Part shown: piece after piece, positions 1 through 64,000 of the stretch | Position numbering within the stretch: position 1 is the first letter of the stretch | How the letters are laid out: the number at the start of each line of letters is the position of its first letter | Assembly (NCBI RefSeq): GCF_009905615.1 | Contig: NZ_JAAAKW010000008.1 | Location: 62,001 to 126,000 of the forward strand | Direction of reading: 5' to 3' | DNA: 64,000 bases | From: Pseudomonas sp. SLFW | Lineage (GTDB): Bacteria; Pseudomonadota; Gammaproteobacteria; Pseudomonadales; Pseudomonadaceae | Made by a program: the position numbers and the translations under genes | Notes under the pieces: generated by a model | Database searches by the model: none | What the model saw: the letters and a program-made list of their open reading frames with translations, nothing else | Told to the model about the DNA's origin: nothing

Positions 1-131
1 GTTGTCGCGGGATTATTTGGACACAAGTCTATCTGTGCCTGCAGAGTGTTGATGTGGGAGCAGTCTGTGACGAGGGCGCTGAGTGGTACCTGTAACCTGC
101 AAATTTATTCTCGGATAGGTACCGACGCTTA

Positions 132-1007
132 GTGGTTGAGACCTTATCATCTGCTCATCCCATACATCAGGTAAGCAAAATGACAGTCACTAACCGCGCT
201 GTTGCAATCGAATCGTGTGAGAACGTTCTTCGCGAGGACTACCGGTACAACGTAGAGAACCAGATTTGGCCTAGCATCAATGCGCGCATCCTACGGCTTC
301 TCACTCGCACTCATGAGCTTTCGGACGCTTACGTCGAGCTATACGGGACATTGGCAGATCAACCCAACGCGCTTACGTCATTCTTCGACGTACTCAATAC
401 CACGGTATATTCTTGGAATCCCAAAAGAGTCAAAGAGGCTCGTGAAGCGAGGGATGAGTTGACTGACTTGAATGTAAGGATTGCGGAAGTATCAAAGTTG
501 TTGAGTGACCTGATTTCTCGGCGCACTGAAGTTCAAGGGAAATCGAGTTTTAGCAGCGAAACTCACTATCATATTATTGACGTCGCACGTGATGCAGGTA
601 AAGGCAATGGTCTCTTCGAGTCTTATATTGAGAAGCAGTTAGATAAACTGACCTATCAATTTGATCTGAAGTACTGGCCATCGATTAGTGAGTTCGTGAC
701 TGCTATTGGTGCCGATGCCGGGAAGGCGGTCACAGTTGCTAACGGCCCAACTGCAATTGCAGCTACAGAAGGGCGGCGTTCGGGACTTGCGGACTTTTTG
801 AAAGCCTTTGAGGCCAGTCTTGATTCAAATCGAGCTAGGCGCCATGGATGGATCCCGAATAGCTTCTCACTGTCCGATAACTCAATGTCATCTTTGGTCA
901 ACTGCGCACTTGAGCTGGAAGTAGATGAGTTAATCGATAGCAGCTTCGTTAAGCGATTCCGCCAGCGCGAGCGCGAAAAGGCGGCGAGCCGAGTGAAGGA
1001 CGACTGA
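132..1007 (+). CDS. hypothetical protein, probably island-borne
   Basis: I do not recognise this family. The 291-residue protein is soluble-looking, with no signal peptide, no membrane segment and no obvious catalytic motif; it is rich in charged residues and ends in a basic Arg/Lys tail. The longest frame begins with GTG. An internal ATG at 180, preceded by AGGTAAG, would give 275 residues and is a reasonable alternative start. The codon use and base composition look AT-richer than the rest of the window, and the gene lies outside a duplicated tRNA-Gly. Both facts fit cargo of an integrated element. Function is unknown. Confidence 0.6.
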   Translation: MVETLSSAHPIHQVSKMTVTNRAVAIESCENVLREDYRYNVENQIWPSINARILRLLTRTHELSDAYVELYGTLADQPNALTSFFDVLNTTVYSWNPKRVKEAREARDELTDLNVRIAEVSKLLSDLISRRTEVQGKSSFSSETHYHIIDVARDAGKGNGLFESYIEKQLDKLTYQFDLKYWPSISEFVTAIGADAGKAVTVANGPTAIAATEGRRSGLADFLKAFEASLDSNRARRHGWIPNSFSLSDNSMSSLVNCALELEVDELIDSSFVKRFRQREREKAASRVKDD

Positions 1008-1385
1008 GGTTCAGTTTCGACTGCTGCGGTACGTCGAGATGGTGTGATCGCGTTTCCAAGTTATGGATTCCGCGTTTCGATTTCGTCAGTTTGGTTGTCT
1101 GGGGGAGCATGGCCAGTCCGTGCACTCCCTCTGGCTGGTTTCAAGATGGTTGGGGGTGCACCATTCAAGCTCTGCTGGCATGTCTGCAGATTGAGTCTTT
1201 ATGGAGTTATTGAGTGAGCGAAAGGGGGAAAGCGGTATGGACAAGGCGCCGTGTAGAGGGCGTCGACGGTGCACCAGATTTTCGGGACTTATGGGGGGCG
1301 GTTTTCGAGGGGCTGCGAGAGAGTTTTACGGGCTTGGGCCCTAGGTTCGGATTGCCTGGGATGCCCGGAATCATTGGCTGAAAGG
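1008..1385. other. intergenic stretch between island gene and tRNA-Gly
   Basis: I see no convincing gene here on either strand; the short open frames lack ribosome sites and recognisable sequence. It joins the AT-richer hypothetical gene to the 3' end of the tRNA-Gly gene, so an attachment core of an integrated element, if there is one, should be sought here and at the tRNA 3' end. Confidence 0.4.
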
Positions 1386-1459
1386 TGGAGCGGGTAGAGG
1401 GAATCGAACCCTCAACTAAAGCTTGGGAAGCTTTCATTTTACCACTAAACTATACCCGC
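1386..1459 (-). tRNA. glyU: tRNA-Gly (anticodon CCC)
   Basis: Read on the minus strand, this 74-nt stretch folds as a tRNA. The 7-bp acceptor stem begins GCGGGTA, the D-arm contains TTTAGTGGTAAAAT, and the anticodon stem AAAGC/GCTTT encloses the loop TTCCCAA, giving anticodon CCC. The T-arm is GAGGG-TTCGATT-CCCTC, and the 3' CCA is encoded. It decodes GGG glycine codons and corresponds to E. coli glyU. A truncated second copy lies about 40 bp upstream in the transcription direction. Confidence 0.95.
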
Positions 1460-1501
1460 ATTACGCGTTTTTACCATGCACCAAGGAGGGGTGTCCAATA
1501 A

Positions 1502-1555
1502 GAACCCTCAACTAAAGCTTGGGAAGCTTTCGTTTTGCCACTAAACTATACCCGC
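1502..1555 (-). pseudogene. truncated tRNA-Gly(CCC) copy
   Basis: This 54-bp segment repeats the 5' three quarters of the adjacent tRNA-Gly gene, from the first base of the acceptor stem to the start of the T-loop, with only two substitutions, both in the D-arm region. It then diverges abruptly, so the 3' half of the T-arm, the 3' acceptor strand and CCA are missing. It cannot form a functional tRNA. It may be a decayed tandem duplicate or a relic of integration and excision at the tRNA locus. Confidence 0.85.
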
Positions 1556-1750
1556 TTTTTTAGTACGTCTTTTCGCTCACGGGAGGAGGCCACTGTGTCG
1601 AACCTTCATGTGAGCTTTCACGGGAGTCATGCCGTTTGACGACACCCGCTACCGACGCTTTCAGCGGCTGACTTTGTACCAGAAGCGGGCATTGAATTGA
1701 AGCGTTAAATGCCTTGTAGCGGAAATAGACGGGCATTGCGCAAAGGTTCG

Positions 1751-1796
1751 GGATTCATTCGCCAGTCGTGCAGAACGGTGAATGGCGAATGAATCC
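1751..1796. repeat. REP-like hairpin downstream of phaG
   Basis: Perfect 14-bp inverted repeat: GGATTCATTCGCCA at 1751-1764 and its complement at 1783-1796, around an 18-nt loop. The arms resemble the GCGAATGAATTC core of REP palindromes found elsewhere in the window. It lies 20 bp past the phaG stop codon and could end or stabilise the phaG transcript. There is no clear U-tract. Confidence 0.65.
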
Positions 1797-1816
1797 GATC
1801 CCGGAGACCTTCACGG

Positions 1817-2701
1817 TCAGATGGCAAATGCATGGTTCGATTGCACCTGTCGGTAACGTAGGCGGGCAGGTTCTTGGGCCGGGGTGAGGAAGCTCATCAG
1901 CGCGTTCTGGGATTCCAGGCATGCCGCTTTGTTTTCCATGTCCAGAAAATGCCCCGCGTTGTTGATCGTGGTGAAGTGGCAGTCGCGGATGTGGTTCGCG
2001 AACAGCCGGGCGTCAGGCGCTGCGGTGTATTCGTCCCACTCGCCGTTCATGAACAGCACCGGCACATTGATGCGCTTGGCGGCTTTGATCTGGCCGTGGG
2101 TGGTGGTGTCCAACACATGATTGATGTGGTGGTGCATCTGCGCATACTCATGCAGGTCCAGCGAGCTGACGTGCCGATAGTTGAAGCGCTTGAACAGCGA
2201 CGGCAGGTGCTTGCCGATGGTGCTGTTGATCAGCGTCCCGACTTCGTATCGGTCGAACGCGCCCAAATGCTGCTGACCCCGCGTGAGATAGTCGTGCATG
2301 TGCTCGTTGATGACCGGCGAGAACGAGCTGATGACGGCCTTCTCGATACGCTTGGGCCGGTGCGCCAATGCCACCAAGGCCGCTGCGCCACCCCAAGAAA
2401 ACGACATGACGTGTTCGGCATTGAAGTGGTCGATCAGCTCCAGCAGGATCTGGCCTTCGACTTCCTTGGTCAGCGGTTTTTCGTGCACGTTGTGAGGCTT
2501 GGATTTTCCCGCATAGGGCTGGTCGTAGAGCACGACGTTGAATTGCGGATGCAGGTTGCGGACGGTTTGAGCGAAAGATGCTGTCGTGGCCAGTGAGCCG
2601 TTGACCATGACAATGGTCTTTTCGGCGGCATCTGCGCGATAGAACTCCGTGTAAACCCGAAACTGGCCCTGTATATCAAGCACAGCGATTTCTGGCCTCA
2701 T
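1817..2701 (-). CDS. phaG: (R)-3-hydroxydecanoyl-ACP:CoA transacylase / thioesterase PhaG
   Basis: Alpha/beta-hydrolase of 294 residues that links fatty-acid synthesis to medium-chain polyhydroxyalkanoate production by releasing the 3-hydroxyacyl group from ACP. The sequence starts MRPEIAVLDIQGQ and runs through NGSLATTASFAQTV, YDQPYAGKSKPHN, the nucleophile elbow MSFSWGGAAAL and GHFLDMENKAA, in close agreement with my memory of P. putida PhaG, including total length. It is related to RhlA but lacks any rhlB neighbour. The reading frame stays open upstream to 2938. I chose the ATG at 2701 because AGGAG lies 8 nt before it and family proteins begin there. It is transcribed alone. Confidence 0.93.
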   Translation of the reverse strand: MRPEIAVLDIQGQFRVYTEFYRADAAEKTIVMVNGSLATTASFAQTVRNLHPQFNVVLYDQPYAGKSKPHNVHEKPLTKEVEGQILLELIDHFNAEHVMSFSWGGAAALVALAHRPKRIEKAVISSFSPVINEHMHDYLTRGQQHLGAFDRYEVGTLINSTIGKHLPSLFKRFNYRHVSSLDLHEYAQMHHHINHVLDTTTHGQIKAAKRINVPVLFMNGEWDEYTAAPDARLFANHIRDCHFTTINNAGHFLDMENKAACLESQNALMSFLTPAQEPARLRYRQVQSNHAFAI

Positions 2702-3010
2702 ATCCATGTCTCCTGACGTTAAAACAGGTGTGCGCGCAACCACGTTGCACGAGTTTCGTGACAGGTAGGCAATGCCTTGAAAGGGGGCCCATGTCAGTCC
2801 GGAACGGTCTGGCCGACAGGTGTTGTTATTGGCGGGCGGCTTGCCGACCCGGTGCCTGAGGCGCCTGGAGCCGACAAAAGGTTTCTTGGAATACGTGCGT
2901 GACTCTCCGGTCACATGCGGACCGACGGTTGGATTCAAGCAGCCGATCCCTCAACCCGCAAGTGCCGTTCGGGAATTGTCCTACACGATCTGCCGGGCGG
3001 TCGAAAGACG
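2702..3010. other. intergenic, phaG upstream region
   Basis: This 309-bp stretch lies between the phaG start and the rsuA stop, both on the minus strand. It must contain the phaG promoter, but I could not identify confident -35/-10 or -24/-12 elements. An upstream in-frame extension of phaG runs through part of it without ribosome-site support. Confidence 0.4.
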
Positions 3011-3703
3011 TCAGATGAGCTGAATCTCTTCAGCTGTCAGGGGGCGGTATTCGCCGGGTAGTAACAGGGGATCGAGCACGAGCGGCCCCATGCTCTCGCG
3101 ATGCAAGCCCACGACCTTGTTGTCGAAAAAGCCGAACATGCGCTTCACCTGATGGTAGCGGCCTTCCATGATGCTCAGTCGTGCGTGATGAGCGTCGAGG
3201 ATGACCAGATCCGCTGGAAGGGTCGTCAGGTCTTCGAACGCGAAATAAAAGCCCTCGGTGAATTTCTCGACGTAATGCGCGCCGATCGCCTGTTCGGTTT
3301 CCACGTAATAGACCTTGGGCAGTTTGGTGGTGGGCTGGGTCAGGCGGCGTGACCATTGCCCGTCGTTGGTGATCAGCATGAGGCCCGAGGTATTGAAGTC
3401 CAGACGCCCGGCAATGTGCAGGTCATGCTTGTCGGGTTCATGCAGAAGGTCCAGAACGGTGGGGTGCTGCGGGTCGGTCGTGGCACTGACGCAACCGGGC
3501 GGCTTGTGCAGCATGAAGTAGCGGGCGGGCTTGCCGATTTGCAGGGTGTCGTCGTCGACCATCACGTGACTGAATTCACGCAGCTCGTGCAACGGGTCTT
3601 TGGTGATCACCCCGTCGACCCTGACCCGACCCGCGAGCAGGGCCAGCCGCACGTCCTTGCGGCTAAAGCGGGGGAGGTTGCTGAGGAAGCGGTCGAGGCG
3701 CAT
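3011..3703 (-). CDS. rsuA: 16S rRNA pseudouridine(516) synthase RsuA
   Basis: Isomerises U516 of 16S rRNA to pseudouridine during small-subunit assembly. The 230-residue protein has an N-terminal S4 RNA-binding domain (about 1-48, MRLDRFLSNLPRFSRKDV) and an RsuA/RluB/E/F catalytic domain. The catalytic motif GRLDFNTSGLML places the nucleophile at Asp102, the same position I recall for E. coli RsuA. The late motif EGRYHQVKRMF is also present, and length matches the family. It is a single gene, downstream (in reading direction) of the Cys-rich/diguanylate cyclase pair after about 100 bp. RsuA is preferred over RluE/RluF because of the S4 domain, length and Asp position. Confidence 0.92.
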   Translation of the reverse strand: MRLDRFLSNLPRFSRKDVRLALLAGRVRVDGVITKDPLHELREFSHVMVDDDTLQIGKPARYFMLHKPPGCVSATTDPQHPTVLDLLHEPDKHDLHIAGRLDFNTSGLMLITNDGQWSRRLTQPTTKLPKVYYVETEQAIGAHYVEKFTEGFYFAFEDLTTLPADLVILDAHHARLSIMEGRYHQVKRMFGFFDNKVVGLHRESMGPLVLDPLLLPGEYRPLTAEEIQLI

Positions 3704-3807
3704 GGCGAGTCAGTGTGCAGGAGAGGAGGGCATGTTATGTCAGTCGGGCCTGACGCTGAACCTGAGGCAACAAATTCATTCGCGAAGGAGTTATCAGGCG
3801 ATCAGCG

Positions 3808-4023
3808 TTACGTGGTCATGACCTCTTCCACCAGCCCGGCGCAGCGCGGGCACAGGCAGGCCTTGTTCCTGATGTCGTCAGGCAACGCCGCCAGCACCGT
3901 AGGATCGATCGTTTCGGTGAAACACCAGCAGGCCAAACCCGCCGTCCGGGGATCGGCCAGGGTGCAGCGATTGCTCTGGCCGCACACTGGGCAGATGTCA
4001 GCGCCGTTCAACACAGGGTTCAT
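3808..4023 (-). CDS. small cysteine-rich CWC-type protein
   Basis: This 71-residue protein has the pattern CPVCGQSNRC...CWC...CLCPRC, eight cysteines arranged as likely zinc-binding knuckles. It matches the uncharacterised cysteine-rich CWC family. No enzymatic activity is known. Its ATG overlaps the TGA of the diguanylate cyclase gene in an ATGA arrangement, so it is almost certainly translationally coupled to it. A longer in-frame extension inside the cyclase gene exists but is a shadow; family members start at the NP-x-L-x-G region chosen here. Confidence 0.85.
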   Translation of the reverse strand: MNPVLNGADICPVCGQSNRCTLADPRTAGLACWCFTETIDPTVLAALPDDIRNKACLCPRCAGLVEEVMTT

Positions 4024-5501
4024 GCCGGTTCGGCCTCTTCGGTACAGACCCGATTGCGTCCGCTCTGCTTGGCGCTGTAAAGCGCCTGGTCGGCACGGGC
4101 AATCAGACTCTGCAGGGTGTCGTCGGGGTGCAGCTCGGTCAGGCCCAAACTCACCGTGACTTGCAGGGCGGAACCTGTGAACACGTAGGTATGCTGCTCC
4201 GCCAGCAAACGAATTTTCTCGGCGACGCGCTGGGCACCGCTGCTGCTGGTGTCCTTGAGCAGGATGATGAACTCCTCGCCACCCCATCGGCAAATGATGT
4301 CACTGTCTCGCAAGCAGCGCCTGACATCGTCGGCAAAGCCAGACAACACTTCGTCGCCTGCGAGATGGCCGTGGGTGTCGTTCAGCCGCTTGAAATGATC
4401 CAGGTCCAGCAGCATCGCTGACAGCGCCTTCTGATCGCGGCGGCATTCGGCAATGGCATTCATCGCGATCCGATCGAAGCCCCGGCGATTGGGCAGCCCT
4501 GTGAGGCTATCAACCATGGCCTGTGTCTCGATGCGCATTTGAAAGCGTTGAACCACCCGGTTGAGCAGGACCAAGACCAGCAGCATCACGGCCAGACAGA
4601 TCAGCAGATTGAGATAAAGGGATTGGCGGATGTCGGTCAAAGCGCCGTCTTCACGCTTGTCGACGAACAGGTACCAGTTCAGCTCCGGGATGTAACGCAC
4701 GTTGAGAAAATGTGCGTCGCCCAGCGAGTCATATTGATAGCTGCCGCTCACCGGTTTGGGCATCTGATTCAGGAGGTCCTTGAGGTCTGGAAGCTCGCGC
4801 AGCACCTGACCAATCTTCGCACCCTGCGGCCCGCCCCCTGCCCCTGTCAGCACCAGTCGCCCGAACGCATCGACGAAATACACGCTGCGCTGGTAACGCT
4901 CCTGATAGCGATCCATCAGCTTGATCACGGCGTCCACCGTCAGACCGACCCCTGTGGCCCCGATGAAGTTATCGCTGTAATCGGACACCTTGTAATTGAT
5001 GAAAAAGGTCAGGTTGTCCTTGTTCGCAAGGTCTGGATCGACGTTGATTTCGTACGGATCAGCCATGTCGCGCACCCGGTAATACCACGCATCGCGGGGC
5101 TCATCCGGGCGGATTTTTTTCAACACGCCTTTGGCCTGGTAATAAGTCAGGCTGTGATTTGAGACGAAAAACGAGGTGTAGGCGCCGTAGTGGTCCATCA
5201 CCTCTTTCAGATAGCGGGTCATTTGCTGCGGGTCTTTTTCCCCAGCCACCACCCAGTCGCGCACAAACGTGTCGCGCGCCATCATCGACGAGATCAACAC
5301 CGGGCGGACGAGGTCTTTCTGAATCTCGGAATAAACCGTGTCGGACGTCAGCGGCAGCTCGGTATTGACGATGCTGTCGCGGATGGCATTGCGCGAGGCG
5401 ATGTAGCTGAGCAGCGACGTCGCCAGAAAACCGCTCCCCAAGAGAATCACCAACGTCAACAGCAGGGAGCGTTGTGAATGGAGCGTGGAACGAAGGGGCA
5501 T
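4020..5501 (-). CDS. membrane diguanylate cyclase with periplasmic sensor domain
   Basis: Makes cyclic di-GMP from two GTP at the inner membrane. The 493-residue protein has an N-terminal membrane segment (about 12-35), a periplasmic Cache-like sensor region of roughly 250 residues (motifs YYQAKG, DPWYYR-like, ATGVGLTVD), a second membrane segment near 295-315 and a C-terminal GGDEF domain. The active-site motif is GGEEF (407-411), preceded at the usual spacing by RDSD, an RxxD inhibitory site, so product inhibition is expected. The frame extends two codons upstream to a TTG, but ATG at 5501 is preferred. The ligand of the sensor cannot be read from sequence. It overlaps the CWC gene by 4 nt. 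Confidence 0.92.
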   Translation of the reverse strand: MPLRSTLHSQRSLLLTLVILLGSGFLATSLLSYIASRNAIRDSIVNTELPLTSDTVYSEIQKDLVRPVLISSMMARDTFVRDWVVAGEKDPQQMTRYLKEVMDHYGAYTSFFVSNHSLTYYQAKGVLKKIRPDEPRDAWYYRVRDMADPYEINVDPDLANKDNLTFFINYKVSDYSDNFIGATGVGLTVDAVIKLMDRYQERYQRSVYFVDAFGRLVLTGAGGGPQGAKIGQVLRELPDLKDLLNQMPKPVSGSYQYDSLGDAHFLNVRYIPELNWYLFVDKREDGALTDIRQSLYLNLLICLAVMLLVLVLLNRVVQRFQMRIETQAMVDSLTGLPNRRGFDRIAMNAIAECRRDQKALSAMLLDLDHFKRLNDTHGHLAGDEVLSGFADDVRRCLRDSDIICRWGGEEFIILLKDTSSSGAQRVAEKIRLLAEQHTYVFTGSALQVTVSLGLTELHPDDTLQSLIARADQALYSAKQSGRNRVCTEEAEPA

Positions 5502-5789
5502 GACCAATCCGATTGAATAAGGAATCCATTAAGCGAGACATGCTAGCCTGATGCCATGCCGTTGCGCCATGGGGCGTCGGCGGTTTGCGATTGGCGATTC
5601 ACGGAACGCACTCGAAGGCCGTTTTTTCATTGGCTTCGTCACGCACCGTTGCAGGGCACCGTCTGGCAGTTGAAAAGAGGAACAGGGCACTCGATGGGGA
5701 TATTGCAGTCTGATATTGCGTTCTCGGCAGTTTCGGGAACGCCGACCAGCGCCGCTGGTTTGAGCTCTATCGCGGTCCAGGAGGCCGCT

Positions 5790-6308
5790 ATGTATCGACG
5801 AAGCTTGCTTACCGTGTTGATGACGTTGTCTCTCGCAGGTTGTTACGGAGGAGGCTATTACGAACAGGAAACCTACACGCAGCCCGTTTACAGCAGCGGA
5901 TACGTGTATGACGGCTATCGGGCGGTAGGCCCGAGTGGCTACTCGGGAGGCTACGGCCCCTCTATCTATTACTCCCCGCGTTATTACTCGGCGCCTCGCT
6001 ATTACGCGCCGCCACCGCGTTACTACGGCCCAGGTCCTGGTTATGGCGGGCGTCCCGGTTACGGCGGACGCCCCGGTTATGGCGGCGGGCACTGGAATGG
6101 TGGCGGCGGAGGCTACCATGGCGGTGGTTCAGGTTATCGCCCACCACCCCCACCTCCAGGTCCAAGACCTGGCGGGGGAGGCTGGCATGGCAACCCCGGC
6201 GGCGGCCCCGGCCCCGGCCCTGGCAGACCGGGCGGCGGTGGCAACTTCCATCGCGACGGCGGGTTTGGTCGGGGTGGACACGACAGCCAGAGCGGTGGCA
6301 GCCGGTAG
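5790..6308 (+). CDS. Gly/Tyr/Pro-rich lipoprotein
   Basis: A 172-residue precursor. It has a lipobox, LSLAGC, near residues 13-18, so the mature protein should be lipidated at Cys. The remainder is low complexity: YYSPRYYSAPRYYAPPPRYYGP, GYGGRPGYGGRPGYGG and long Gly/Pro runs ending in a His/Arg/Gly-rich tail. This composition suggests a disordered surface or periplasmic protein. The start at 5790 follows a strong GGAGG; the frame is open further upstream but only there does a lipoprotein signal begin. It is followed directly by a terminator. Function unknown. Confidence 0.85.
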   Translation: MYRRSLLTVLMTLSLAGCYGGGYYEQETYTQPVYSSGYVYDGYRAVGPSGYSGGYGPSIYYSPRYYSAPRYYAPPPRYYGPGPGYGGRPGYGGRPGYGGGHWNGGGGGYHGGGSGYRPPPPPPGPRPGGGGWHGNPGGGPGPGPGRPGGGGNFHRDGGFGRGGHDSQSGGSR

Positions 6309-6333
6309 AAGCAGCCACGAGCCTTAAGCTTCA

Positions 6334-6361
6334 AGCACGGTCGAGGTGGCCGTGCTTTTTT
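6334..6361 (+). terminator. rho-independent terminator after the lipoprotein gene
   Basis: Stem AGCACGG (6334-6340) pairs with CCGTGCT (6350-6356) and is followed by a run of T. It lies about 25 bp past the lipoprotein stop codon and may also act on the convergent hydrolase gene. Confidence 0.85.
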
Positions 6362-6397
6362 CTTGTGGCTCGAAACTCCCGGCTCGTTGCTGTTTCT

Positions 6398-7510
6398 TCA
6401 GTATTCGGAGAGATCCGCCAGCGGATGCCGTCCTTCCCACGCCTTTTCGAAATGTGCCTCCACCACCGCCAGCGGAATGCTGGCGATGTCCTGCCAGTGC
6501 CAGTGAGGCGTGTGATCCTTGTCGATCAACCGCGCGCGCACGCCTTCGGCAAACTCGGGATGACGACAGCAATTGAGGCTCATGCTGTATTCCATCTGAA
6601 AGACTTCAGCCAGCGACATGTGCCGCGCACGCTGGATCTGTTCCCACACCAACAACGCCGTCATCGGACAGCCTTCGGTCAGCGTCTTCGCAGCCTTCGC
6701 CAGCAGCGCGTCCTGCGAATGCAATTGATGCTTGAGCGCATTCCACGCACAGATCGCGTCGCCTACATCCAGCCATTCGTCGATTTGCTGCCGACGGGGT
6801 AGCCATTGCGCGGGAGGCAATTGCTCTGTCGCCTCCTGCTGGAGCGCCTTGAGCAAGCTGTTCAGCTGAACGGCGGTCTGCTCCTGCCAGTTCAGTTGCA
6901 ACAGGCGGTCGATCATTTCTTCCTGCTGATCGTCCAGCAGAAAACGGTCCGCGAGGTCCAGGTCCAGCGCGTCGCGGCCATTGATGTGCGACCCCGTCAG
7001 CCCCAGAAACAGCCCCAGTTTTCCGGGCAGCCGCGACAGAAACCAACTGGCGCCGACATCCGGGTACAGACCAATGTTGATCTCCGGCATGGCGAGTCGA
7101 CTGCTCGGCGTGACCACCCGGATGCTGGCGCCTTGCAGCAACCCCATGCCTCCGCCCAATACGTAACCGTGGCCCCAGCAGATCACCGGCTTCGGATACG
7201 TGTGCAGCGCGTAGTCCAGTCGGTATTCAGCGGCAAAGAATTGCGCTGCCAAGGGTGGGACTTTTCCCGGTTTGCCGTGAGCCGCTTCAACCAACGCCCG
7301 GACGTCACCGCCCGCACAAAAGGCTTTCGCGCCGTTGCCGCGCAGCAATACACAGACGACTTGCGGGTCGCTGGCCCAGACGTCGAGCCGATCTTGCAGT
7401 GCCAGAATCATCGGCAGCGACAGCGCATTCAGTGATTTTTCAGCGTCCAGCGTGGCAATGCCCAAACGGGCGCCGTCGGTTCCGGTCAGCTCTTCGAATT
7501 GCAGATTCAT
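6398..7510 (-). CDS. 3-hydroxyisobutyryl-CoA hydrolase-like enoyl-CoA hydratase/isomerase family protein
   Basis: Crotonase-fold enzyme of 370 residues, expected to release free 3-hydroxyisobutyrate from its CoA ester in valine degradation. Motifs are GNGAKAFCAGGDVRAL (oxyanion hole), GYVLGGGMGLLQGA and the HIBCH-type AMPEINIGLYPDVGASWFLSRLPG with the conserved Glu and Asp. The length (about 370) is longer than that of simple hydratases (about 260) because of the C-terminal HIBCH extension, which favours hydrolase over hydratase. The start at 7510 has GAGGT 6 nt upstream. It stands alone between the lipoprotein and ung. Substrate preference is inferred from family resemblance. Confidence 0.85.
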   Translation of the reverse strand: MNLQFEELTGTDGARLGIATLDAEKSLNALSLPMILALQDRLDVWASDPQVVCVLLRGNGAKAFCAGGDVRALVEAAHGKPGKVPPLAAQFFAAEYRLDYALHTYPKPVICWGHGYVLGGGMGLLQGASIRVVTPSSRLAMPEINIGLYPDVGASWFLSRLPGKLGLFLGLTGSHINGRDALDLDLADRFLLDDQQEEMIDRLLQLNWQEQTAVQLNSLLKALQQEATEQLPPAQWLPRRQQIDEWLDVGDAICAWNALKHQLHSQDALLAKAAKTLTEGCPMTALLVWEQIQRARHMSLAEVFQMEYSMSLNCCRHPEFAEGVRARLIDKDHTPHWHWQDIASIPLAVVEAHFEKAWEGRHPLADLSEY

Positions 7511-7679
7511 CGTGACCTCATGTTCGTGGGACAGGTGTCTATCCAGGCTGTGAGTCTCCCGGTTGACGGGAAGTTGCACAGGGTCGATGCAGTGGAGTGT
7601 AGGAAACCCCCGATGCGCTGCGCTGGAAATAATTGGTCATAGCCCCTAAAGTCCGCGCATTGTTTTTCCGGATATGAAC

Positions 7680-8375
7680 ATGACTGACGACGATCGCATC
7701 AAGCTGGAGCCCAGTTGGAAACAGGCTCTGCGCGAAGAATTCGAAAAGCCCTACATGGGCGAACTGCGCGAGTTTCTGCGCCAGGAGCACGCGGCAGGTA
7801 AAGAGATTTATCCGCCAGGCCCGCTGATCTTCAATGCGCTGAATTCGACGCCGCTTGACGCCGTGAAAGTGGTCATCCTCGGCCAAGACCCTTACCACGG
7901 GCCGAATCAGGCCCACGGTTTGTGCTTCTCGGTGCAACCGGGCGTGCCTGCGCCGCCGTCGCTGGTCAACATCTATAAAGAGCTGAAACGCGACCTGAAC
8001 ATCGACATCCCCAACCACGGCTACTTGCAGTCGTGGGCGGATCAAGGCGTGCTGATGCTCAACACCACCTTGACTGTCGAACGGGCCAACGCAGCATCAC
8101 ACGCGGGTAAAGGCTGGCAGCACTTCACTGACAAGATCATCGAAACCGTCAGCGCCCATCAGCCACATTTAGTGTTTCTGCTGTGGGGGTCTCACGCCCA
8201 GAGCAAGAAGAAGCTGATCGACGCGTCGAAGCACCTGATTCTGACCTCCGTCCACCCGTCGCCGCTGTCGGCCTACAAAGGCTTCCTCGGTTGCGGGCAT
8301 TTCGGCATGGCCAACAAGTATCTGCAGCAGAATGGCCTCACACCCATTGAATGGCGATTACCCGCGGTTGTGTAA
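7680..8375 (+). CDS. ung: uracil-DNA glycosylase
   Basis: Removes uracil from DNA to start base-excision repair. The 231-residue protein has the family-1 UDG signature GQDPYHG (68-74) with the catalytic Asp70, the uracil-recognition NTTLTV segment and the C-terminal [14 protein letters not shown] loop with the catalytic His. Length is standard. The ATG at 7680 is preferred over one two codons upstream because the only GGA-type ribosome site is correctly spaced for it. It converges on the HNH nuclease gene with only 8 bp between stop codons. Confidence 0.97.
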
Positions 8376-8383
8376 GGCCTTTG

Positions 8384-9250
8384 TCAGTCGTCGAGGTCTT
8401 CGAATAAGAGTTCTGCGATCCTTTGGGCCCTTGCAGGATCCGCCGACCACAGTGTACGGAAGGCTCTGGAACAGGCACTAAATGCGCTTTTCGGGCTGCA
8501 CAGGGCCTCCGCGACTTTCATTTTTTTGCGTTGATAGGCGTCAGAACCGCTGGGGTCAAGTGCAAGACAGAGCCCGCGCAGGCAATCAGCGCGTCTGGAC
8601 GTCAAATCCTGGCTGTTGAGCTGAAAGAACTCAATGTTGGTTATCGCGCGCTCATAGGCGGGGCCTTGTGGGTGCGCCGGTATGGCGAGTACCCCGTCGA
8701 AGGTGATGATGTCCTCGGGATCATCGGGGTCTACCGACGATATCGGGTAAAGCAGCAGCGCAGCCTCACCCTGCATGGTTTGGGGTGACTGGCTGTTGAA
8801 GTCACGGGGGCCACGAACCGGAAAGTAGTTGGCCTTCAGCGTCGAATTGCAGCGGGTACAGGCGATCGCGTAATTCAGGTGATGGTAGGCGAGGCGGAAA
8901 TACCCTATGGCACTGGCCGCTCCGGTTGGCCAGTCATGTGTAAAGTCTTTCCAGCGGGCAATCCCTCGGTTTGGCCATGCCTTGACGCTCGACTTGGGGC
9001 GATAATGCTCGACTTCATGCACCTTGCTCGCCAGTGCAGAGCCTTGAAGCCTGGTTTCGCAGTACGCACATTTTTCATGTTGCAACTCGATGTAGACCTG
9101 CTTGATCGTGCCCCAGAAGTCATTGCCGTCCAGGTACTGACCCGCGTCGACAAATGCTTGAGTCCGTTCCGCCGCCGCGCCCATCCATTTGGGGGAGAGC
9201 AGGTTGATGCGTGCTATCAGTTCCTGTTCGGAAATGGGGTAGCGGATCAC
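8384..9250 (-). CDS. ptuB: HNH nuclease, PtuB-like (Septu effector)
   Basis: A 288-residue nuclease-like protein. The motifs are a CAYCE knuckle (61-65), EVEHYRPKS (79-87, catalytic His82), then HLNY and CTRCN (131-135), together a zinc-stabilised HNH fold. This CxxC...VEHxRPK...CxxCN order is what I know from PtuB and retron-associated HNH proteins. It starts with GTG in a GTGA overlap with the ATPase stop codon, so the two are translationally coupled. Expected role: cutting nucleic acid when released or activated by the ATPase partner during phage infection. No reverse transcriptase or ncRNA is nearby, so a retron is not supported. Symbol by homology of arrangement only. Confidence 0.8.
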   Translation of the reverse strand: MIRYPISEQELIARINLLSPKWMGAAAERTQAFVDAGQYLDGNDFWGTIKQVYIELQHEKCAYCETRLQGSALASKVHEVEHYRPKSSVKAWPNRGIARWKDFTHDWPTGAASAIGYFRLAYHHLNYAIACTRCNSTLKANYFPVRGPRDFNSQSPQTMQGEAALLLYPISSVDPDDPEDIITFDGVLAIPAHPQGPAYERAITNIEFFQLNSQDLTSRRADCLRGLCLALDPSGSDAYQRKKMKVAEALCSPKSAFSACSRAFRTLWSADPARAQRIAELLFEDLDD

Positions 9251-10608
9251 TCTTTGGATTCCGTCGCTTTTTTGAGCGCGCGGTTGATGGCCGCAGCAGG
9301 CAACCCACTGGTTTTTGAGGCTGAACGGGTATCTCCTCGTTGCGCGGCGATCCCGCGGGACATCACTTTCAGATAATTGAGCGCCGCGTCCGGGTCTCCT
9401 GCCTCCGCGCGTCTGGCCAACTCACTGAGGGTTTCGGCGGCCATGGCTGAGCGCGTGGTGTCCAGCCCGAAATAAGGGGAAAGCAAGATCTGATCAGAGT
9501 TTTTGCCCTGAACGATTTCCGGCAGGCGTTTGATCACGCTCGCCGCTTCCTCTTGATCGTATTCCAGTACATAAAGATTGTTCGACGACAGCGACCCCAC
9601 GACCAGCGGGCTGTGGGTCGTCAGAATGAACTGGATGTTGGGCAGCGCTGCGGCAAGCGTAGGCACCACCGTGCGTTGCCACTCGGGGTGCAAATGCAGG
9701 TCGATTTCATCGACCATTACCACCCCTCGTGTCTGATTCAACCGCTCACCGGACCTGACGCCCTGGCAGATGTGAAACAGCATGTCGCCGATCCAGCCTA
9801 TGTACCCACGGAATCCGTCCGACAGCGCACGGAACGGCAGGGCGATGCCGTTCATTTCAAACAAATGCTCAAGCCCGTCTCGGGTCCGCGATGCCGCAGG
9901 CTGAATCTGGCAATGGTCGGGCAACAGCTTGTTGATCAGGGTGATCACTTGCTTGTAACGCCCTTTGTTCTGCTCGGCAAAAGCAGGCAGCCAATAGGAA
10001 AGCGGCATCAGCGACATGTGCTCTTCGAACAAGCCCGCGACCCGTTCATAACGCCGCAGCCTAGACTTCATCCGCGCACTGCCATCGACTTGAGACGAGG
10101 CTTCAACCCGGCGCGTGGCGCCATAGCCCACGACGAAAAATGCTGGGCTAGCCTCATCAAATTGAAGGTTCTCGGCTGATTCCGCCGTGGAATTGGGAGA
10201 GACCGACCAGTCGAGCTTTTCGGTAGAGCTCAGCGTGCGAATGTGTGTCGTCATCGAAAAATGGCTGGGCATTGGCCAGTCGCCCGCGTTCGACAGTTCG
10301 CTTTCGGTCGAACGGACGGTTGCCGTTAGCTCTGCCGGTTCCGGACGGTCCAGATTGACCTTGCCAGCCTTACTGGCAGGTGGACGCCGTACGAGGCCTT
10401 CAGAAACGAAACCAGAGGAGCCGCTGAGCAAAGGCCCCAGCGTTGCCAGTGCTACCGCTCGCAAGACGCTGGTCTTGCCCAGTCCGTTGTCGCCCAGCAA
10501 CACGTTCACATTTGGAAACTGCACGCCCTTCGTCTCAGGCAGATTGAATTCGATCTCGGCTGCTTTGAACGAGCGAAGGTTCTCTATCTGGAGTTTTTGA
10601 ATGTGCAT
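9247..10608 (-). CDS. ptuA: AAA/ABC-type ATPase, PtuA-like (Septu sensor)
   Basis: A 453-residue SMC/ABC-like ATPase of the type found in defence systems. Walker A is GDNGLGKTS (39-47) after an N-terminal MHIQKLQIENLRSF strand. The ABC signature-like ALSDGFRGY is at 261-269, Walker B VVMVDEIDLHLHP at 296-308, and the switch His in TTHSP at 330-334. There is no nuclease domain of its own, unlike the OLD or GajA families. A GAGGTG ribosome site precedes the ATG by 6 nt. It lies 59 bp downstream of abrB on the same strand with no terminator visible, and overlaps ptuB by 4 nt. The pairing with an HNH protein supports PtuA; specificity is not readable. Confidence 0.8.
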   Translation of the reverse strand: MHIQKLQIENLRSFKAAEIEFNLPETKGVQFPNVNVLLGDNGLGKTSVLRAVALATLGPLLSGSSGFVSEGLVRRPPASKAGKVNLDRPEPAELTATVRSTESELSNAGDWPMPSHFSMTTHIRTLSSTEKLDWSVSPNSTAESAENLQFDEASPAFFVVGYGATRRVEASSQVDGSARMKSRLRRYERVAGLFEEHMSLMPLSYWLPAFAEQNKGRYKQVITLINKLLPDHCQIQPAASRTRDGLEHLFEMNGIALPFRALSDGFRGYIGWIGDMLFHICQGVRSGERLNQTRGVVMVDEIDLHLHPEWQRTVVPTLAAALPNIQFILTTHSPLVVGSLSSNNLYVLEYDQEEAASVIKRLPEIVQGKNSDQILLSPYFGLDTTRSAMAAETLSELARRAEAGDPDAALNYLKVMSRGIAAQRGDTRSASKTSGLPAAAINRALKKATESKE

Positions 10609-10667
10609 GGGTCACCTCTGGCGAAGGTCCGGATGTTAACAAACTCTGTCCCAGTGGGCATGTGAGG

Positions 10668-11702
10668 CTACGGGGCAGCCTGCCGATTCCAATATCGATA
10701 CAACGGCTCCGCCAGAAACAACACAAACAACAATCGCATCACCTGCATCGCCGTCACCAGCGGCACCGACAGTTGCAGCACTTCGGCTGTCAGGCTCATT
10801 TCTGCAATCCCGCCGGGCATCATGCCCAAGGTCAGCGAGCGCAGATCAAGGTGCGTCGCGGCACTCAGTATCCATGCGCATAACGCGGCGATGCTCATGG
10901 TCAGCGCCGTTCCAATCAGTGTGCGTCCCATGAAGGAGGGCGCACGACGGAAGAAGGCCCGGTTGAAATGGCAACCCAGGCCGCTGCCGATCAGCCATTG
11001 GCCGACCTGACTGCCACCATTGGGCAACCCGATGTGCAAGTCGAAACTGACGCTGATAATCGCACTCACCAGCAACGGGCCGAATAGCCACGGGTTGGGC
11101 TGCTTCAAGCGTTGCCAGCCCCACGCGACCAATGCGCCGAGCGCAAACAGCAGCGCCAGCCAGGTCCAGTCCACCACCGTTGCGTGCGAGGGCGGTCCGC
11201 CGTTACCCATCAGGTATTTGAAGATCGCCGGTACGCATAGCACGACCGCCAGGACCCGCAGGCTCTGCCCCGCCGCGACGTTGCTGAGGGTTGCGCCATT
11301 GCGCGCGCCGAGGTTGACCATCTCGCCCGAACCCCCAGGCATGCTGGAAAAGAACGCCGTGGCGCGGTCTTCCCCGGTGCGTAGCATCAGCCACACGCCG
11401 ACCACGCTGGAAACGCTGGTCACCAGTGCGCCGATGAAAATCAGGCCGAAATGCGAGAGGACTTGTTCGATGACGACAGGAGTGAAGTGCAGGCCGATGC
11501 CGATGCCGACCACCCATTGGCCGCATTTGCGGCCGCCGGGGATTTCAGCCAGCTGCCACGGGGTGAGGCAGCGGACCAGGATGATCGCCAACAATGAGCC
11601 GACCATCCAGGGCAACGGCCAGCCGACCTGACTGGCGAGGTAGCCCCCCAGCAGGCCGACCAGCGGCGTACCCCACCACGTTTTGAACGGCCGGTCAGAC
11701 AT
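10668..11702 (-). CDS. AbrB-family (PF05145-type) integral membrane protein
   Basis: A 344-residue polytopic protein made of two homologous halves, each with a Pro/Gly-rich WxxGxxL segment (GWPLPWMVGSLLA and KQPNPWLFGPLLVSA) and a SMPGG or MMPGG motif (FFSSMPGGSGEMVNLG, GMMPGGIAEMSLTA). This pattern identifies the family often labelled AbrB, a putative transporter or aidB regulator. About nine to ten membrane helices are expected. Its start overlaps the tctA stop by 8 nt, so it is part of the tct operon and may be an accessory permease. Despite the name there is no DNA-binding AbrB domain. Confidence 0.85.
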   Translation of the reverse strand: MSDRPFKTWWGTPLVGLLGGYLASQVGWPLPWMVGSLLAIILVRCLTPWQLAEIPGGRKCGQWVVGIGIGLHFTPVVIEQVLSHFGLIFIGALVTSVSSVVGVWLMLRTGEDRATAFFSSMPGGSGEMVNLGARNGATLSNVAAGQSLRVLAVVLCVPAIFKYLMGNGGPPSHATVVDWTWLALLFALGALVAWGWQRLKQPNPWLFGPLLVSAIISVSFDLHIGLPNGGSQVGQWLIGSGLGCHFNRAFFRRAPSFMGRTLIGTALTMSIAALCAWILSAATHLDLRSLTLGMMPGGIAEMSLTAEVLQLSVPLVTAMQVMRLLFVLFLAEPLYRYWNRQAAP

Positions 11703-13209
11703 CGGCCAGTGCGCGACGCTGAACGCTGCGCTTGCGCCAGATGCGGATCAGCGGCAGCACCAGCATGAAGGCGGTCACGACCCACACGCCGAGGGTGATC
11801 GGGCTGGACCACAGAATCTCCAGCGAGCCGTTGGAGATCGACAGCGCACGACGCAGGTTCTGCTCCATCAAACCGCCGAGAATGAAGCCCAGCAGAATCG
11901 GCGACAGCGGGAAGTCCAGCTTGCGCAGGATGTAACCGAAGATGCCGATGCCGACCATCAGGAACAGGTCGAACGTGGTGGCGTGAACGGCGTAGACACC
12001 GATCCCGGTGATGATCGCGATGACCGGCACCAGCGCCCAGTTCGGCACGGCCAGGATGCGGGTGAAGATGCGGATCATCGGGATGTTAAGGATCACCAGC
12101 ATGATGTTGGCGATGAACAACGACGCGATCAGGCCCCAGACGATGTCCGGTTGCTGTTGGAACAGCAGCGGGCCCGGCGTGATGTTGTACAGCGACAGCG
12201 CGCCGATCATCACGGCGGTGGTGCCCGAACCTGGAACGCCCAAGGTCAGCATCGGCACCAACGCGCCGCAGGCAGTTGCGCCGATGGCAGTTTCAGGGGC
12301 TGCCAGACCGCGCATGTCGCCCTGCCCGAATTTTCCGCTTGCGCCTGCGATGCGTTTCTCGGTCATGTAGGTCACGGCGCTGGCGAGCGTCGCACCCGCA
12401 CCTGGCAACACGCCCATGATGAAGCCCATCAGGCCGCAACGGATGTTGACGGTGAACACCGACGCCGCTTCCTTGAAGTTGAACATCATGCGCCCGGTGG
12501 CTTTTACCGCTTCCTGGCCGCGATGGGTTTTCTCCAGCAACAGCAGGATTTCGCTGATCGAGAACAGGCCCAGCACCAGCACGACGAACTGAATACCGTC
12601 AGCCAGGTGGATGTTGTCGCCGGTAAAACGGTACACACCGCTGTTGGCGTCGATGCCGATGCTCGACAGAAACAGGCCGATCAGCGCGGCGACGAAGGTC
12701 TTCAGCGGTCGATCACCGGCCATGCCGCCGAGGCAGACGATGGCGAAGACCATCAGCACGAAATATTCCGCAGGCCCAAAGGCAATCGCCCATTTCGCCA
12801 GCAGCGGGGCGAACATCACCATGCCGCAGGTGGCAATGAAGGCGCCAATGAACGAGCTCCACGCCGACAGCGACAACGCCACGCCGGCCAGGCCCTGACG
12901 CGCCATCGGGTAGCCGTCCAGCGCGGTCATCACGGTAGACGCTTCACCAGGGATGTTCAGCAAAATCGAGCTGATCCGCCCGCCGTATTCGCAGCCCAGA
13001 TAAACCGCTGCTAGCAGGATCAATGCCGACTCAGGCGGCAGGCCGAGGGCGAACGCGATGGGAATCAACAGCGCCACGCCGTTGATCGGGCCAAGGCCCG
13101 GCAGCAGGCCGACGATGGTGCCGATCAATGTGCCGGAAAGGGCAGTGACCAGGTTGTACGGGGTCAATGCGACGCCGAAGCCCTGGCCGAGGTAACCGAG
13201 AGTGTCCAT
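11695..13209 (-). CDS. tctA: tripartite tricarboxylate transporter, large membrane subunit TctA
   Basis: The 504-residue inner-membrane channel subunit of the TctCBA uptake system. It begins with MDTLGYLGQGF, followed by GLLPGLGPINGVALL, the duplicated-half signature MGVLPGAGATLAS and GVPGSGTTAVMIGAL, and about twelve hydrophobic segments. The frame is open upstream through the tctB 3' end, but the start at 13209 matches family length and lies 1 bp after the tctB stop. It is translationally linked to both tctB and abrB. Substrate (citrate or another tricarboxylate) is set by TctC. Confidence 0.95.
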   Translation of the reverse strand: MDTLGYLGQGFGVALTPYNLVTALSGTLIGTIVGLLPGLGPINGVALLIPIAFALGLPPESALILLAAVYLGCEYGGRISSILLNIPGEASTVMTALDGYPMARQGLAGVALSLSAWSSFIGAFIATCGMVMFAPLLAKWAIAFGPAEYFVLMVFAIVCLGGMAGDRPLKTFVAALIGLFLSSIGIDANSGVYRFTGDNIHLADGIQFVVLVLGLFSISEILLLLEKTHRGQEAVKATGRMMFNFKEAASVFTVNIRCGLMGFIMGVLPGAGATLASAVTYMTEKRIAGASGKFGQGDMRGLAAPETAIGATACGALVPMLTLGVPGSGTTAVMIGALSLYNITPGPLLFQQQPDIVWGLIASLFIANIMLVILNIPMIRIFTRILAVPNWALVPVIAIITGIGVYAVHATTFDLFLMVGIGIFGYILRKLDFPLSPILLGFILGGLMEQNLRRALSISNGSLEILWSSPITLGVWVVTAFMLVLPLIRIWRKRSVQRRALADV

Positions 13210-13210
13210 A

Positions 13211-13669
13211 TCAGTTCTCCAGAACGTCGAGCAGGCCAAGGGGCAGAGGCACATCCATCACTTTGTCGAAGAGCACGTACAGCAAGATGCTCATCAGCGT
13301 GGTGATGAGGATGCTCGGCAGCCAGCGACCGCCGTACAGCCGGGCCATCGGGATGCCGATCAGGATGCTGCTGAGTACGAAACCCAGTGGCTCGAACAGA
13401 CCGGCGAACACCAGCAACAGCACGGTGCAGATCGAAATCTTGATCAGGGTCGGGCGATCCAGCGGTGGCTCATCTTCTGAGTGCTTGATCGGGGTTGGGC
13501 GAATCAACATGTACAGCAGCGAGAGGCCCATCAGCCCTAACATGAGCAGCGGAAACGCTCGCGGGCCAACGGGCTCGTAGGAAAACGGGGCCTGATAAGG
13601 CCAGGCCATCAGCGCCAGGCCAATACAGGCCAACAGCAGCACGAAGGCAAACAGTCGTTGCAAGACCAT
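13211..13669 (-). CDS. tctB: tripartite tricarboxylate transporter, small membrane subunit TctB
   Basis: A 152-residue protein with four predicted membrane helices (about 6-24, 41-60, 78-110 as two and 118-140). It has the TctB pattern of an early GPRAFP motif (VGPRAFPLLML) and a charged cytoplasmic loop (RPTPIKHSEDEPPLDR). It partners TctA in the membrane. It sits between tctC (78 bp away) and tctA (1 bp). Confidence 0.92.
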   Translation of the reverse strand: MVLQRLFAFVLLLACIGLALMAWPYQAPFSYEPVGPRAFPLLMLGLMGLSLLYMLIRPTPIKHSEDEPPLDRPTLIKISICTVLLLVFAGLFEPLGFVLSSILIGIPMARLYGGRWLPSILITTLMSILLYVLFDKVMDVPLPLGLLDVLEN

Positions 13670-13747
13670 AGGAAGCTCCTGGTCGCGCCACCGCGCAGGC
13701 GGCGCGACACGTAGTCAGTCAATGGAGAACCAGTCGTGGGGGTTCAA

Positions 13748-14728
13748 TCACTGAATCAGGCCGAATTCCTTGGCCAGCATTTTGTAGTCGGCGACCTGCT
13801 TCTTCACGTAGGTGTCCAGCTCGGGGCCGGTCATGGCGAAGGGGAACAGTTCACGCTGATCGCGCAGCTTGGCGAAATCTTCGGAAGCCAGCAGCTTGTC
13901 GAAGGAAGCTTTCCACCAGTTGTATTCCTCGTCGGTCACTTTCGGCCCGAGGTAGAAGCCGCGCACCACGGGCCAGACGATGTCGTAGCCTTGCTCTTTG
14001 GCGGTCGGGATGTTCTTCATCTCCGGCTCGTCCAGGCGCTGCTCGGAGAACACCGCCAGCAGGCGCATGTCGCCGCTGAGGATGTGCGGCATGGAGTCGG
14101 AAATGTCGGTGGAGCCGACCTGGATGTGGCCGCCGAGCAGGGCCGTGGCGATTTCACCGCCGCCTTCCAGGGCCACGTAGCGCAGGTCTCGCGGGTTGAT
14201 ACCTGCGGCCTTGGCGATCAGCGCAGTCTGCATCCAGTCCTGGCTGCCGACGGTGCCGCCAGAGCCGATCACCACTTTGCTCGGGTCGGCTTTCAGCGCT
14301 TTGACCAGATCGTCGAGGTTCTTGTAAGGCGAATCGGCTTTCACGGCGATGGCGCCGTAGCTGGTGCCGACGGCCGCGAGCCAGCGCACGGCGTTTTCAT
14401 CGAAACGACCAAACTTGCCTTGCGCCAGGTTCAGCAATGAGCCGCTGGACCACGCCACCAGCGTGCCCGCGTCGGCGGGGCGCTGAGCGACTACCGCGTT
14501 ATACGCCACTGCGCCCACGCCGCCCGGCATGTAGGTCACGCGCATCGGTTTGCTCAGCAGCTTCTCGTTGACCAGCGCGCTTTGCGCCAGTTTACAGGTC
14601 AGGTCAAAGCCGCCGCCGGGCGAAGCCGGGGCGATGCATTCAGGGCGGTTAGGCTCGGCAGCCCACAATTGAGTGGCCACCAGCATGCAGCTGGCGGCGA
14701 CGCTGATACGGCGCAGTGATAGGTTCAT
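13748..14728 (-). CDS. tctC: periplasmic tricarboxylate-binding protein TctC
   Basis: A 326-residue substrate-binding protein of the Bug/TctC family. A signal peptide ends near AAEPNRPE (residues 23-30). The ligand-loop motifs are APASPGGGFDLTC, MPGGVGAVAYNAV and GSGGTVGSQDW. It is the first gene of the operon, divergent from tctD. TctC delivers the substrate to TctAB. In P. aeruginosa a porin gene, opdH, lies next to the corresponding genes as I recall; no porin is present here. Confidence 0.95.
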   Translation of the reverse strand: MNLSLRRISVAASCMLVATQLWAAEPNRPECIAPASPGGGFDLTCKLAQSALVNEKLLSKPMRVTYMPGGVGAVAYNAVVAQRPADAGTLVAWSSGSLLNLAQGKFGRFDENAVRWLAAVGTSYGAIAVKADSPYKNLDDLVKALKADPSKVVIGSGGTVGSQDWMQTALIAKAAGINPRDLRYVALEGGGEIATALLGGHIQVGSTDISDSMPHILSGDMRLLAVFSEQRLDEPEMKNIPTAKEQGYDIVWPVVRGFYLGPKVTDEEYNWWKASFDKLLASEDFAKLRDQRELFPFAMTGPELDTYVKKQVADYKMLAKEFGLIQ

Positions 14729-15039
14729 GGTCAGTCTCCGGCGGAGTTGTTGTTTTTGGGTATGAGTCGATCAGGCAATCATTTCGCAGCGTGACGGGCC
14801 TGCGAACAGCAAAAACGGGGACGTGACGATGCACTGCGCCAAGCGGCGTAGTGTACTCAAAACAGGACGGGGTTCAGGCGGCGCAATGGCCGGGATGTGC
14901 AGTGATGGCATCACCGATGACTCCGATATTGTTTTTATTGTTGAAAACGCATCGAGGCGTTTTTCGTCACGACCCAGCGTTACGAAGGCAGCGCGAGGTG
15001 CAATCGTAACGAGGCGTGACCGAATCCTAATCAGCGAAG

Positions 15040-15078
15040 CTTTCAGCAACCTTTCAACTACCTTTCATGAAACTTTCG
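15040..15078. promoter_or_regulatory. four 11-bp-spaced CTTTCA repeats, probable TctD sites
   Basis: CTTTCA occurs at 15040, 15051 and 15062 and CTTTCG at 15073, each exactly 11 bp apart, about one helical turn. Direct repeats of roughly this period are typical binding sites of OmpR/PhoB-class response regulators. They lie 110 bp before tctD and 310 bp before tctC in the divergent spacer, so TctD is the natural candidate. Binding is inferred. Confidence 0.65.
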
Positions 15079-15188
15079 ATGATTGTGTTTCCATTTTCAT
15101 CGGTGAATTTTCAGACATTTCGCATCTCCACACCGGGTGCTGCGCCTGTAAACTCCGCCACCATTCAACGCCCCAAGGGAAGACATCC

Positions 15189-15860
15189 ATGCGTGTCCTG
15201 CTTGTCGAAGACCATTTGCAACTGGCTGAAAGCGTCGCGCTGGCGCTCAAGGGCAGCGGGCTCACCGTGGACGTATTGCATGACGGCGTGGCCGCTGACC
15301 TGGCGCTGAGCAGCGAGGAATACGCCGTGGCGATTCTCGACGTCGGCCTGCCGCGCATGGACGGTTTCGAGGTGTTGGCCAAACTTCGCGCGCGGGGCAA
15401 AAATACCCCGGTGCTGATGCTCACCGCCCGCAGCGACGTCAAGGATCGCGTGCACGGTCTGAACCTGGGGGCCGACGATTACCTCGCTAAACCTTTCGAA
15501 TTGTCTGAGCTCGAAGCGCGGGTAAAAGCCCTGCTGCGGCGCAGCGTCCTGGGCGGCGAACGTCAGCAGCGTTGCGGGGTGTTGGTCTACGATCTCGACA
15601 CGCGGCGTTTCACTCTGGGTAACGACGCCATGACCCTGACTTCCCGCGAGCAATCAGTGCTCGAAGCGCTGATCGCCCGACCCGGCCGGGTCATGAGCAA
15701 AGAGCAACTCGCCGCGCAGGTTTTCGGACTGGACGAAGAAGCGAGCGCCGACGCCATCGAGATTTACGTTCACCGCCTGCGCAAGAAGCTCGACGGACAC
15801 CCCATCGCCATCGTGACGTTCCGTGGCTTGGGCTACCTGCTGGAAAGCCGCGATGCTTAA
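15189..15860 (+). CDS. tctD: response regulator TctD (OmpR class)
   Basis: A 223-residue regulator. The receiver domain carries the acidic pocket VED (6-8), phosphoacceptor Asp51 in AILDVGLPRMDGFEV, and Lys101 in DYLAKPF. The C-terminal winged helix contains LTSREQSVLEAL and the recognition part VHRLRKKL...FRGLGYLL. It should activate the divergent tct transport genes in response to tricarboxylates sensed by TctE. ATG 15189 was chosen over a long upstream extension because GGGAAG precedes it and MRVLLVEDH is the canonical start. Its stop overlaps the tctE start by 8 nt. Confidence 0.93.
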   Translation: MRVLLVEDHLQLAESVALALKGSGLTVDVLHDGVAADLALSSEEYAVAILDVGLPRMDGFEVLAKLRARGKNTPVLMLTARSDVKDRVHGLNLGADDYLAKPFELSELEARVKALLRRSVLGGERQQRCGVLVYDLDTRRFTLGNDAMTLTSREQSVLEALIARPGRVMSKEQLAAQVFGLDEEASADAIEIYVHRLRKKLDGHPIAIVTFRGLGYLLESRDA

Positions 15861-17268
15861 CCCGTTTCCTTCAGCGGAAAACAGCCTGCGCTGGCGCCTG
15901 CTGTGGAACCTGGGTTTGCTGCTGGTGGTGCTAATGATCGCCAGTGGCATGAGCGCTTACTGGAACGGGCGCGAAGCGGCTGACACGGCCTACGACCGGA
16001 CGTTGCTGGCCTCGGCGCGGACCATCGCGGCAGGGTTGTCCGAGCGCGACGGCTCCCTCAGTGCCGACGTGCCGTACGTTGCCCTCGACACCTTCGCCTA
16101 TGACAGTGCGGGACGCATTTACTATCAGGTCAACGACATCAACCAAAAGCTGATTTCCGGCTACGAAAACCTGCCTGCACCGCCCCCCGGCACGCCGCGT
16201 ACCGACGATTATCCCGCTCTCGCCAAGTTCTACAGCGCACGTTATCAGGGGCAAGATGTGCGCGTGGTGAGCCTCCTCAAGGCGGTCAGTGAGCCGAACA
16301 TGAACGGCATTGCCGAAATCCGCGTAGCCGAAACCGAAGAGCAGCGGGTCAACATGGCCCGAGGCTTGATGGCCGACACCTTGCTGCGTCTCGGCATGCT
16401 TGGTAGCGGCGCGCTGCTGCTGGTGTGGTTTACCGTCAGCGCGGCGTTACGCCCGCTGGACCGGCTGCGCACGGCCGTGGAAGAGCGTCAGCCCGACGAC
16501 TTGCGTTCCTTGCCAATGGTGCAGGTGCAGCATGAACTGCGTCCGCTGGTGAGTTCGCTCAATCACTTCACCGAGCGGCTGCGCATGCAATTCGAGCGTC
16601 AGGCGCAGTTCATCGCCGATGCCGCCCATGAGTTGCGAACCCCGCTGGCCGCGCTCAAGGCCAGAGTTGAATTGGGGCTACGAGATCAGGAACCTGCTGT
16701 CTGGCGCAGCACGCTGGAAAGCGCCGCGTCCGGGACTGACAAGCTGACCCATCTGGCGAATCAATTGTTATCGCTGGCGCGGATCGAAAACGGTGCCCGG
16801 GCCATTGCAGAAGGTGGAGCGCAGTTGCTCGACCTCAGCCAATTGGCTCGGGAACTGGGCATGGCGATGGCACCGCTGGCACACAAGCGAGGTGTTGCGC
16901 TGGCGCTGGAAGCCGACGAGCCGGTGTGGATGAAAGGTGAGCCCACGTTGCTCAACGAGCTGTTGAGCAACCTTGTCGACAACGCGCTCGCGCACACGCC
17001 GCCGGGAGGCAATGTGGTGCTTCGCGTGCATTCGCGGTGCGTGCTGGAGGTCGAAGACGATGGCCCCGGCATACCGCTGCACGAGCGTGACCGGGTATTC
17101 GAGCGCTTTTATCGGCGCAATCAGCAAAGCGCGGGATCAGGCTTGGGGTTGGCGATTGTCGGCGAGATCTGTCGAGCGCACCTGGCGCAGATCACGTTGC
17201 ATGACGGGGCAGAGCGGGGCTTGAAAGTGCGAGTGACGTTCGCGACGTCAGAGCTTGAAACACGCTGA
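15853..17268 (+). CDS. tctE: sensor histidine kinase TctE
   Basis: A 471-residue inner-membrane kinase. Membrane segment 1 is at about 16-36, followed by a periplasmic sensor domain of about 140 residues (2CSK_N type), segment 2 at about 179-199, a HAMP-like linker, HisKA with phosphoacceptor His259 in DAAHELRTPLAAL, and an HATPase domain with NLVDNALAHTPPG (N box), DDGPGIP and GSGLGLAIV. It pairs with TctD, sharing an 8-nt overlap. Downstream, a REP-type hairpin 20 bp after the stop may end the transcript. Confidence 0.93.
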   Translation: MLNPFPSAENSLRWRLLWNLGLLLVVLMIASGMSAYWNGREAADTAYDRTLLASARTIAAGLSERDGSLSADVPYVALDTFAYDSAGRIYYQVNDINQKLISGYENLPAPPPGTPRTDDYPALAKFYSARYQGQDVRVVSLLKAVSEPNMNGIAEIRVAETEEQRVNMARGLMADTLLRLGMLGSGALLLVWFTVSAALRPLDRLRTAVEERQPDDLRSLPMVQVQHELRPLVSSLNHFTERLRMQFERQAQFIADAAHELRTPLAALKARVELGLRDQEPAVWRSTLESAASGTDKLTHLANQLLSLARIENGARAIAEGGAQLLDLSQLARELGMAMAPLAHKRGVALALEADEPVWMKGEPTLLNELLSNLVDNALAHTPPGGNVVLRVHSRCVLEVEDDGPGIPLHERDRVFERFYRRNQQSAGSGLGLAIVGEICRAHLAQITLHDGAERGLKVRVTFATSELETR

Positions 17269-17289
17269 AGGTCTGAATCGATACGGCTC

Positions 17290-17317
17290 TGTGGGGGCGA
17301 ATAAATTCGCTCCCACA
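17290..17317. repeat. single REP palindrome
   Basis: TGTGGG-GCGAAT pairs with ATTCGC-CCCACA around AA, with one mismatched base per arm. It is one copy of the GTGGGAGCGAATTC family seen in four complete pairs in this window, and lies in the tctE/HDOD convergent spacer. Confidence 0.85.
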
Positions 17318-17345
17318 AGTCTTTATCCCGCAGGTCGATCAGCGG

Positions 17346-18167
17346 CTAGTAAAGCAGCGTCATGGCGTCGTTCATTTGCCCGATCAACCCGCCATCGGCC
17401 ATGTTCAGCCCCAGCTGTTTGACGGCTGGCATGTTTTGCACATCCAGATTGGGGTAGGGACGGCTGGTGGCTTCATGCACGTGCACGGTCGCGACCTGGA
17501 CCAAATCCACGTAATCGGCCTGTTCTGATATCCGGCCGAAATTCTGGAACTGTCGCGGCACGATGGCCAACGCCTCTGGAAAGTCCCATGACCGCAGCAG
17601 TCGCTCGCCAATGATCGGGTGAATGCGTTCAATCACATGATTGAGGCTCACGGCGTCGGCCAGCAGTTCGAAGTTGTCTTCGGCATAAGTCAGGATCGGC
17701 AATACACCAATGAGGTGAATCAAGCCGGCAAGGGTGGCCTTGTCAGCCTTCAAATGACCTCGCTGATGACTCAAAAGGTTGCTGACCCCGGCAACTTGCA
17801 GGCTCAGTTTCCAGATGTCACGCATTTTGGTTTCAACCACTTCGGACTTGGCGTGAAACATCTGCTCCACCACAAGGCCGATCGCCAGGTTGCAACTGTA
17901 GTTGACCCCCAGCCGGCGAACCGCGGTCAGCACGTCGCTGACCTCGAAGCTCGGGCGCAGCAATGGACTGTTGACGACCTTGATCAGGCGAGCGGAAAGG
18001 GCGGTATCGCTACCGATGACCTTGCTCAAGGCAATGATGCTGATTTCCGAATCTTCGGCAGCCAGACGAATCTTCAGCGCAACTTCAGGAAGCGTCGGCA
18101 GAAACAGGGCGTCCTTGTCGATCGCCCGGATCAGGTCCCTCTGCACCTCGTCAGCCATACTACTCAT
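17346..18167 (-). CDS. HDOD-domain protein
   Basis: The 273-residue protein is almost entirely an HDOD domain, a degenerate HD fold lacking the metal-binding HD pair and used in signalling, often linked to c-di-GMP or stress control. Recognisable segments are LPTLPEVALKIRLAAED, LSKVIGSDTALSARLIKVVNSP, VRRLGVNYSCNLAIGLVVEQMF and AGLIHLIGVLPIL. There is no output domain. GAGAT precedes the ATG at 18167. It is a single gene between tctE and ygfZ; its role is not established. Confidence 0.88.
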   Translation of the reverse strand: MSSMADEVQRDLIRAIDKDALFLPTLPEVALKIRLAAEDSEISIIALSKVIGSDTALSARLIKVVNSPLLRPSFEVSDVLTAVRRLGVNYSCNLAIGLVVEQMFHAKSEVVETKMRDIWKLSLQVAGVSNLLSHQRGHLKADKATLAGLIHLIGVLPILTYAEDNFELLADAVSLNHVIERIHPIIGERLLRSWDFPEALAIVPRQFQNFGRISEQADYVDLVQVATVHVHEATSRPYPNLDVQNMPAVKQLGLNMADGGLIGQMNDAMTLLY

Positions 18168-18238
18168 ATTGGATCTCTGGATAAGGCATTCCGGTCAGCA
18201 CCCCGTAAACGCGACGGCAAGGGGCAGACAACGACGGC

Positions 18239-19180
18239 TCAACGCTGTGTCTCCAGTTTGGCATCCAAAGTGTACGGGAGTTCGCCGAGTTGCAACGCAA
18301 TACCGTCCGCTGTGCCAAGACGGATATTGCCGTCTTCCACGGCGTCCGCCTGCAAGACGGCCAGCAGCTCGATGCCCGAGGCTGATCGGGCCGCCATGAC
18401 CACGTTACCGACTGCGCTGGCGTGAACCGGAGAAAACAGCGCAACGCCTGGCTCAGGCACTTCGCTGCCCTCAAGCGACAGGTGATATTGGCGTCGCTTG
18501 AGTTTGCCCAGGTACTGCATCCGCGCCACGATTTCCTGGCCGGTGTAGCAACCTTTCTTGAAGCTGACGCCACCCACAGCCTGCAGGTTGATCATCTGCG
18601 GGATGAATTCTTCCCGAGTCTGCGCGAACACTTGCCCGATACCGGCACGAATCTGACCCAGCAGCCAGTCATTGAGCGAACCTTCGGACAGTTGTTCCGC
18701 CAGACGACCGCGTACCTCCGACGCCTGATCAGCACGAACCCAGAGTTCGGCGCGGGCGGGGGAGACGCGAATAGCGATCAGGTCATTGGCGCGCGCCACC
18801 GAATCGGTCGTCTCAGGCAAATCCAGGCCCAGGCTGACCAGCGCGTTGTCGGCATGGCTCAGGCCGAAACGAACCCAGGCGGCGCTTTCGTCATTTAACT
18901 TGGATTTGGAGAAAACGGCGTATTTTCTCAGGTCGAGCAGCTGCGGCTCAATCAGCTCGCTGGCCATGGCCAGCAGCACGCCATCACCCTCCAACAGAAT
19001 GCGGAAGCTGGACTGCATACGCCCTTTTTGCGTGCAGCGGGCACCCAGCGTGGCAGTCGCCTCGCTCTGATAGTCCATGTTGCAGGTCAATTGGCCCTGC
19101 AGGAATTTGCTGGCGTCCACGCCGCGAACGGCCAGTACACCTTCGTGGGAGAGTGGGCAGAAAAAAGCTGAATCGGCCAT
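18239..19180 (-). CDS. ygfZ: folate-binding Fe-S cluster assembly/repair protein YgfZ
   Basis: A 313-residue relative of the glycine-cleavage T protein that uses tetrahydrofolate to support certain Fe-S enzymes such as MiaB. The diagnostic motif KGCYTGQE is present at 209-216, and the N-terminal segment [18 protein letters not shown] is typical. Length agrees with the family. It diverges from sdhE, with a 143-bp promoter spacer. This head-to-head arrangement of ygfZ with sdhE/ygfX is conserved in gammaproteobacteria. Confidence 0.95.
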
Positions 19181-19323
19181 GGTTCATCGCAGGGGTAAAA
19201 GTCTGGGGCACCATCATAGTGCCCTGTCTCGTTTATGGGTATATGCAATGCATTGCGACTAAACGCGGGTTCGCCGCTCGCGGGCTCCCCTGTATACTCG
19301 CCGCCAAATTCGAGGAGCGCCCC

Positions 19324-19578
19324 ATGGTCGAAGAAATTGAACTCAACCGCCTCTTTTGGCACAGCCGCCGCGGCATGCTCGAACTGGATGTGCTGCTGGT
19401 GCCGTTTGTCAGAGAAGTCTATCCATCGCTCAACGACGTTGACCGTGCTCTTTATGTCCGGTTGCTGACGTGCGAGGACCAGGACATGTTCGTCTGGTTC
19501 ATGCAGCGCGGGGAATCGGAAGATCCGGAGTTGCAGCGCATGGTTCGCATGATCCTGGACCGTGTCCAGCCGAAGTGA
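19324..19578 (+). CDS. sdhE: FAD assembly factor SdhE
   Basis: An 84-residue protein that promotes covalent attachment of FAD to SdhA and FrdA. It contains the functional RGxxE motif as RRGMLELD (Arg16-Gly17...Glu20) and the helical-bundle pattern [13 protein letters not shown]. Length is standard. ATG 19324 follows GAGGAGCGCCCC and is the family start; an upstream frame extension is ignored. The ygfX start codon lies inside its last codons (17-nt overlap). Confidence 0.96.
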
Positions 19579-20029
19579 TTGTTTCGAATGCCGTTGGCAA
19601 CGCTCTCGGGCCTTGCTGACGGCATACCTCGGCGCTCAGGCGCTCGCGTTGATCTGCCTCTTTTTCCTGAGTCTTCCCGTTTGGGCCATTTCGCTCGGCG
19701 CATTGCTGTGCGTGCTTCATGGCTTTCATTGCGTGCCGACGTCGATTCTGTTGAGCGGTGCCCGAGCGTTCACCGGGCTGCGTCGGGACGATACCGGGTG
19801 GCATTTATGGAACGAACGGGCAGGGTGGCAGCCAGTTCAGTTGCGTCCGGACAGTCTCGCGTTACCTCACATAATCGTGCTGAGGTTTCGCCTGCCGGGT
19901 GGTGGTTGGCTGAGTCGTTTGTGGGTCAAGAGCCTGTGCATTCCCAGCGACAGTCTGGCGCCGGACACCCATCGACGCCTTCGTTTACGCTTGAAATTCA
20001 GTCGGCGAAGGTGGGCGGCACCAGAATAG
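19562..20029 (+). CDS. YgfX/CptA-like membrane protein
   Basis: A 155-residue inner-membrane protein partner of SdhE, described in E. coli and Serratia as YgfX (CptA). Two adjacent hydrophobic helices lie at about 18-33 and 37-55, followed by a soluble domain with the family pattern [24 protein letters not shown] and an RFRLPGG segment. It starts with GTG inside sdhE (17-nt overlap), indicating coupled translation. Its 3' end overlaps the convergent nadB 3' end by 32 bp. The toxin role proposed for E. coli is disputed. Confidence 0.85.
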
Positions 20030-21614
20030 TGTCCACGGCCTCGGGCAGCATGTCCGGGTAATCCAGCGTGTAATGCAGCCCGCGGCTTTCCTTGCGCGCC
20101 ATGGCCGAGGCAATCATCAGTTCGGCGACTTGAGCCAGGTTGCGAAGCTCGATCAGGTCTCGACTGACTTTGTAATTGCTGTAGAACTCGTCGATTTCGT
20201 CCAACAGCAACCGCACCCGGTGCTGGGCGCGCTGTAAGCGCTTGTTGGTGCGCACGATACCGACGTAGTCCCACATGAAGCGGCGCAGCTCATCCCAGTT
20301 GTGGGCGATGATCACGTCCTCGTCCGAGTCCGTCACCTGACTCGCGTCCCAGAACGGCAAGTCCGCTGGCTGCTTGATAGCCCCGAGCTGCGTGATGATG
20401 TCGTTCGCCGCCGAGCGGGCGTAGACGAAGCATTCCAGCAGCGAATTGCTGGCCATTCGGTTGGCGCCGTGCAGACCGGTGAAGCTGGTTTCGCCGATGG
20501 CATATAAACCCGGCACGTCGGTGCGGCCGTGCTGGTCAACCACGACGCCGCCGCAGGTGTAATGCGCGGCCGGCACCACCGGAATGGGTTCGCGGGTGAT
20601 GTCGATACCGAATTCCAGACACCGTTCATAAACAGTCGGGAAGTGAGATTTAATGAAATCTTCGGGCTTGTGGCTGATGTCGAGATAAACGCAGTCTACC
20701 CCCAGACGTTTCATTTCATGGTCAATCGCCCGTGCGACGATGTCCCGTGGGGCCAGCTCGGCGCGCTCGTCGAACCGCTGCATGAAGCGTTCGCCATTCG
20801 GCAACTTTAAAAACGCCCCTTCGCCACGCAGGGCCTCGGTTACCAGAAAACTCTTGGCCTGCGGGTGATAAAGGCAGGTCGGGTGAAACTGATTGAATTC
20901 CAGATTGCCAACCCGGCAACCCGAACGCCACGCCATGGCGATGCCGTCACCGCAGGCGCCGTCAGGGTTGCTGGTGTAGAGATAAACCTTAGCCGCACCG
21001 CCTGATGCCAGAATCGTGAAGCGCGCGCTGTGCGTATCGACTTCGCCAGTGGCGCGATCCAGCACGTAGGCGCCCAGGCAGCGCTCGCCATCCAGCCCCA
21101 ATCGACGCTCGGTGATCAGATCGACGGCGACCCGCTGTTCCAGCAATTCAATGTTCGGGCGCGCCTGTGCTTGTGCCAGGAGGGTACGAAAAATAGCGGC
21201 GCCGGTCGCGTCAGCGGCGTGAATGATCCGGCGATGGCTGTGGCCGCCTTCCCGGGTCAGGTGAAATTCGAAACCGCCATCCACGACGGCCGACTGATCG
21301 TCGCGGGTGAAGGGTACGCCCATGTCGATCAGCCATTGAATGGCCTCACGGCTGTGTTCAACGGTGAATCGCACCGCTTCCTCATTGCACAGGCCGCCCC
21401 CGGCATTAAGAGTGTCTTCAACGTGGGATTGAACGGTGTCTGTGTTGTCCAGCACCGCCGCCACGCCGCCTTGCGCCCAGAAAGTCGAGCCATTGGCCAG
21501 ATTGCCTTTGCTCAAGACCGCGATGCGCAAATGATCGGGCAGGGTCAGCGCCAGGCTCAATCCGGCGGCACCGCTGCCGATCACCAAAACGTCGTGCTGA
21601 AAGTGTCGGCTCAT
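19998..21614 (-). CDS. nadB: L-aspartate oxidase
   Basis: Flavoenzyme that oxidises L-aspartate to iminoaspartate, the first step of de novo NAD synthesis (with NadA). The 538-residue sequence begins with the FAD-binding [13 protein letters not shown] (GxGxxG at 13-18). It contains [11 protein letters not shown], the [12 protein letters not shown] active-site region, [27 protein letters not shown] and [19 protein letters not shown], and a C-terminal helical domain. Length is typical of NadB. Succinate dehydrogenase flavoprotein is excluded by the length and motifs. It is divergent from algU. Confidence 0.97.
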
Positions 21615-22113
21615 TTCTTCTTATCTCGGCTTCTATATGGCCACTAGTATGTAAGGAGTGGTAACGGCACAATGGCTGGGATTTTATGGCAATTGTGAAT
21701 CACAGCGGGGGCGGATTGTGCGCTACTCCGCAGCATCGTGCATACCGTTTGGAGGGCGAATTCGATGTCAGCGTTGCGTTCGAATTGGATCCTACAAACC
21801 CGCGGTGCGTGTCTTACAGCCCTCAACGAAATATGGGAACTTTTCATGAAGCCCCACGTTCAATAGAGGGTTGCCGATAAAGGGACAGCGTCGGCGTAGC
21901 GCAAAGAGGGTTCATCCCTCCGCGCAAGCGCTTTCGACGACAAGATTATTCACGCAGCCGACCTGGTTCGAGCTGCGTTTTTCGTGCGGGCTACCGACGC
22001 TCGCCGGAAACTTGCTTGAAGGGGGGAGAACTTTTGCGAAAAGCCCGAGTCTATGTTTGCAAGCCTGTGAAGCAGCCTCTGCGACACTCCTTTGAGCTCT
22101 ATGAGGAGTGTTC
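21615..22113. other. nadB-algU divergent regulatory spacer
   Basis: A spacer of about 500 bp without a convincing gene. It contains the strong sigma-22 promoter annotated separately. A second GAACTT at 21837-21842 is followed 16 nt later by TTCAAT, a weaker match that may correspond to another of the several algU promoters known in P. aeruginosa. The rest is probably regulatory and 5' leader sequence. Confidence 0.5.
22028..22054 (+). promoter_or_regulatory. AlgU (sigma-22) autoregulatory promoter of algU
   Basis: GAACTT (22028-22033) is followed after exactly 16 nt by TCTAT (22050-22054), matching the GAACTT-N16/17-TCTGA consensus of sigma-22/sigma-E promoters. It lies 60 bp before the algU start codon, as expected for an autoregulated operon promoter. 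Confidence 0.85.
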
Positions 22114-22695
22114 ATGCTAACCCAGGAAGAGGATCAGCAACTGGTCGAACGCGTACAGCGCGGCGACAAGCGAGCCTTTGATCTGCTAGTGGTGAAATAT
22201 CAGCACAAGATTCTTGGGTTGATCGTGAGGTTCGTTCACGACACCCACGAAGCCCAGGATGTCGCGCAAGAGGCTTTTATCAAGGCTTACCGTGCGCTTG
22301 GGAACTTCCGCGGCGACAGTGCGTTTTATACGTGGCTGTACCGCATCGCCATTAACACGGCGAAGAATTATCTGGTGTCGCGAGGTCGGCGACCTCCGGA
22401 CAGCGATGTCAGATCTGAAGACGCGGAGTTCTACGACGGCGATCATGGCCTCAAGGACATCGAGTCGCCGGAACGTGCATTGTTAAGGGATGAGATCGAA
22501 GGCACCGTCCATCGGACCATCCAGCTACTGCCAGAAGATTTGCGTACAGCTCTAACTTTGCGTGAGTTTGACGGTCTGAGTTACGAAGACATTGCGAGCG
22601 TGATGCAATGTCCGGTTGGTACCGTGCGCTCTCGCATTTTCCGCGCTCGGGAAGCCATTGATAAAGCCCTGCAGCCTTTGTTGCAGGAAACCTGA
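22114..22695 (+). CDS. algU: RNA polymerase sigma factor AlgU/AlgT (sigma-22)
   Basis: The 193-residue ECF sigma factor for envelope stress and alginate genes. Region 2 carries YRIAINTAKNYL and HEAQDVAQEAFIKAYRAL, and region 4 carries LPEDLRTALTLREFDGLSYEDIASVMQCPVGTVRSRIFRAR. Length equals that of P. aeruginosa AlgU. ATG 22114 follows ATGAGGAGTG; a GTG two codons earlier is less likely. It heads algU-mucA-mucB, is transcribed from its own sigma-22 promoter, and is held inactive by MucA. Confidence 0.98.
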   Translation: MLTQEEDQQLVERVQRGDKRAFDLLVVKYQHKILGLIVRFVHDTHEAQDVAQEAFIKAYRALGNFRGDSAFYTWLYRIAINTAKNYLVSRGRRPPDSDVRSEDAEFYDGDHGLKDIESPERALLRDEIEGTVHRTIQLLPEDLRTALTLREFDGLSYEDIASVMQCPVGTVRSRIFRAREAIDKALQPLLQET

Positions 22696-22728
22696 GACAG
22701 CGGCGATAGCCATATGAGAGGAACCGCC

Positions 22729-23319
22729 ATGAGTCGTGAAGCCCTGCAGGAATCGCTGTCCGCGGTGATGGATAACGAAGCGGACGAATTGGAATTACGT
22801 CGGGTGCTCAACGCAATCGACGATGCGGATACACGTGCCACATGGTCGCGTTATCAAATTGCTCGTGCAGCAATGCATAAAGAACTGCTGATGCCTCATC
22901 TTGACATCTCGGCTGCTGTTTCCGCCGCGATTGCCGACGAAGTCAGCCCGCTGAAGGCCGGACGTGGTCCTTGGCGTACGCTTGGACGCTTGGCGGTAGC
23001 CGCTTCGGTCACTGTCGCCGTGCTGGCTGGCGTGCGTCTTTACAACCAGGACGAAATCGCTGGTGCACAACTGGCGCAGCAATCGGCACAGCCGACCAAC
23101 ATCGCAATGCCTCAAGTGAAGGGCCCTGCGGTACTGGCGGGCTACACCGAAAGCGAGCAAGCCCCGGGCCCGATGGCCAGCGGAGTGCTGCAGAATCAGG
23201 CGGGCTGGCACGATCAGCGTCTGCCTGGGTATCTGCGTCAACATGCTCAGCAAGCCGCGTTGAAAGGCACTGAAAGCGCACTGCCGTACGCACGCGCCGC
23301 CAGCCTGGAAAACCGTTAA
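22729..23319 (+). CDS. mucA: anti-sigma factor MucA
   Basis: The 196-residue inner-membrane anti-sigma factor that sequesters AlgU. The cytoplasmic N-terminus begins MSREALQESLSAVMDNEADELELRRVL, a single membrane helix lies at about 86-103 (LAVAASVTVAVLAGVRLY), and the periplasmic C-terminus carries the segments recognised by MucB and by AlgW protease. GAGAGGA precedes the ATG. The reading frame is intact, so no mucoid-type truncation is seen. Confidence 0.97.
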   Translation: MSREALQESLSAVMDNEADELELRRVLNAIDDADTRATWSRYQIARAAMHKELLMPHLDISAAVSAAIADEVSPLKAGRGPWRTLGRLAVAASVTVAVLAGVRLYNQDEIAGAQLAQQSAQPTNIAMPQVKGPAVLAGYTESEQAPGPMASGVLQNQAGWHDQRLPGYLRQHAQQAALKGTESALPYARAASLENR

Positions 23320-23327
23320 GGAGGATC

Positions 23328-24320
23328 ATGCGCGCCATCCCTCTAGTGCCGCTTCTGCTTGGTGGATGGCTGGTCCTTCCCGTTCATGCCGATGATGCGC
23401 AAGACCAGCTCAAGCGTCTTGCGCAGGCAGAACAGCAGCAAAGCTTTCAAGGCACCTTCGTTTACGAACGCAATGGAAGTTTCTCCACTCACCGGATTTG
23501 GCATCGCGTTGCCGATGGCAAGGTCAGTGAGCATTTGCTTCAGCTCGATGGTTCCGCTCAAGAGGTGCTGCGCGTTGATGGGGTAACCCAATGCGTCAGC
23601 GGTACCCTTGAAGCGGGTGTGTCGAACCTCCCGGATTCTCCTGCTCACGCCTTCGATGCTGCGAAGCTGTCGGCGTGGTATGACATGAAAGTGGCTGGAA
23701 GCTCCCGTGTCGCGGGACGTCCAGCTACAGTCGTCACGTTGACGCCCCGCGATCAGCATCGCTATGGCATCGAGCTTCATCTGGATAACCAGACCGGATT
23801 GCCTCTCAAATCGCTGTTGTTGAGCGACAAAGGGCAGCTGCTGGAGCGTTTCCAGTTTACCGAGCTCAATTCGGCAGACCCGTTGACCGACCAGATGCTG
23901 CAGCCCAGCGCTGATTGCAAAGCCGTTACGGTGGCGAAGACCAAACCGGAGCCGCAAAAGCAGCAAGTCGCATGGCATTCCGACTGGCTGCCGCCCGGCT
24001 TTGAGCTCAGCAACGCCGCTGCGCGTAAAGATCCGGACTCCAAGACGCTGGTCACCAGTCTCATGTATGACGACGGGCTGGCCCGCTTCTCTGTATTCAT
24101 CGAGCCCGTGAGTGGCGCGGCGGTGACTGACATTCGCACCCAATTAGGCCCGACTGTCGCTGTCTCCCGTCGCTTGACCACCCCCAAGGGTGACGCAATG
24201 GTGACTGTAGTGGGCGAAATCCCGATCGGTACGGCCGAGCGTATTGCCCTGTCGATGCGCAATGATGCTGCCACCTCCTCTGCTGGCAGCAAGGCGTCCG
24301 GGGCGACCAGCAAGAACTGA
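23328..24320 (+). CDS. mucB: periplasmic regulator MucB (RseB homologue)
   Basis: A 330-residue periplasmic protein with a signal peptide (cleavage near VHADDAQD). It has the MucB/RseB pattern: LAQAEQQQSFQGTFVYERNGSFSTHRIWH, an LQLDGSAQEVLRVDG segment and a C-terminal WLPPGFELSNAAARKD domain. It binds MucA and shields it from proteolysis until lipid or LPS signals displace it. It follows mucA by 8 bp, with GGAGG before the start. The next gene is mucD; mucC is absent. Confidence 0.96.
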   Translation: MRAIPLVPLLLGGWLVLPVHADDAQDQLKRLAQAEQQQSFQGTFVYERNGSFSTHRIWHRVADGKVSEHLLQLDGSAQEVLRVDGVTQCVSGTLEAGVSNLPDSPAHAFDAAKLSAWYDMKVAGSSRVAGRPATVVTLTPRDQHRYGIELHLDNQTGLPLKSLLLSDKGQLLERFQFTELNSADPLTDQMLQPSADCKAVTVAKTKPEPQKQQVAWHSDWLPPGFELSNAAARKDPDSKTLVTSLMYDDGLARFSVFIEPVSGAAVTDIRTQLGPTVAVSRRLTTPKGDAMVTVVGEIPIGTAERIALSMRNDAATSSAGSKASGATSKN

Positions 24321-24335
24321 CCCCAACCGGTGTAT

Positions 24336-24365
24336 GCCCTGCATGAAAAAGGTTTCATGCAGGGC
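24336..24365. promoter_or_regulatory. 13-bp perfect hairpin after mucB
   Basis: GCCCTGCATGAAA (24336-24348) and TTTCATGCAGGGC (24353-24365) form a perfect stem with a 4-nt loop, 15 bp after the mucB stop. No U-run follows, so it may stabilise mRNA ends or pause transcription rather than act as a classic terminator. Confidence 0.7.
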
Positions 24366-24629
24366 GTTATCATCCGCCAGCCACGCAAACGCGGGCTTTG
24401 ATCGAGACGCTGAAATGTTTGGTCAGCTTTGCAGGTTGCAATCCCACTCTTTTTTTTCTATAGGTCACAGCCTCTTGGCTCTGGCCTTTTGTTGTTTCAG
24501 CTTTCTGAAAGCTGAAAGAGCGTAAAACTGGCTGAGAGTGATGCTCTGAGCAACACTGCCAGATGCAGATGCTCCTCGAACCTGTTGGGTTCGTACCGCT
24601 TAACCATGCTCGTTGTGAACGGGAGCCGT
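24366..24629. other. mucB-mucD spacer with a palindrome, no mucC
   Basis: In P. aeruginosa this position holds mucC (about 150 codons). Here there is no comparable gene. The stretch contains a 23-bp palindrome at 24495-24517 (arms TTTCAGCTTTC and GAAAGCTGAAA around one base), which could be an operator or RNA hairpin, and presumably a promoter for mucD. Confidence 0.6.
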
Positions 24630-26072
24630 ATGTCGATACCACGCTTGAAAACTTATCTGTCCTGGATGGCCGCCGTGCTGATGCTCGGTCAGGTCCTCAC
24701 TGCGCAGGCCGAAGCCCTGCCGGACTTTACATCTTTGGTGGAGCAGGCTTCGCCTGCCGTCGTCAACATCAGTACCCGCCAGAAACTGCCGGACCGCTCC
24801 GTGGCCAAGGGTCAGATGCCTGATCTGGAAGGCCTGCCGCCGATGCTCCGTGAATTCCTGGAGCGCAGCATGCCGCCGGGATCGCGTCCGCCAGGATCAG
24901 GCTCGGGCAAAGGCGATCGTCAACGTGAAGCGCAGTCCCTGGGTTCGGGCTTCATCATCTCCGCTGACGGCTTCATCCTGACCAACAACCACGTGATCGA
25001 CGGTGCCGACGAAATTCTGGTGCGCCTCTCTGATCGCAGCGAAATGAAGGCCAAGCTGATCGGCACTGACCCACGTACCGACGTGGCCGTCCTGAAAATC
25101 GACGGCAAAGACTTGCCGACCGTCAAGCTCGGTAACTCGGACAAGCTGAAAGTGGGCGAGTGGGTGCTGGCCATTGGCTCACCGTTCGGTTTCGACCACT
25201 CGGTCACCAAAGGCATTGTCAGCGCCAAGGGCCGCAGCCTGCCGAACGACACCTATGTGCCGTTCATTCAGACGGACGTAGCGATCAACCCCGGCAACTC
25301 GGGTGGCCCGCTGTTCAACATGGCCGGTGAGGTCGTGGGGATCAACTCGCAGATTTTCACCCGTTCCGGCGGCTTCATGGGCCTGTCCTTCGCGATCCCG
25401 ATCGACGTGGCCATGGACGTTGCCAACCAGCTCAAGGCTAACGGCAAGGTCAATCGCGGCTGGCTGGGCGTTGTGATTCAGGAGGTGAACAAGGACCTGG
25501 CCGAGTCGTTCGGTCTGGACAAGCCGGCCGGTGCCCTGGTCGCGCAGGTGCTGGATGACGGTCCTGCCGCCAAGGCCGGTCTGCAGGTCGGTGACGTGAT
25601 TCTCAGCGCCAACGGTACGCCGATCGTCATGTCCGCAGACTTGCCACACCTGATCGGCAACCTGAAAGACGGCAGCAAGGCCGAACTGGAAGTGATCCGC
25701 GACGGCAAGCGTCAGAAACTGACCGTGACCGTTGGCGCGCTGCCAGCAGAAGGCGAGGAGATGGGCGCTTCCGAGTCAGGTGTCGAGCGCAACAGCAACC
25801 GTCTGGGCGTTTCGGTCATTGACCTGACCGCCGAGCAGCTGAAGTCAATGGACCTGAAAGGCGGCGTTGCCATTAAGGATGTTCAGGATGGTCCTGCTTC
25901 GCTCATCGGCCTGCAGACGGGCGACGTGATCACTCACCTGAATAATCAGGCCATCACCTCGGCCAAGCAGTTCACCGAGGTGGCCAAGGACCTGCCGAAG
26001 AATCGTTCGGTGTCGATGCGGGTGCTGCGTCAGGGCCGTGCGACGTTCATCACATTCAAACTGGCGGAATAA
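24630..26072 (+). CDS. mucD: periplasmic HtrA-type serine protease MucD
   Basis: A 480-residue DegP/HtrA family protease-chaperone in the periplasm that removes misfolded proteins and dampens AlgU signalling. The signal peptide ends near AQAEALPD (about 26-30). The catalytic triad is His121 (TNNHVIDG), Asp151 (RTDVAVLK) and Ser224 (NPGNSGGPLF). Two PDZ domains follow at about 280-370 and 390-475. A Pro/Gly-rich linker (82-97) precedes the protease domain. GGGAG lies 5 nt before ATG 24630; an in-frame start 15 codons upstream is unlikely because it would spoil the signal peptide. Confidence 0.96.
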   Translation: MSIPRLKTYLSWMAAVLMLGQVLTAQAEALPDFTSLVEQASPAVVNISTRQKLPDRSVAKGQMPDLEGLPPMLREFLERSMPPGSRPPGSGSGKGDRQREAQSLGSGFIISADGFILTNNHVIDGADEILVRLSDRSEMKAKLIGTDPRTDVAVLKIDGKDLPTVKLGNSDKLKVGEWVLAIGSPFGFDHSVTKGIVSAKGRSLPNDTYVPFIQTDVAINPGNSGGPLFNMAGEVVGINSQIFTRSGGFMGLSFAIPIDVAMDVANQLKANGKVNRGWLGVVIQEVNKDLAESFGLDKPAGALVAQVLDDGPAAKAGLQVGDVILSANGTPIVMSADLPHLIGNLKDGSKAELEVIRDGKRQKLTVTVGALPAEGEEMGASESGVERNSNRLGVSVIDLTAEQLKSMDLKGGVAIKDVQDGPASLIGLQTGDVITHLNNQAITSAKQFTEVAKDLPKNRSVSMRVLRQGRATFITFKLAE

Positions 26073-26087
26073 TCAGCCAGACAGGGA

Positions 26088-26115
26088 AAAGGAGCGGCCC
26101 GGCCGCTCCTTTTTT
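26088..26115 (+). terminator. rho-independent terminator after mucD
   Basis: Stem AAAGGAGCGGCC (26088-26099) pairs with GGCCGCTCCTTT (26101-26112) and continues into a T-run, 15 bp past the mucD stop. It separates the alginate-stress genes from the lepA transcript. Confidence 0.93.
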
Positions 26116-26241
26116 GTATCCCGCTGTCGGCAGGCTGTCTGTCCTCGTGTGCAAACGTGACGCCCCAGCCTTCCTTCAGGTACAATTCCCGGCTATTTTT
26201 CGGCGGGCAGTCTGCCTGCAACCTTTTTCGAGTGTTGATCC

Positions 26242-28038
26242 GTGAGTGATTTGAGTCATATCCGCAATTTCTCCATCATCGCCCACATTGACCATGGCAA
26301 GTCGACGCTGGCTGATCGTTTCATTCAAATGTGCGGTGGCCTCACCGAACGTGAGATGGAAGCCCAGGTGCTTGACTCCATGGATCTGGAGCGTGAGCGC
26401 GGCATCACGATCAAGGCCCACAGCGTCACCCTTTATTACAAGGCGCAGGACGGCATCACCTACCAACTGAACTTCATTGACACCCCCGGCCACGTCGACT
26501 TCACCTATGAAGTCAGCCGTTCGCTGGCCGCCTGTGAGGGCGCGCTGCTGGTGGTCGATGCCGGTCAGGGCGTGGAAGCGCAGTCCGTCGCCAACTGCTA
26601 CACCGCCATCGAACAGGGCCTGGAAGTCATGCCGGTCCTGAACAAAATGGACTTGCCGCAGGCCGATCCGGACCGCGTCAAGGACGAAATCGAAAAGATC
26701 ATCGGCATCGATGCCACGGACGCCGTGGCCTGTAGCGCCAAGAGCGGCATGGGCGTCGACGAAGTGCTGGAGCGTCTGGTCAAGACCATTCCTGCGCCGA
26801 CCGGTAACATCGAAGACCCGCTGCAAGCGCTGATCATCGACTCCTGGTTCGACAACTATCTGGGCGTTGTCTCCCTGGTGCGCGTACGTCATGGCCGCGT
26901 CAAGAAGGGCGACAAGATCCTCGTCAAGTCCACCGGCAAGATGCACCTGGTCGACAGCGTGGGCGTGTTCAACCCGAAACATACCGCGACCGCTGACCTG
27001 AAGGCCGGTGAAGTGGGCTTCATCATTGCCGGTATCAAGGACATTCACGGTGCGCCGGTGGGTGACACGCTGACCCTGAGCTCGACGCCGGACGTGGAAG
27101 TGCTGCCCGGCTTCAAGCGCATTCAGCCACAGGTTTACGCCGGTCTGTTCCCGGTCAGCTCCGACGACTTCGAGGATTTCCGTGAAGCGTTGCAGAAGCT
27201 GACGCTGAACGACTCGTCGCTGCAATACACCCCGGAAAGCTCCGACGCACTGGGCTTCGGCTTCCGCTGCGGCTTCCTCGGCATGCTGCACATGGAGATC
27301 ATTCAGGAGCGCCTTGAGCGCGAATACGACCTGGACCTGATCACCACTGCGCCGACCGTAATCTTCGAGCTGCTGCTCAAGACCGGTGAAACCATTTACG
27401 TCGATAACCCGTCGAAGTTGCCGGATCTTTCCGCGATCGAAGACATGCGTGAGCCTATCGTGCGGGCGAACATCCTTGTGCCTCAAGAGCACCTGGGGAA
27501 CGTCATTACGCTGTGCATCGAGAAGCGTGGCGTTCAGCACGACATGCTGTTCCTCGGCACACAGGTGCAAGTGACATACGATCTGCCAATGAACGAAGTG
27601 GTACTGGACTTCTTCGACCGTTTGAAGTCCACCAGTCGCGGTTATGCCTCGCTGGACTATCATTTCGACCGTTATCAGTCGGCGAGCCTCGTGAAGCTGG
27701 ATGTTCTGATCAACGGTGACAAGGTCGACGCGCTGGCGCTGATCGTGCACCGGGACAACGCCGCTTATAAAGGCCGGGCGTTGACTGAAAAGATGAAAGA
27801 ACTGATTCCTCGTCAGATGTTCGACGTGGCAATCCAGGCCGCCATCGGTGGCCAGATTATCGCGCGTACAACCGTCAAGGCGCTCAGAAAGAACGTACTG
27901 GCCAAGTGTTACGGTGGTGACGTAAGCCGTAAGAAAAAGCTGCTCGAAAAGCAGAAGGCCGGTAAGAAACGCATGAAGCAGGTCGGTAACGTGGAGATTC
28001 CACAGGAAGCCTTCCTTGCAGTGCTCAGGTTGGAATAG
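26242..28038 (+). CDS. lepA: elongation factor 4 (LepA)
   Basis: The 598-residue ribosome-associated GTPase (EF4) implicated in initiation and back-translocation. The G1 motif is AHIDHGKST near residues 12-20, G3 is DTPGHVDF, and G4 is NKMD. The LepA-specific C-terminal domain ends with [19 protein letters not shown]. It begins with GTG (GTGAGTGATTTGAGTC), the usual start for pseudomonad LepA. It heads lepA-lepB, 9 bp apart, which is the classical arrangement. Confidence 0.98.
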
Positions 28039-28047
28039 TCAGGCCCT

Positions 28048-28902
28048 ATGTCACTAAATTTCCCGCTGTTGTTGGTCATTGCCGTATTCGTTTGCGGTCT
28101 GTTGGCCTTGTTCGATCTGATCATACTGGCGCCGCGTCGGCGGACTGCGATAGCGAATTATCAGGGCAGCGTGAGCCAGCCGGATGTCGCTGTCGTCGAG
28201 CAGTTGAACAAGGAGCCGTTGCTCGTCGAGTACGGTAAATCGTTCTTTCCAGTGCTGTTCATCGTGCTGGTGCTTCGATCGTTTCTGGTCGAGCCGTTCC
28301 AGATCCCGTCGGGTTCGATGAAGCCGACGCTCGATGTGGGCGATTTCATCCTGGTCAACAAGTTCTCCTACGGCATTCGCCTGCCGGTGATCGACCTCAA
28401 GGTGATCCCGGTGAGTGACCCGCAGCGGGGCGATGTGATGGTGTTTCGCTACCCCAGTGACCCGAACGTCAACTACATCAAGCGTGTCATCGGCTTGCCG
28501 GGCGACGTGATTCGCTACACCAACGACAAGCAGTTGTTCATCAATGGACAGTTGGTCGCCAAGCAACTCATCGGCTCAGAGCCAGGAACGCTGGGCAGCG
28601 CCGAGTTGTATGACGAAAAACTGGGCGCGGTGGAGCACCAGATCCGTCAGGAGATGAGCCGCTACCGCGCACCGCCTGACCATGAGTGGACGGTGCCGGC
28701 GGGTCACTACTTCATGATGGGTGACAACCGCGACAACTCCAACGACAGCCGTTACTGGGATGACCCCAATATTCCCAAGGACGAGCTGGGCATGGTGCCC
28801 GACAAGAACATCGTCGGTAAGGCCTTTGCCGTCTGGATGAGCTGGCCGGAGCCGAAACTGAGCCACTTCCCGAATTTCTCACGGGTTGGCTTGATCAAAT
28901 GA
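28048..28902 (+). CDS. lepB: signal peptidase I (LepB)
   Basis: A 284-residue inner-membrane peptidase that cleaves Sec and Tat signal peptides. Two N-terminal membrane helices are at about 4-25 and 66-80. The catalytic Ser90 is in IPSGSMKPTL and the general base Lys145 in YIKRVIGLPGD. The late box GDNRDNSNDSRYW is present. It is expressed together with lepA. Confidence 0.97.
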   Translation: MSLNFPLLLVIAVFVCGLLALFDLIILAPRRRTAIANYQGSVSQPDVAVVEQLNKEPLLVEYGKSFFPVLFIVLVLRSFLVEPFQIPSGSMKPTLDVGDFILVNKFSYGIRLPVIDLKVIPVSDPQRGDVMVFRYPSDPNVNYIKRVIGLPGDVIRYTNDKQLFINGQLVAKQLIGSEPGTLGSAELYDEKLGAVEHQIRQEMSRYRAPPDHEWTVPAGHYFMMGDNRDNSNDSRYWDDPNIPKDELGMVPDKNIVGKAFAVWMSWPEPKLSHFPNFSRVGLIK

Positions 28903-29007
28903 CACTTATGCGGCGCTGTCTGACACAGCGCCGTATGTCATTTCAGCGAGCTATGCTGCAGGGCTCACCTTGCGGACAGCAGGGACGGACTATTCTTGAG
29001 GGCAAAC

Positions 29008-29385
29008 ATGACTTCTGCCGGTTCGCAAAAAGGCTTGTCGTTCATTGGGTGGCTGGTGTTGCTGGCCCTCGTTGCATTTGCCGCGAGTACTGCAGCCAAG
29101 CTGGTGCCGCATTACCTCGATTACATGTCGCTGAAAAAGATCATCGAGGCCGCGGGGACGGACAAGACAGCGGATATCAACAACAGCAGCGAGTTTTATG
29201 ACTATGTGGCCAAAGGCATGCAGGTCAACAACATTCGGGATTTGGATTTGAACAAGGCGTTAAGCGTGACGACGGAGAACAACAGGTTCCTCGCCCATTT
29301 GAAATACGAACAGCGTGAGCCACTGATCCAGAACATCGATCTGGTGGTCAAGTTCGACCGCGAATTCAGCGTGGGTAAACCGTGA
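29008..29385 (+). CDS. DUF4845 membrane protein
   Basis: A 125-residue protein with one N-terminal membrane anchor (about 13-32, [21 protein letters not shown]) and a periplasmic domain containing [17 protein letters not shown]. It belongs to the DUF4845 family regularly found between lepB and rnc in Pseudomonas. Function unknown. ATG 29008 follows GAGGG; the TTG further upstream is rejected. Its stop codon overlaps the rnc start in a GTGA junction. Confidence 0.88.
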
Positions 29386-30071
29386 GCGTGTCATTGAGTC
29401 GCCTGGAGCGTCAGCTCGGCTATACCTTCAAGGACCAGGAATTGATGGTCCTGGCATTGACCCACCGCAGTTTTGCCGGGCGCAACAACGAGCGTCTGGA
29501 ATTCCTCGGTGATGCCATCCTCAACTTCGTGGCCGGTGAGGCGCTGTTCGAGCGTTTTCCGCAGGCCCGCGAAGGTCAGTTGTCCCGTTTGCGCGCACGT
29601 CTGGTGAAGGGCGAGACCCTCGCCTTGCTGGCCCGCGGTTTCGATCTGGGTGAATACCTGCGACTGGGCTCCGGGGAGTTGAAAAGTGGCGGTTTCCGCC
29701 GCGAATCGATTCTGGCCGACGCCCTCGAAGCGTTGATCGGCGCGATCTATCTGGATTCCGGCATGGACATGGCGCGCGAACGCGTGCTGTCCTGGCTGGC
29801 CAGCGAGTTCGACAGCCTGACGCTGGTGGACACCAACAAAGACCCGAAAACCCGACTGCAGGAATTCCTCCAGTCTCGCGCCTGTGAATTGCCGCGCTAC
29901 GAAGTGGTGGATATTCAGGGCGAGCCGCATTGCCGGACGTTTTTCGTGGAATGCGAGATCACCTTACTGAACGAAAAAAGCCGGGGACAAGGGGTCAGCC
30001 GTCGCATTGCCGAACAGGTAGCGGCGGCCGCAGCCCTTATTGCCCTGGGTGTGGAGAATGGCAATGACTGA
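29382..30071 (+). CDS. rnc: ribonuclease III
   Basis: The 229-residue double-strand-specific RNase that processes rRNA precursors and structured mRNAs. The signature [13 protein letters not shown] (35-47) carries the metal-binding Glu/Asp residues, [14 protein letters not shown] holds the second acidic patch, and a C-terminal double-stranded RNA-binding domain ends the protein. It starts with GTG overlapping the DUF4845 stop and runs 8 bp into era, so the rnc-era pair is translationally coupled. Confidence 0.97.
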
Positions 30072-30966
30072 TTCAATTGCAACACGCTGTGGCTATGTCG
30101 CCATCGTTGGCCGGCCAAACGTGGGCAAGTCGACGCTGCTGAACCACATCCTTGGCCAGAAACTGGCGATCACCTCGCGCAAGCCCCAGACCACTCGTCA
30201 CAACATGCTGGGCATCAAGACCGAAGGCGCCGTGCAGGCGATCTACGTCGATACCCCCGGCATGCACAAGAACAGTGACAAGGCGCTCAACCGCTACATG
30301 AACAAGACCGCTTCGGCGGCGTTGAAAGACGTCGACGTGGTGATCTTCGTGGTGGACCGCACCAAGTGGACCGACGAGGACCAAATGGTGCTGGAGCGCG
30401 TGCAATACGTGACGGGCCCGCTGATCGTCGCGTTGAACAAGACCGACCGCATCGAGGACAAGGCTGATCTGATGCCGCACCTGTCCTGGTTGCAGGAGCA
30501 ACTGCCGAACGCGCAGATCATCCCGATTTCCGCGCAGCAGGGGCATAACCTCGACGCGCTGGAAAAAGTCATCGCCGAGCAGTTGCCGGAAAACGATCAT
30601 TTTTTCCCGGAAGACCAGATCACCGACCGCAGCAGCCGCTTCCTGGCCGCCGAACTGGTGCGTGAGAAAATCATGCGTCAGCTGGGTGCCGAGCTGCCGT
30701 ATCAGATCACGGTCGAGATCGAAGAATTCAAGCAGCAGGGCAAGACCTTGCACATCCACGCGTTGATTCTCGTCGAGCGTGATGGCCAGAAGAAAATCAT
30801 CATTGGCGACAAGGGCGAGCGCATCAAGCGCATCGGTTCCGATGCCCGTCGCGATATGGAAGTGCTGTTCGATTCCAAAGTGATGCTCAACCTGTGGGTC
30901 AAGGTCAAAGGCGGCTGGTCCGATGACGAGCGCGCGCTGCGTTCGTTGGGTTACGGCGACCTGTAA
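30064..30966 (+). CDS. era: GTPase Era
   Basis: The 300-residue essential GTPase that binds the 3' end of 16S rRNA and couples 30S maturation to growth. The G domain carries GRPNVGKST (16-24), DTPGM and NKTD. The KH domain at the C-terminus contains [21 protein letters not shown] 30064 has GGAG 7 nt upstream and gives the normal start [10 protein letters not shown]; an ATG two codons earlier is possible. It overlaps rnc by 8 nt. Confidence 0.97.
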
Positions 30967-31013
30967 TAGGGTGACGCTTCTGCGCGGCATCAGGGCTCGC
31001 ACCGATGCCCGTT

Positions 31014-31104
31014 CTGTGGGAGCGAATTTATTCGCGAAAAATGGTACAGGCGATGCAGATATGTCGTCCGTACCGGCCTCTCGCGAATGAATTCGCTCCC
31101 ACAG
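31014..31104. repeat. REPIN, GTGGGAGCGAATT class
   Basis: Two inverted REP copies (CTGTGGGAGCGAATTTATTC... and its complement ending CGCTCCCACAG) flank a central segment of about 45 bp. It occupies the era-recO spacer and can form a long imperfect hairpin. Confidence 0.9.
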
Positions 31105-31149
31105 TGTTATTCGGCGATCTGACATCCGCGCTCGTTGATTGAGAAACCC

Positions 31150-31839
31150 ATGTCCCAAACCCCACCCGTCGGCCAACGCGCCTATGTGCTGCACAGCCGG
31201 GCCTATCGCGAAAACAGCGCACTGGTGGACTTCATCACGCCGCAAGGGCGTTTGCGTGCAGTGTTGCGCAGCGCCAAGGGCAAGGCGGGCTCGCTGGCCC
31301 GGCCGTTCGTGCCGCTGGAAGTCGAGTTTCGCGGGCGTGGCGAGCTGAAGAATGTCGGGCGCATGGAAGGCGCGGGTATTGCGGCCTGGCTGGAAGGCGA
31401 CGCGCTGTTTAGCGGCCTTTATCTCAATGAACTGCTGATTCGCCTGTTGCCTGCGGAAGACCCCCATCCCGGCGTATTCGAGCATTACGCCGCGACACTG
31501 GTGGCACTGGCGGAGGGTCGGACGCTCGAACCCTTATTACGATCTTTCGAGTGGCGCCTGTTGGACGACTTGGGTTACGGTTTTGCCCTCGACGCGGACC
31601 TCAATGGCGACCCATTGGCCGCCGACGGCATGTACCGCCTGCAAGTGGACGCAGGGCTTGAGCGGGTGTATCTGTTTCAGCCCGGTCTGTTTCAGGGCGC
31701 CGAGCTGTTGGCGATGTCCGAAGCAGACTGGACCGCGCCGGGTGCGTTGTCCGCTGCCAAACGGCTGATGCGTCAGGCGCTTGCCGTGCACCTGGGCGGT
31801 CGCCCGCTGGTGAGTCGAGAGCTGTTCCGCAAACCCTAG
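31150..31839 (+). CDS. recO: DNA repair protein RecO
   Basis: A 229-residue mediator that helps load RecA onto gapped DNA in the RecFOR pathway. The N-terminal OB-fold begins [34 protein letters not shown], followed by a helical domain with the family segment [24 protein letters not shown]. The expected zinc-site cysteines are absent, as in many gammaproteobacterial RecO proteins. ATG 31150 ([14 protein letters not shown]) matches the family; the frame's earlier start is rejected. It is followed by pdxJ. Confidence 0.94.
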
Positions 31840-31903
31840 CAACACGACTTTTTATTCAGCGACAGGCCTGTTGCCTGTCCGGATCACGTTTCAGGAGACC
31901 AAA

Positions 31904-32653
31904 GTGACCCACAGCACCCGCATTCTGCTCGGCGTGAACATTGACCACGTGGCAACCCTGCGTCAGGCCCGTGGTACCCGCTATCCCGACCCGGTGAAGG
32001 CCGCGCTGGATGCCGAAGAGGCGGGGGCGGATGGCATCACCGTTCACCTGCGTGAAGACCGTCGCCACATTCAGGAGCGCGACGTGCTGCTGCTCAAGGA
32101 TGTGTTGCAGACCCGCATGAATTTCGAGATGGGCGTCACCGAAGAGATGATGGCGTTCGCTGAGCGCATTCGCCCGGCGCACATTTGCCTGGTCCCGGAA
32201 ACCCGTCAGGAACTGACCACCGAAGGCGGTCTCGATGTTGCGGGTCAGGAAGCGCGGATCAAGGCGGCGGTGGAACGTTTGTCGGCCATCGGCAGTGAAG
32301 TGTCGTTGTTCATCGACGCCGACGAGCGCCAGATTGAAGCGTCCGCCCGCGTGGGCGCGCCCGCCATCGAGCTGCACACCGGTCGTTACGCCGATGCCGA
32401 AACGCCGACTGAGGTGGCGGAAGAGTTGCAGCGTATTGCGGACGGCGTGGCGTTTGGCATCCAGCAGGGCCTGATCGTCAATGCGGGCCATGGCCTGCAT
32501 TACCACAACGTGGAAGCGGTGGCGGCGATCAAGGGCATCAACGAGCTGAACATCGGCCACGCGCTGGTGGCTCACGCGTTATTCGTGGGGTTCAAGTCGG
32601 CGGTGTCGGAGATGAAGGCGTTGATTCTGGCGGCGGCTGCCAGCAAGGATTGA
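31904..32653 (+). CDS. pdxJ: pyridoxine 5'-phosphate synthase
   Basis: A 249-residue TIM-barrel enzyme joining 1-deoxyxylulose 5-phosphate and 3-amino-2-oxopropyl phosphate to make PNP, the last ring-forming step of vitamin B6 synthesis. The motifs are [47 protein letters not shown], and [12 protein letters not shown] near the C-terminus. GTG 31904 is preceded by CAGGAG at good spacing and matches the family length; the longer ATG frame from 31871 is rejected. The recO-pdxJ order is conserved. Confidence 0.96.
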
Positions 32654-32666
32654 CCCACCGCAAGAC

Positions 32667-32759
32667 CTGTAGGAGTGAGCTTGCTCGCGATCAGCGGTGT
32701 GTCAACCATGGAGACATCGTCTGACACACGGCTGATCGCGAGCAAGCTCACTCCTACAG
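32667..32759. repeat. REPIN, GTAGGAGTGAGCTTGCTCGCGA class
   Basis: A nearly perfect inverted pair: outer arms CTGTAGGAGTGAGCTTGCTC and complement, inner arms GTGTGTCA/TGACACAC, so almost the whole 93 bp folds into one long hairpin. It lies between the convergent pdxJ and cmoB genes and could act as a bidirectional transcript end. Confidence 0.92.
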
Positions 32760-32785
32760 AAGAGCGGTATTGCGCAGGCTTCTGT

Positions 32786-33745
32786 TCAGGCCTTGCGCCC
32801 TACGATCACCGCCCGACGTGGCGCAGGCAAACCTTCCACGGTTTTGCTGGGGTCATTGGGGTCGAGGAAGTCGCTGAGGGACTGATATTTCATCCATTCG
32901 GTACCGCGCTGTTCTTCAACGGTGGTGGTGCTCACGTCCACACAGCGCACATCGACAAACCCGGCGCGGCGCAGCCACAGTTCCAGCGCAGGCACCGAGG
33001 GCAGGAACCACACGTTGCGCATCTGCGAGTAGCGGTCTTCCGGGACCAGCACCTGGTGCACATCGCCTTCGACGACCATGGTTTCCAGCACCAGCTCGCC
33101 ACCCTTCACCAGGCAGTCCTTCAGCGCCAGCAGATGATCGATGGGCGATTTGCGGTGATACAGCACGCCCATGGAAAACACCGTGTCGAACCCCTCCAGC
33201 CGCGCAGGCAAGTCTTCCAGCGCGAACGGCAGGTGCCACGCAGGCAGATCAGGCAAATAGCGCTGCATCGCCTGGAACTGGCAAAAAAACAGCCAGTTCG
33301 GGTCAACGCCGATCACGCTGTCCGCCCCGGCGCCGAGCATGCGCCATTGGTAATAGCCGTTGCCGCAGCCGACATCCAGCACGCGCTTGCCGACCAGATC
33401 CAGATGCGGCGAGACCCGCGACCATTTCCAGTCCGAGCGCCATTCGGTGTCGATGTGCACGCCGAACACGTCGAACGGCCCTTTGCGCCACGGCGACAGG
33501 CCCATCAAGGCCGCGCGGGTCTGCTCGCGGGTGGCGTCGTCGCAATCGGCTTCCAGGGTGAAATCATTCTTGAGCTCGACGCGGTTCGGGATCAGGTCGG
33601 GCAGCGCGTTCAGGGCGCCTTGCCAGCGTTCCAGATCGCCGTGGCCTTTCTCCATTTTCGCGTCAAGTTGCGCCTGCAGGCCTTGGGCCCAGCCGTACAA
33701 AGGCGTGCCCGCCAGACGGCGAACGAGCGGTGCGAGATCAATCAT
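32786..33745 (-). CDS. cmoB: tRNA U34 carboxymethyltransferase CmoB
   Basis: Uses carboxy-S-adenosylmethionine made by CmoA to convert 5-hydroxyuridine-34 to cmo5U in tRNAs that read four-fold codon boxes. The 319-residue sequence has the N-terminal WxGALNALP region, the SAM-type fold motif [51 protein letters not shown] and a [16 protein letters not shown]-terminus, all typical. Its ATG overlaps the cmoA stop (ATGA). Confidence 0.96.
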
Positions 33746-34485
33746 GGGAGGGCAATCAACGAGGCGAAGTTAAGGCACTGGAACCACGGCACGACTTTGG
33801 AGAAACCGGCGGCCAACAGGCGTTCGCGATGCTGGTTGAGGCTGTCGGGTTTCATCACGTGTTCGATGGCGCTACGTTTTTGGGCGATTTCCAGCTCGCT
33901 GTAGCCGTTGGCGCGTTTGAACGCCACGTGCAGGTCGGTCAGGAGATCGTGTTCTTCGCCGTCGTCGAAACGCAGTTTTTCGGAGAGGATCAGCGCGCCG
34001 CCTGGCACCAGCGCCTGGCGAATGCGACCCAGCAGTTCCAGACGTTGCTCGGGGGCGATGAATTGCAGGGTGAAATTCAGCGCCACGACCGAGGCGGGCT
34101 GGAACTCAAGGGCGAGGATGTCGCCTTCGATCACGTCGACCGGCAGCAGCTCCTGGAACATGGAGTCCTGGGCGTTGAGGTATTCGCGGCAGCGTTCGAC
34201 CATCGCCGTAGAGTTGTCGATGGCGATGACGCGGCAGTCTTCGGTGCGCACGTGGCGGCGCAGGGACTGCGTGACCGCACCGAGGGAACTGCCGAGGTCG
34301 TACAGCACGCTGTGAGGTTGCGCGAACTGCGCCGCGAGCACACCGATGTTCTCGACGATGGTCGGGTAGCCGGGCACTGAACGCTTGATCATGTCCGGGA
34401 ACACCCGCACCACGTCTTCGTTGAACGCGAAATCGGGCACTTGGGCCAGCGGCTGGGCGAATAGGCGGTCGGGTTCTTGGCTCAC
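33742..34485 (-). CDS. cmoA: carboxy-S-adenosyl-L-methionine synthase CmoA
   Basis: A 247-residue enzyme that makes Cx-SAM from SAM and prephenate for CmoB. Motifs: [31 protein letters not shown] (SAM-binding), [16 protein letters not shown] and [14 protein letters not shown]. It is first in the cmoA-cmoB operon with a 4-nt overlap. The pair is complete, so cmo5U34 should be made. Confidence 0.96.
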
Positions 34486-34573
34486 GGCGGTTCCGAAGGG
34501 AAAACGAAAAGTGCGGCATTTTAGCGATTGTGTCGCGATGCCGAAACCTCAACTCATCGTTCGGTTTGAAGCG

Positions 34574-34966
34574 TCATTTCACCGTGATCGCGCAATCGAA
34601 CGTGCGCTCCGGCCGTACTTCCGGCGCCCAGGGCTGTTGATACACCATCATCAAATGGCCCGTCCCCGCATTGGCGGCCTTGTAACGCCAGACCGACTGC
34701 CCCGAGGTGCCGACCATGTTGACCGCTTCCGGGGTGTTGAAGACTTCCGGGCCGAGCGCGTTGAGGATCGAGGGGGCTGGGTTCTGCATCAACCAGCGAT
34801 GGCCGGTGGTGGGATTGCTGGGGAGCATGAGCATGAGGGTCTGGCCGGTCGTGAGGGTGATCGGGCAGTCTTTCTGGTCTTCAAGGGAGACGATCTGTTT
34901 GGGTTGCTGGGCGCAGGCGGCCAGCAGGGCCAGGCTGAGTGGGACAAGCAGGCGGGCAGGGGTCAT
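34574..34966 (-). CDS. icp: chagasin-like cysteine protease inhibitor lipoprotein (Icp)
   Basis: A 130-residue lipoprotein of inhibitor family I42. The signal peptide ends in the lipobox LLAAC (about 14-18). The mature part carries the two loops known to enter papain-type active sites: NPTTGHRW (about 52-59) and GTGHLMMVYQQPW near the C-terminus. P. aeruginosa has an Icp gene near a Lon-like protease gene, as I recall, and the same neighbourhood is seen here. The start at 34966 is set by the lipoprotein signal; longer frame extensions are shadows. Confidence 0.85.
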   Translation of the reverse strand: MTPARLLVPLSLALLAACAQQPKQIVSLEDQKDCPITLTTGQTLMLMLPSNPTTGHRWLMQNPAPSILNALGPEVFNTPEAVNMVGTSGQSVWRYKAANAGTGHLMMVYQQPWAPEVRPERTFDCAITVK

Positions 34967-35044
34967 GGGGGCTCCGATCGTTGGCGACGTGGGGCTGAGC
35001 ATAACTGAAGAGGATGGATTTTGAGCGGTCCGGATGGTTTGATT

Positions 35045-35198
35045 CTGCCCGAAGGGCGTGGGAGCGTGGCTTGTCCCGCGATCGGCGACGAAGTCGTCGT
35101 AAATCCTGGCACTGCGTTTGTTTAGGCACACCGGAGAGACCGAACGGCTGCCGCTTCGCAGCAGATCGCGGGACAAGCCACGCTCCTACGCCTTCGGC
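35045..35198. repeat. large REPIN, GGAGCGTGGCTTGTCCCGCGA class
   Basis: Outer arms starting CTGCC-GAAGG and GGGAGCGTGGCTTGTCCCGC pair with their complements ending at 35198. A central stretch of about 70 bp contains a smaller hairpin (GACGAAGTCGTC). It fills the icp-lon spacer. Confidence 0.88.
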
Positions 35199-35242
35199 AG
35201 AAGCAGACAGAGGGCTGCATCAACCCTCTGCAAAAATTCACC

Positions 35243-37657
35243 TTAGAACAACACCTTCGCCACGTCCGAGAAGCGTTTGGCGAAGTGCGCGGTGATGCCT
35301 TCCTTGAGGTAATCGGGGAGTTCTTCGAAGTTGCCGCGGTTGGCTTCGGGCAGGATCAGTTCGAAGATCTTCTGCCGACGCGCCGCGATCACTTTTTCCC
35401 GAACCCCGCCAATCGGCAACACGTGCCCAGTGAGGGTCAGCTCGCCGGTCATGGCCACGCCTTTTTTCGGTGCCTGGTTGCGAGCCAGCGAGAGCAGGGC
35501 ACTGGCCATGGTCACGCCCGCGCTAGGGCCGTCTTTCGGCGTGGCGCCTTCCGGCACGTGCAGGTGAACGAACGCTTCATCGAAGAAGCCTTTGTCACCA
35601 CCAAATTTCGCCAGATTGGAACTGACATAGCTGTAGGCGATTTCCGCAGATTCCTTCATCACATCGCCCAGTTGCCCGGTCAACTTGAAGCCGCGATTGA
35701 GGGTGTGGATGCGGGTCGCTTCGATCGGCAGGGTCGCGCCGCCCATGCTGGTCCAGGCCAGCCCGGTAATGACGCCGGTGCCCGACAGCACTTGCTCGTT
35801 GCGGAACACCGCCATGCCAAGCGAGGCTTCCAGGTCTTTCGGGCCGATCTTGACCACGGTGTCCGGGTTGTCCAGCAGCTTGACCACGGCCTTGCGCACC
35901 AGTTTGCCCAGCTGTTTTTCCAACTGCCGCACACCGGCTTCGCGGGCGTAGCCATCAATCACGGCGCGCAGGGCGCTGTCGCTGATGGTCAGGCTGTTTT
36001 TCGAGACACCGGCCTTATCCAACTGTTTCGGCCACAAGTGGCGCTTGGCGATGGCGAGTTTTTCTTCGGTGATATAACCCGACAGGCGAATCACTTCCAT
36101 CCGGTCGAGCAGCGGGCCGGGGATCGAGTCGAGGGTGTTGGCGGTGCAGACGAACAGCACTTTCGACAGATCCAGACGCAGGTCCAGATAGTGGTCAAGG
36201 AATTCAACGTTCTGTTCCGGGTCGAGGGTTTCCAGCAGCGCTGACGCCGGGTCGCCCTGATAGCTCTGACCCATCTTGTCGATTTCGTCGAGCATGATGA
36301 CCGGGTTCATCACTTCCATGTCTTTCAGCGCCTGCACCAGCTTGCCCGGCTGGGCGCCGATGTAGGTACGGCGGTGGCCCTTGATTTCGGCCTCGTCGCG
36401 CATGCCGCCGACGCTGAAACGGTAGAACGGACGCCCCAGGGATTCGGCGATCGACTTGCCGACGCTGGTTTTACCCACGCCCGGCGGGCCGACCAACAGC
36501 ACGATGGAGCCTGCGATCTCACCCTTGTAGGCACCGACCGCGAGGAATTCGAGGATGCGGCTTTTAATGTCATCAAGCCCGGCATGGTGCTGATCCAGCA
36601 CTTTGCGCGCGTGTTTCAGGTCCAGCTTGTCTTCGCCAAAAACACCCCATGGCACCGAGCTGGCCCAATCAAGGTAGTTGCGGGTGACAGCGTATTCCGG
36701 CGAGCCGGTTTCCAGCACCGAGAGTTTGTTCAGCTCTTCGTCAATGCGTTTGCGGGCTTGAGGCGGCAATGTCTTGCCTTCCAGACGCTGCTCGAACTGT
36801 TCGATGTCGGCGCTGCGGTCGTCTTTGGTCAGGCCCAGCTCTTGCTGAATGACTTTGAGCTGTTCTTTCAGGAAAAACTCGCGCTGGTGCTCCCCGATCT
36901 TGCGGTTCACTTCGGCAGAGATCTCTTTCTGCAGGCGCGCGACTTCGACTTCCTTGCGCAGCATCGGCAGGACTTTTTCCATGCGCTTGAGCACAGGCAC
37001 GCAATCCAGCACTTCCTGCAGCTCGTTGCCTTTGGCAGACGTCAGAGCAGCGGCGAAGTCGGTCAGCGGCGACGGGTCGTTGGGGCTGAAGCGGTTGAGG
37101 TAATTCTTCAGTTCTTCGCTGTACAACGGGTTGAGCGGCAGCAGTTCTTTGATCGCGTTGATCAGCGCCATGCCGTAAGCCTTGACCTCGTCGGTCGGCT
37201 CGTTGGGCTGATGCGGGTATTCGACTTCCACCAGAAACGGCGGGCGGTGGTGCTTGAGCCAGGTCTTGATGCGCACACGGCTCAGGCCCTGGGCGACGAA
37301 TTGCAGCTTGCCGTTTTCGCGGCTGGCGTGGTGCACCTTCACCAGCGTGCCGTATTCGGGCAGGGCCTTGGTGTCGAAATGGCGCGGGTCGTCGGGGGGC
37401 GTGTCCATGAAGAACAGGGCGAGCGAATGGTGATCGGATTTGCTCACCAGCTCCAGGGTTTCAGCCCACGGCTCTTCGTTGACGATGACAGGCAGGACTT
37501 GTGCCGGGAAGAACGGGCGGTTGTGAATCGGGATGATATAGACCTGGTCCGGAAGGTTCTGGCCGGGCAGGGCGAGGCTTTTGCGATCTGAGCCGATGAC
37601 TTCGTGTTCGTGGTCGTCATCGGACGAATGAGTGCTGTCTGCTTGCTGGTCGCTCAT
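35243..37657 (-). CDS. ATP-dependent Lon-family serine protease (second Lon, AsrA-like)
   Basis: An 804-residue cytoplasmic AAA+ protease. The N-terminal LON substrate domain (about 40-240) begins VYIIPIHNRPFFPAQVLPVIV, the AAA+ domain carries the Walker A GPPGVGKTS and Walker B VIMLDEIDK, and the protease domain has the catalytic Ser712 (KDGPSAGVTM) and Lys755 (VREKVIAA), 43 residues apart as in E. coli Lon. The N-terminus differs from the main pseudomonad Lon, and the position next to icp matches the P. aeruginosa locus of the heat-shock and aminoglycoside-response Lon (AsrA), so I regard it as the paralogue. Confidence 0.93.
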   Translation of the reverse strand: MSDQQADSTHSSDDDHEHEVIGSDRKSLALPGQNLPDQVYIIPIHNRPFFPAQVLPVIVNEEPWAETLELVSKSDHHSLALFFMDTPPDDPRHFDTKALPEYGTLVKVHHASRENGKLQFVAQGLSRVRIKTWLKHHRPPFLVEVEYPHQPNEPTDEVKAYGMALINAIKELLPLNPLYSEELKNYLNRFSPNDPSPLTDFAAALTSAKGNELQEVLDCVPVLKRMEKVLPMLRKEVEVARLQKEISAEVNRKIGEHQREFFLKEQLKVIQQELGLTKDDRSADIEQFEQRLEGKTLPPQARKRIDEELNKLSVLETGSPEYAVTRNYLDWASSVPWGVFGEDKLDLKHARKVLDQHHAGLDDIKSRILEFLAVGAYKGEIAGSIVLLVGPPGVGKTSVGKSIAESLGRPFYRFSVGGMRDEAEIKGHRRTYIGAQPGKLVQALKDMEVMNPVIMLDEIDKMGQSYQGDPASALLETLDPEQNVEFLDHYLDLRLDLSKVLFVCTANTLDSIPGPLLDRMEVIRLSGYITEEKLAIAKRHLWPKQLDKAGVSKNSLTISDSALRAVIDGYAREAGVRQLEKQLGKLVRKAVVKLLDNPDTVVKIGPKDLEASLGMAVFRNEQVLSGTGVITGLAWTSMGGATLPIEATRIHTLNRGFKLTGQLGDVMKESAEIAYSYVSSNLAKFGGDKGFFDEAFVHLHVPEGATPKDGPSAGVTMASALLSLARNQAPKKGVAMTGELTLTGHVLPIGGVREKVIAARRQKIFELILPEANRGNFEELPDYLKEGITAHFAKRFSDVAKVLF

Positions 37658-37923
37658 GGGGCACCTGCATGAATGGAGATGAGGCTTAGATGGGGCGGTC
37701 GGGCTCAGGTTTCAATAGTTATGGTCGATAGCATTGAATATGGAGGTCGATTGGAAGATCTGTGCGATTTATGCCTTTCATCGGTTAGCCATGTATGATG
37801 GCGTTGTGCCTGTTTTTATCGCGTGATCTTCCGGTAAGCGCCGGTTAATCTCGTGGGGACGTAGCAATGTATTGCCAGGGCCGGCGCTTTTCTTTCACCG
37901 ACCAAGCGTTCTGGATTCTGCGT

Positions 37924-38595
37924 ATGAAGCCTGTTGTCTCATCGTTGCTGGTGGCTGCCTCTGTTTTTTTTGGCTCGGCCGCCTACGCCGCCACCCTGAC
38001 TGCCGAGTTCGTCGACGCGCAGGGTAAATCGCTGAGCGATGTGGTGCTGACCCTTCAGGGCCCGGCGGGCAAACCCGATCCTGCGCCCAAGGCCGACATG
38101 GACCAACGCGACCAGCGTTTCGCGCCGCATGTCTTGGCCGTGCGCACCGGCACGCAGATCAAATTCCCCAACAGCGACGACATTCGTCACCAGGTGTACT
38201 CCTTTTCTCCTGCCAAACGTTTCGAATTGCGTCTGTATGGCGGCACACCGTCTGAGCCTGTGCTGTTCGACAAGCCTGGCGTGGTCGTACTGGGCTGCAA
38301 CATCCACGACTGGATGCTCGGCTATGTTTACGTGACTGACGATCCCTGGTTCGGCGTGAGCAATGACAAAGGCACGCTGACTCTCGACCAAATGCCTGCA
38401 GGCCACTATGTGGCGACGCTGTGGCATCCACAGGCGCCTGACATGCAGCCTGTGCCAGGAGGCGAAATCGACATTCCGGCCGCGGGTCTGCACAAGCGTT
38501 TCAGCGTTACCGTGCAGCCCAAGGGTGATGACATGCCTGCAACGCCACCGCCCAGCGCGTTCGGCGATGCCTTTCATAAAGCCGCCCATGAATGA
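37924..38595 (+). CDS. periplasmic cupredoxin-like protein
   Basis: A 223-residue exported protein with a signal peptide (cleavage near AYAATLTAE, about 20-25). It has a plastocyanin-type blue-copper fold: His89 in RHQVYSF, then CNIHDWM, giving Cys125, His128 and Met131 as ligands. Such proteins are often labelled methylamine utilization protein, but no mau genes are present, so that label should be avoided. ATG 37924 is chosen over 37867 because the signal peptide starts there. Its stop overlaps the GGDEF/EAL gene by 4 nt. Copper binding is inferred from the ligand set. Confidence 0.82.
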   Translation: MKPVVSSLLVAASVFFGSAAYAATLTAEFVDAQGKSLSDVVLTLQGPAGKPDPAPKADMDQRDQRFAPHVLAVRTGTQIKFPNSDDIRHQVYSFSPAKRFELRLYGGTPSEPVLFDKPGVVVLGCNIHDWMLGYVYVTDDPWFGVSNDKGTLTLDQMPAGHYVATLWHPQAPDMQPVPGGEIDIPAAGLHKRFSVTVQPKGDDMPATPPPSAFGDAFHKAAHE

Positions 38596-40946
38596 AACGA
38601 CGAATTAGCTTTCAGGCACGCATTGCTGGCGTGCTGATCCTGCTGTTGTTGATCGTGGTCAGCGCCGTGTTCGTGGCCGTCCGGGCCGCGACGCAGGACG
38701 CTGTGCGCAAACAGGCCCAGGCTCAACTGGACGTGGGTACGCGGGTGTTCGAGGGTTTGTTGGAGATGCGCGGCAAACGGTTGCGCGACGCCGTGCAACT
38801 GCTGTCCAGCGACTTCGGTTTCCGCGATGCGGTGGCGTCAGCGGACTCGGCGACCATTCGCTCGGTCCTGCAGAACCACGGCGCACGCATCAACGCTAAT
38901 GACATGTTCCTGCTGGGCATGGACGGCAAGGTGCTCTCCAGCACGGTCGAGCAGATTCCCGAAGGCTCACCGTTTCCGTACACCCAGGCGTTGCGCGACC
39001 TGAAGTCCCATAACCAGTCGATGCTGATCGTGCCGCTGCAGGGCAAACCGCACTTGCTGGTCGAAAGCACCGTCATGGCGCCGCTGCCCATTGCTCGCGT
39101 GGTCATGGGTTTCAGCATGGATGATGACCTCGCCCAGGAACTGCGCTCCCTCAGCGGTCTGCAAGTGTCGTTTCTGTCGGTGGTGCATCAGTTGCCGGGG
39201 CAAATCATCAGCACCCAGCCGCAGCCTTTGTACGATAGCCTTCGCGGGGTGATGCTCAGCACCGATCGCGGCCAGATGGTGATGACCGAACACGGCAACC
39301 AAAGCTTTCTCAGCAAACGTCTGGAATTGGGCAACACGGGCGACAGTAATGGCGATCAGGTCGTGGCGCTGCTGCAAAGCCCGCTCGATCAGGCCATGCA
39401 AGCCTTCGCGCCGCTGGATGAAAAGCTGTTCTGGATCACCCTCGTGGCGTTGGCCGGCTCGCTGATTGGCGCGTTGTTGCTGGCGCGCAGCGTGTCGCAC
39501 CCGGTTCGTGCCCTGGCCCTGGCCGCCGAGCGCATTGGCGAAGGCGACTACGGCACGCCGGTGACTCTTGAACGCAGTGATGAACTGGGTTTGCTGGCGG
39601 GCGCGATCAATTCGATGCAAAGCGGCATCGCCGAACGCGAGCAGCAACTGGCGCACAACGCGCTGCACGATGGCTTGACCGGCCTGCCCAACCGGGCGCT
39701 GGTGATGGAGCGTCTGGGCAGTGCGATTGCGGCCGAGCGGGCCGTGGCTCTGCTCTACCTGGGGATCGAGAATTTCCGTGCGATCAACGACAGCATCGGC
39801 CCGGAAGGCATTGAGCAGTTGCTGCAAGTGATGGGCGAGCAATTGCAACTGCCGCTGCGCCCCGGCGATACCGTGGCGCGTTTGTCGGGCAATGAATTTC
39901 TGTTGCTGGTCCACAATGCCGAAGTGGACAGCGCTGTTGCCGTGGCCGACCGCTTGCAACGTCTGTTGCTGAGACCACAACGCATCCACGATCACGATAT
40001 TTCGCTGGACGCCTGCATCGGTATTGCGGCGTATCCCGCCAACGGTGACTCGCCCTCCGAACTGGTCAGGCGCGCCTCGATTGCCCGCCAGGACGCCACC
40101 CAGATGCCGGGTCGTCTGCAAGTCTACGAAGACGGCCGCGACCTGGCGCATCAGCGTCAGATCAGCCTGATTCGCGACCTGCGCCATGCCCCGCGCAACG
40201 GCGAGCTGATGCTGCATTACCAGCCGAAACTGGACATCCGCAACGGTCGCACGCGTCAGGCCGAGGCCTTGCTGCGCTGGCAGCATCCGCAGTTTGGAAA
40301 CGTTTCGCCGGCGGAGTTCATCGTTCTGGCCGAACGCACTGGCAGCATTCAGCTGTTGACCAACTGGGTGATCGAGGAAGCGATGCGTCAGTTGGCAGAG
40401 TGGGGGCGCCGTGGCCTGCACGTGCAGCTGTCGGTGAACATTTCCGCGGACGACCTGCTCAGTGGTGATCTGGCGGACCGTGTGTCGGATCTGCTCAAGC
40501 TGTACCGTGTACCCGCCGAACAACTGATATTCGAGATCACCGAAAGCGCCGTGATGCGCGAGCCAGAGCATGCCTTGAAGGTGCTCAATCGCCTGCGCGA
40601 ATGCGGCATCAGTCTGTCGGTGGATGACTTCGGCACCGGCTACTCTTCACTGGCGCACCTCAAGCGGCTGCCGGTGCAGGAACTGAAGATCGACCAGTCC
40701 TTCGTGCGCAATCTCGATGAGACGAGCGAGGACGCGGTGATCGTCCGTTCCACCATCGAAATGAGCCACAACCTGGGGCTGAAGGTGGTCGCCGAAGGTG
40801 TCGAGTACGAACACAGCCTGCGGCTGTTGGAGCGGTGGCACTGCGATACGGCACAGGGTTATTTGATCAGCCGCCCGCTCACGGCGGTCGCATTCGAGGC
40901 CTGGATTGCCAAGGCTCACAGTTCACCCAGCATGATGATTCACTGA
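38592..40946 (+). CDS. membrane GGDEF/EAL protein, probable c-di-GMP phosphodiesterase
   Basis: A 784-residue inner-membrane protein: membrane helix 9-31, periplasmic sensor domain 32-275, second helix about 279-298, HAMP about 298-350, GGDEF 355-515 and EAL 530-775. The GGDEF motif is degenerate (SGNEF, 432-436) and so probably not a cyclase. The EAL domain keeps EALLRW (558-563), SVNIS, FEITES, DDFGTGYSSL (678-687), LKIDQSF and VAEGVE, the catalytic set of active phosphodiesterases. The ATGA overlap with the cupredoxin gene implies a shared function, perhaps responding to redox or copper state sensed in the periplasm. The ligand is unknown. Confidence 0.9.
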   Translation: MKRRISFQARIAGVLILLLLIVVSAVFVAVRAATQDAVRKQAQAQLDVGTRVFEGLLEMRGKRLRDAVQLLSSDFGFRDAVASADSATIRSVLQNHGARINANDMFLLGMDGKVLSSTVEQIPEGSPFPYTQALRDLKSHNQSMLIVPLQGKPHLLVESTVMAPLPIARVVMGFSMDDDLAQELRSLSGLQVSFLSVVHQLPGQIISTQPQPLYDSLRGVMLSTDRGQMVMTEHGNQSFLSKRLELGNTGDSNGDQVVALLQSPLDQAMQAFAPLDEKLFWITLVALAGSLIGALLLARSVSHPVRALALAAERIGEGDYGTPVTLERSDELGLLAGAINSMQSGIAEREQQLAHNALHDGLTGLPNRALVMERLGSAIAAERAVALLYLGIENFRAINDSIGPEGIEQLLQVMGEQLQLPLRPGDTVARLSGNEFLLLVHNAEVDSAVAVADRLQRLLLRPQRIHDHDISLDACIGIAAYPANGDSPSELVRRASIARQDATQMPGRLQVYEDGRDLAHQRQISLIRDLRHAPRNGELMLHYQPKLDIRNGRTRQAEALLRWQHPQFGNVSPAEFIVLAERTGSIQLLTNWVIEEAMRQLAEWGRRGLHVQLSVNISADDLLSGDLADRVSDLLKLYRVPAEQLIFEITESAVMREPEHALKVLNRLRECGISLSVDDFGTGYSSLAHLKRLPVQELKIDQSFVRNLDETSEDAVIVRSTIEMSHNLGLKVVAEGVEYEHSLRLLERWHCDTAQGYLISRPLTAVAFEAWIAKAHSSPSMMIH

Positions 40947-40960
40947 TCGGGTTCAAGGTT

Positions 40961-41851
40961 ATGACACGTCGTCTCTCGGCTGTTTTCAGCCCTGTGGTGT
41001 TAGCAAGTGTGGTGGGCGGTGCCGGTGGCATGATTGCGCCGGTGGTCGAGGCCGAGCAGGGGCGCCTGATTGCGACCGGGGGTGCGAGCAGCATCGAAGG
41101 CGCGGCGGGCGGCGGGATCATCCCGTGGGCGGTGATTGGCAATTACGACGAGAAAGGCGAATGGGGGGCGAACCTGTTCGGCACCCATATCAACCTTCCG
41201 GACTACACGCTGGACGTCGCGGGTATGGCAGCGTCCTACGGCAATCGCGTGGAAGTGTCCTACGCCCATCAGCGATTTGACTTGGGCTCGCTGGTCCACA
41301 AACTCAGCCTGCCGGAAGACAACCTCACCCAAGACATTTTCGGGGTCAAGGTGCGCCTGTTCGGCGATCTGATCTACGACCAACTGCCGCAAGTCTCGTT
41401 GGGCCTCGAATACAAGCATCAGAACGATTTCGTGATCCCCAGCCTGGTCGGGGCGAAACGCGATTCCGACGTGGAAGGCTATTTGACCGCCAGCCGTTTG
41501 TTCATGGGCGCGGCGTTTGGCTACAACGTGGTGGTCAACGGTGGCGTGCGTTACAGCCGGGCCAATGAAACCGGTCTGCTGGGGTTCGGCGGCGACCGGC
41601 GCGACGACCGCAGTGTCTTGAAGGAAGGCTCGGTGGTCATGCTCTTCAACCCGCGCTGGGCAGTGGGCGTGGAGTACCGCGAGAAGCCGGACAACCTGTC
41701 GTTTGCCGGTGAAAGCGATTGGGCCGACGCCTTTGTCGGCTGGTTCCCGAACAAGCACGTGTCGGTGGTGTTGGCCTACGCGCGTCTGGGCGAAATCGCC
41801 ACGCTGGATAACCAGAACGGCACATATCTGTCTGTGCAGGGGAGCTTCTGA
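40961..41851 (+). CDS. DUF3034 family outer-membrane-like protein
   Basis: A 296-residue exported protein. A signal peptide covers about residues 1-33 (cleavage near VEAEQGRL). The mature sequence has Gly-rich starts (GGASSIEGAAGGGI), alternating polar/hydrophobic strands, and ends in Phe (LSVQGSF), all features of a beta-barrel protein. It resembles DUF3034, which in my memory accompanies this gene set. It follows the EAL gene by 14 bp and its stop overlaps the globin start by one base (TGATG). Role unknown. Confidence 0.8.
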   Translation: MTRRLSAVFSPVVLASVVGGAGGMIAPVVEAEQGRLIATGGASSIEGAAGGGIIPWAVIGNYDEKGEWGANLFGTHINLPDYTLDVAGMAASYGNRVEVSYAHQRFDLGSLVHKLSLPEDNLTQDIFGVKVRLFGDLIYDQLPQVSLGLEYKHQNDFVIPSLVGAKRDSDVEGYLTASRLFMGAAFGYNVVVNGGVRYSRANETGLLGFGGDRRDDRSVLKEGSVVMLFNPRWAVGVEYREKPDNLSFAGESDWADAFVGWFPNKHVSVVLAYARLGEIATLDNQNGTYLSVQGSF

Positions 41852-42282
41852 TGAGGCGGCCTTTGCAGTGGATGGGGATGTGGGGACTGGCCCTGCTGGT
41901 TGGGTGCGCTCAACAGCCGCCCAAGGATGACAGCCTCTATCACGCGTTGGGTGAGCGTGCCGGGATTCAAAGGATCGTCGAGGGGATGCTGTTGCATGTC
42001 GCCCAGGATGATCGGATCTACAAGTATTTCGCGAAGGTCGACATCGTTCGCGCGCGGGACAAACTGGTGGAGAAGTTCTGTGTGGAGGCCGGTGGGCCGT
42101 GTATCTATTCGGGGGATGCACTGCCTGAAGTCCATAAAGGCATGAACATCAGTCGGAGCGATTTCAATGCACTGGTGGAGAATTTGATCGATGCAATGGA
42201 TGAGCAGCATATCCCGGTGCCGACACAGAATCGGCTGATCGCCCGATTGGCGTCGCAGCGTGGCGAAGTGATCGAGAAGTAG
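41851..42282 (+). CDS. group I truncated hemoglobin, lipoprotein form
   Basis: A 143-residue protein. The N-terminus is a lipoprotein signal with lipobox LLVGC (about 15-19), so the globin is tethered in the periplasm. The globin part shows GERAGIQRIVEGML, DRIYKYF and the F-helix YSGDALPEVHKGMNIS with the proximal His. The usual B10 Tyr of trHbN appears replaced by a hydrophobic residue, which would change ligand binding. It is the last gene of the cupredoxin operon. A haem-based redox or NO/oxygen role is inferred. Confidence 0.83.
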   Translation: MRRPLQWMGMWGLALLVGCAQQPPKDDSLYHALGERAGIQRIVEGMLLHVAQDDRIYKYFAKVDIVRARDKLVEKFCVEAGGPCIYSGDALPEVHKGMNISRSDFNALVENLIDAMDEQHIPVPTQNRLIARLASQRGEVIEK

Positions 42283-42306
42283 CGCGGCGCCGGCTGCGAA
42301 CGTGGT

Positions 42307-42533
42307 GGATCAGCCATACCTGAGTTGCCTGACATGCCGTCTTCGCTGCCGTCGTTCCTCCGGCGTCTCCCACGTGATGTATGGCGTGCGCACGAGCGGG
42401 GCTTGACTGACGACCAGAGCGCGTCGGTTCGGCGTGTACCGCAGATTTTGGACCCGACGGTGTACCTGTGGGAGACGCCGGAGGAACGACGGCAGCGAAA
42501 GCGGCGGATCAGCCATACCTCAGTTGCCTGACA
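42307..42533. repeat. compound palindrome with flanking direct repeats
   Basis: A 30-bp perfect inverted repeat (42344-42373 and 42468-42497) is flanked by a 28-bp direct repeat differing at one base (42307-42334 and 42506-42533, GGATCAGCCATACCT...). Because of the symmetry, both strands encode similar short frames (68 residues, LPSFLRRLP); I do not regard these as genes. The structure suggests a non-autonomous REPIN- or MITE-like element distinct from the other REP classes here. Confidence 0.8.
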
Positions 42534-42620
42534 CTCCGCGTTCGTCTGATCACGTTCCGGGCAGTCGCACAGCTCCGGCTGCCCCCGCAGGTACAGCGCG
42601 AGCGTGAGTGGGGGACCCGA

Positions 42621-42660
42621 ATGAAAAAGGCGGTCACCTCTCGATGACCGCCTTTTTCAT
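42621..42660. terminator. bidirectional terminator after gcd
   Basis: Perfect 16-bp stem ATGAAAAAGGCGGTCA (42621-42636) / TGACCGCCTTTTTCAT (42645-42660) with an 8-nt loop and T-runs in both directions. It lies 25 bp downstream of gcd and can also stop transcripts from the plus strand. Confidence 0.93.
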
Positions 42661-42684
42661 TCGCATCATGGCTGCGCTAACCGA

Positions 42685-45105
42685 TTACTCCGGCAGCTTG
42701 TAGGCAATGATGTAGTCGCCCATTCGGGTGCCAAGCGAACCGTGGCCGCCTGCAACGATCAGCACGTATTGCTTGCCATCCTTGCCGGTGTAGGTCATCG
42801 GGGTCGCTTGGCCGCCCGCTGGCAGACGCCCGGCGAACAGCTCTTTGCCGGTTTTGACGTCATACGCGCGCAGGTATTGGTCCAGCGTACCGGCCAGGAA
42901 GCCGACGCCGCCCGCCGTGACCATCGAACCGCCCATGCTTGGCACACCCACTGGCAGGCCAATCGGCACTGGGGTGTTGTCGCGGCTGGTGCCGTTTTTG
43001 TGTTTCCAGACGACTTGGTTGGTGGTCAGGTCCACCGCAGCGACGTTACCCCACGATGGCGCCTGGCACGGCATGCCGATCTGCGACATCAACGGGTGCA
43101 TGATCACGGCGTATGGCGCACCGGTGTTCGGCTGCACGCCGCTGGTTTCGCTTTCGCGCTTGCTGCCCGCTTCCACCTTGGCACGTGGCACCAGCTTGGA
43201 GACGAAAGCCATGTAGTTCGGGCTGGTGAACATCAGCTGGCGCACCGGGTCGACCGACACAGCGCCCCAGTTGAACACGCCCACGTTGCCCGGGTAGATG
43301 ATGCTGCCCTGTTCGGACGGCGGCGTGTACTGACCTTCGTAACGCAGCTCTTTGAACTGAATGCGGCAAAGCATCTGGTCGAACGCGGTGGCGCCCCACA
43401 TGGATTTCTCGGTCAGCTCAGGCGGCAGCATGTTCAGTTGCGAACGGGCCTGGGTCGGCGAGGTATGGTCGCCTTGCGCAGCACCGGTCGGCGCCGGGAC
43501 TTCGTCGATCGGCACGATCGGGGTGCCGTCACGGCGGTCCAGCACATACAGGCTGCCTTGCTTGGTCGGCTGAATCACGGCTGGCTTCACGCCGTCCTTG
43601 GTTTTCAGGTTGATCAGCGTTGGCTGGCTCGGTACGTCCATGTCCCACAGGTCGTGGTGGGTGAACTGGTAATTCCAGCGCACTTTGCCGGTGTTGACGT
43701 CCAGCGCGACCAGACCGGCGCTGAATTTCTCGGCGCCAGGGGTGCGGTCACCCCCGTATTGGTCAGGCATCTGGTTGCCCAGCGGCAGGAAGACCAGGCC
43801 CGATTTCTCGTCGACACTCGCCAGCGACCACATGTTCGGGGCGTTGCGCGAGTAGAACTGATCGGCCGCGATAGGTGCCGTGGCGTCCGGGTTGTTCGGG
43901 TCCCAGTTCCACACCAGCTTGCCGTCGTGCACGTCGTAGGCGCGAATCACGCCCGATGGCTCGTTGGTCGACTCGTTGTCAGTCACGTGGCCGCCGATGA
44001 TGATCAGGTTGCGCGTGATCGCCGCAGGCGAGGTGGAGTAGTAACCCCCGGCGGTGAACGGGCCGATGTTGGCGCGCAGGTCGATAGCACCTTTGTTGGC
44101 GAAGTCTTCGCACACTTTACCGGTGTCGGCGTTCAGCGCGATCAGGCGGGCGTCGGCAGTCGGCAGGTACAGACGACGCGGGCAGGACGCAGCAATCGCG
44201 GTGCCAGCAGATGACAGCGCTGCGGCTGGGGCGCCGACGTCGGATTTGGCGTAGGCCGCTTCGTCATAGTACGAAACGCCCCGGCAGGTCATGTGCGCCC
44301 AACCGGTGAAGTTCTTCGCGCCTTCCTTGGAAATCTGCGGATCGTACGACCAGATGGTCTTGCCGGTGTCCGGGTCCAGCGCCAGCACTTTGCTGTGCGG
44401 AGTGCAGGCGTAGACCATGCCGTTGACCTTCAGCGGCGTGTTCTCGTTAGTCAGCTCGACCGGGTCTTCGGCGCTGGGCAGATCACCCGTGCGAATGCGC
44501 CAGGCTTCCTGCAGCTTGCCGACGTTTGCAGGGGTGATCTGCTTCAGCGGCGAGTAACGGTTGCCGTGTTCGGAGCGACCATACGCCTGCCAGTCGCCAT
44601 CGGGCATCGGCTGCGGGTCGTACGCCACGCCCGCGTCATCGCGGTCCAGCGTACCTTTGATTTCACCGGGGCTGGTGAACTGGCTGGCGATGGCGGTCAG
44701 GCCGGCCAGCACGACAGCGATGCTCAGCGCCACGGTCGGTAGACCACCCGGCTGGCCACGCAGGACCGGGCGACGGAACCATGGCAGCAGCATCACGATG
44801 CCGAGCACGAACCATAGCGACAGACGTGGCACCAGCTGCCACCAATCCAGGCCAACTTCCCACAAGGCCCAGACCGTGCTCGCGAACAGCACCAGCGCGA
44901 ACAGACCCAGTGCCGAGCGACGGCCCTGAATCAGCAGAATGCCAGTGATGATGAAGCCGATCCCGGTCAGCAGGTAATACAGCGACCCGCCCAGTGTCAG
45001 CAGCTTGATACCCCCGGCCAGCAAGGCCAGGCCCATGATCAGAATCACCAGCCCGAGCAAGCTCGGCAGCAGGCGACCCTTACCGAAAGCACCGTCAGTG
45101 CTCAT
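42685..45105 (-). CDS. gcd: membrane-bound PQQ-dependent glucose dehydrogenase
   Basis: Oxidises periplasmic glucose to glucono-lactone, feeding electrons to ubiquinone. The 806-residue protein has about five N-terminal membrane helices (15-145) and a large eight-bladed PQQ propeller facing the periplasm. The blade motifs are DWQAYGRSEHGNRYSPLKQITPANVGKLQEAWRIRTGD, LDPDTGKTIWSYDPQ, YSTSPAAI and LNVDTGKVRWNYQFTHHDLWDMD, ending with GKDGKQYVLIVAGGHG. Length and order match Gcd. GGAG lies 9 nt before the ATG. Quinate/shikimate dehydrogenase (QuiA) is the close alternative; the neighbouring OprB favours glucose. Confidence 0.93.
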   Translation of the reverse strand: MSTDGAFGKGRLLPSLLGLVILIMGLALLAGGIKLLTLGGSLYYLLTGIGFIITGILLIQGRRSALGLFALVLFASTVWALWEVGLDWWQLVPRLSLWFVLGIVMLLPWFRRPVLRGQPGGLPTVALSIAVVLAGLTAIASQFTSPGEIKGTLDRDDAGVAYDPQPMPDGDWQAYGRSEHGNRYSPLKQITPANVGKLQEAWRIRTGDLPSAEDPVELTNENTPLKVNGMVYACTPHSKVLALDPDTGKTIWSYDPQISKEGAKNFTGWAHMTCRGVSYYDEAAYAKSDVGAPAAALSSAGTAIAASCPRRLYLPTADARLIALNADTGKVCEDFANKGAIDLRANIGPFTAGGYYSTSPAAITRNLIIIGGHVTDNESTNEPSGVIRAYDVHDGKLVWNWDPNNPDATAPIAADQFYSRNAPNMWSLASVDEKSGLVFLPLGNQMPDQYGGDRTPGAEKFSAGLVALDVNTGKVRWNYQFTHHDLWDMDVPSQPTLINLKTKDGVKPAVIQPTKQGSLYVLDRRDGTPIVPIDEVPAPTGAAQGDHTSPTQARSQLNMLPPELTEKSMWGATAFDQMLCRIQFKELRYEGQYTPPSEQGSIIYPGNVGVFNWGAVSVDPVRQLMFTSPNYMAFVSKLVPRAKVEAGSKRESETSGVQPNTGAPYAVIMHPLMSQIGMPCQAPSWGNVAAVDLTTNQVVWKHKNGTSRDNTPVPIGLPVGVPSMGGSMVTAGGVGFLAGTLDQYLRAYDVKTGKELFAGRLPAGGQATPMTYTGKDGKQYVLIVAGGHGSLGTRMGDYIIAYKLPE

Positions 45106-45233
45106 AGTGTCGTACTCCGTAACGATTAAGTGGTTGACGCTTTGTTCTTTTCGATTTGTCGACTCGCACCGTTTGAATCCGCCTCAATGACGCTAGTTCC
45201 TGAAAGCGGATTCAGAAAGGTGAAATAAGCCGA

Positions 45234-46598
45234 TCAGAACGAGGATTGGATCTTCAGACCGGCCACCAGCGCGTCGTCCACCTGATTCACGCCGCCCGGA
45301 TGGCGGATGAATTGCAGGTTGGGCCGCACGGTCAGCCAGTTGGCGACATGCACGCCGTAATACAGCTCGGCGTTGTATTCGGTGTCTTGCACAGGCAAGA
45401 AGGCCGGGTCGTTGTAGTCGCTGACATCGTTGGCCTGATTCAGCAGACGGGTGTTCTTGCGGTACGCCGGGTTAACGTGGATGCGGCCGACCGCCAGACC
45501 GAGGTCGTCCTTGGGACGCGCGTCGAACGGGCCGGTGTAGGTGGCGCCCAATGCGACGTAGTTGTCGATCATGTTGGTCTTTTTGTCATGGAGAGTGCCG
45601 TTGGCGAACAGGCTCAAACCACGGCTGTTGTCGCTGGCCTGGCTGGTCACTTGTTGGCGCAGGGTCAGCCATAGGCCGTGTTTGCTCGACGACGAGGCGT
45701 AATTTTCGCCGCTTAGCGCGGCATAGCGACCACGGCTGTCTTTGTAGACGTCGGTGCTGTCGGCGGTGCTGTAGTAGTAACCGAGGCGGTATTCGCCCGG
45801 CAAGTCGTTAACCTTCGGCGCCCAGACTAGCTCGACCGGAAGAACGGCGCCCTGAGTGCCGCTGCCACTGAGCTTGAAGGCGTTGTCGTTTTCCAGGTTC
45901 GACGGGTTCTGTTCGAACGCGCCGACTTGCACGAAGAGTTCGGGGGTGAGCTGGTATTTGACCCGCATCGCCCATTGGCTGACGGGCCAGTTGTACCAGA
46001 TGCCGCCGCCCCAGTTACCGACCTGCGAGCCGCACAGCGCCAGGTTCTGGAAGTCGCAGGGGAAGGTGTTGAAATCTTCCCCTTCGTTGAAACGGCCGAC
46101 TTTGACGCTCAGTTTCTGGTCGAGAAATTTCTGCTGATACCAGAGGTCGGTGAGGCGCGTGATATTGCCTCGGCCCCAGACTTCCTGGGACGACGAGATC
46201 GTGCCCACACGCGGGTCGCCGACGCGGTCGTTGCTGATGTTGTCGCCGTTGCGGTTGGTCAGCGTGACCTGGAATTCGGCGTCGTGCCAGCCGAAGATCT
46301 TTTGCAGGTCCATGTGCGCGCCGAGGGCGAATTGGTCGGCGTAGCGGGTCGCCTTGTCGTGATCGTAGCCGCCGTGCAGGTTCGAGCCGACTTCTACCAC
46401 CGTGTCCAGCTTGAAGTCATAACCCTGTTGCGACAGCTCGGTGCGCTTGCCTCCCCAATCCCCCAGCATCCACGGCGACTCGCTGTCGAACGCAGGCGTC
46501 GCTTGAGCGCACATCGCCAGGCTCAGGGCCGCAAGCCCCAATGCGTGGTGATGATGAAAGGGGCGAAGACGGGGGCAACGTTTCGAATGAGCAGGCAT
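45234..46598 (-). CDS. oprB: carbohydrate-selective porin OprB
   Basis: A 454-residue outer-membrane barrel for glucose and related sugars. A signal peptide ends near AQATPAFDSES. Motifs are SPWMLGDWGGKRTELSQQGYDF at the N-terminus, VGRFNEGEDFNTFPCDFQNLALCGSQVGNW in the constriction region and a terminal aromatic Phe (LKIQSSF). ATG 46598 is the first start compatible with a signal peptide; the 54-codon upstream extension is rejected. It precedes gcd in transcription direction with a 128-bp gap, so co-regulation in glucose uptake is likely. Confidence 0.93.
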   Translation of the reverse strand: MPAHSKRCPRLRPFHHHHALGLAALSLAMCAQATPAFDSESPWMLGDWGGKRTELSQQGYDFKLDTVVEVGSNLHGGYDHDKATRYADQFALGAHMDLQKIFGWHDAEFQVTLTNRNGDNISNDRVGDPRVGTISSSQEVWGRGNITRLTDLWYQQKFLDQKLSVKVGRFNEGEDFNTFPCDFQNLALCGSQVGNWGGGIWYNWPVSQWAMRVKYQLTPELFVQVGAFEQNPSNLENDNAFKLSGSGTQGAVLPVELVWAPKVNDLPGEYRLGYYYSTADSTDVYKDSRGRYAALSGENYASSSSKHGLWLTLRQQVTSQASDNSRGLSLFANGTLHDKKTNMIDNYVALGATYTGPFDARPKDDLGLAVGRIHVNPAYRKNTRLLNQANDVSDYNDPAFLPVQDTEYNAELYYGVHVANWLTVRPNLQFIRHPGGVNQVDDALVAGLKIQSSF

Positions 46599-47102
46599 GG
46601 GCGATGAGTTCTTCTTGGTGATGTGGATTCGGCGCAGGCGGTTGCTGCGTCGATACGTCGCGTGGCATTGATTGACAGATCGACGGATTAAACGTTTCAG
46701 CTTATGAGTGGCGCAATGATAGGGGGCTAACGAATTTTTAAAAAGACGGTTTTGCGACATGAATAGTTACGATTAACGCAACAGTCCCGAAAAGATGGGG
46801 TAGCGCTGTCTCTTATATGGGGTGAGGGTCGCGCGAACTTTGCGGATCAGATGAGCGTGGTCAACCCTTGCAGTGAGCGTACAGATAAGTTTTTTTGAGA
46901 TTTTTATGCAGCCGTGCCGAATACAGGACCCATAGGGTTTTGCGTATTGCGCCATATTTGGGGCCTGACGCGAGACCAACTGTGGGAGCGAATTCATTCG
47001 CGAAAGATCGGACAGGCGATATCTATGTGTCGTCTGAACGGCCCATCCCGAATAAATTCGCTCCCACAGGTTCTATGTCGTTTGAATGTCAGCGCTCGAC
47101 TA
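46599..47102. other. oprB upstream region with REPIN
   Basis: This 504-bp spacer holds the oprB promoter region and leader and, on its right side, the REPIN at 46980-47069. I find no gene in the rest. Confidence 0.5.
46980..47069. repeat. REPIN, GTGGGAGCGAATTC class
   Basis: Inverted REP pair: CTGTGGGAGCGAATTCATTC at the left, complement ending CGCTCCCACAG at the right, with a spacer of about 45 bp. Same class as those at 31014 and 51924. Confidence 0.9.
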
Positions 47103-49133
47103 TCAGAACGTCGTGCGCAACCCCACTTCAATACTTCGGCCTTGCGCCGGTGCGATGTCGCGCAGAATCGAGCTGGCGTAACGCACGGTCTGGTTGGTCA
47201 GGTTTTCGCCGTTGACGAACGCCAGCCACTGACTGCCGCCGACGTTGAACTTATAACCTGCACTTGCGCCGAGGGTGGTGTAGCCGTCGGTGCCAGTTTC
47301 GTTGTCCGGCACGCGACCTTGAGACGCCGCGTGTTCGACATCAATGCGCGCCTGCCACTTGTCCAGTTCCCACAGCAGGCCGCTGTTCAGGCGCAGCGGG
47401 GCGATACGGGGCAGGGCTTCGCCGGTGTCGAGGTTGGTGGCGCGGGTGTAATCGCCTGACAACTCCAAGGCGAATTTTCCGTAACGGCTTTCGCCCAGTT
47501 TCCAGTGGTACTGGGCCTCGAATCCTGCAAAGCGCGCCCGCACGCCGGAATAGGTGTATTCCGGAATCCCGTCGGCATCTTCCTCGCCGTCGTCGTTCAG
47601 CGTACGACCTGTTCCCAGCAAGCCGATGTAATTGGAGAAGTGGCTGTAGAACACACCAACACTGCCTTTGTGCGTGCCATTGTCGAAGCGCAGCGCCAAG
47701 TCGCTGGAGACCGCTTTCTCTTTCGACAGACCGGCATCGCCCACTTCATAAGTACCGGTCGCGACGTGGGCGCCGTTGGCGTACAGCTCGTAGAACGTCG
47801 GGGCGCGCTCGGTGTAGCCCAAGGTCGCGGCCAGGGACCAGATCGGCGTCAGGGTGTAGACCGCGCCAGAAGACAGGCTGCCTGCCGTGAAGCTGCTGGA
47901 GCGATCCGCGTTGGCGAAGCGTTCGTTGCCTTTGCCGTCCGGGTCGACAGTGGTGTGTTCCAGACGACCGCCCAGACTCAGCTTCAGACGATCAGTGGCT
48001 TGCAGCTCTTCGAGAATGAACAGCGCACCCGCATCGGTATCGGTCTGGGGTACGAAAGCTTCTTCGCCCAGCGCCGAGAATTCAGTGCGCGTTACTTGGG
48101 CACCTATCACCCCGTTGAGCGGGCCAATCGGCTGATGGCGCGCTTCGACCCGGGCTTCGTAGCCCTTGTTCTTGAACGTGGTGCCGACTTCGCCGTCCTC
48201 GATCTCCATGTGTTTGTATTCGGTATAACCAGCGTCGAGCTTCACCGAGCTGAATGGACCTGACAGGTTGCGAATCTCGGAAGCGAACGCGTAGTGGTCC
48301 TGCTTCATGCGGATGCGCACGTCTTGTTCGGCGGGCGATCCGTAGTTGGAGTCGTAATTGCTGTAGGAAAGCCCCGCGTAACCGTCCTCCCATGTGTAGG
48401 AACCGCCGACAGCGCCGCCGTCCTGACGCCCGTCGCTGTTGCCGAGTCGGTGCTTCTTGTCGCCGCCATCCGGGTCACGAGCACGTTCATCGGCGGTGCG
48501 GGCGTAACCGGGGATTTTCAGGTCGTTGAATTCGCGCGCGTTGGCATCCAGGTGCAAGGCGAACGTGCCGTTGCCCGCTTCCAGCTTGCCCGCGCTACTG
48601 CGCGTGGTGTCGGCGCCGCCATAGCGCAATTCGCCCGCGCCCTGAATGCCTTCGATGGCTTCGGTGGGGATGCGATTGTCAAAGGTGTTGACCACGCCGC
48701 CGATGGCACTGCCGCCATAGAGCAGGGCAGCCGGGCCGCGCACGATTTCGATACGGTCAACGTTGACCGGGTCCAACGGCACCGCGTGGTCGTAGGACAG
48801 CGATGACGCGTCCAGCGCACCGACGCCGTTACGCAGCAGACGAATCCGGTCGCCGTCCTGCCCGCGAATGATCGGCCGACTGGCCCCCGGCCCGAAATAC
48901 GACGACGACACGCCTGGCTGCTTGTTCAGGGTTTCGCCGAGGCTGCCTTTCTGTTGCAGCGTCAGCTCATCGCCGGTCAATACAGTGCTGGGCGATGCCA
49001 ACTGGTCGCTGCCTAGCGGATTGGCGGTGATGGTTTGTTGTTCCAGTTCGATGGCGTACACCGGGGAGGCAATGAGCAGCGAAGTGGCCAACGGCGTCAG
49101 TCGCCAGAGTGAGGATTTGGAGAAGCGGGACAT
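47103..49133 (-). CDS. znuD: TonB-dependent zinc receptor, ZnuD-like
   Basis: A 676-residue outer-membrane receptor. The signal peptide ends near SPVYAIELEQ. The plug domain carries GSLGETLNKQPGVSSSYFGPGASRPIIRGQDGDRIRLLRNG and VDRIEIVRGPAALLYGGSAIGGVVN. The barrel ends with a terminal Phe (SIEVGLRTTF). The plug sequence resembles ZnuD of Neisseria and its pseudomonad homologues rather than siderophore receptors, and a Zur-type operator sits just upstream, supporting zinc import. No histidine-rich external loop is evident. Substrate remains an inference. Confidence 0.86.
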   Translation of the reverse strand: MSRFSKSSLWRLTPLATSLLIASPVYAIELEQQTITANPLGSDQLASPSTVLTGDELTLQQKGSLGETLNKQPGVSSSYFGPGASRPIIRGQDGDRIRLLRNGVGALDASSLSYDHAVPLDPVNVDRIEIVRGPAALLYGGSAIGGVVNTFDNRIPTEAIEGIQGAGELRYGGADTTRSSAGKLEAGNGTFALHLDANAREFNDLKIPGYARTADERARDPDGGDKKHRLGNSDGRQDGGAVGGSYTWEDGYAGLSYSNYDSNYGSPAEQDVRIRMKQDHYAFASEIRNLSGPFSSVKLDAGYTEYKHMEIEDGEVGTTFKNKGYEARVEARHQPIGPLNGVIGAQVTRTEFSALGEEAFVPQTDTDAGALFILEELQATDRLKLSLGGRLEHTTVDPDGKGNERFANADRSSSFTAGSLSSGAVYTLTPIWSLAATLGYTERAPTFYELYANGAHVATGTYEVGDAGLSKEKAVSSDLALRFDNGTHKGSVGVFYSHFSNYIGLLGTGRTLNDDGEEDADGIPEYTYSGVRARFAGFEAQYHWKLGESRYGKFALELSGDYTRATNLDTGEALPRIAPLRLNSGLLWELDKWQARIDVEHAASQGRVPDNETGTDGYTTLGASAGYKFNVGGSQWLAFVNGENLTNQTVRYASSILRDIAPAQGRSIEVGLRTTF

Positions 49134-49180
49134 GCTGCATTTTCCTTGGCAGGGTGAGACTCAAGTGTTCAGCCTGTTAG

Positions 49181-49195
49181 TGTTATAACATAACA
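49181..49195. promoter_or_regulatory. Zur-type operator upstream of znuD
   Basis: TGTTATAACATAACA matches the core of the gammaproteobacterial Zur box (TGTTATANTATAACA), with the two halves in imperfect dyad. It is 48 bp before the receptor start codon, where Zur with zinc would block transcription. Confidence 0.75.
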
Positions 49196-49265
49196 ATAAA
49201 AATGCAATCATTTTGGAATCGGTTGTGTGGGTTGGCTACGCTCACCAGGCTGATGCGCAATCTCT

Positions 49266-49356
49266 CTAGGGGTGAATTCATTCGCGAAGGGCAGTTACAA
49301 CCCCCAGAGAGATGTCGGATGTACCACCGTCTCGCGAGTGAATTCGCTCCTGGGGT
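49266..49356. repeat. diverged REPIN
   Basis: An inverted pair of the GCGAATTC class, but with outer arms CTAGGGGTGAATTCATTC and GCTCCTGGGG rather than the usual CTGTGGG. It sits in the znuD-VF530 divergent spacer and is probably an older, mutated copy. Confidence 0.75.
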
Positions 49357-49454
49357 CCAGCGACAGGCGCGCTTCTGCTTCACACTGAACAGCACCTCCG
49401 CTAAGGTGCGCACCTCGCGAACATGACTCCCCACCGATGACACATAGGCCCGCC

Positions 49455-49682
49455 ATGACCACACCCAACGACAATCCGCTGCATGGCGTGACGCTGGAGC
49501 AAATCCTCAACCGGCTGGTCGAGCATTACGAATGGTCGGGACTGGCGGAGCGGATCGACATTCGTTGCTTCAAGAGCGATCCGAGCATCAAGTCGAGCCT
49601 GACGTTTTTGCGCAAGACACCTTGGGCGCGGGAGAAGGTCGAATCCCTGTACGTGAAACTGGCGCGCACCAAACGTTGGTGA
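49455..49682 (+). CDS. VF530 family protein (DUF2132)
   Basis: A 75-residue protein with the compact family sequence [60 protein letters not shown]. Structures of relatives show a small helical fold thought to bind DNA, but no role is established. ATG 49455 is preferred over one six codons upstream because it fits family length. It is followed 34 bp later by the Pr6Pr gene. Confidence 0.9.
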
Positions 49683-49716
49683 TCGAGCGCTTTCACCTTC
49701 CAGGATCGATCAAAAA

Positions 49717-50367
49717 ATGCACAGCTCCACGTTGCACCTCACGCCCGGTCAGCGTCGTTACGCGACCGTCGCCGCGCTCCTCGGCTGGTTCGCGCTGGCG
49801 GTGCAGCTGTACCTGATTCTTTGGGGGCGATGGACCGATCAGGCGAGTCTGATCGGCGGTTTGGTGAAGTTCTTCAGTTTTTTCACCGTGCTGACAAACA
49901 CGCTGGTGGCGACCGCATTGACCTGCGCCATCACGGACCGGCATTCAAGCGGGCACCGGTTTTTCAGATCGCCTGTCGTGTGCGCGGGCATCACCACCAG
50001 CATTCTCCTGGTGAGCATCGCCTACAACGTGTTGCTGCGGCATTTGTGGAGCCCGGAAGGCTGGCAGAAGCTTGCCGACGAATTGTTGCACGACGTCATG
50101 CCCCTCGCGTTTCTCGGCTATTGGTGGCTGTACGTTAGCAGGGGCGAGTTACGCCTGAAGCATGTGCTGATGTGGATGCTGTACCCGACGCTGTACTTTG
50201 GTTACCTGCTGTTTCGCGGAAACATGTTCGGTGATTACCTCTACCCATTTCTGGACATCGGCACGTTGGGGACCGAGCGCGCGTTGATCAATGCGTTCGG
50301 TGTCTTGGCGGGGTTTGTGGGGATCGGGTTAGTGATTTGGTTGATCGATCGCGCAAGGTCAGACTGA
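49717..50367 (+). CDS. Pr6Pr family membrane protein
   Basis: A 216-residue integral protein with six hydrophobic segments (about 17-37, 47-70, 86-108, 122-140, 150-168, 187-210). Conserved parts are FFSFFTVLTNTLVA after the first helix, LLHDVMPLAFLGYWWLY and YPTLYFGYLLFRG, characteristic of the Pr6Pr/FAR-17a-like family. Function unknown. Confidence 0.85.
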   Translation: MHSSTLHLTPGQRRYATVAALLGWFALAVQLYLILWGRWTDQASLIGGLVKFFSFFTVLTNTLVATALTCAITDRHSSGHRFFRSPVVCAGITTSILLVSIAYNVLLRHLWSPEGWQKLADELLHDVMPLAFLGYWWLYVSRGELRLKHVLMWMLYPTLYFGYLLFRGNMFGDYLYPFLDIGTLGTERALINAFGVLAGFVGIGLVIWLIDRARSD

Positions 50368-50373
50368 CTGACA

Positions 50374-50403
50374 TTGTGGGGGCCGGCGAGTCGGCTCCCA
50401 CAA
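50374..50403. repeat. short GTGGG hairpin
   Basis: TTGTGGG-GCCG and CGGC-CCCACAA form a stem, with one mismatch per arm, between the convergent Pr6Pr and ferric-reductase genes. It is probably a terminator-like REP relative; there is no clear T-run. Confidence 0.7.
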
Positions 50404-50414
50404 ATGTGTGGTAT

Positions 50415-51188
50415 TTACTCTTCCTCTGAACCGGCAATACGCCAGTAACCCGCAGCTTTCACCGCCGCTTCATCGAGCTTGAACTCGTCGAGCAACACCC
50501 GGCGAACCTTGCGTGACAGCGTCGATTCCGTTGCGACCCAGGCGTATAGATCACCCTCGGGCAGGGTCAGTTGACGCGTGACCTCAAGCAGGTCTTGCTC
50601 GCCCCGTACCACCCAAATCACCTCGACCTGCGCCTTGCTCACCAACGCCTGCCGCTCAGCCTCGTCTTCGATCTCGACCACCACCAGCGCCCGACGATTG
50701 CTCGCCAGTTCTTCAAGACGGCGGGCGATGGCCGGCAGGGCGGTTTCGTCGCCGATCAGCAGATAGCTGTCGAACATGTCCGGCACAATCATCGAACCCC
50801 GTGGACCCGCGATGTACAGAAACTGTCCCGCCTCAGCCTGCGCGGCCCAGGTCGCGGCAGGGCCATCGCCGTGCAGCACGAAATCGATGTCCAGCTCGCC
50901 CGTTTCGGCGTCGTAACGACGAGGCGTGTAATCGCGCATCGCAGGTCGTGGGCCGTCTGATGCATTTGGTCCGGGAACGAAGTTGTCCAGCGCCGCCTGT
51001 TCTTCCGGCGTCGTCGCGAACAGCAATTTCACATGATCGTCCGTGCCGAGGCTGATGAAACCGGTCAGTTCCGGGCCATGCAGCGTGACACGGCGCATGC
51101 GGGGGGTGATGTCGGTGATGCGCAGCACTTGGAGTTTGCGGCGCTTGATTTCGTGGCTGACGCGATGGATCGATTGCGGAGCATTCAT
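50415..51188 (-). CDS. siderophore-interacting FAD ferric reductase (NfeF/YqjH-like)
   Basis: A 257-residue cytoplasmic flavoprotein expected to reduce ferric siderophores with NADPH. The FAD site is RDYTPRRYD (about 85-93), followed by HGDGPAATWAAQAEAGQFLYIAGPRGS and the pyridine-nucleotide part LLIGDETALPAIARRLEEL. A C-terminal SIP domain (YAWVATESTLSRKVRRVLLDE...AAGYWRIAG) completes the family pattern. It overlaps the PadR regulator by 4 nt; the same regulator-reductase pair is known in E. coli as yqjI-yqjH (nfeR-nfeF), though divergent there. Confidence 0.9.
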   Translation of the reverse strand: MNAPQSIHRVSHEIKRRKLQVLRITDITPRMRRVTLHGPELTGFISLGTDDHVKLLFATTPEEQAALDNFVPGPNASDGPRPAMRDYTPRRYDAETGELDIDFVLHGDGPAATWAAQAEAGQFLYIAGPRGSMIVPDMFDSYLLIGDETALPAIARRLEELASNRRALVVVEIEDEAERQALVSKAQVEVIWVVRGEQDLLEVTRQLTLPEGDLYAWVATESTLSRKVRRVLLDEFKLDEAAVKAAGYWRIAGSEEE

Positions 51189-51778
51189 ACGGATTTCTCC
51201 GAAGCAGTGTGGGGGCCATCGGCGACGGCTTTTGCGGTTTCGTTCAACAGGTCGCGCACGCGGATGATTTCTTCCGGCGTCCAGCGACCATGGTGCATTT
51301 GCAGGGCGTGACGCAGGTTGTGAACAGCCTCGTGAATTTCTGGGGGACGGTCATGCCCACGCAGCGAACGTTTGCTGACCTGGATGCGCATCTTCACGCC
51401 GTCGAGGGCAACCGCCTGCTCGACCAGAAACTGCTGGCCGGCTTCGGTGATCCGGTAGCGCTTCTTGCCGCCTTCGGCGTCGCCGATGACCCATTCGCTT
51501 TCTTCGAGAAAGGTCAGCGTCGGATAAATCACGCCCGGACTCGGGCTGTAGGCGCCGTCAAACAGGCCTTCGATCTGGCGAATCAGGTCGTAACCGTGGC
51601 AGGGCTGATCGGCAACCAACGCCAACAGCAGTAATTTCAGATCGCCTGGGGCAAAGACCCGAGGGCCGCGTCCGCCGCGTTCCCGGCCTGTGCGTTGTTC
51701 GAATCCATCGCGACCGTCGCCGTGTTCACCGAAGTGAGGGCGATGATGATGGGGGTGGTGGTGTGAGTGGTCTCTCAT
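51185..51778 (-). CDS. PadR-family metal-responsive repressor (NfeR/YqjI-like)
   Basis: A 197-residue regulator. The N-terminus is histidine-rich (HSHHHPHHHRPHFGEHGD), a likely metal-sensing tail. A PadR winged-helix follows: LLLALVADQPCHGYDLIRQIEGLFDGAYSPSPGVIYPTLTFLEESEWV, and a C-terminal helical dimerisation part. In E. coli, YqjI is a nickel-inactivated repressor with the same tail. It is first in a two-gene operon and probably represses itself at the palindrome at 51813-51828. Confidence 0.9.
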   Translation of the reverse strand: MRDHSHHHPHHHRPHFGEHGDGRDGFEQRTGRERGGRGPRVFAPGDLKLLLLALVADQPCHGYDLIRQIEGLFDGAYSPSPGVIYPTLTFLEESEWVIGDAEGGKKRYRITEAGQQFLVEQAVALDGVKMRIQVSKRSLRGHDRPPEIHEAVHNLRHALQMHHGRWTPEEIIRVRDLLNETAKAVADGPHTASEKSV

Positions 51779-51812
51779 CGTTTGTCATCTCTCGTTACGT
51801 GTTAGATATACC

Positions 51813-51828
51813 TTAAGATATATCTTAA
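51813..51828. promoter_or_regulatory. candidate NfeR operator
   Basis: The perfect 16-bp palindrome TTAAGATATATCTTAA, preceded by a partly matching GATATACCTTAAG, lies 35 bp upstream of the PadR start. AT-rich dyads of this kind are typical PadR/YqjI sites, and this position would overlap the promoter. Confidence 0.75.
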
Positions 51829-51923
51829 ATTGTCTGCAAGAGGTGTTAAGACGAACGGTTCTCATCTGGGAGGCATGCGAGGAATGCGACCCATGGAAAT
51901 GTGTCGCTGCAAGCGGGTTGTCT

Positions 51924-52015
51924 CTGTGGGAGCGAATTCATTCGCGAATCGATTGTGCAGCCGCTGCATCTCCATCGGATGTACCGGCCAATCGCGAATA
52001 AATTCGCTCCTACAG
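51924..52015. repeat. REPIN, GTGGGAGCGAATTC class
   Basis: Inverted REP pair, CTGTGGGAGCGAATTCATTC to CGCTCCTACAG, with a spacer of about 45 bp. It lies just downstream of the PBP gene and upstream of the metal-regulator operon. Confidence 0.9.
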
Positions 52016-52036
52016 GGGCCATCCGTGGCCGGGGGC

Positions 52037-55000
52037 TTAATGGGTGCTCGCCACTTGCGCCGCAGGCGGTGCCTTGCACTGGGTATACGTTCCCGGTTCA
52101 AGGTAGCGGTTGAGAATCGGCGCCATCCCCTTGAGCACCTGCACTGGCAGGGCGGAGGTGAATTTGAAGGCTTCGGCGGCGCGTCCCGGCACGTAGGCCG
52201 TCAAGGTGCCGAAGTGGTTGTCGCCGATGTAGAACACGAACGTGGCCGTGCGGTTGATCGCCTTCGACGCCAGAATTCGGCCGCCCGAACCGAAGCTTTC
52301 GATGCGGTTGTCACCCGTCCCGGTCTTGCCGCCCATGGCCAGTGCCGTGCCATTCTCAGTCTTGAAGCTGCCCGACACGCGCCGTGCAGTCCCGGCATCC
52401 ACCACCTGCGACAACGCCTCGCGCATGGCCGTCGCCACCTCTGACGGCAACACGCGTTTGCCCAGTTCCGGGTTGTTGTTGAGCAGGGTTTCATAAGGCG
52501 TGTCGGCGGCGAAATGCAGGCTGTCGATGCGCAACACCGGCAGGCGAATGCCGTCGTTCTGAATGATGCCGATCAGCTCCGCCAGCGCGGCCGGACGATC
52601 CCCCGAGCTGCCAATCGCGGTGGCCAGCGACGGCACCAAATGGTCGAAGGGGTAGCCCAGCTTTTGCCAGCGCTGATGAATGTCGAGGAACGCTTCGATC
52701 TCCAGCATCGTCCGGATACGGCTGTCGCGGGCACTTTTGTGGCGGCTTTTGAATAGCCAGCTGTACACCTCCTGGCGCTCGAACCGGCTGGCGGCGACCG
52801 CATCCTTGAACTTCGCGTCGGGGTTTTGCAGCAGGTAGCCCACAAGCCACAGATCCAGCGGGTGAACGCGGGCGATATAGCCCTGATCCGGCAGGTCGAA
52901 CTTGCCCGGTCCGTAGGCGAAGTACAGGTCGTCCAGCCGTTTCTCGGTGACGGGTGGCTGAGATTTATCTGCGACGGTGTGAGCACGAACGAAGGCGTTG
53001 AACGCGCTCTGGCTGGCGTTCGGCAGCAGGTAGCGGTGTACGGCGGCCATGCGACTGGCCGAGGGATGCACGCCGTCGAGGAAAGTGTCGAGGCGGTCTT
53101 GCGTGGTTTTGTTTTTGTAGCGTTTCCAGAACCGCAGCAAAAAAGACGTGCCTTCGCGGTCGGCGAAGTCTGCCAGGTATTCCTGACGCCGAGGGTCGCT
53201 GTCGTCCTTCATCAATACCGCGCTGTTGTTCGGCCCTTGATAAGTGACGTAGCGCACCACGTCCCGCATCAGCCGAATGAACGGCAAGTTGATCGACTCC
53301 CGCAGCGCGTCGCGCAGGGTGGGGTTGCGCTCGTTGTCTTCGCGCCGAAAATTATTGAAGTGATGCATGCCGCCGCCCGTGAAGAAATTCTCGCCGGGGC
53401 TGGCCGAGTATTTGCGGTCAAGCGCGGCGGCGAGCATTTTCGACAGGTCGCGATCCGGGTTCTGCATCAGATAATCCAAGGCCCAGCGGCTTAGTCGATC
53501 AGGTTCTTCGACCGGCACTTTCTTAAGCTCGGCGTTGCTCATGCCCGCGTACTTGTCGTGCAGTTCGGTGATGATTTGCAGATAGGTCGTCAGCACGCGC
53601 ATCTTCGCTGTAGAGCCTAGCTCCAGCTTGCTGCCTTCGTTGATGTCGAACGGCTGATCGGTGCTGTCGGTCTGCACTCGCACCCGCGAGCCATCAAGGT
53701 CGCGCTCGAACAGCGTGAAGCTGTAGCGCACGGCTTGAGTGCTGGCCGGGGTCAGCAGATGCTCACCGAGTAACCCCAATTTTGCGGCGTATTCCGGGTT
53801 GGCAAGGTCACGCAAATATTGGCCGACGCTGGCTTGCAGGTCGTTTTGCAGGGTGCTCGTCGCTGACAGATCGAGGCGATCCAGATCGTACAGCGGACGA
53901 TTGAGCATGTTGGAAAGACGCGTGCGCGCCACGGTAATGCCCTTGTTGGTTTCGATGGGCTGCACGGTCGGCTGCTGCACCCAATCGCGATAGGTCACGG
54001 TGGCATTCAGCGCAGCGTCAGCGAGGGCCTGGTCGATCACTTTGTTCTGCGCCAGCAGACGGATATGGCTGTCGGTCAGGTCGGCCAATTCCTTGCGACC
54101 CTTGGCCAGATAATGCGAAGGCCTGCGTTGCGCGATCACCAAAGACAGCACTTCACGCAGGGCCAGGCCCTGCGCCGCCAGGGCCTTCGCGTCTTTGGCG
54201 GGAGACGCCAGCAGTGTGTTGGTGCGGTCAAAATCGGCGTCGTACCAGACGCGCAGCCCTTCGGCCATGCCGTGCACTTCGCCATGCCCCGGAACAGCCG
54301 ACAGCGGCACGCTGTTGAGGTAGTCACGGACCACACGCTGGCGGGCTTCCAGCGTTTCCGAACCTGGCTGATAGGCGCGCACGCTGGCGGAGACCATCTG
54401 ACGAATCTTTTCGCCGCCCGACTGGGTCAGACCATCCGGCGAGTGGCGGTATTTTTCCAGTTGCGTGGCCAGCGTACTCCCCCCCGCCGACTGGCCTGGC
54501 AATCCGACCATCTTCGCCACTTGCGACACGGCGGCCTTGAGGAAGCGCGGCCAGTCCACGGCAGGGTTGGCGAGGGGCTGCCGAGGGTCGAGCAGGTCGC
54601 GGTTTTCGATGAACAGCAGGCTATTGACCACCACAGGTGGGATCGACGCGAAAGTCGGGTACAGCTGTTGGGGGTAGGTGAACTGATAAAGCGCGTCGCC
54701 TCGGCAGTCGGCGATAGTCAGGCCGGATTGGCTTTTTTCTTCGTAAGGCACGAAAAAGCCGCGTTTGACGTAGGCGAGCAGATCAGGGGAAAATTGCGAT
54801 TGTTCCGTGATGCGGTAATCGCGCTTGAGCAGTTTGGGCAGGAATTCGCCCAGCGATGAATAGCCTAGGCGTTTGTCGAACGGGCCGTCGCCGGGATAGA
54901 GAATCGCATCGCTGGCGCCAGGCTCGACTGTGTATTTGAGGTCGTGGGCCAACCGGGTGAACTCTCGCGCCTGAAGCCTCGAACTGCGCACTTCCGAAGC

Positions 55001-55159
55001 GACGGCAAATCCCAGGATCACCAATCCCGCCAGCAACAGAAGCAACAGCACTCGCCACACATGACGCCAGTGGCTCGGGCGTGTTGGTTCTGGAACGTTC
55101 CCCTGACTGTCAGCCGTGACTGCAGCCTTCTTCGCATCGGAATGCCACAAAGCGCCCAT
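52037..55159 (-). CDS. atypical class A penicillin-binding protein
   Basis: A 1040-residue bifunctional peptidoglycan synthase, unusually long. One N-terminal membrane anchor lies at about 35-55. The GT51 glycosyltransferase domain (about 165-345) keeps Glu185 but in the order ENRDLLDP rather than the usual EDRxFxxH, and has GGSTLATQLEKY at 227-238. The transpeptidase has STAK (Ser515-Lys518), SIN (621-623) and KTG (945-947), with a very large insertion between SIN and KTG. Pseudomonads encode such a protein near the Lon region. It is a single gene facing the REPIN. Role in cell-wall synthesis is inferred. Confidence 0.85.
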   Translation of the reverse strand: MGALWHSDAKKAAVTADSQGNVPEPTRPSHWRHVWRVLLLLLLAGLVILGFAVASEVRSSRLQAREFTRLAHDLKYTVEPGASDAILYPGDGPFDKRLGYSSLGEFLPKLLKRDYRITEQSQFSPDLLAYVKRGFFVPYEEKSQSGLTIADCRGDALYQFTYPQQLYPTFASIPPVVVNSLLFIENRDLLDPRQPLANPAVDWPRFLKAAVSQVAKMVGLPGQSAGGSTLATQLEKYRHSPDGLTQSGGEKIRQMVSASVRAYQPGSETLEARQRVVRDYLNSVPLSAVPGHGEVHGMAEGLRVWYDADFDRTNTLLASPAKDAKALAAQGLALREVLSLVIAQRRPSHYLAKGRKELADLTDSHIRLLAQNKVIDQALADAALNATVTYRDWVQQPTVQPIETNKGITVARTRLSNMLNRPLYDLDRLDLSATSTLQNDLQASVGQYLRDLANPEYAAKLGLLGEHLLTPASTQAVRYSFTLFERDLDGSRVRVQTDSTDQPFDINEGSKLELGSTAKMRVLTTYLQIITELHDKYAGMSNAELKKVPVEEPDRLSRWALDYLMQNPDRDLSKMLAAALDRKYSASPGENFFTGGGMHHFNNFRREDNERNPTLRDALRESINLPFIRLMRDVVRYVTYQGPNNSAVLMKDDSDPRRQEYLADFADREGTSFLLRFWKRYKNKTTQDRLDTFLDGVHPSASRMAAVHRYLLPNASQSAFNAFVRAHTVADKSQPPVTEKRLDDLYFAYGPGKFDLPDQGYIARVHPLDLWLVGYLLQNPDAKFKDAVAASRFERQEVYSWLFKSRHKSARDSRIRTMLEIEAFLDIHQRWQKLGYPFDHLVPSLATAIGSSGDRPAALAELIGIIQNDGIRLPVLRIDSLHFAADTPYETLLNNNPELGKRVLPSEVATAMREALSQVVDAGTARRVSGSFKTENGTALAMGGKTGTGDNRIESFGSGGRILASKAINRTATFVFYIGDNHFGTLTAYVPGRAAEAFKFTSALPVQVLKGMAPILNRYLEPGTYTQCKAPPAAQVASTH

Positions 55160-55297
55160 ATCGCTGGCCCGGTTAAACCTGTTAATCGCACCTGACTACA
55201 AGCTTAGACGCTGGGCGGGGAGGGGGAAAAATTTGTGAGCAGAATGAATCCGCTCCCACAGAAATCGTCACCCTTGGCAAGCCGTGCGGCTACAAGG

Positions 55298-56440
55298 TCA
55301 AACCCCCGCGACTTGGGGCACTTTCGGGGTGCCGAGTCGCTTGTTCAGTTCGAGCCAATTGGACAATAGCAACATCAGGCCCAGACCGACCCATGCCGTG
55401 ATCACGCGCATCTGCCAGACGTCACCCGCCAGGGCGTTGATGCCGTCAGCCAACGGCGCGAGGAGTACGCCCAGGCAGAAGATTTCCAGTGAGTAGCGGC
55501 CCAGGCGGCAGGTTTGTTGGGCGGGCCAGTTGTTGAGCCAGGCCTGTGAGGACGGCAGCGCTTTTGCCACGACGTACACCAGCGCGACGAAGTGCAGCAA
55601 ACGCAGGGGCGACAGGTCGGTTTTGCTGATCGGGTAGATCAGGTCGGTAAAGGCCTTGGGCAGCAGGGCGTCGTGAATCGCGGGAAATTTCCACAGAAAG
55701 GTGATGGTGCCAGCGATCAGCAGGTAAATCCCTGCGATCAGAAACAGCGGCTGACGCCAGAGTGGGCGCGGTTGAAGGGCAGGGGTTGAAGGCCGTTGCG
55801 TGTACATCGCGAACGCGCCGCCGAGAACGAAGATCAACTGCCAGGCCACCGGGTTGAAATACCAGTAACCACCGCCTTCATACGCCCGAAGGTTCCACCC
55901 GGACAGCGGCACCATCATGTACAGGGCAATCGACAGGCCGACCGCGACAGCTGCATTACGCAGCATGATCGGCAGCACCAGCGGCAACGTGCCCATTAGC
56001 AGGATATACAGCGGCAGCGGATCGGTGAGGTTGGGCTTGAAACGCAGCAGCAATTCGTCCGCCAATGCCTGCTGAGGGTTGCTGACGAAATACTCAAGAC
56101 CCATTTCGCGCACCATGTCACGGGTGTCGACATGGTTGTTGGCGACGAAGACGATCCCCATCAGCAGCGTCAGCAGAAAGATATGCGCCACGTACAACAC
56201 CCACGTTCGGCGCAAGATGCGGATGCATGCGACCACGTAACCGTCACGCTGAGCGACTTTTCCGTAGGCCAGCACAGCGGCGTAACCCGCCAGAAAAACG
56301 AAGACCTCCGCCGCATCGCTGAAGCCGAAGTTGCGCAGGGTCAATTGCGCGAAGGGGTTTTCCGGTACGTGATCCCAAAAAATGAAGATCAGCGCCAGAC
56401 CTCGAAAGAAGTCGATTCGATGGTCGCGTCCGTTCGTCAT
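55298..56440 (-). CDS. OpgC family acyltransferase-like membrane protein
   Basis: A 380-residue integral protein of about ten helices. It begins RDHRIDFFRGLALIFIFWDHVPENPFAQLTLRNFGFSDAAEVFVFLAGY, the family signature with the active Arg/His pair (RG...H). OpgC succinylates periplasmic glucans; this homologue may do so, or modify another glycan. ATG 56440 is preceded by AAGAG; an ATG 14 codons earlier has a poorer site. No opgGH genes are nearby. Confidence 0.85.
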   Translation of the reverse strand: MTNGRDHRIDFFRGLALIFIFWDHVPENPFAQLTLRNFGFSDAAEVFVFLAGYAAVLAYGKVAQRDGYVVACIRILRRTWVLYVAHIFLLTLLMGIVFVANNHVDTRDMVREMGLEYFVSNPQQALADELLLRFKPNLTDPLPLYILLMGTLPLVLPIMLRNAAVAVGLSIALYMMVPLSGWNLRAYEGGGYWYFNPVAWQLIFVLGGAFAMYTQRPSTPALQPRPLWRQPLFLIAGIYLLIAGTITFLWKFPAIHDALLPKAFTDLIYPISKTDLSPLRLLHFVALVYVVAKALPSSQAWLNNWPAQQTCRLGRYSLEIFCLGVLLAPLADGINALAGDVWQMRVITAWVGLGLMLLLSNWLELNKRLGTPKVPQVAGV

Positions 56441-56753
56441 GACGGTGAGCTCTTTGAAAGTCTGTTTAAAGAAGAGGGCCATGCCTGGCCTTGGTTCCGC
56501 ACCGCCAGTGGGGGCTGATCGGCGGCGCGCAGGGTGGCGCTTTCGGGCATGAAATGCAAAGGACGGGTATTACAGAATGTTTACAGTAACAGGAGAGATC
56601 GCTGGACCAGAGCGGCCGATCAAGACCTCGCGTCCGACCATCGGTCATGCAGTGGGTTACGAGAGAAGCTTCACTTGAAAAAACGGAGGTTCATGACTCG
56701 CAGCCGGTGCGGGTCTGCAGTGGCCAGGACGGTATGGACACGGATTGTCGCCC
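56441..56753. other. opgC-gtrA divergent spacer
   Basis: A 313-bp spacer with no convincing gene. It should hold divergent promoters for the OpgC-like and gtrA genes, but I cannot place them. The bases look slightly AT-richer around 56570-56720. Confidence 0.4.
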
Positions 56754-57125
56754 ATGACGACACTGCATCGAATCACCCGCTATTGCCTGGTAGGGTTAGT
56801 TAACAGTGCTGTTCACGCTCTGATCTTTTTGGCGTGCAACCTGCTGTGGGGGATGAACCAGACCAGCAGCAATCTGATCGGATTTCTTGCAGCGGTGTCG
56901 CTCTCCTTCTTCCTCAATGCCCAGTTTACTTTCGACAGTCATCGCTCTTGGCGACGTTACTGGCTGTATGGCGCGTTCATGGGGATGGTCAGTCTGAGTG
57001 TTGGCGCCCTGGGTGATGGGTTGGCGTGGTCGTCGCTGGTGACGCTCGTCGTGTTCTGCGCCGTGAGCCTGGTGCTGGGGTACACGTTCGCCCGGCATGT
57101 CGTGTTTCAGGACCGCATTCTGTGA
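56754..57125 (+). CDS. gtrA: GtrA family membrane flippase
   Basis: A 123-residue protein with four membrane helices and the family motif [23 protein letters not shown], plus [18 protein letters not shown] between helices two and three. GtrA proteins are thought to flip undecaprenyl-phosphate-linked glucose to the periplasm for O-antigen or other glucosylation. It is followed by a broken gtrB (4-nt overlap) and a GtrII-type gene, forming the standard gtrABC cluster. ATG 56754 is preferred over a TTG nine bases upstream. Confidence 0.9.
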
Positions 57126-57592
57126 ACGTCTCGCTGGTGGTGCCGCTCTACAACGAAAAACGTTCCATCGGCCGTTTTACCGGGCTGTCCGCGAGGATGT
57201 GCAACTGCGGCGTTGGACGGTCGAGATCGTGTTCATCGACGACGGCAGCCAGGATCAGACAAGCCGGATCGCGAAGCGCATTGTTCAGCGCGACCCTCTC
57301 GTCGTGCTGCTGACGTTGTCGCGCAACTTCGGCAAAGAGGCGGCGCTGTTCGCAGGCATCGAATACGCCACGGGCGACGCAGTGATTCCGGTAGACGTCG
57401 ATCTTCAGGATCCGATCAGCGTCATCGCTCAACTGATCGAAGCGTGGGGTGACGGCGCGGAAGTGGTGCTCGAGAATTTACCTGGAGAGCAAGCATCGAC
57501 CGCGCTACGTGATCAAAAACGTCTTGAAGCATGAGTCGGCCTCGGACGAACACATCGAAGACACATCGGGAGAATCAGGTGCGGCTGTCTGA
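57122..57592 (+). pseudogene. gtrB: broken bactoprenol glucosyltransferase gtrB
   Basis: Normally a GtrB protein of about 310 residues puts glucose on undecaprenyl phosphate. Here the start (GTG at 57122, [16 protein letters not shown]) continues in a different frame after about 57172, where one base (a C) seems lost. The second frame gives [30 protein letters not shown] and [34 protein letters not shown]. Near 57470 the frame changes again straight to the extreme C-terminal part [19 protein letters not shown], so the distal catalytic part and both membrane helices (about 170 codons) are deleted. It ends with TGA at 57590. Not functional. Confidence 0.92.
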
Positions 57593-59114
57593 CAGGTGCC
57601 TCAGAACCCTCCGACCTTGGGAGCAGGTCACCGTATTCGGGGTCTCGGTGGCGCTCTTCGTGTTCCCGATCGTTCAAGCGGATTACAGCTACTACGACGA
57701 TGCTGCACGGACACTGTTTCTGGGGGAAAACCTCTGGCGGTCACAGGGTCGCCTTTTCATGGAGCTCGCCCAAACCGGCGCGAGCTTCAACACGTTGTCG
57801 GTCGATGTGTTCCCGCTGCCGTTGTTGCTCGTGCTGCCCTTACTGGTGGCCGCGTTGGTATCTTTGTGCCGACATTACTTCCCGCAACCTTGCCTGCTGG
57901 ATACGCAGGTGGTCATGCCGCTGCTCTACGCCCCGTTTATTTTGGGCATCCTCAATTACCAATATGACGGCCCCATGGTGCTGCTCGGGGTATGTTGTGT
58001 GGTGTTTGCGATCACCTTTGCAGACAAGCGCGGATGGGTGAGGGTGTGTGTGGCGGGCCTCTTGATCGCCGTGGCGACTGGCTTGTATCAAATCACCGTG
58101 CAGATATTCGTTTGCCTGTGTTGTATCGACTGTTTGCGTGCAGTTCGCGACGGCGCCACCCTCCGTGCGACGGTAAGTGCAATAGCTGAACGGATGATCC
58201 AACTAACGATCGGCCTGCTGCTGTACGGCGTCACGGCATTTCAGTTTTACACCAGCCTTCGCGGTGAGGTTGCTCACATGGATGAGGGGTGGGGCGCCTT
58301 GCTGCAATGGCGGGCAGAGAAGATTGGCGGTGTCTTCGGCATGTTCGTGAACGACAGCAATCGGTGGCTGTTCATCGTGATGGGCGTCCTGGTGCTGGCG
58401 GGGCTTGGTCAACTGCTTTGGTCGATACGCTCGGGAAAGCGCCCGCCTTGGGAGCGATGGGCTTTGGGGCTGCTGTGTTTCGTGGCCCTGTTCACGATGG
58501 CGGTCGTTGTGCCCGGACCTTTGCTGTTCATCGCAGACTTCGCGTTGGGACCACGAACCTTGATCGCTTTTGCGTGCGGGGTCGTGCTGGCGTTTTACCT
58601 TGCTCGAAACGTGCTTCGGCTCGCCCACCCCCTGTTGAGCGGGCTGTTGATGATCCCGCTCTTGGGCATGCTGTCTTTCTCGTATGCCTATGGCCGGGTG
58701 TTGGTCGCCCAGAAGGCGTTCGAAACGTCGGTGGTTTACAGTCTCAGCCACGACCTCGCTTCGGACCCACGACTGCGCACGGTGGAGGATTTTTACCTGC
58801 TGCCGTCCAGACCTTATGAGCTGTGGGTGCCGGGTTCGACGGCGGCCGTCATGGAGGCGATGCCCGGGATCAAGTTCATGCTGACGGTGCCACAAATCAC
58901 CACCGCCGAGCGGCTTGCCATGACCGGCATTACCAACGTGGCCAGTGCGTCATGGCACGAATTTCCGGCATTGACTCACGGTGTCGCGCCAGAGCAGGTG
59001 ATCAGTAACCGCTTCTACGACATCGTCCGGGTTGGTAATGCCGGGTTTATCGAGCTGAAAGCCCCCGAAGGCAGCGCGCGTTATAAATACCGGGCGTTCC
59101 GCGTGATCGACTAA
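57579..59114 (+). CDS. GtrII-type O-antigen glucosyltransferase, membrane protein
   Basis: A 511-residue integral protein (about ten helices) resembling the glucosyl transferase GtrII family, the serotype-converting third gene of gtr clusters. The first helix leads into DYSYYDDAARTLFLGENLWRSQGRLFMEL, the periplasmic acidic loop expected for these GT-C enzymes. A long C-terminal periplasmic part ends KYRAFRVID. I chose GTG 57579 because GGAG lies 6 nt upstream; the frame is open to an ATG at 57531. With gtrB broken it may lack its donor unless another gtrB exists. Confidence 0.82.
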   Translation: MRLSDRCLRTLRPWEQVTVFGVSVALFVFPIVQADYSYYDDAARTLFLGENLWRSQGRLFMELAQTGASFNTLSVDVFPLPLLLVLPLLVAALVSLCRHYFPQPCLLDTQVVMPLLYAPFILGILNYQYDGPMVLLGVCCVVFAITFADKRGWVRVCVAGLLIAVATGLYQITVQIFVCLCCIDCLRAVRDGATLRATVSAIAERMIQLTIGLLLYGVTAFQFYTSLRGEVAHMDEGWGALLQWRAEKIGGVFGMFVNDSNRWLFIVMGVLVLAGLGQLLWSIRSGKRPPWERWALGLLCFVALFTMAVVVPGPLLFIADFALGPRTLIAFACGVVLAFYLARNVLRLAHPLLSGLLMIPLLGMLSFSYAYGRVLVAQKAFETSVVYSLSHDLASDPRLRTVEDFYLLPSRPYELWVPGSTAAVMEAMPGIKFMLTVPQITTAERLAMTGITNVASASWHEFPALTHGVAPEQVISNRFYDIVRVGNAGFIELKAPEGSARYKYRAFRVID

Positions 59115-59140
59115 ATGACGGCCGATCACACGGGGGTGAC

Positions 59141-60751
59141 TCAGATCTCGTTCGCCTCAAAGCTGTCCGGCCTTGCCATGCGCCACATGCGGGAATAGAA
59201 GCTGTCGTCGACGATGCCGTTAAGCAGCTGGCCCGGTTTCAGGAATACGTGGGATTCCGAAAACAGTTTCACTTCCGTGGCGGACTGGCGGCGAACCAGG
59301 TGCCTGGCCTCCAGTTGCGATGGCGAATCCAGGCCTGCGGCCGCAATCATCTCTGCGAGAGCGTGCAGGGTGCTGCGGTGGAAGTTGTAAACGCGCTGGG
59401 CCTTGTCGGGCACGACGAGGGCACGCTGGCGCAGCGGGTCTTGGGTCGCGACCCCGGTTGGGCACTTGTTGGTGTGGCAGCTTTGGGACTGAATACAGCC
59501 GATGGCGAACATGAAGCCCCGCGCCGAGTTGGCCCAGTCAGCACCGATGGACAACACGCTGGCGATGTCGAACGCGCTGACGATCTTGCCGCTGGCGCCG
59601 AGCTTGATCTTGTCCCGCAGGTTCAGGCCCACCAGCGTGTTATGCACGAACAGCAGTCCTTCGCGCATCGGCACGCCCATGTGGTCGGTGAATTCCACCG
59701 GTGCCGCGCCTGTCCCGCCTTCCGTACCGTCGACGACGATGAAGTCAGGGAGGATGCCGGTTTCCAGCATCGCTTTGGCAATGCCCATGAACTCCCACGG
59801 ATGGCCCAGGCAGAACTTGAATCCCACCGGTTTGCCGCCTGACAGCTCACGCAATTGACCGATGAATTGCATCATCTCGAACGGGGTGGAAAACGCGCTG
59901 TGGCGCGACGGGGAGATGCAGTCTTCGCCCATGGGAATGCCGCGTGTGTCGGCGATTTCTCGGGTGACCTTGTGTTTCGGCAAGATGCCGCCGTGGCCCG
60001 GTTTCGCGCCCTGGCTCATCTTGATTTCGATCATCCGTACCTGCGGGTCCTGTGCCTGTTTCGCGAACTTCTTGGGGTCGAAGCGACCATCCTCCGTGCG
60101 GCAGCCGAAATAGCCGCTGCCCAGCTCCCACGTCAGGTCGCCACCGTTTTCACGGTGATACGGGCTGATGCTGCCCTCGCCTGTGTCGTGGGCGAAGTTG
60201 CCCAGCTTGGCGCCTTTGTTCAGCGCGCGAATGGCGTTGGCGCTGAGCGAACCGAAGCTCATCGCGGAGATGTTGAAAATCGACGCCGAGTACGGCTGCG
60301 TGCACTGCGGGCCGCCCACCGTGACACGGAACAGATTGGGGTCGGACAAAGGCGCGGGGCGCATGGAGTGGCTGATGAACTCGAAACCCGGCTGGTACAC
60401 GTCGATCAGCGTGCCGAACGGCTTGTCGGCCGATTCGTTCTTGGCGCGGGCGTAAACCAGTGAGCGTTGTGCGCGGGAAAAAGGCAGGGCGTCGCTGTCG
60501 GACTCCAGCAGATACTGGCGAATTTCCGGGCGAATGGTTTCAACGGCATAGCGGATATTGCCCAGAATCGGGTAGTTGCGACGGACCGAGTGCGGCACCT
60601 GAATCAGGTCAAAAATACCGACCAGGCTGAGCAAGGCGGTGACGAGGGTGAAGGGCCACAGCCATTCGTGATGCAGGAACGGGAGACTCAAAAGTGTAAA
60701 CAGCACGCAGCCGACAAAAAAAGCGTAACGGCTTAGAAGGGACAGGCTCAT
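59141..60751 (-). CDS. FMN-binding glutamate synthase family protein
   Basis: A 536-residue enzyme related to the FMN/Fe-S half of glutamate synthase, but anchored by two N-terminal hydrophobic segments (about 7-25 and 31-49). The barrel shows SAMSFGSLSANAIRALNKGA, GEGSISPYHRENGGDLTWELGSGYFGCRT, MSQGAKPGHGGILP and VVDGTEGGTGAAP, and the cluster motif CIQSQSCHTNKCPTGVA (three cysteines). No amidotransferase domain is present. The natural substrate is unknown. AGGA precedes ATG 60751; the longer start is rejected. It lies about 80 bp downstream of the LuxR gene. Confidence 0.88.
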   Translation of the reverse strand: MSLSLLSRYAFFVGCVLFTLLSLPFLHHEWLWPFTLVTALLSLVGIFDLIQVPHSVRRNYPILGNIRYAVETIRPEIRQYLLESDSDALPFSRAQRSLVYARAKNESADKPFGTLIDVYQPGFEFISHSMRPAPLSDPNLFRVTVGGPQCTQPYSASIFNISAMSFGSLSANAIRALNKGAKLGNFAHDTGEGSISPYHRENGGDLTWELGSGYFGCRTEDGRFDPKKFAKQAQDPQVRMIEIKMSQGAKPGHGGILPKHKVTREIADTRGIPMGEDCISPSRHSAFSTPFEMMQFIGQLRELSGGKPVGFKFCLGHPWEFMGIAKAMLETGILPDFIVVDGTEGGTGAAPVEFTDHMGVPMREGLLFVHNTLVGLNLRDKIKLGASGKIVSAFDIASVLSIGADWANSARGFMFAIGCIQSQSCHTNKCPTGVATQDPLRQRALVVPDKAQRVYNFHRSTLHALAEMIAAAGLDSPSQLEARHLVRRQSATEVKLFSESHVFLKPGQLLNGIVDDSFYSRMWRMARPDSFEANEI

Positions 60752-60829
60752 AGGCGATCCTTTAGGTCTTTCCACGGTGATTGGGGTAGCGCTGTGCCGC
60801 GCCTTCGTTCGGCAAGACTTTGCTTTGCT

Positions 60830-61642
60830 TCAAGCGCTTTGGGCCTGAAGGAAAATCGAAAACAGCTCGGATTGCGATTTGATCCCCAGTTTGCTGTAGA
60901 TATGTTTCTTGTGTACGCGCACGGTCTCGGCGGATATATCCAATTTGCGCGCAATTTCCTTGCTGGAGCAGCCGCTGAGCATCAGGCGGCCCACATCCAG
61001 TTCCCGGGCCGTCAACTGAGCGCCCCGGCTCTGTTGCACCGACGCTTCCAATTGCGTACGCCAGTCAGTGACTGGCAGTTGCGCAGCAGGCGGTTCGTGA
61101 TCCGACACTGGCTCTGCCAACTCCAAGGGCAGCCGCTGACGCAGCAGCGCAATGACCCACGGTTGAATCATCGACAGCAGGGCGATCTGTTCGGCGCTGA
61201 AGCGTTGCTTCGAACCGAGAGACAGGCAGAGGGTGCGGTCGCCATCGAGCTGGCAATTGAACTGGATCTCGTCGGCCACGACGTTCAAACGAAAATAGCG
61301 CTGGTAATACTCGGTCAACTCGAAGTGTTCAGGCGCCACCTCGGCCAGGCGAAACAGGCCACTTTGCGAGCGCTCGCGACTGGCGATGTAGAAGGGGTCG
61401 AGCAGGTACAAACCTTTGAGGTAGTCCTGAAACAACTGGTCGGGGCTGCCGTCCTCGCCGGGGGATTCCGCAAAGACCAGAGGGCGTTGGCCAGCGCTGA
61501 ATTGCAGCACGACCCAACTATCGAAGCTGACGTATTGATCGAGCAGGCGCACCAGTTGCGCCCAGAAGTTCGGCCGGTCCAGCGCTTCGATCAACTGCGC
61601 GACCGAGCGATGCCAGGCGATGTCCTGAAGTGCGATGGTCAT
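60830..61642 (-). CDS. LuxR-family transcriptional regulator
   Basis: A 270-residue regulator. The C-terminal HTH (about 200-265) is QLTARELDVGRLMLSGCSSKEIARKLDISAETVRVHKKHIYSKLGI. The N-terminal part (FDSWVVLQF...DPFYIASRERSQSGLF) is an unrecognised GAF-like sensor and lacks the acyl-homoserine-lactone pocket signature, so quorum sensing is not supported. It diverges from the nitrilase gene and may control it and the permease. Confidence 0.88.
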   Translation of the reverse strand: MTIALQDIAWHRSVAQLIEALDRPNFWAQLVRLLDQYVSFDSWVVLQFSAGQRPLVFAESPGEDGSPDQLFQDYLKGLYLLDPFYIASRERSQSGLFRLAEVAPEHFELTEYYQRYFRLNVVADEIQFNCQLDGDRTLCLSLGSKQRFSAEQIALLSMIQPWVIALLRQRLPLELAEPVSDHEPPAAQLPVTDWRTQLEASVQQSRGAQLTARELDVGRLMLSGCSSKEIARKLDISAETVRVHKKHIYSKLGIKSQSELFSIFLQAQSA

Positions 61643-61776
61643 TGAACTACCCCTATTGGGTTACTACAGCTGCGTAATACCCCGTAACACATGCTGATGC
61701 GCATACTGCCCGCAGAGCCAATGATCAGGCCAGCATTTTTCGCAGGATCCGCAGCGTGACTCGATAAGGAGAACCC

Positions 61777-62592
61777 ATGAAGGTCGAATTTGCCCAATTG
61801 TCGGGCCGGGACAGTGACACAGCCCACAACTTGCAACGTGCCCTTGCGGCGATCGACGCTTGCGATCCAGACACCCAACTGGTGGTGTTTCCAGAAACTT
61901 ACCTGATGGGCTTTCCCACGGCGGATACGGTGGCTGCGGTGGCCGAACCTGTGGACGGCCCCACCGTGCAAGCGGTGCAGAATGCCGCCCGCGCCCGAAA
62001 TATCGCGGTTGCCATTGGCTTTGCCGAAAACGATGAAGGCCGGTTCTACAACACCACCTTGCTGATCACGCCCGAGGGAATCGCGCTTCGCTACCGCAAG
62101 ACCCACCTGTGGCCGTCGGAGCGAAACGTGTTTCTGCCGGGCGACCGTTACGCCACCTGTGAATGGAACGGTGTGCGCGTAGGGCTGCTGATTTGCTACG
62201 ACATCGAGTTCCCGGAAACAGCACGAGCTTTGGCCCAATTGGGCGTCGATCTTCTGATCGTCACCAACGGCAACATGGACCCTTACGGTCCTGTCCACCG
62301 CACCGCAATCATGGCGCGGGCGCAGGAGAATCAGACGCTGGCGATCATGGTCAACCGCGTAGAAGCGGGTACGGGCAGTCTGGTGTTCGCGGGTGGAAGT
62401 GCGTTGGTCAACCCCTTCGGCACGCTTCTGCATGAAGCCGGGCGTGAAGAATCCCAATTCAGTCTTGAACTCGACTTCAGCCAACTACAGGCGGCGCGTC
62501 AGGACTATCGGTACCTGGATGATCAGCGCATACGCCTCCCTGGCGAAGTGATCGAGCATGCCAACGGTCTACGGGAGCTCTTGATCCCCTGA
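61777..62592 (+). CDS. nitrilase-superfamily carbon-nitrogen hydrolase
   Basis: A 271-residue amidase-like enzyme. The catalytic triad is Glu40 (VVFPETYLMGF), Lys108 (RYRKTHLWPSERNVF) and Cys140 (LICYDIEFPETARAL), with a second Glu in the region HRTAIMARAQENQ. It probably hydrolyses a small amide; deaminated glutathione, agmatine intermediates or omega-amides are all possible. Upstream GGAG suits the ATG. It precedes an APC permease by about 130 bp, so substrate import and hydrolysis may be linked. Confidence 0.88.
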   Translation: MKVEFAQLSGRDSDTAHNLQRALAAIDACDPDTQLVVFPETYLMGFPTADTVAAVAEPVDGPTVQAVQNAARARNIAVAIGFAENDEGRFYNTTLLITPEGIALRYRKTHLWPSERNVFLPGDRYATCEWNGVRVGLLICYDIEFPETARALAQLGVDLLIVTNGNMDPYGPVHRTAIMARAQENQTLAIMVNRVEAGTGSLVFAGGSALVNPFGTLLHEAGREESQFSLELDFSQLQAARQDYRYLDDQRIRLPGEVIEHANGLRELLIP

Positions 62593-62611
62593 GGCCCGGC
62601 TTCAATCGTTA

Positions 62612-62639
62612 ATCGCTCTCACTCTGAGGTGAGAGCGAT
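62612..62639. promoter_or_regulatory. 11-bp hairpin between hydrolase and permease
   Basis: ATCGCTCTCAC (62612-62622) pairs perfectly with GTGAGAGCGAT (62629-62639) around a 6-nt loop. No T-run follows, so it may be a weak terminator, an attenuator or an operator for the permease. Confidence 0.65.
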
Positions 62640-62721
62640 GAGTATTCACCGATAAAAATAACGTTTTTGTTCCGCCGAAGTTTTCTCTGCCATAAAACCA
62701 ATAATCCCGGAGTAACAGCTC

Positions 62722-64000
62722 ATGGCTCGTCTGCAACGCACTCTCTCATTGGGGGCGGTGGTGCTTTTTGGCATCGCCTACATGACCCCTACCGTCGTTC
62801 TGGCAACATTCGGCATTCTCGCCACATCAACCAACGGCATGGTGCCGGCCGCTTATCTGGCCGCATTGATTCCGATGTTTTTTACCGCCTTGAGCTATGG
62901 CCACATGGCCGCTGCGTATCCAGTGGCAGGATCAGCCTATAGCTACGTGCGAAAGGCCATCAGTCCCAAACTGGGCTTCCTCGCTGGCTGGGCCGTTCTG
63001 CTCGATTATCTATTCCTTCCGATGGCGATTTGGCTCATCGGCGCCGCTTACCTGGGGTCTGCGTTTCCGTCAGTGCCTCAGGCGGTTTGGGTACTCGCCT
63101 TCATTATCATCACCAGCGTCATCAACATCGTTGGCTTGAAGTTGGCCAATAAAGTCAGCGCGTTGCTGATGCTCATCCAGATGCTGGTGTTGGTAGCGTT
63201 TGTGGTGCTGTGCATTCATTACATCGCCGGAGACGCGAGTACGCCTCTTTGGACATTGTCCCCATTTATCTCGGGCGAAATGAAGTTGCCCCTGATCATG
63301 GGCGGATCGGCCATTGCCTGTTACTCCTTCCTGGGCTTTGACGCCGTGAGTACGCTCACCGAAGAAACCAAAGACCCGGTTCGCACCATTCCCCGAGCCA
63401 TCATGCTGATCACGCTGATCGGTGGCTTGATCTTCATCGTCGTTTCCTACTTCGTACAACTGGCGCATCCCTCCGTCGCGTTCGAAAACTCGGACTCAGC
63501 GGCCTACGAGATCGCGAAGAACATCGGCGGTGACCTCTTCGTCAGCTTCTTCATGATTGGCATGGTGGTTGGACAGTTCGCGTCGGGCCTGGCTGCTCAG
63601 GCGAGCGGATCGCGGTTGCTGTACGCGATGGGACGGGACGGCGTGCTCTCGACTTCTTTCTTTGGCCGCGTCAGTGAGCGCTTCGGCACACCGGTCAACA
63701 GCATCGTGTTGTGTGGCGTAGTGGCGCTAATGGCGCTGAAGCTGGACGTAACGACATCCACTTCCTTCATCAACTTTGGCGCTTTTCTCGCTTTCACACT
63801 CGTCAACGTATCGGTGATCTTCCACTACTGGATCGGCGCCAAGAACCGTGGTTTACGTGAGTTCGTGCTGTTTTTGATTTTTCCACTCATCGGTGCGGTG
63901 GCGTGTCTGTGGCTGATGGTCAGCCTGGATAAGATGGCGCTTATCCTGGGCCTGAGCTGGCTGGCGCTGGGTTGCATCTACCTGGCGTGGCTCACAGGCG
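62722..64000 (+). CDS. APC-family amino acid/polyamine permease (partial)
   Basis: An incomplete gene running off the right edge; 426 codons are present and in one open frame. It starts MARLQRTLSLGAVVLFGIAYMTPTVVLATFG, with the consensus first-helix motif of APC transporters. Further landmarks are AAYPVAGSAYSYVRKAISPKLGFLAGWAVLLDY and YSFLGFDAVSTLTEETKDPVRTIPRAI (the helix 6 and 7 region). About eleven helices can be seen. It resembles PuuP-type putrescine and other amine importers, so a polyamine or amino acid is likely. It lies downstream of the hydrolase and hairpin. Confidence 0.88.
   Translation, partial: MARLQRTLSLGAVVLFGIAYMTPTVVLATFGILATSTNGMVPAAYLAALIPMFFTALSYGHMAAAYPVAGSAYSYVRKAISPKLGFLAGWAVLLDYLFLPMAIWLIGAAYLGSAFPSVPQAVWVLAFIIITSVINIVGLKLANKVSALLMLIQMLVLVAFVVLCIHYIAGDASTPLWTLSPFISGEMKLPLIMGGSAIACYSFLGFDAVSTLTEETKDPVRTIPRAIMLITLIGGLIFIVVSYFVQLAHPSVAFENSDSAAYEIAKNIGGDLFVSFFMIGMVVGQFASGLAAQASGSRLLYAMGRDGVLSTSFFGRVSERFGTPVNSIVLCGVVALMALKLDVTTSTSFINFGAFLAFTLVNVSVIFHYWIGAKNRGLREFVLFLIFPLIGAVACLWLMVSLDKMALILGLSWLALGCIYLAWLTG

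Follow-up and report, generated by a model that had tools for sequence, protein, structure and literature searches.

In many bacteria, c-di-GMP decides between attachment and leaving, and to our knowledge the signals read by most membrane phosphodiesterases (PDEs) are not known. A diatomic gas or a metal centre is coupled to c-di-GMP turnover in DosP, DosC, the partners of H-NOX and NosP, and NbdA/MucR, and the metal centre of these systems sits in the cytoplasm or within the membrane part. In the YfiBNR (YfiN) system of Pseudomonas aeruginosa, as described in excerpts from PMC3375315, the c-di-GMP enzyme lies in the inner membrane and has a PAS sensor on the periplasmic side as well as a HAMP domain; it is controlled by a soluble protein of the periplasm, which also forms the link to a component in the outer membrane.

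The locus described here lies in the window, the whole 64,000-nucleotide stretch of Pseudomonas DNA that was analyzed. It contains four co-directional genes on the forward strand at 37924–42282, encoding, in order, a cupredoxin (CUP), a PDE, a DUF3034 protein and a truncated globin. The CUP and PDE genes overlap by 4 nt, a 14-nt gap separates PDE from DUF3034, and the DUF3034 and globin genes overlap by 1 nt. The genes, junctions and families given by an earlier sequence-only reading were exact to the base according to the open reading frames and Pfam matches. In contrast to the gas- and metal-responsive systems named above, the predicted heme and copper proteins of the window are separate exported polypeptides. 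The set resembles YfiBNR in having an inner-membrane c-di-GMP enzyme, a periplasmic sensor, a HAMP domain, a soluble periplasmic protein and a predicted outer-membrane part. The excerpts from PMC3375315 also indicate where the two systems differ: the enzyme is a GGDEF cyclase with PAS in YfiBNR and a predicted EAL hydrolase with dCache_3 in the window; the soluble part is the cysteine-based YfiR, for which these excerpts mention no metal, as opposed to a putative blue-copper protein; and on the outer side YfiBNR has a lipoprotein that binds peptidoglycan, as opposed to a predicted 12-stranded barrel and an exported globin. With an EAL PDE, a degenerate GGDEF domain and CUP, DUF3034 and globin as partners, the window operon is not a member of YfiBNR, and the likeness is one of working, not of identity.

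Comparisons were based on a phylum sample of 398 genomes, in which the module was found in 13 family codes and 27 genera, and on a named set of loci. DUF3034 relatives occur at a minimum of 588 places in one-genome-per-species data, and the named loci are the best 80 of these at least 588, nearest to the window and including many plant-associated and environmental pseudomonads. All four genes are co-stranded in 77 of these best 80 loci, counting one with a split PDE frame (L185), and the other three are cut by contig ends. Counts of distinct proteins merge those with the same last 130 residues (133 of 138 cupredoxins, 120 of 124 globins and 133 of 145 PDEs); the duplicates came from overlap of the named set with the phylum sample and of L265 with L153.

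The predicted exported CUP (37924–38595) consists of 223 residues, and the window protein has no Pfam match above cut-off. Its family profile matches cupredoxins, including the NirK cupredoxin domain (8e-6) and 5fc9 (4e-4). The model (pLDDT 90.5) has pseudoazurin and amicyanin as structural matches and contains a C-x2-H-x2-M ligand loop, a C-terminal Ig-like domain and a C-terminal helix. The copper ligands His89, Cys125, His128 and Met131 (38188–38316; codons starting at 38188, 38296, 38305 and 38314) were named correctly beforehand, and are conserved without exception in the 133 distinct cupredoxins. This ligand set, placed in a modelled cupredoxin fold, fits a type-1 cupredoxin with putative blue-copper redox activity. 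CUP shares the type-1 copper fold and ligands with amicyanin and pseudoazurin, and its loop spacing is presumably that of amicyanin; its relatives are annotated in RefSeq as 'methylamine utilization protein'. However, CUP differs from both in its additional Ig-like domain and tail helix, and its genetic partner is a PDE instead of methylamine dehydrogenase.

The predicted inner-membrane PDE (38592–40946) matches the Pfam families EAL (6e-76), GGDEF (4e-27), HAMP (2e-14) and dCache_3 (6e-9); its membrane helices were assigned by eye. The dCache_3 match (residues 40–196, 38709–39179) corresponds to the putative periplasmic sensor and carries the family signature D74/G76/L93/R99. A sequence search with this domain found no significant solved relative (best E 0.06), and the passages of PMC8694187 matched for a dCache_3 ligand give 'dCache' with residue numbers, none of them dCache_3. 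The EAL domain (residues 528–762, 40173–40877) retains E558, N616, E648, D678, D679, K699, E735 and Q755. None of the eight residues is missing from any of the 114 distinct PDEs encoded at DUF3034 loci. At other loci, 18 of 19 PDEs have the full set, the exception being the divergent PDE of L158 with four positions missing or misaligned. These counts cover frames of more than 600 residues, with neighbouring paralogues included; the split frame of L185 was left out, as was the L054 GGDEF-EAL protein, which lacks the sensor motif and still stands among the 32 rows of alignment A4. The GGDEF motif of the window reads SGNEF and fails the [SAG]G[DE][EF]F test for diguanylate cyclases, and the canonical motif is found in 22 of the 133 distinct PDEs. 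Since the EAL site is intact and GGDEF usually degenerate, the output should be c-di-GMP hydrolysis, with GGDEF at most regulatory, in line with the earlier proposal that c-di-GMP is the output of the set. Identity with DosP was rejected, as the NCBIfam equivalog score was 339 against a cut-off of 857 and the window sensor is dCache_3.

The third protein (40961–41851) matches DUF3034 (PF11231) with 370 bits (gathering score 25; 7e-111) over the full profile (1–255 of 255). The AF2 model (pLDDT 79.9) has 12 strands (residues 68–295) and a C-terminal Phe, and is predicted to be an outer-membrane channel-type barrel, consistent with its earlier description as outer-membrane-like. The closest structural matches, FapF (Z 21.0), KdgM/NanC (Z 18.2) and COG4313 channels (Z 17.2), share the 12-stranded barrel fold, but only 7–13% identity in the aligned parts. 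Alignment A3 omits a truncated DUF3034 (L047), and a broken second copy in G078 (L077) was excluded from alignments and counts. Loci without DUF3034 often have a barrel of about 410 residues in its position, for which homology to DUF3034 was rejected (hhalign probability 7%). The barrel partner has been swapped several times along the cupredoxin tree, which was midpoint-rooted without support values. A distance correlation of 0.49 (48 loci, 0 of 500 permutations) partly reflects shared ancestry.

The 143-residue globin (41851–42282) matches Bac_globin (PF01152) with 47 bits (cut-off 21; 3e-12). In the window it has a lipobox cysteine (C19), a cysteine pair (C77/C84), CD1 F60 and F8 H95, and an apolar distal pocket formed by B10 L47, E7 A68 and E11 L72, with helix labels that we take to be those of HbN. 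Every one of the 120 distinct globins has F8 His and CD1 Phe; together with the profile match, these residues place the protein among the group 1 truncated hemoglobins. HbN has the same profile, F8 His, CD1 Phe and GGP-YxG motif. HbN-type globins, which bind O2 and dioxygenate NO, carry B10 Tyr and E11 Gln, and B10 Tyr is important for NO dioxygenation by HbN. The window L47 aligns with HbN Y33 at B10. The sequence-only reading had noted a missing B10 Tyr, which holds for the window and 117 of 120 distinct globins, but Tyr is present in all three Caballeronia/Paraburkholderia plasmid loci. An HbN-type assignment was rejected on L47 and L72, with B10 Tyr in only 3 and E11 Gln in none of the 120. 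In contrast to HbN, globins of the window family are predicted to be exported, usually with a lipobox, have apolar residues in place of B10 Tyr and E11 Gln, and conserve C77/C84, both cysteines having been lost together once. A crude lipobox pattern, which misses at least L051, occurs in 111 of 124 globin rows before deduplication; tethering, as claimed earlier, thus appears to apply to most of these globins but not to all. In the window operon, the globin is predicted to be exported and tethered. Its role is the weakest link of the proposed module.

Distribution was assessed with bit-score thresholds of 140 (globin), 168 (CUP) and 117 (sensor), chosen after the score gaps were visible; weaker pairs in G154 and G021 fall under the thresholds for both partners. 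DUF3034 is present in 39 of the 398 genomes, and the exported globin adjoins it in all 39; two further genomes (G154 and G328) have the globin without DUF3034, none has DUF3034 alone and 357 have neither. CUP and the PDE sensor occur together in 48 genomes, CUP alone in two, the sensor alone in one and neither in 347. Fisher values for such co-occurrence take genomes as independent and are inflated by shared ancestry. This distribution shows a near-obligate genomic partnership between CUP and the dCache sensor carried by the PDE. They also co-occur when not adjacent (G142, G158, G126, G015 and G375) and in genomes without DUF3034; no sensor PDE lies nearby at 12 of 60 cupredoxin loci. Departures are CUP without the sensor in G019 and in G233, a genome only 73% complete, the sensor without CUP in G119, and DUF3034-globin with neither in G078.

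All four families are present in 37 of the 39 DUF3034 genomes, at one locus in 30 and at two loci in seven, so co-translation is not essential. A lack of co-occurrence in other genomes had been named beforehand as part of what would refute a shared function, and this survey found the opposite. Of 11 species sampled in the genus of the window, six have DUF3034; in the other five, none of the four families passes the thresholds applied. Module membership is kept across several gene orders; co-occurrence, adjacency and these rearranged but retained orders argue that the four proteins belong together functionally, as had been suggested. Twelve genomes have CUP without DUF3034, none of them with an exported globin of at least 140 bits; globin matches of a more distant kind occur in three (G064, G233 and G281). 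The globin was not found at any of the 13 loci with the 410-residue barrel beside the cupredoxin. The module is not fixed: its core pair is CUP and the PDE, and several outer-membrane partners occur with it, among them DUF3034 with the globin.

The operon has about an even chance of encoding a sensory module that spans the envelope and controls c-di-GMP hydrolysis, similar to YfiBNR and with metal-centred periplasmic parts. In such a module, the way in which CUP docks on the dCache domain would depend on whether its blue-copper site carries Cu(I) or Cu(II) or is apo, and the CUP-docked domain would switch EAL through HAMP. The outer-membrane partner, either DUF3034 with the globin or the alternative barrel, could give extracellular input, or might titrate CUP away as YfiB does YfiR. 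The globin may exchange electrons with CUP or bind a diatomic ligand; little O2 stabilization would be expected because the distal pocket is apolar, a feature that is not essential, since B10 Tyr is kept in the Caballeronia globins. A change of periplasmic redox or ligand state would then lower c-di-GMP and promote detachment or motility. A more specific proposal is possible, if doubtful: an undescribed class of receptors that span the envelope and combine a PDE with a blue-copper protein as its obligate periplasmic co-sensor and with exchangeable outer-membrane barrels, the DUF3034 type using a disulfide-locked, O2-disfavouring globin as an NO-selective or redox heme input. If true, the cell would read the redox or NO state outside the inner membrane via copper and heme, and lower c-di-GMP.

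The invariant heme-ligand His and CD1 Phe of the globins (120 of 120) and the nearest blue-copper folds of CUP, those of the electron carriers pseudoazurin and amicyanin, would also suit periplasmic electron transfer or detoxification, with CUP reducing the exported globin, NO, peroxide or O2 being cleared at the outer membrane, and the PDE merely co-regulated or tuning lifestyle in parallel. This is rather unlikely, as CUP goes with the PDE sensor, present in 48 of its 50 genomes, and not with the globin, the 12 CUP genomes without DUF3034 lack a globin above threshold, and B10 Tyr, with its importance for NO dioxygenation in HbN, is missing in 117 of 120 globins. On the other side, a role as periplasmic O2 reductases has been proposed for the exported truncated globins of cable bacteria (excerpts from PMC11976967). 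Copper handling or sensing, in which the barrel would pass copper, CUP would be a periplasmic carrier and the PDE would report copper availability, accords with the invariant copper ligands of CUP and with a match of the DUF3034 model to the copper transporter PcoB (Z 12.9), though far under FapF. However, PcoB is one among many middling barrel matches, the invariant DUF3034 columns contain no His, no Cys and, start aside, no Met, and the globin is left unexplained; we consider this account unlikely.

The barrel could instead serve as a channel through which a polymer or solute is exported or taken up, like FapF, KdgM or COG4313 channels, with its use tuned locally by the PDE and the metal proteins protecting or licensing it. 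The top structural matches, among them FapF (amyloid secretion), KdgM, NanC and the COG4313 channels, and the swapping of barrel families between loci point this way. Such a role is nevertheless improbable: a common barrel fold proves no function, and no recurrent amyloid, polysaccharide or substrate-utilization neighbour was noticed in flanks that were read systematically in part of the loci. A fortuitous operon of unrelated genes would fit the two-locus arrangement in seven of 37 four-family genomes, but is extremely improbable, since co-occurrence persists when the genes are unlinked and membership stays while gene order varies.

No description of the four-gene set was found in the titles and abstracts searched, subscription papers being outside that scope, and DUF3034 has two passing mentions. 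The comparative evidence points to a cupredoxin as the probable partner, in the periplasm, of one widespread PDE family, for which the input is predicted to be metal-based, and three orphan families (the DUF3034 barrel, the exported globin and the 410-residue barrel) gain a common context. Shared by many bacteria, with four genes travelling together, the module looks like an undescribed sensor by which cells would match an attached or a free life to external conditions.

Redox state, copper, NO and O2 are candidate signals of the proposed envelope-spanning sensory module; redox, NO or oxygen had been suggested by the earlier reading. Cytochrom_D1 was above the Pfam cut-off in 14 of the 39 DUF3034 genomes. 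Full-length NirS-type matches of more than 400 bits occur in five (G298, G174, G389, G246 and G320), the others being weak propeller-like matches, and NirK was above cut-off in three (G213, G340 and G070). Denitrification as a requirement was rejected on these convincing nirS or nirK genes in just eight of 39; neither was found in the window genome. FNR/Anr-type boxes with up to two mismatches were found in eight of 78 upstream regions and Fur-like boxes in none (without a shuffle control). The NirS/NirK and FNR-type counts together indicate that denitrification-derived NO is not the general signal, and no regulatory motif pointing to a signal was found among the 78 regions. At the window operon, neither a sigma-70 promoter pattern nor an operon-strand terminator was found. 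A sigma-54-like TGGC-N8-TGC stretch was noticed by eye 5' of the CUP gene in the window and its nearest relatives.

The module consists of four co-directional genes encoding a cupredoxin (37924–38595), a dCache_3-HAMP-GGDEF-EAL protein that is a putative c-di-GMP phosphodiesterase (PDE; 38592–40946), a DUF3034 protein (40961–41851) and an exported truncated globin (41851–42282). Re-reading of the sequence confirmed the four frames, boundaries and junctions of the sequence-only reading: a 4-nt overlap (cupredoxin/PDE), a 14-nt gap (PDE/DUF3034) and a 1-nt overlap (DUF3034/globin). The genome is 6.49 Mb, and the closest named relative of its DUF3034 among the matches listed, from Pseudomonas sp. 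Bc-h, shares 92% identity.

A single sample of 398 genomes of the phylum was searched separately for each family (genomes and loci are designated G and L, respectively). DUF3034 was present in 39 genomes, and the exported globin (≥140 bits; next score below, 94) in 41, namely all 39 with DUF3034 plus G154 and G328. The cupredoxin (≥168 bits) was found in 50 genomes, 38 with DUF3034 (all but G078) and 12 without, and the dCache_3 sensor of the PDE (≥117 bits) in 49, 48 of which also carry the cupredoxin. Cupredoxin occurs without the sensor in G019 and G233 (73% complete), and the sensor without cupredoxin in G119. Fisher p values over the 398 genomes, which are inflated through shared ancestry, are 5e-52 for DUF3034 with globin, 2e-41 for DUF3034 with cupredoxin and 2e-58 for cupredoxin with sensor. 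Absence of co-occurrence in other genomes had been named beforehand as grounds for abandoning the set; the search found strong co-occurrence, with all four families in 37 of the 39 DUF3034 genomes (exceptions G078 and G019). The cupredoxin is a well-supported, near-obligate partner of the PDE. Six of 11 sampled species of the window's genus have DUF3034, and the other five have none of the four families at the thresholds used, G130 having just a distant globin.

A globin adjoins DUF3034 at every one of its 39 loci; the cupredoxin lies near in 33 and a true sensor PDE in 31, and the set is complete in 30; seven more genomes (G389, G225, G261, G213, G246, G126 and G142) split the families over two loci. 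The order cupredoxin-PDE-DUF3034-globin is found in Pseudomonas and relatives, a cupredoxin-PDE pair facing away from a DUF3034-globin pair at L041, L043, L044, L046, L062 and L068, DUF3034-globin-cupredoxin-PDE at L060, on Caballeronia plasmids and in Paraburkholderia, and DUF3034-globin-cupredoxin at L039 and L072. Among the best 80 of at least 588 DUF3034 matches, 77 loci carry the complete same-strand set, although the PDE frame of L185 is split, and three are interrupted at contig ends; four have the same cupredoxin and globin as members of the phylum sample. In G078, a genome of 2.3 Mb, DUF3034-globin persists (L045:6349-7722, +) although neither the cupredoxin nor the sensor PDE is present, and a second DUF3034-globin copy has broken frames (L077:6676-7161, −).

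The window cupredoxin has no Pfam match above cut-off; 9 of 33 relatives match Cupredoxin_1 and 21 a carboxypeptidase-regulatory-like domain (E ≤0.01). The family profile retrieves the cupredoxin domain of a NirK at 8e-6 and, at 4e-4, a blue-copper protein of archaeal origin. Structures similar to the predicted one (pLDDT 90.5) are a pseudoazurin carrying an amicyanin loop, NirK, 5fc9 and amicyanins. The proposed copper ligands, H89, C125, H128 and M131, are borne out and invariant in all 133 distinct cupredoxins (138 rows before merging).

EAL, GGDEF, HAMP and dCache_3 domains were found in the window PDE, and dCache_3 was matched in 30 of 32 rows of the PDE alignment, which include L054, later found to lie outside the family. 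The window PDE keeps the eight catalytic residues of the EAL domain, as do 114/114 distinct PDEs from DUF3034 loci and 18 of 19 from other loci; the exception, L158, has four positions missing or misaligned. In the window PDE the GGDEF active-site motif reads SGNEF; 22 of 133 distinct PDEs have a canonical motif. Judged by its residues, the PDE should hydrolyse c-di-GMP. A second dCache-GGDEF-EAL paralogue adjoins the operon at L048:4765-7200 (−), L049:10451-12847 (−) and 13 of the 80 loci, as if duplicated in place in some Pseudomonas.

The window globin has the lipobox LLVGC; a crude pattern finds one in 111 of 124 rows, and the remaining 13 have different exported-looking N-termini or a lipobox that the pattern overlooked (e.g. 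L051). Every one of the 120 distinct globins has Phe at CD1 and His at F8, and in all of them E7 (L, F, V, I or A) and E11 (L or F) are apolar. The suggested lack of the B10 tyrosine holds for the window and for 117 of the 120 (L, V, I, M or N), but not for three globins, all from Burkholderiaceae plasmid loci. The globins on the megaplasmids L257, L258 and L259 (Caballeronia/Paraburkholderia; DUF3034-globin-cupredoxin-EAL) retain B10 Tyr. Distant globins elsewhere in the sample have B10 Tyr in L246, L250, L251, L252, L255 and L256 and another residue in L164, L245, L247, L248, L249, L253 and L254, so the loss is not unique to the exported family. Apolar distal pockets go with poor O2 stabilisation, which is thus predicted here; NO-selective H-NOX proteins offer an analogy. 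C77 and C84 are kept in 119 of 120 distinct globins and both replaced only in that of P. matsuisoli (L219:7843-8262, +), a pattern consistent with a disulfide bond formed under the oxidising conditions of the periplasm. The same pair occurs in the distant globins L245:548-1132 (+), L247:983-1456 (−) and L248:1143-1724 (+), a related subfamily with F8 His and with Ala rather than Phe at CD1; at least L247 has a signal-peptide-like N-terminus. A passage of PMC11976967 proposes a periplasmic role for truncated globins of cable bacteria.

DUF3034 is by prediction a 12-stranded outer-membrane barrel. The model (pLDDT 79.9; poor at residues 1–9, 24–36 and 38–59) has 12 strands over residues 68–295 and a C-terminal Phe. 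Its top structural match is FapF (Z 21.0; 221 aligned; 2.9 Å), followed by KdgM (Z 18.2), NanC (17.7) and a COG4313 channel (17.2); PcoB scores 12.9. In G261, of the window's genus, the DUF3034 frame is shortened to 186 residues (L047:6176-6736, +; profile positions 87–255 only). The globin next to it is intact, and the cupredoxin-PDE pair lies at the separate locus L138.

The most economical reading is a cross-envelope relay, which would start at the outer-membrane barrel, joined by the exported globin in the DUF3034 type, pass through a soluble or shuttling blue-copper protein, and end at the dCache-HAMP sensor and then the EAL hydrolase. YfiBNR provides a precedent: a passage of PMC3375315 describes an outer membrane-periplasm-inner membrane chain reaching a c-di-GMP enzyme, YfiR bridging YfiN and YfiB. 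The signalling role suggested by the sequence-only reading is upheld in part: in its c-di-GMP output, for which predicted hydrolysis is well supported, and by the cupredoxin-PDE partnership. With copper and heme proteins in the set, the input is likely to be redox state, copper or a diatomic gas, among which these proteins do not by themselves discriminate.

The neighbours at 60 cupredoxin loci are DUF3034 (36), a ~410-residue barrel-like family (13) or neither (11), and 48 have the sensor PDE, including 8 of the 13. One of these 11, L158, shows a Porin_5 match that passes the cut-off, while the proteins upstream at L161–L163 match barrels only weakly. The ~410-residue family has an aromatic consensus C-terminal residue and weak Porin_4/OMP_b-brl matches under cut-off; no homology to DUF3034 was detectable (7% probability). 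Its loci are scattered over several places of the cupredoxin tree (without support values), which suggests that the outer-membrane partner was replaced repeatedly and is swappable. At L145:1085-7121 (+) and L148:1194-7380 (+), a ~765-residue exported-looking protein, perhaps a TonB-type receptor as judged by eye, and a 226-residue protein precede cupredoxin and the ~410-residue barrel as a separate conserved block.
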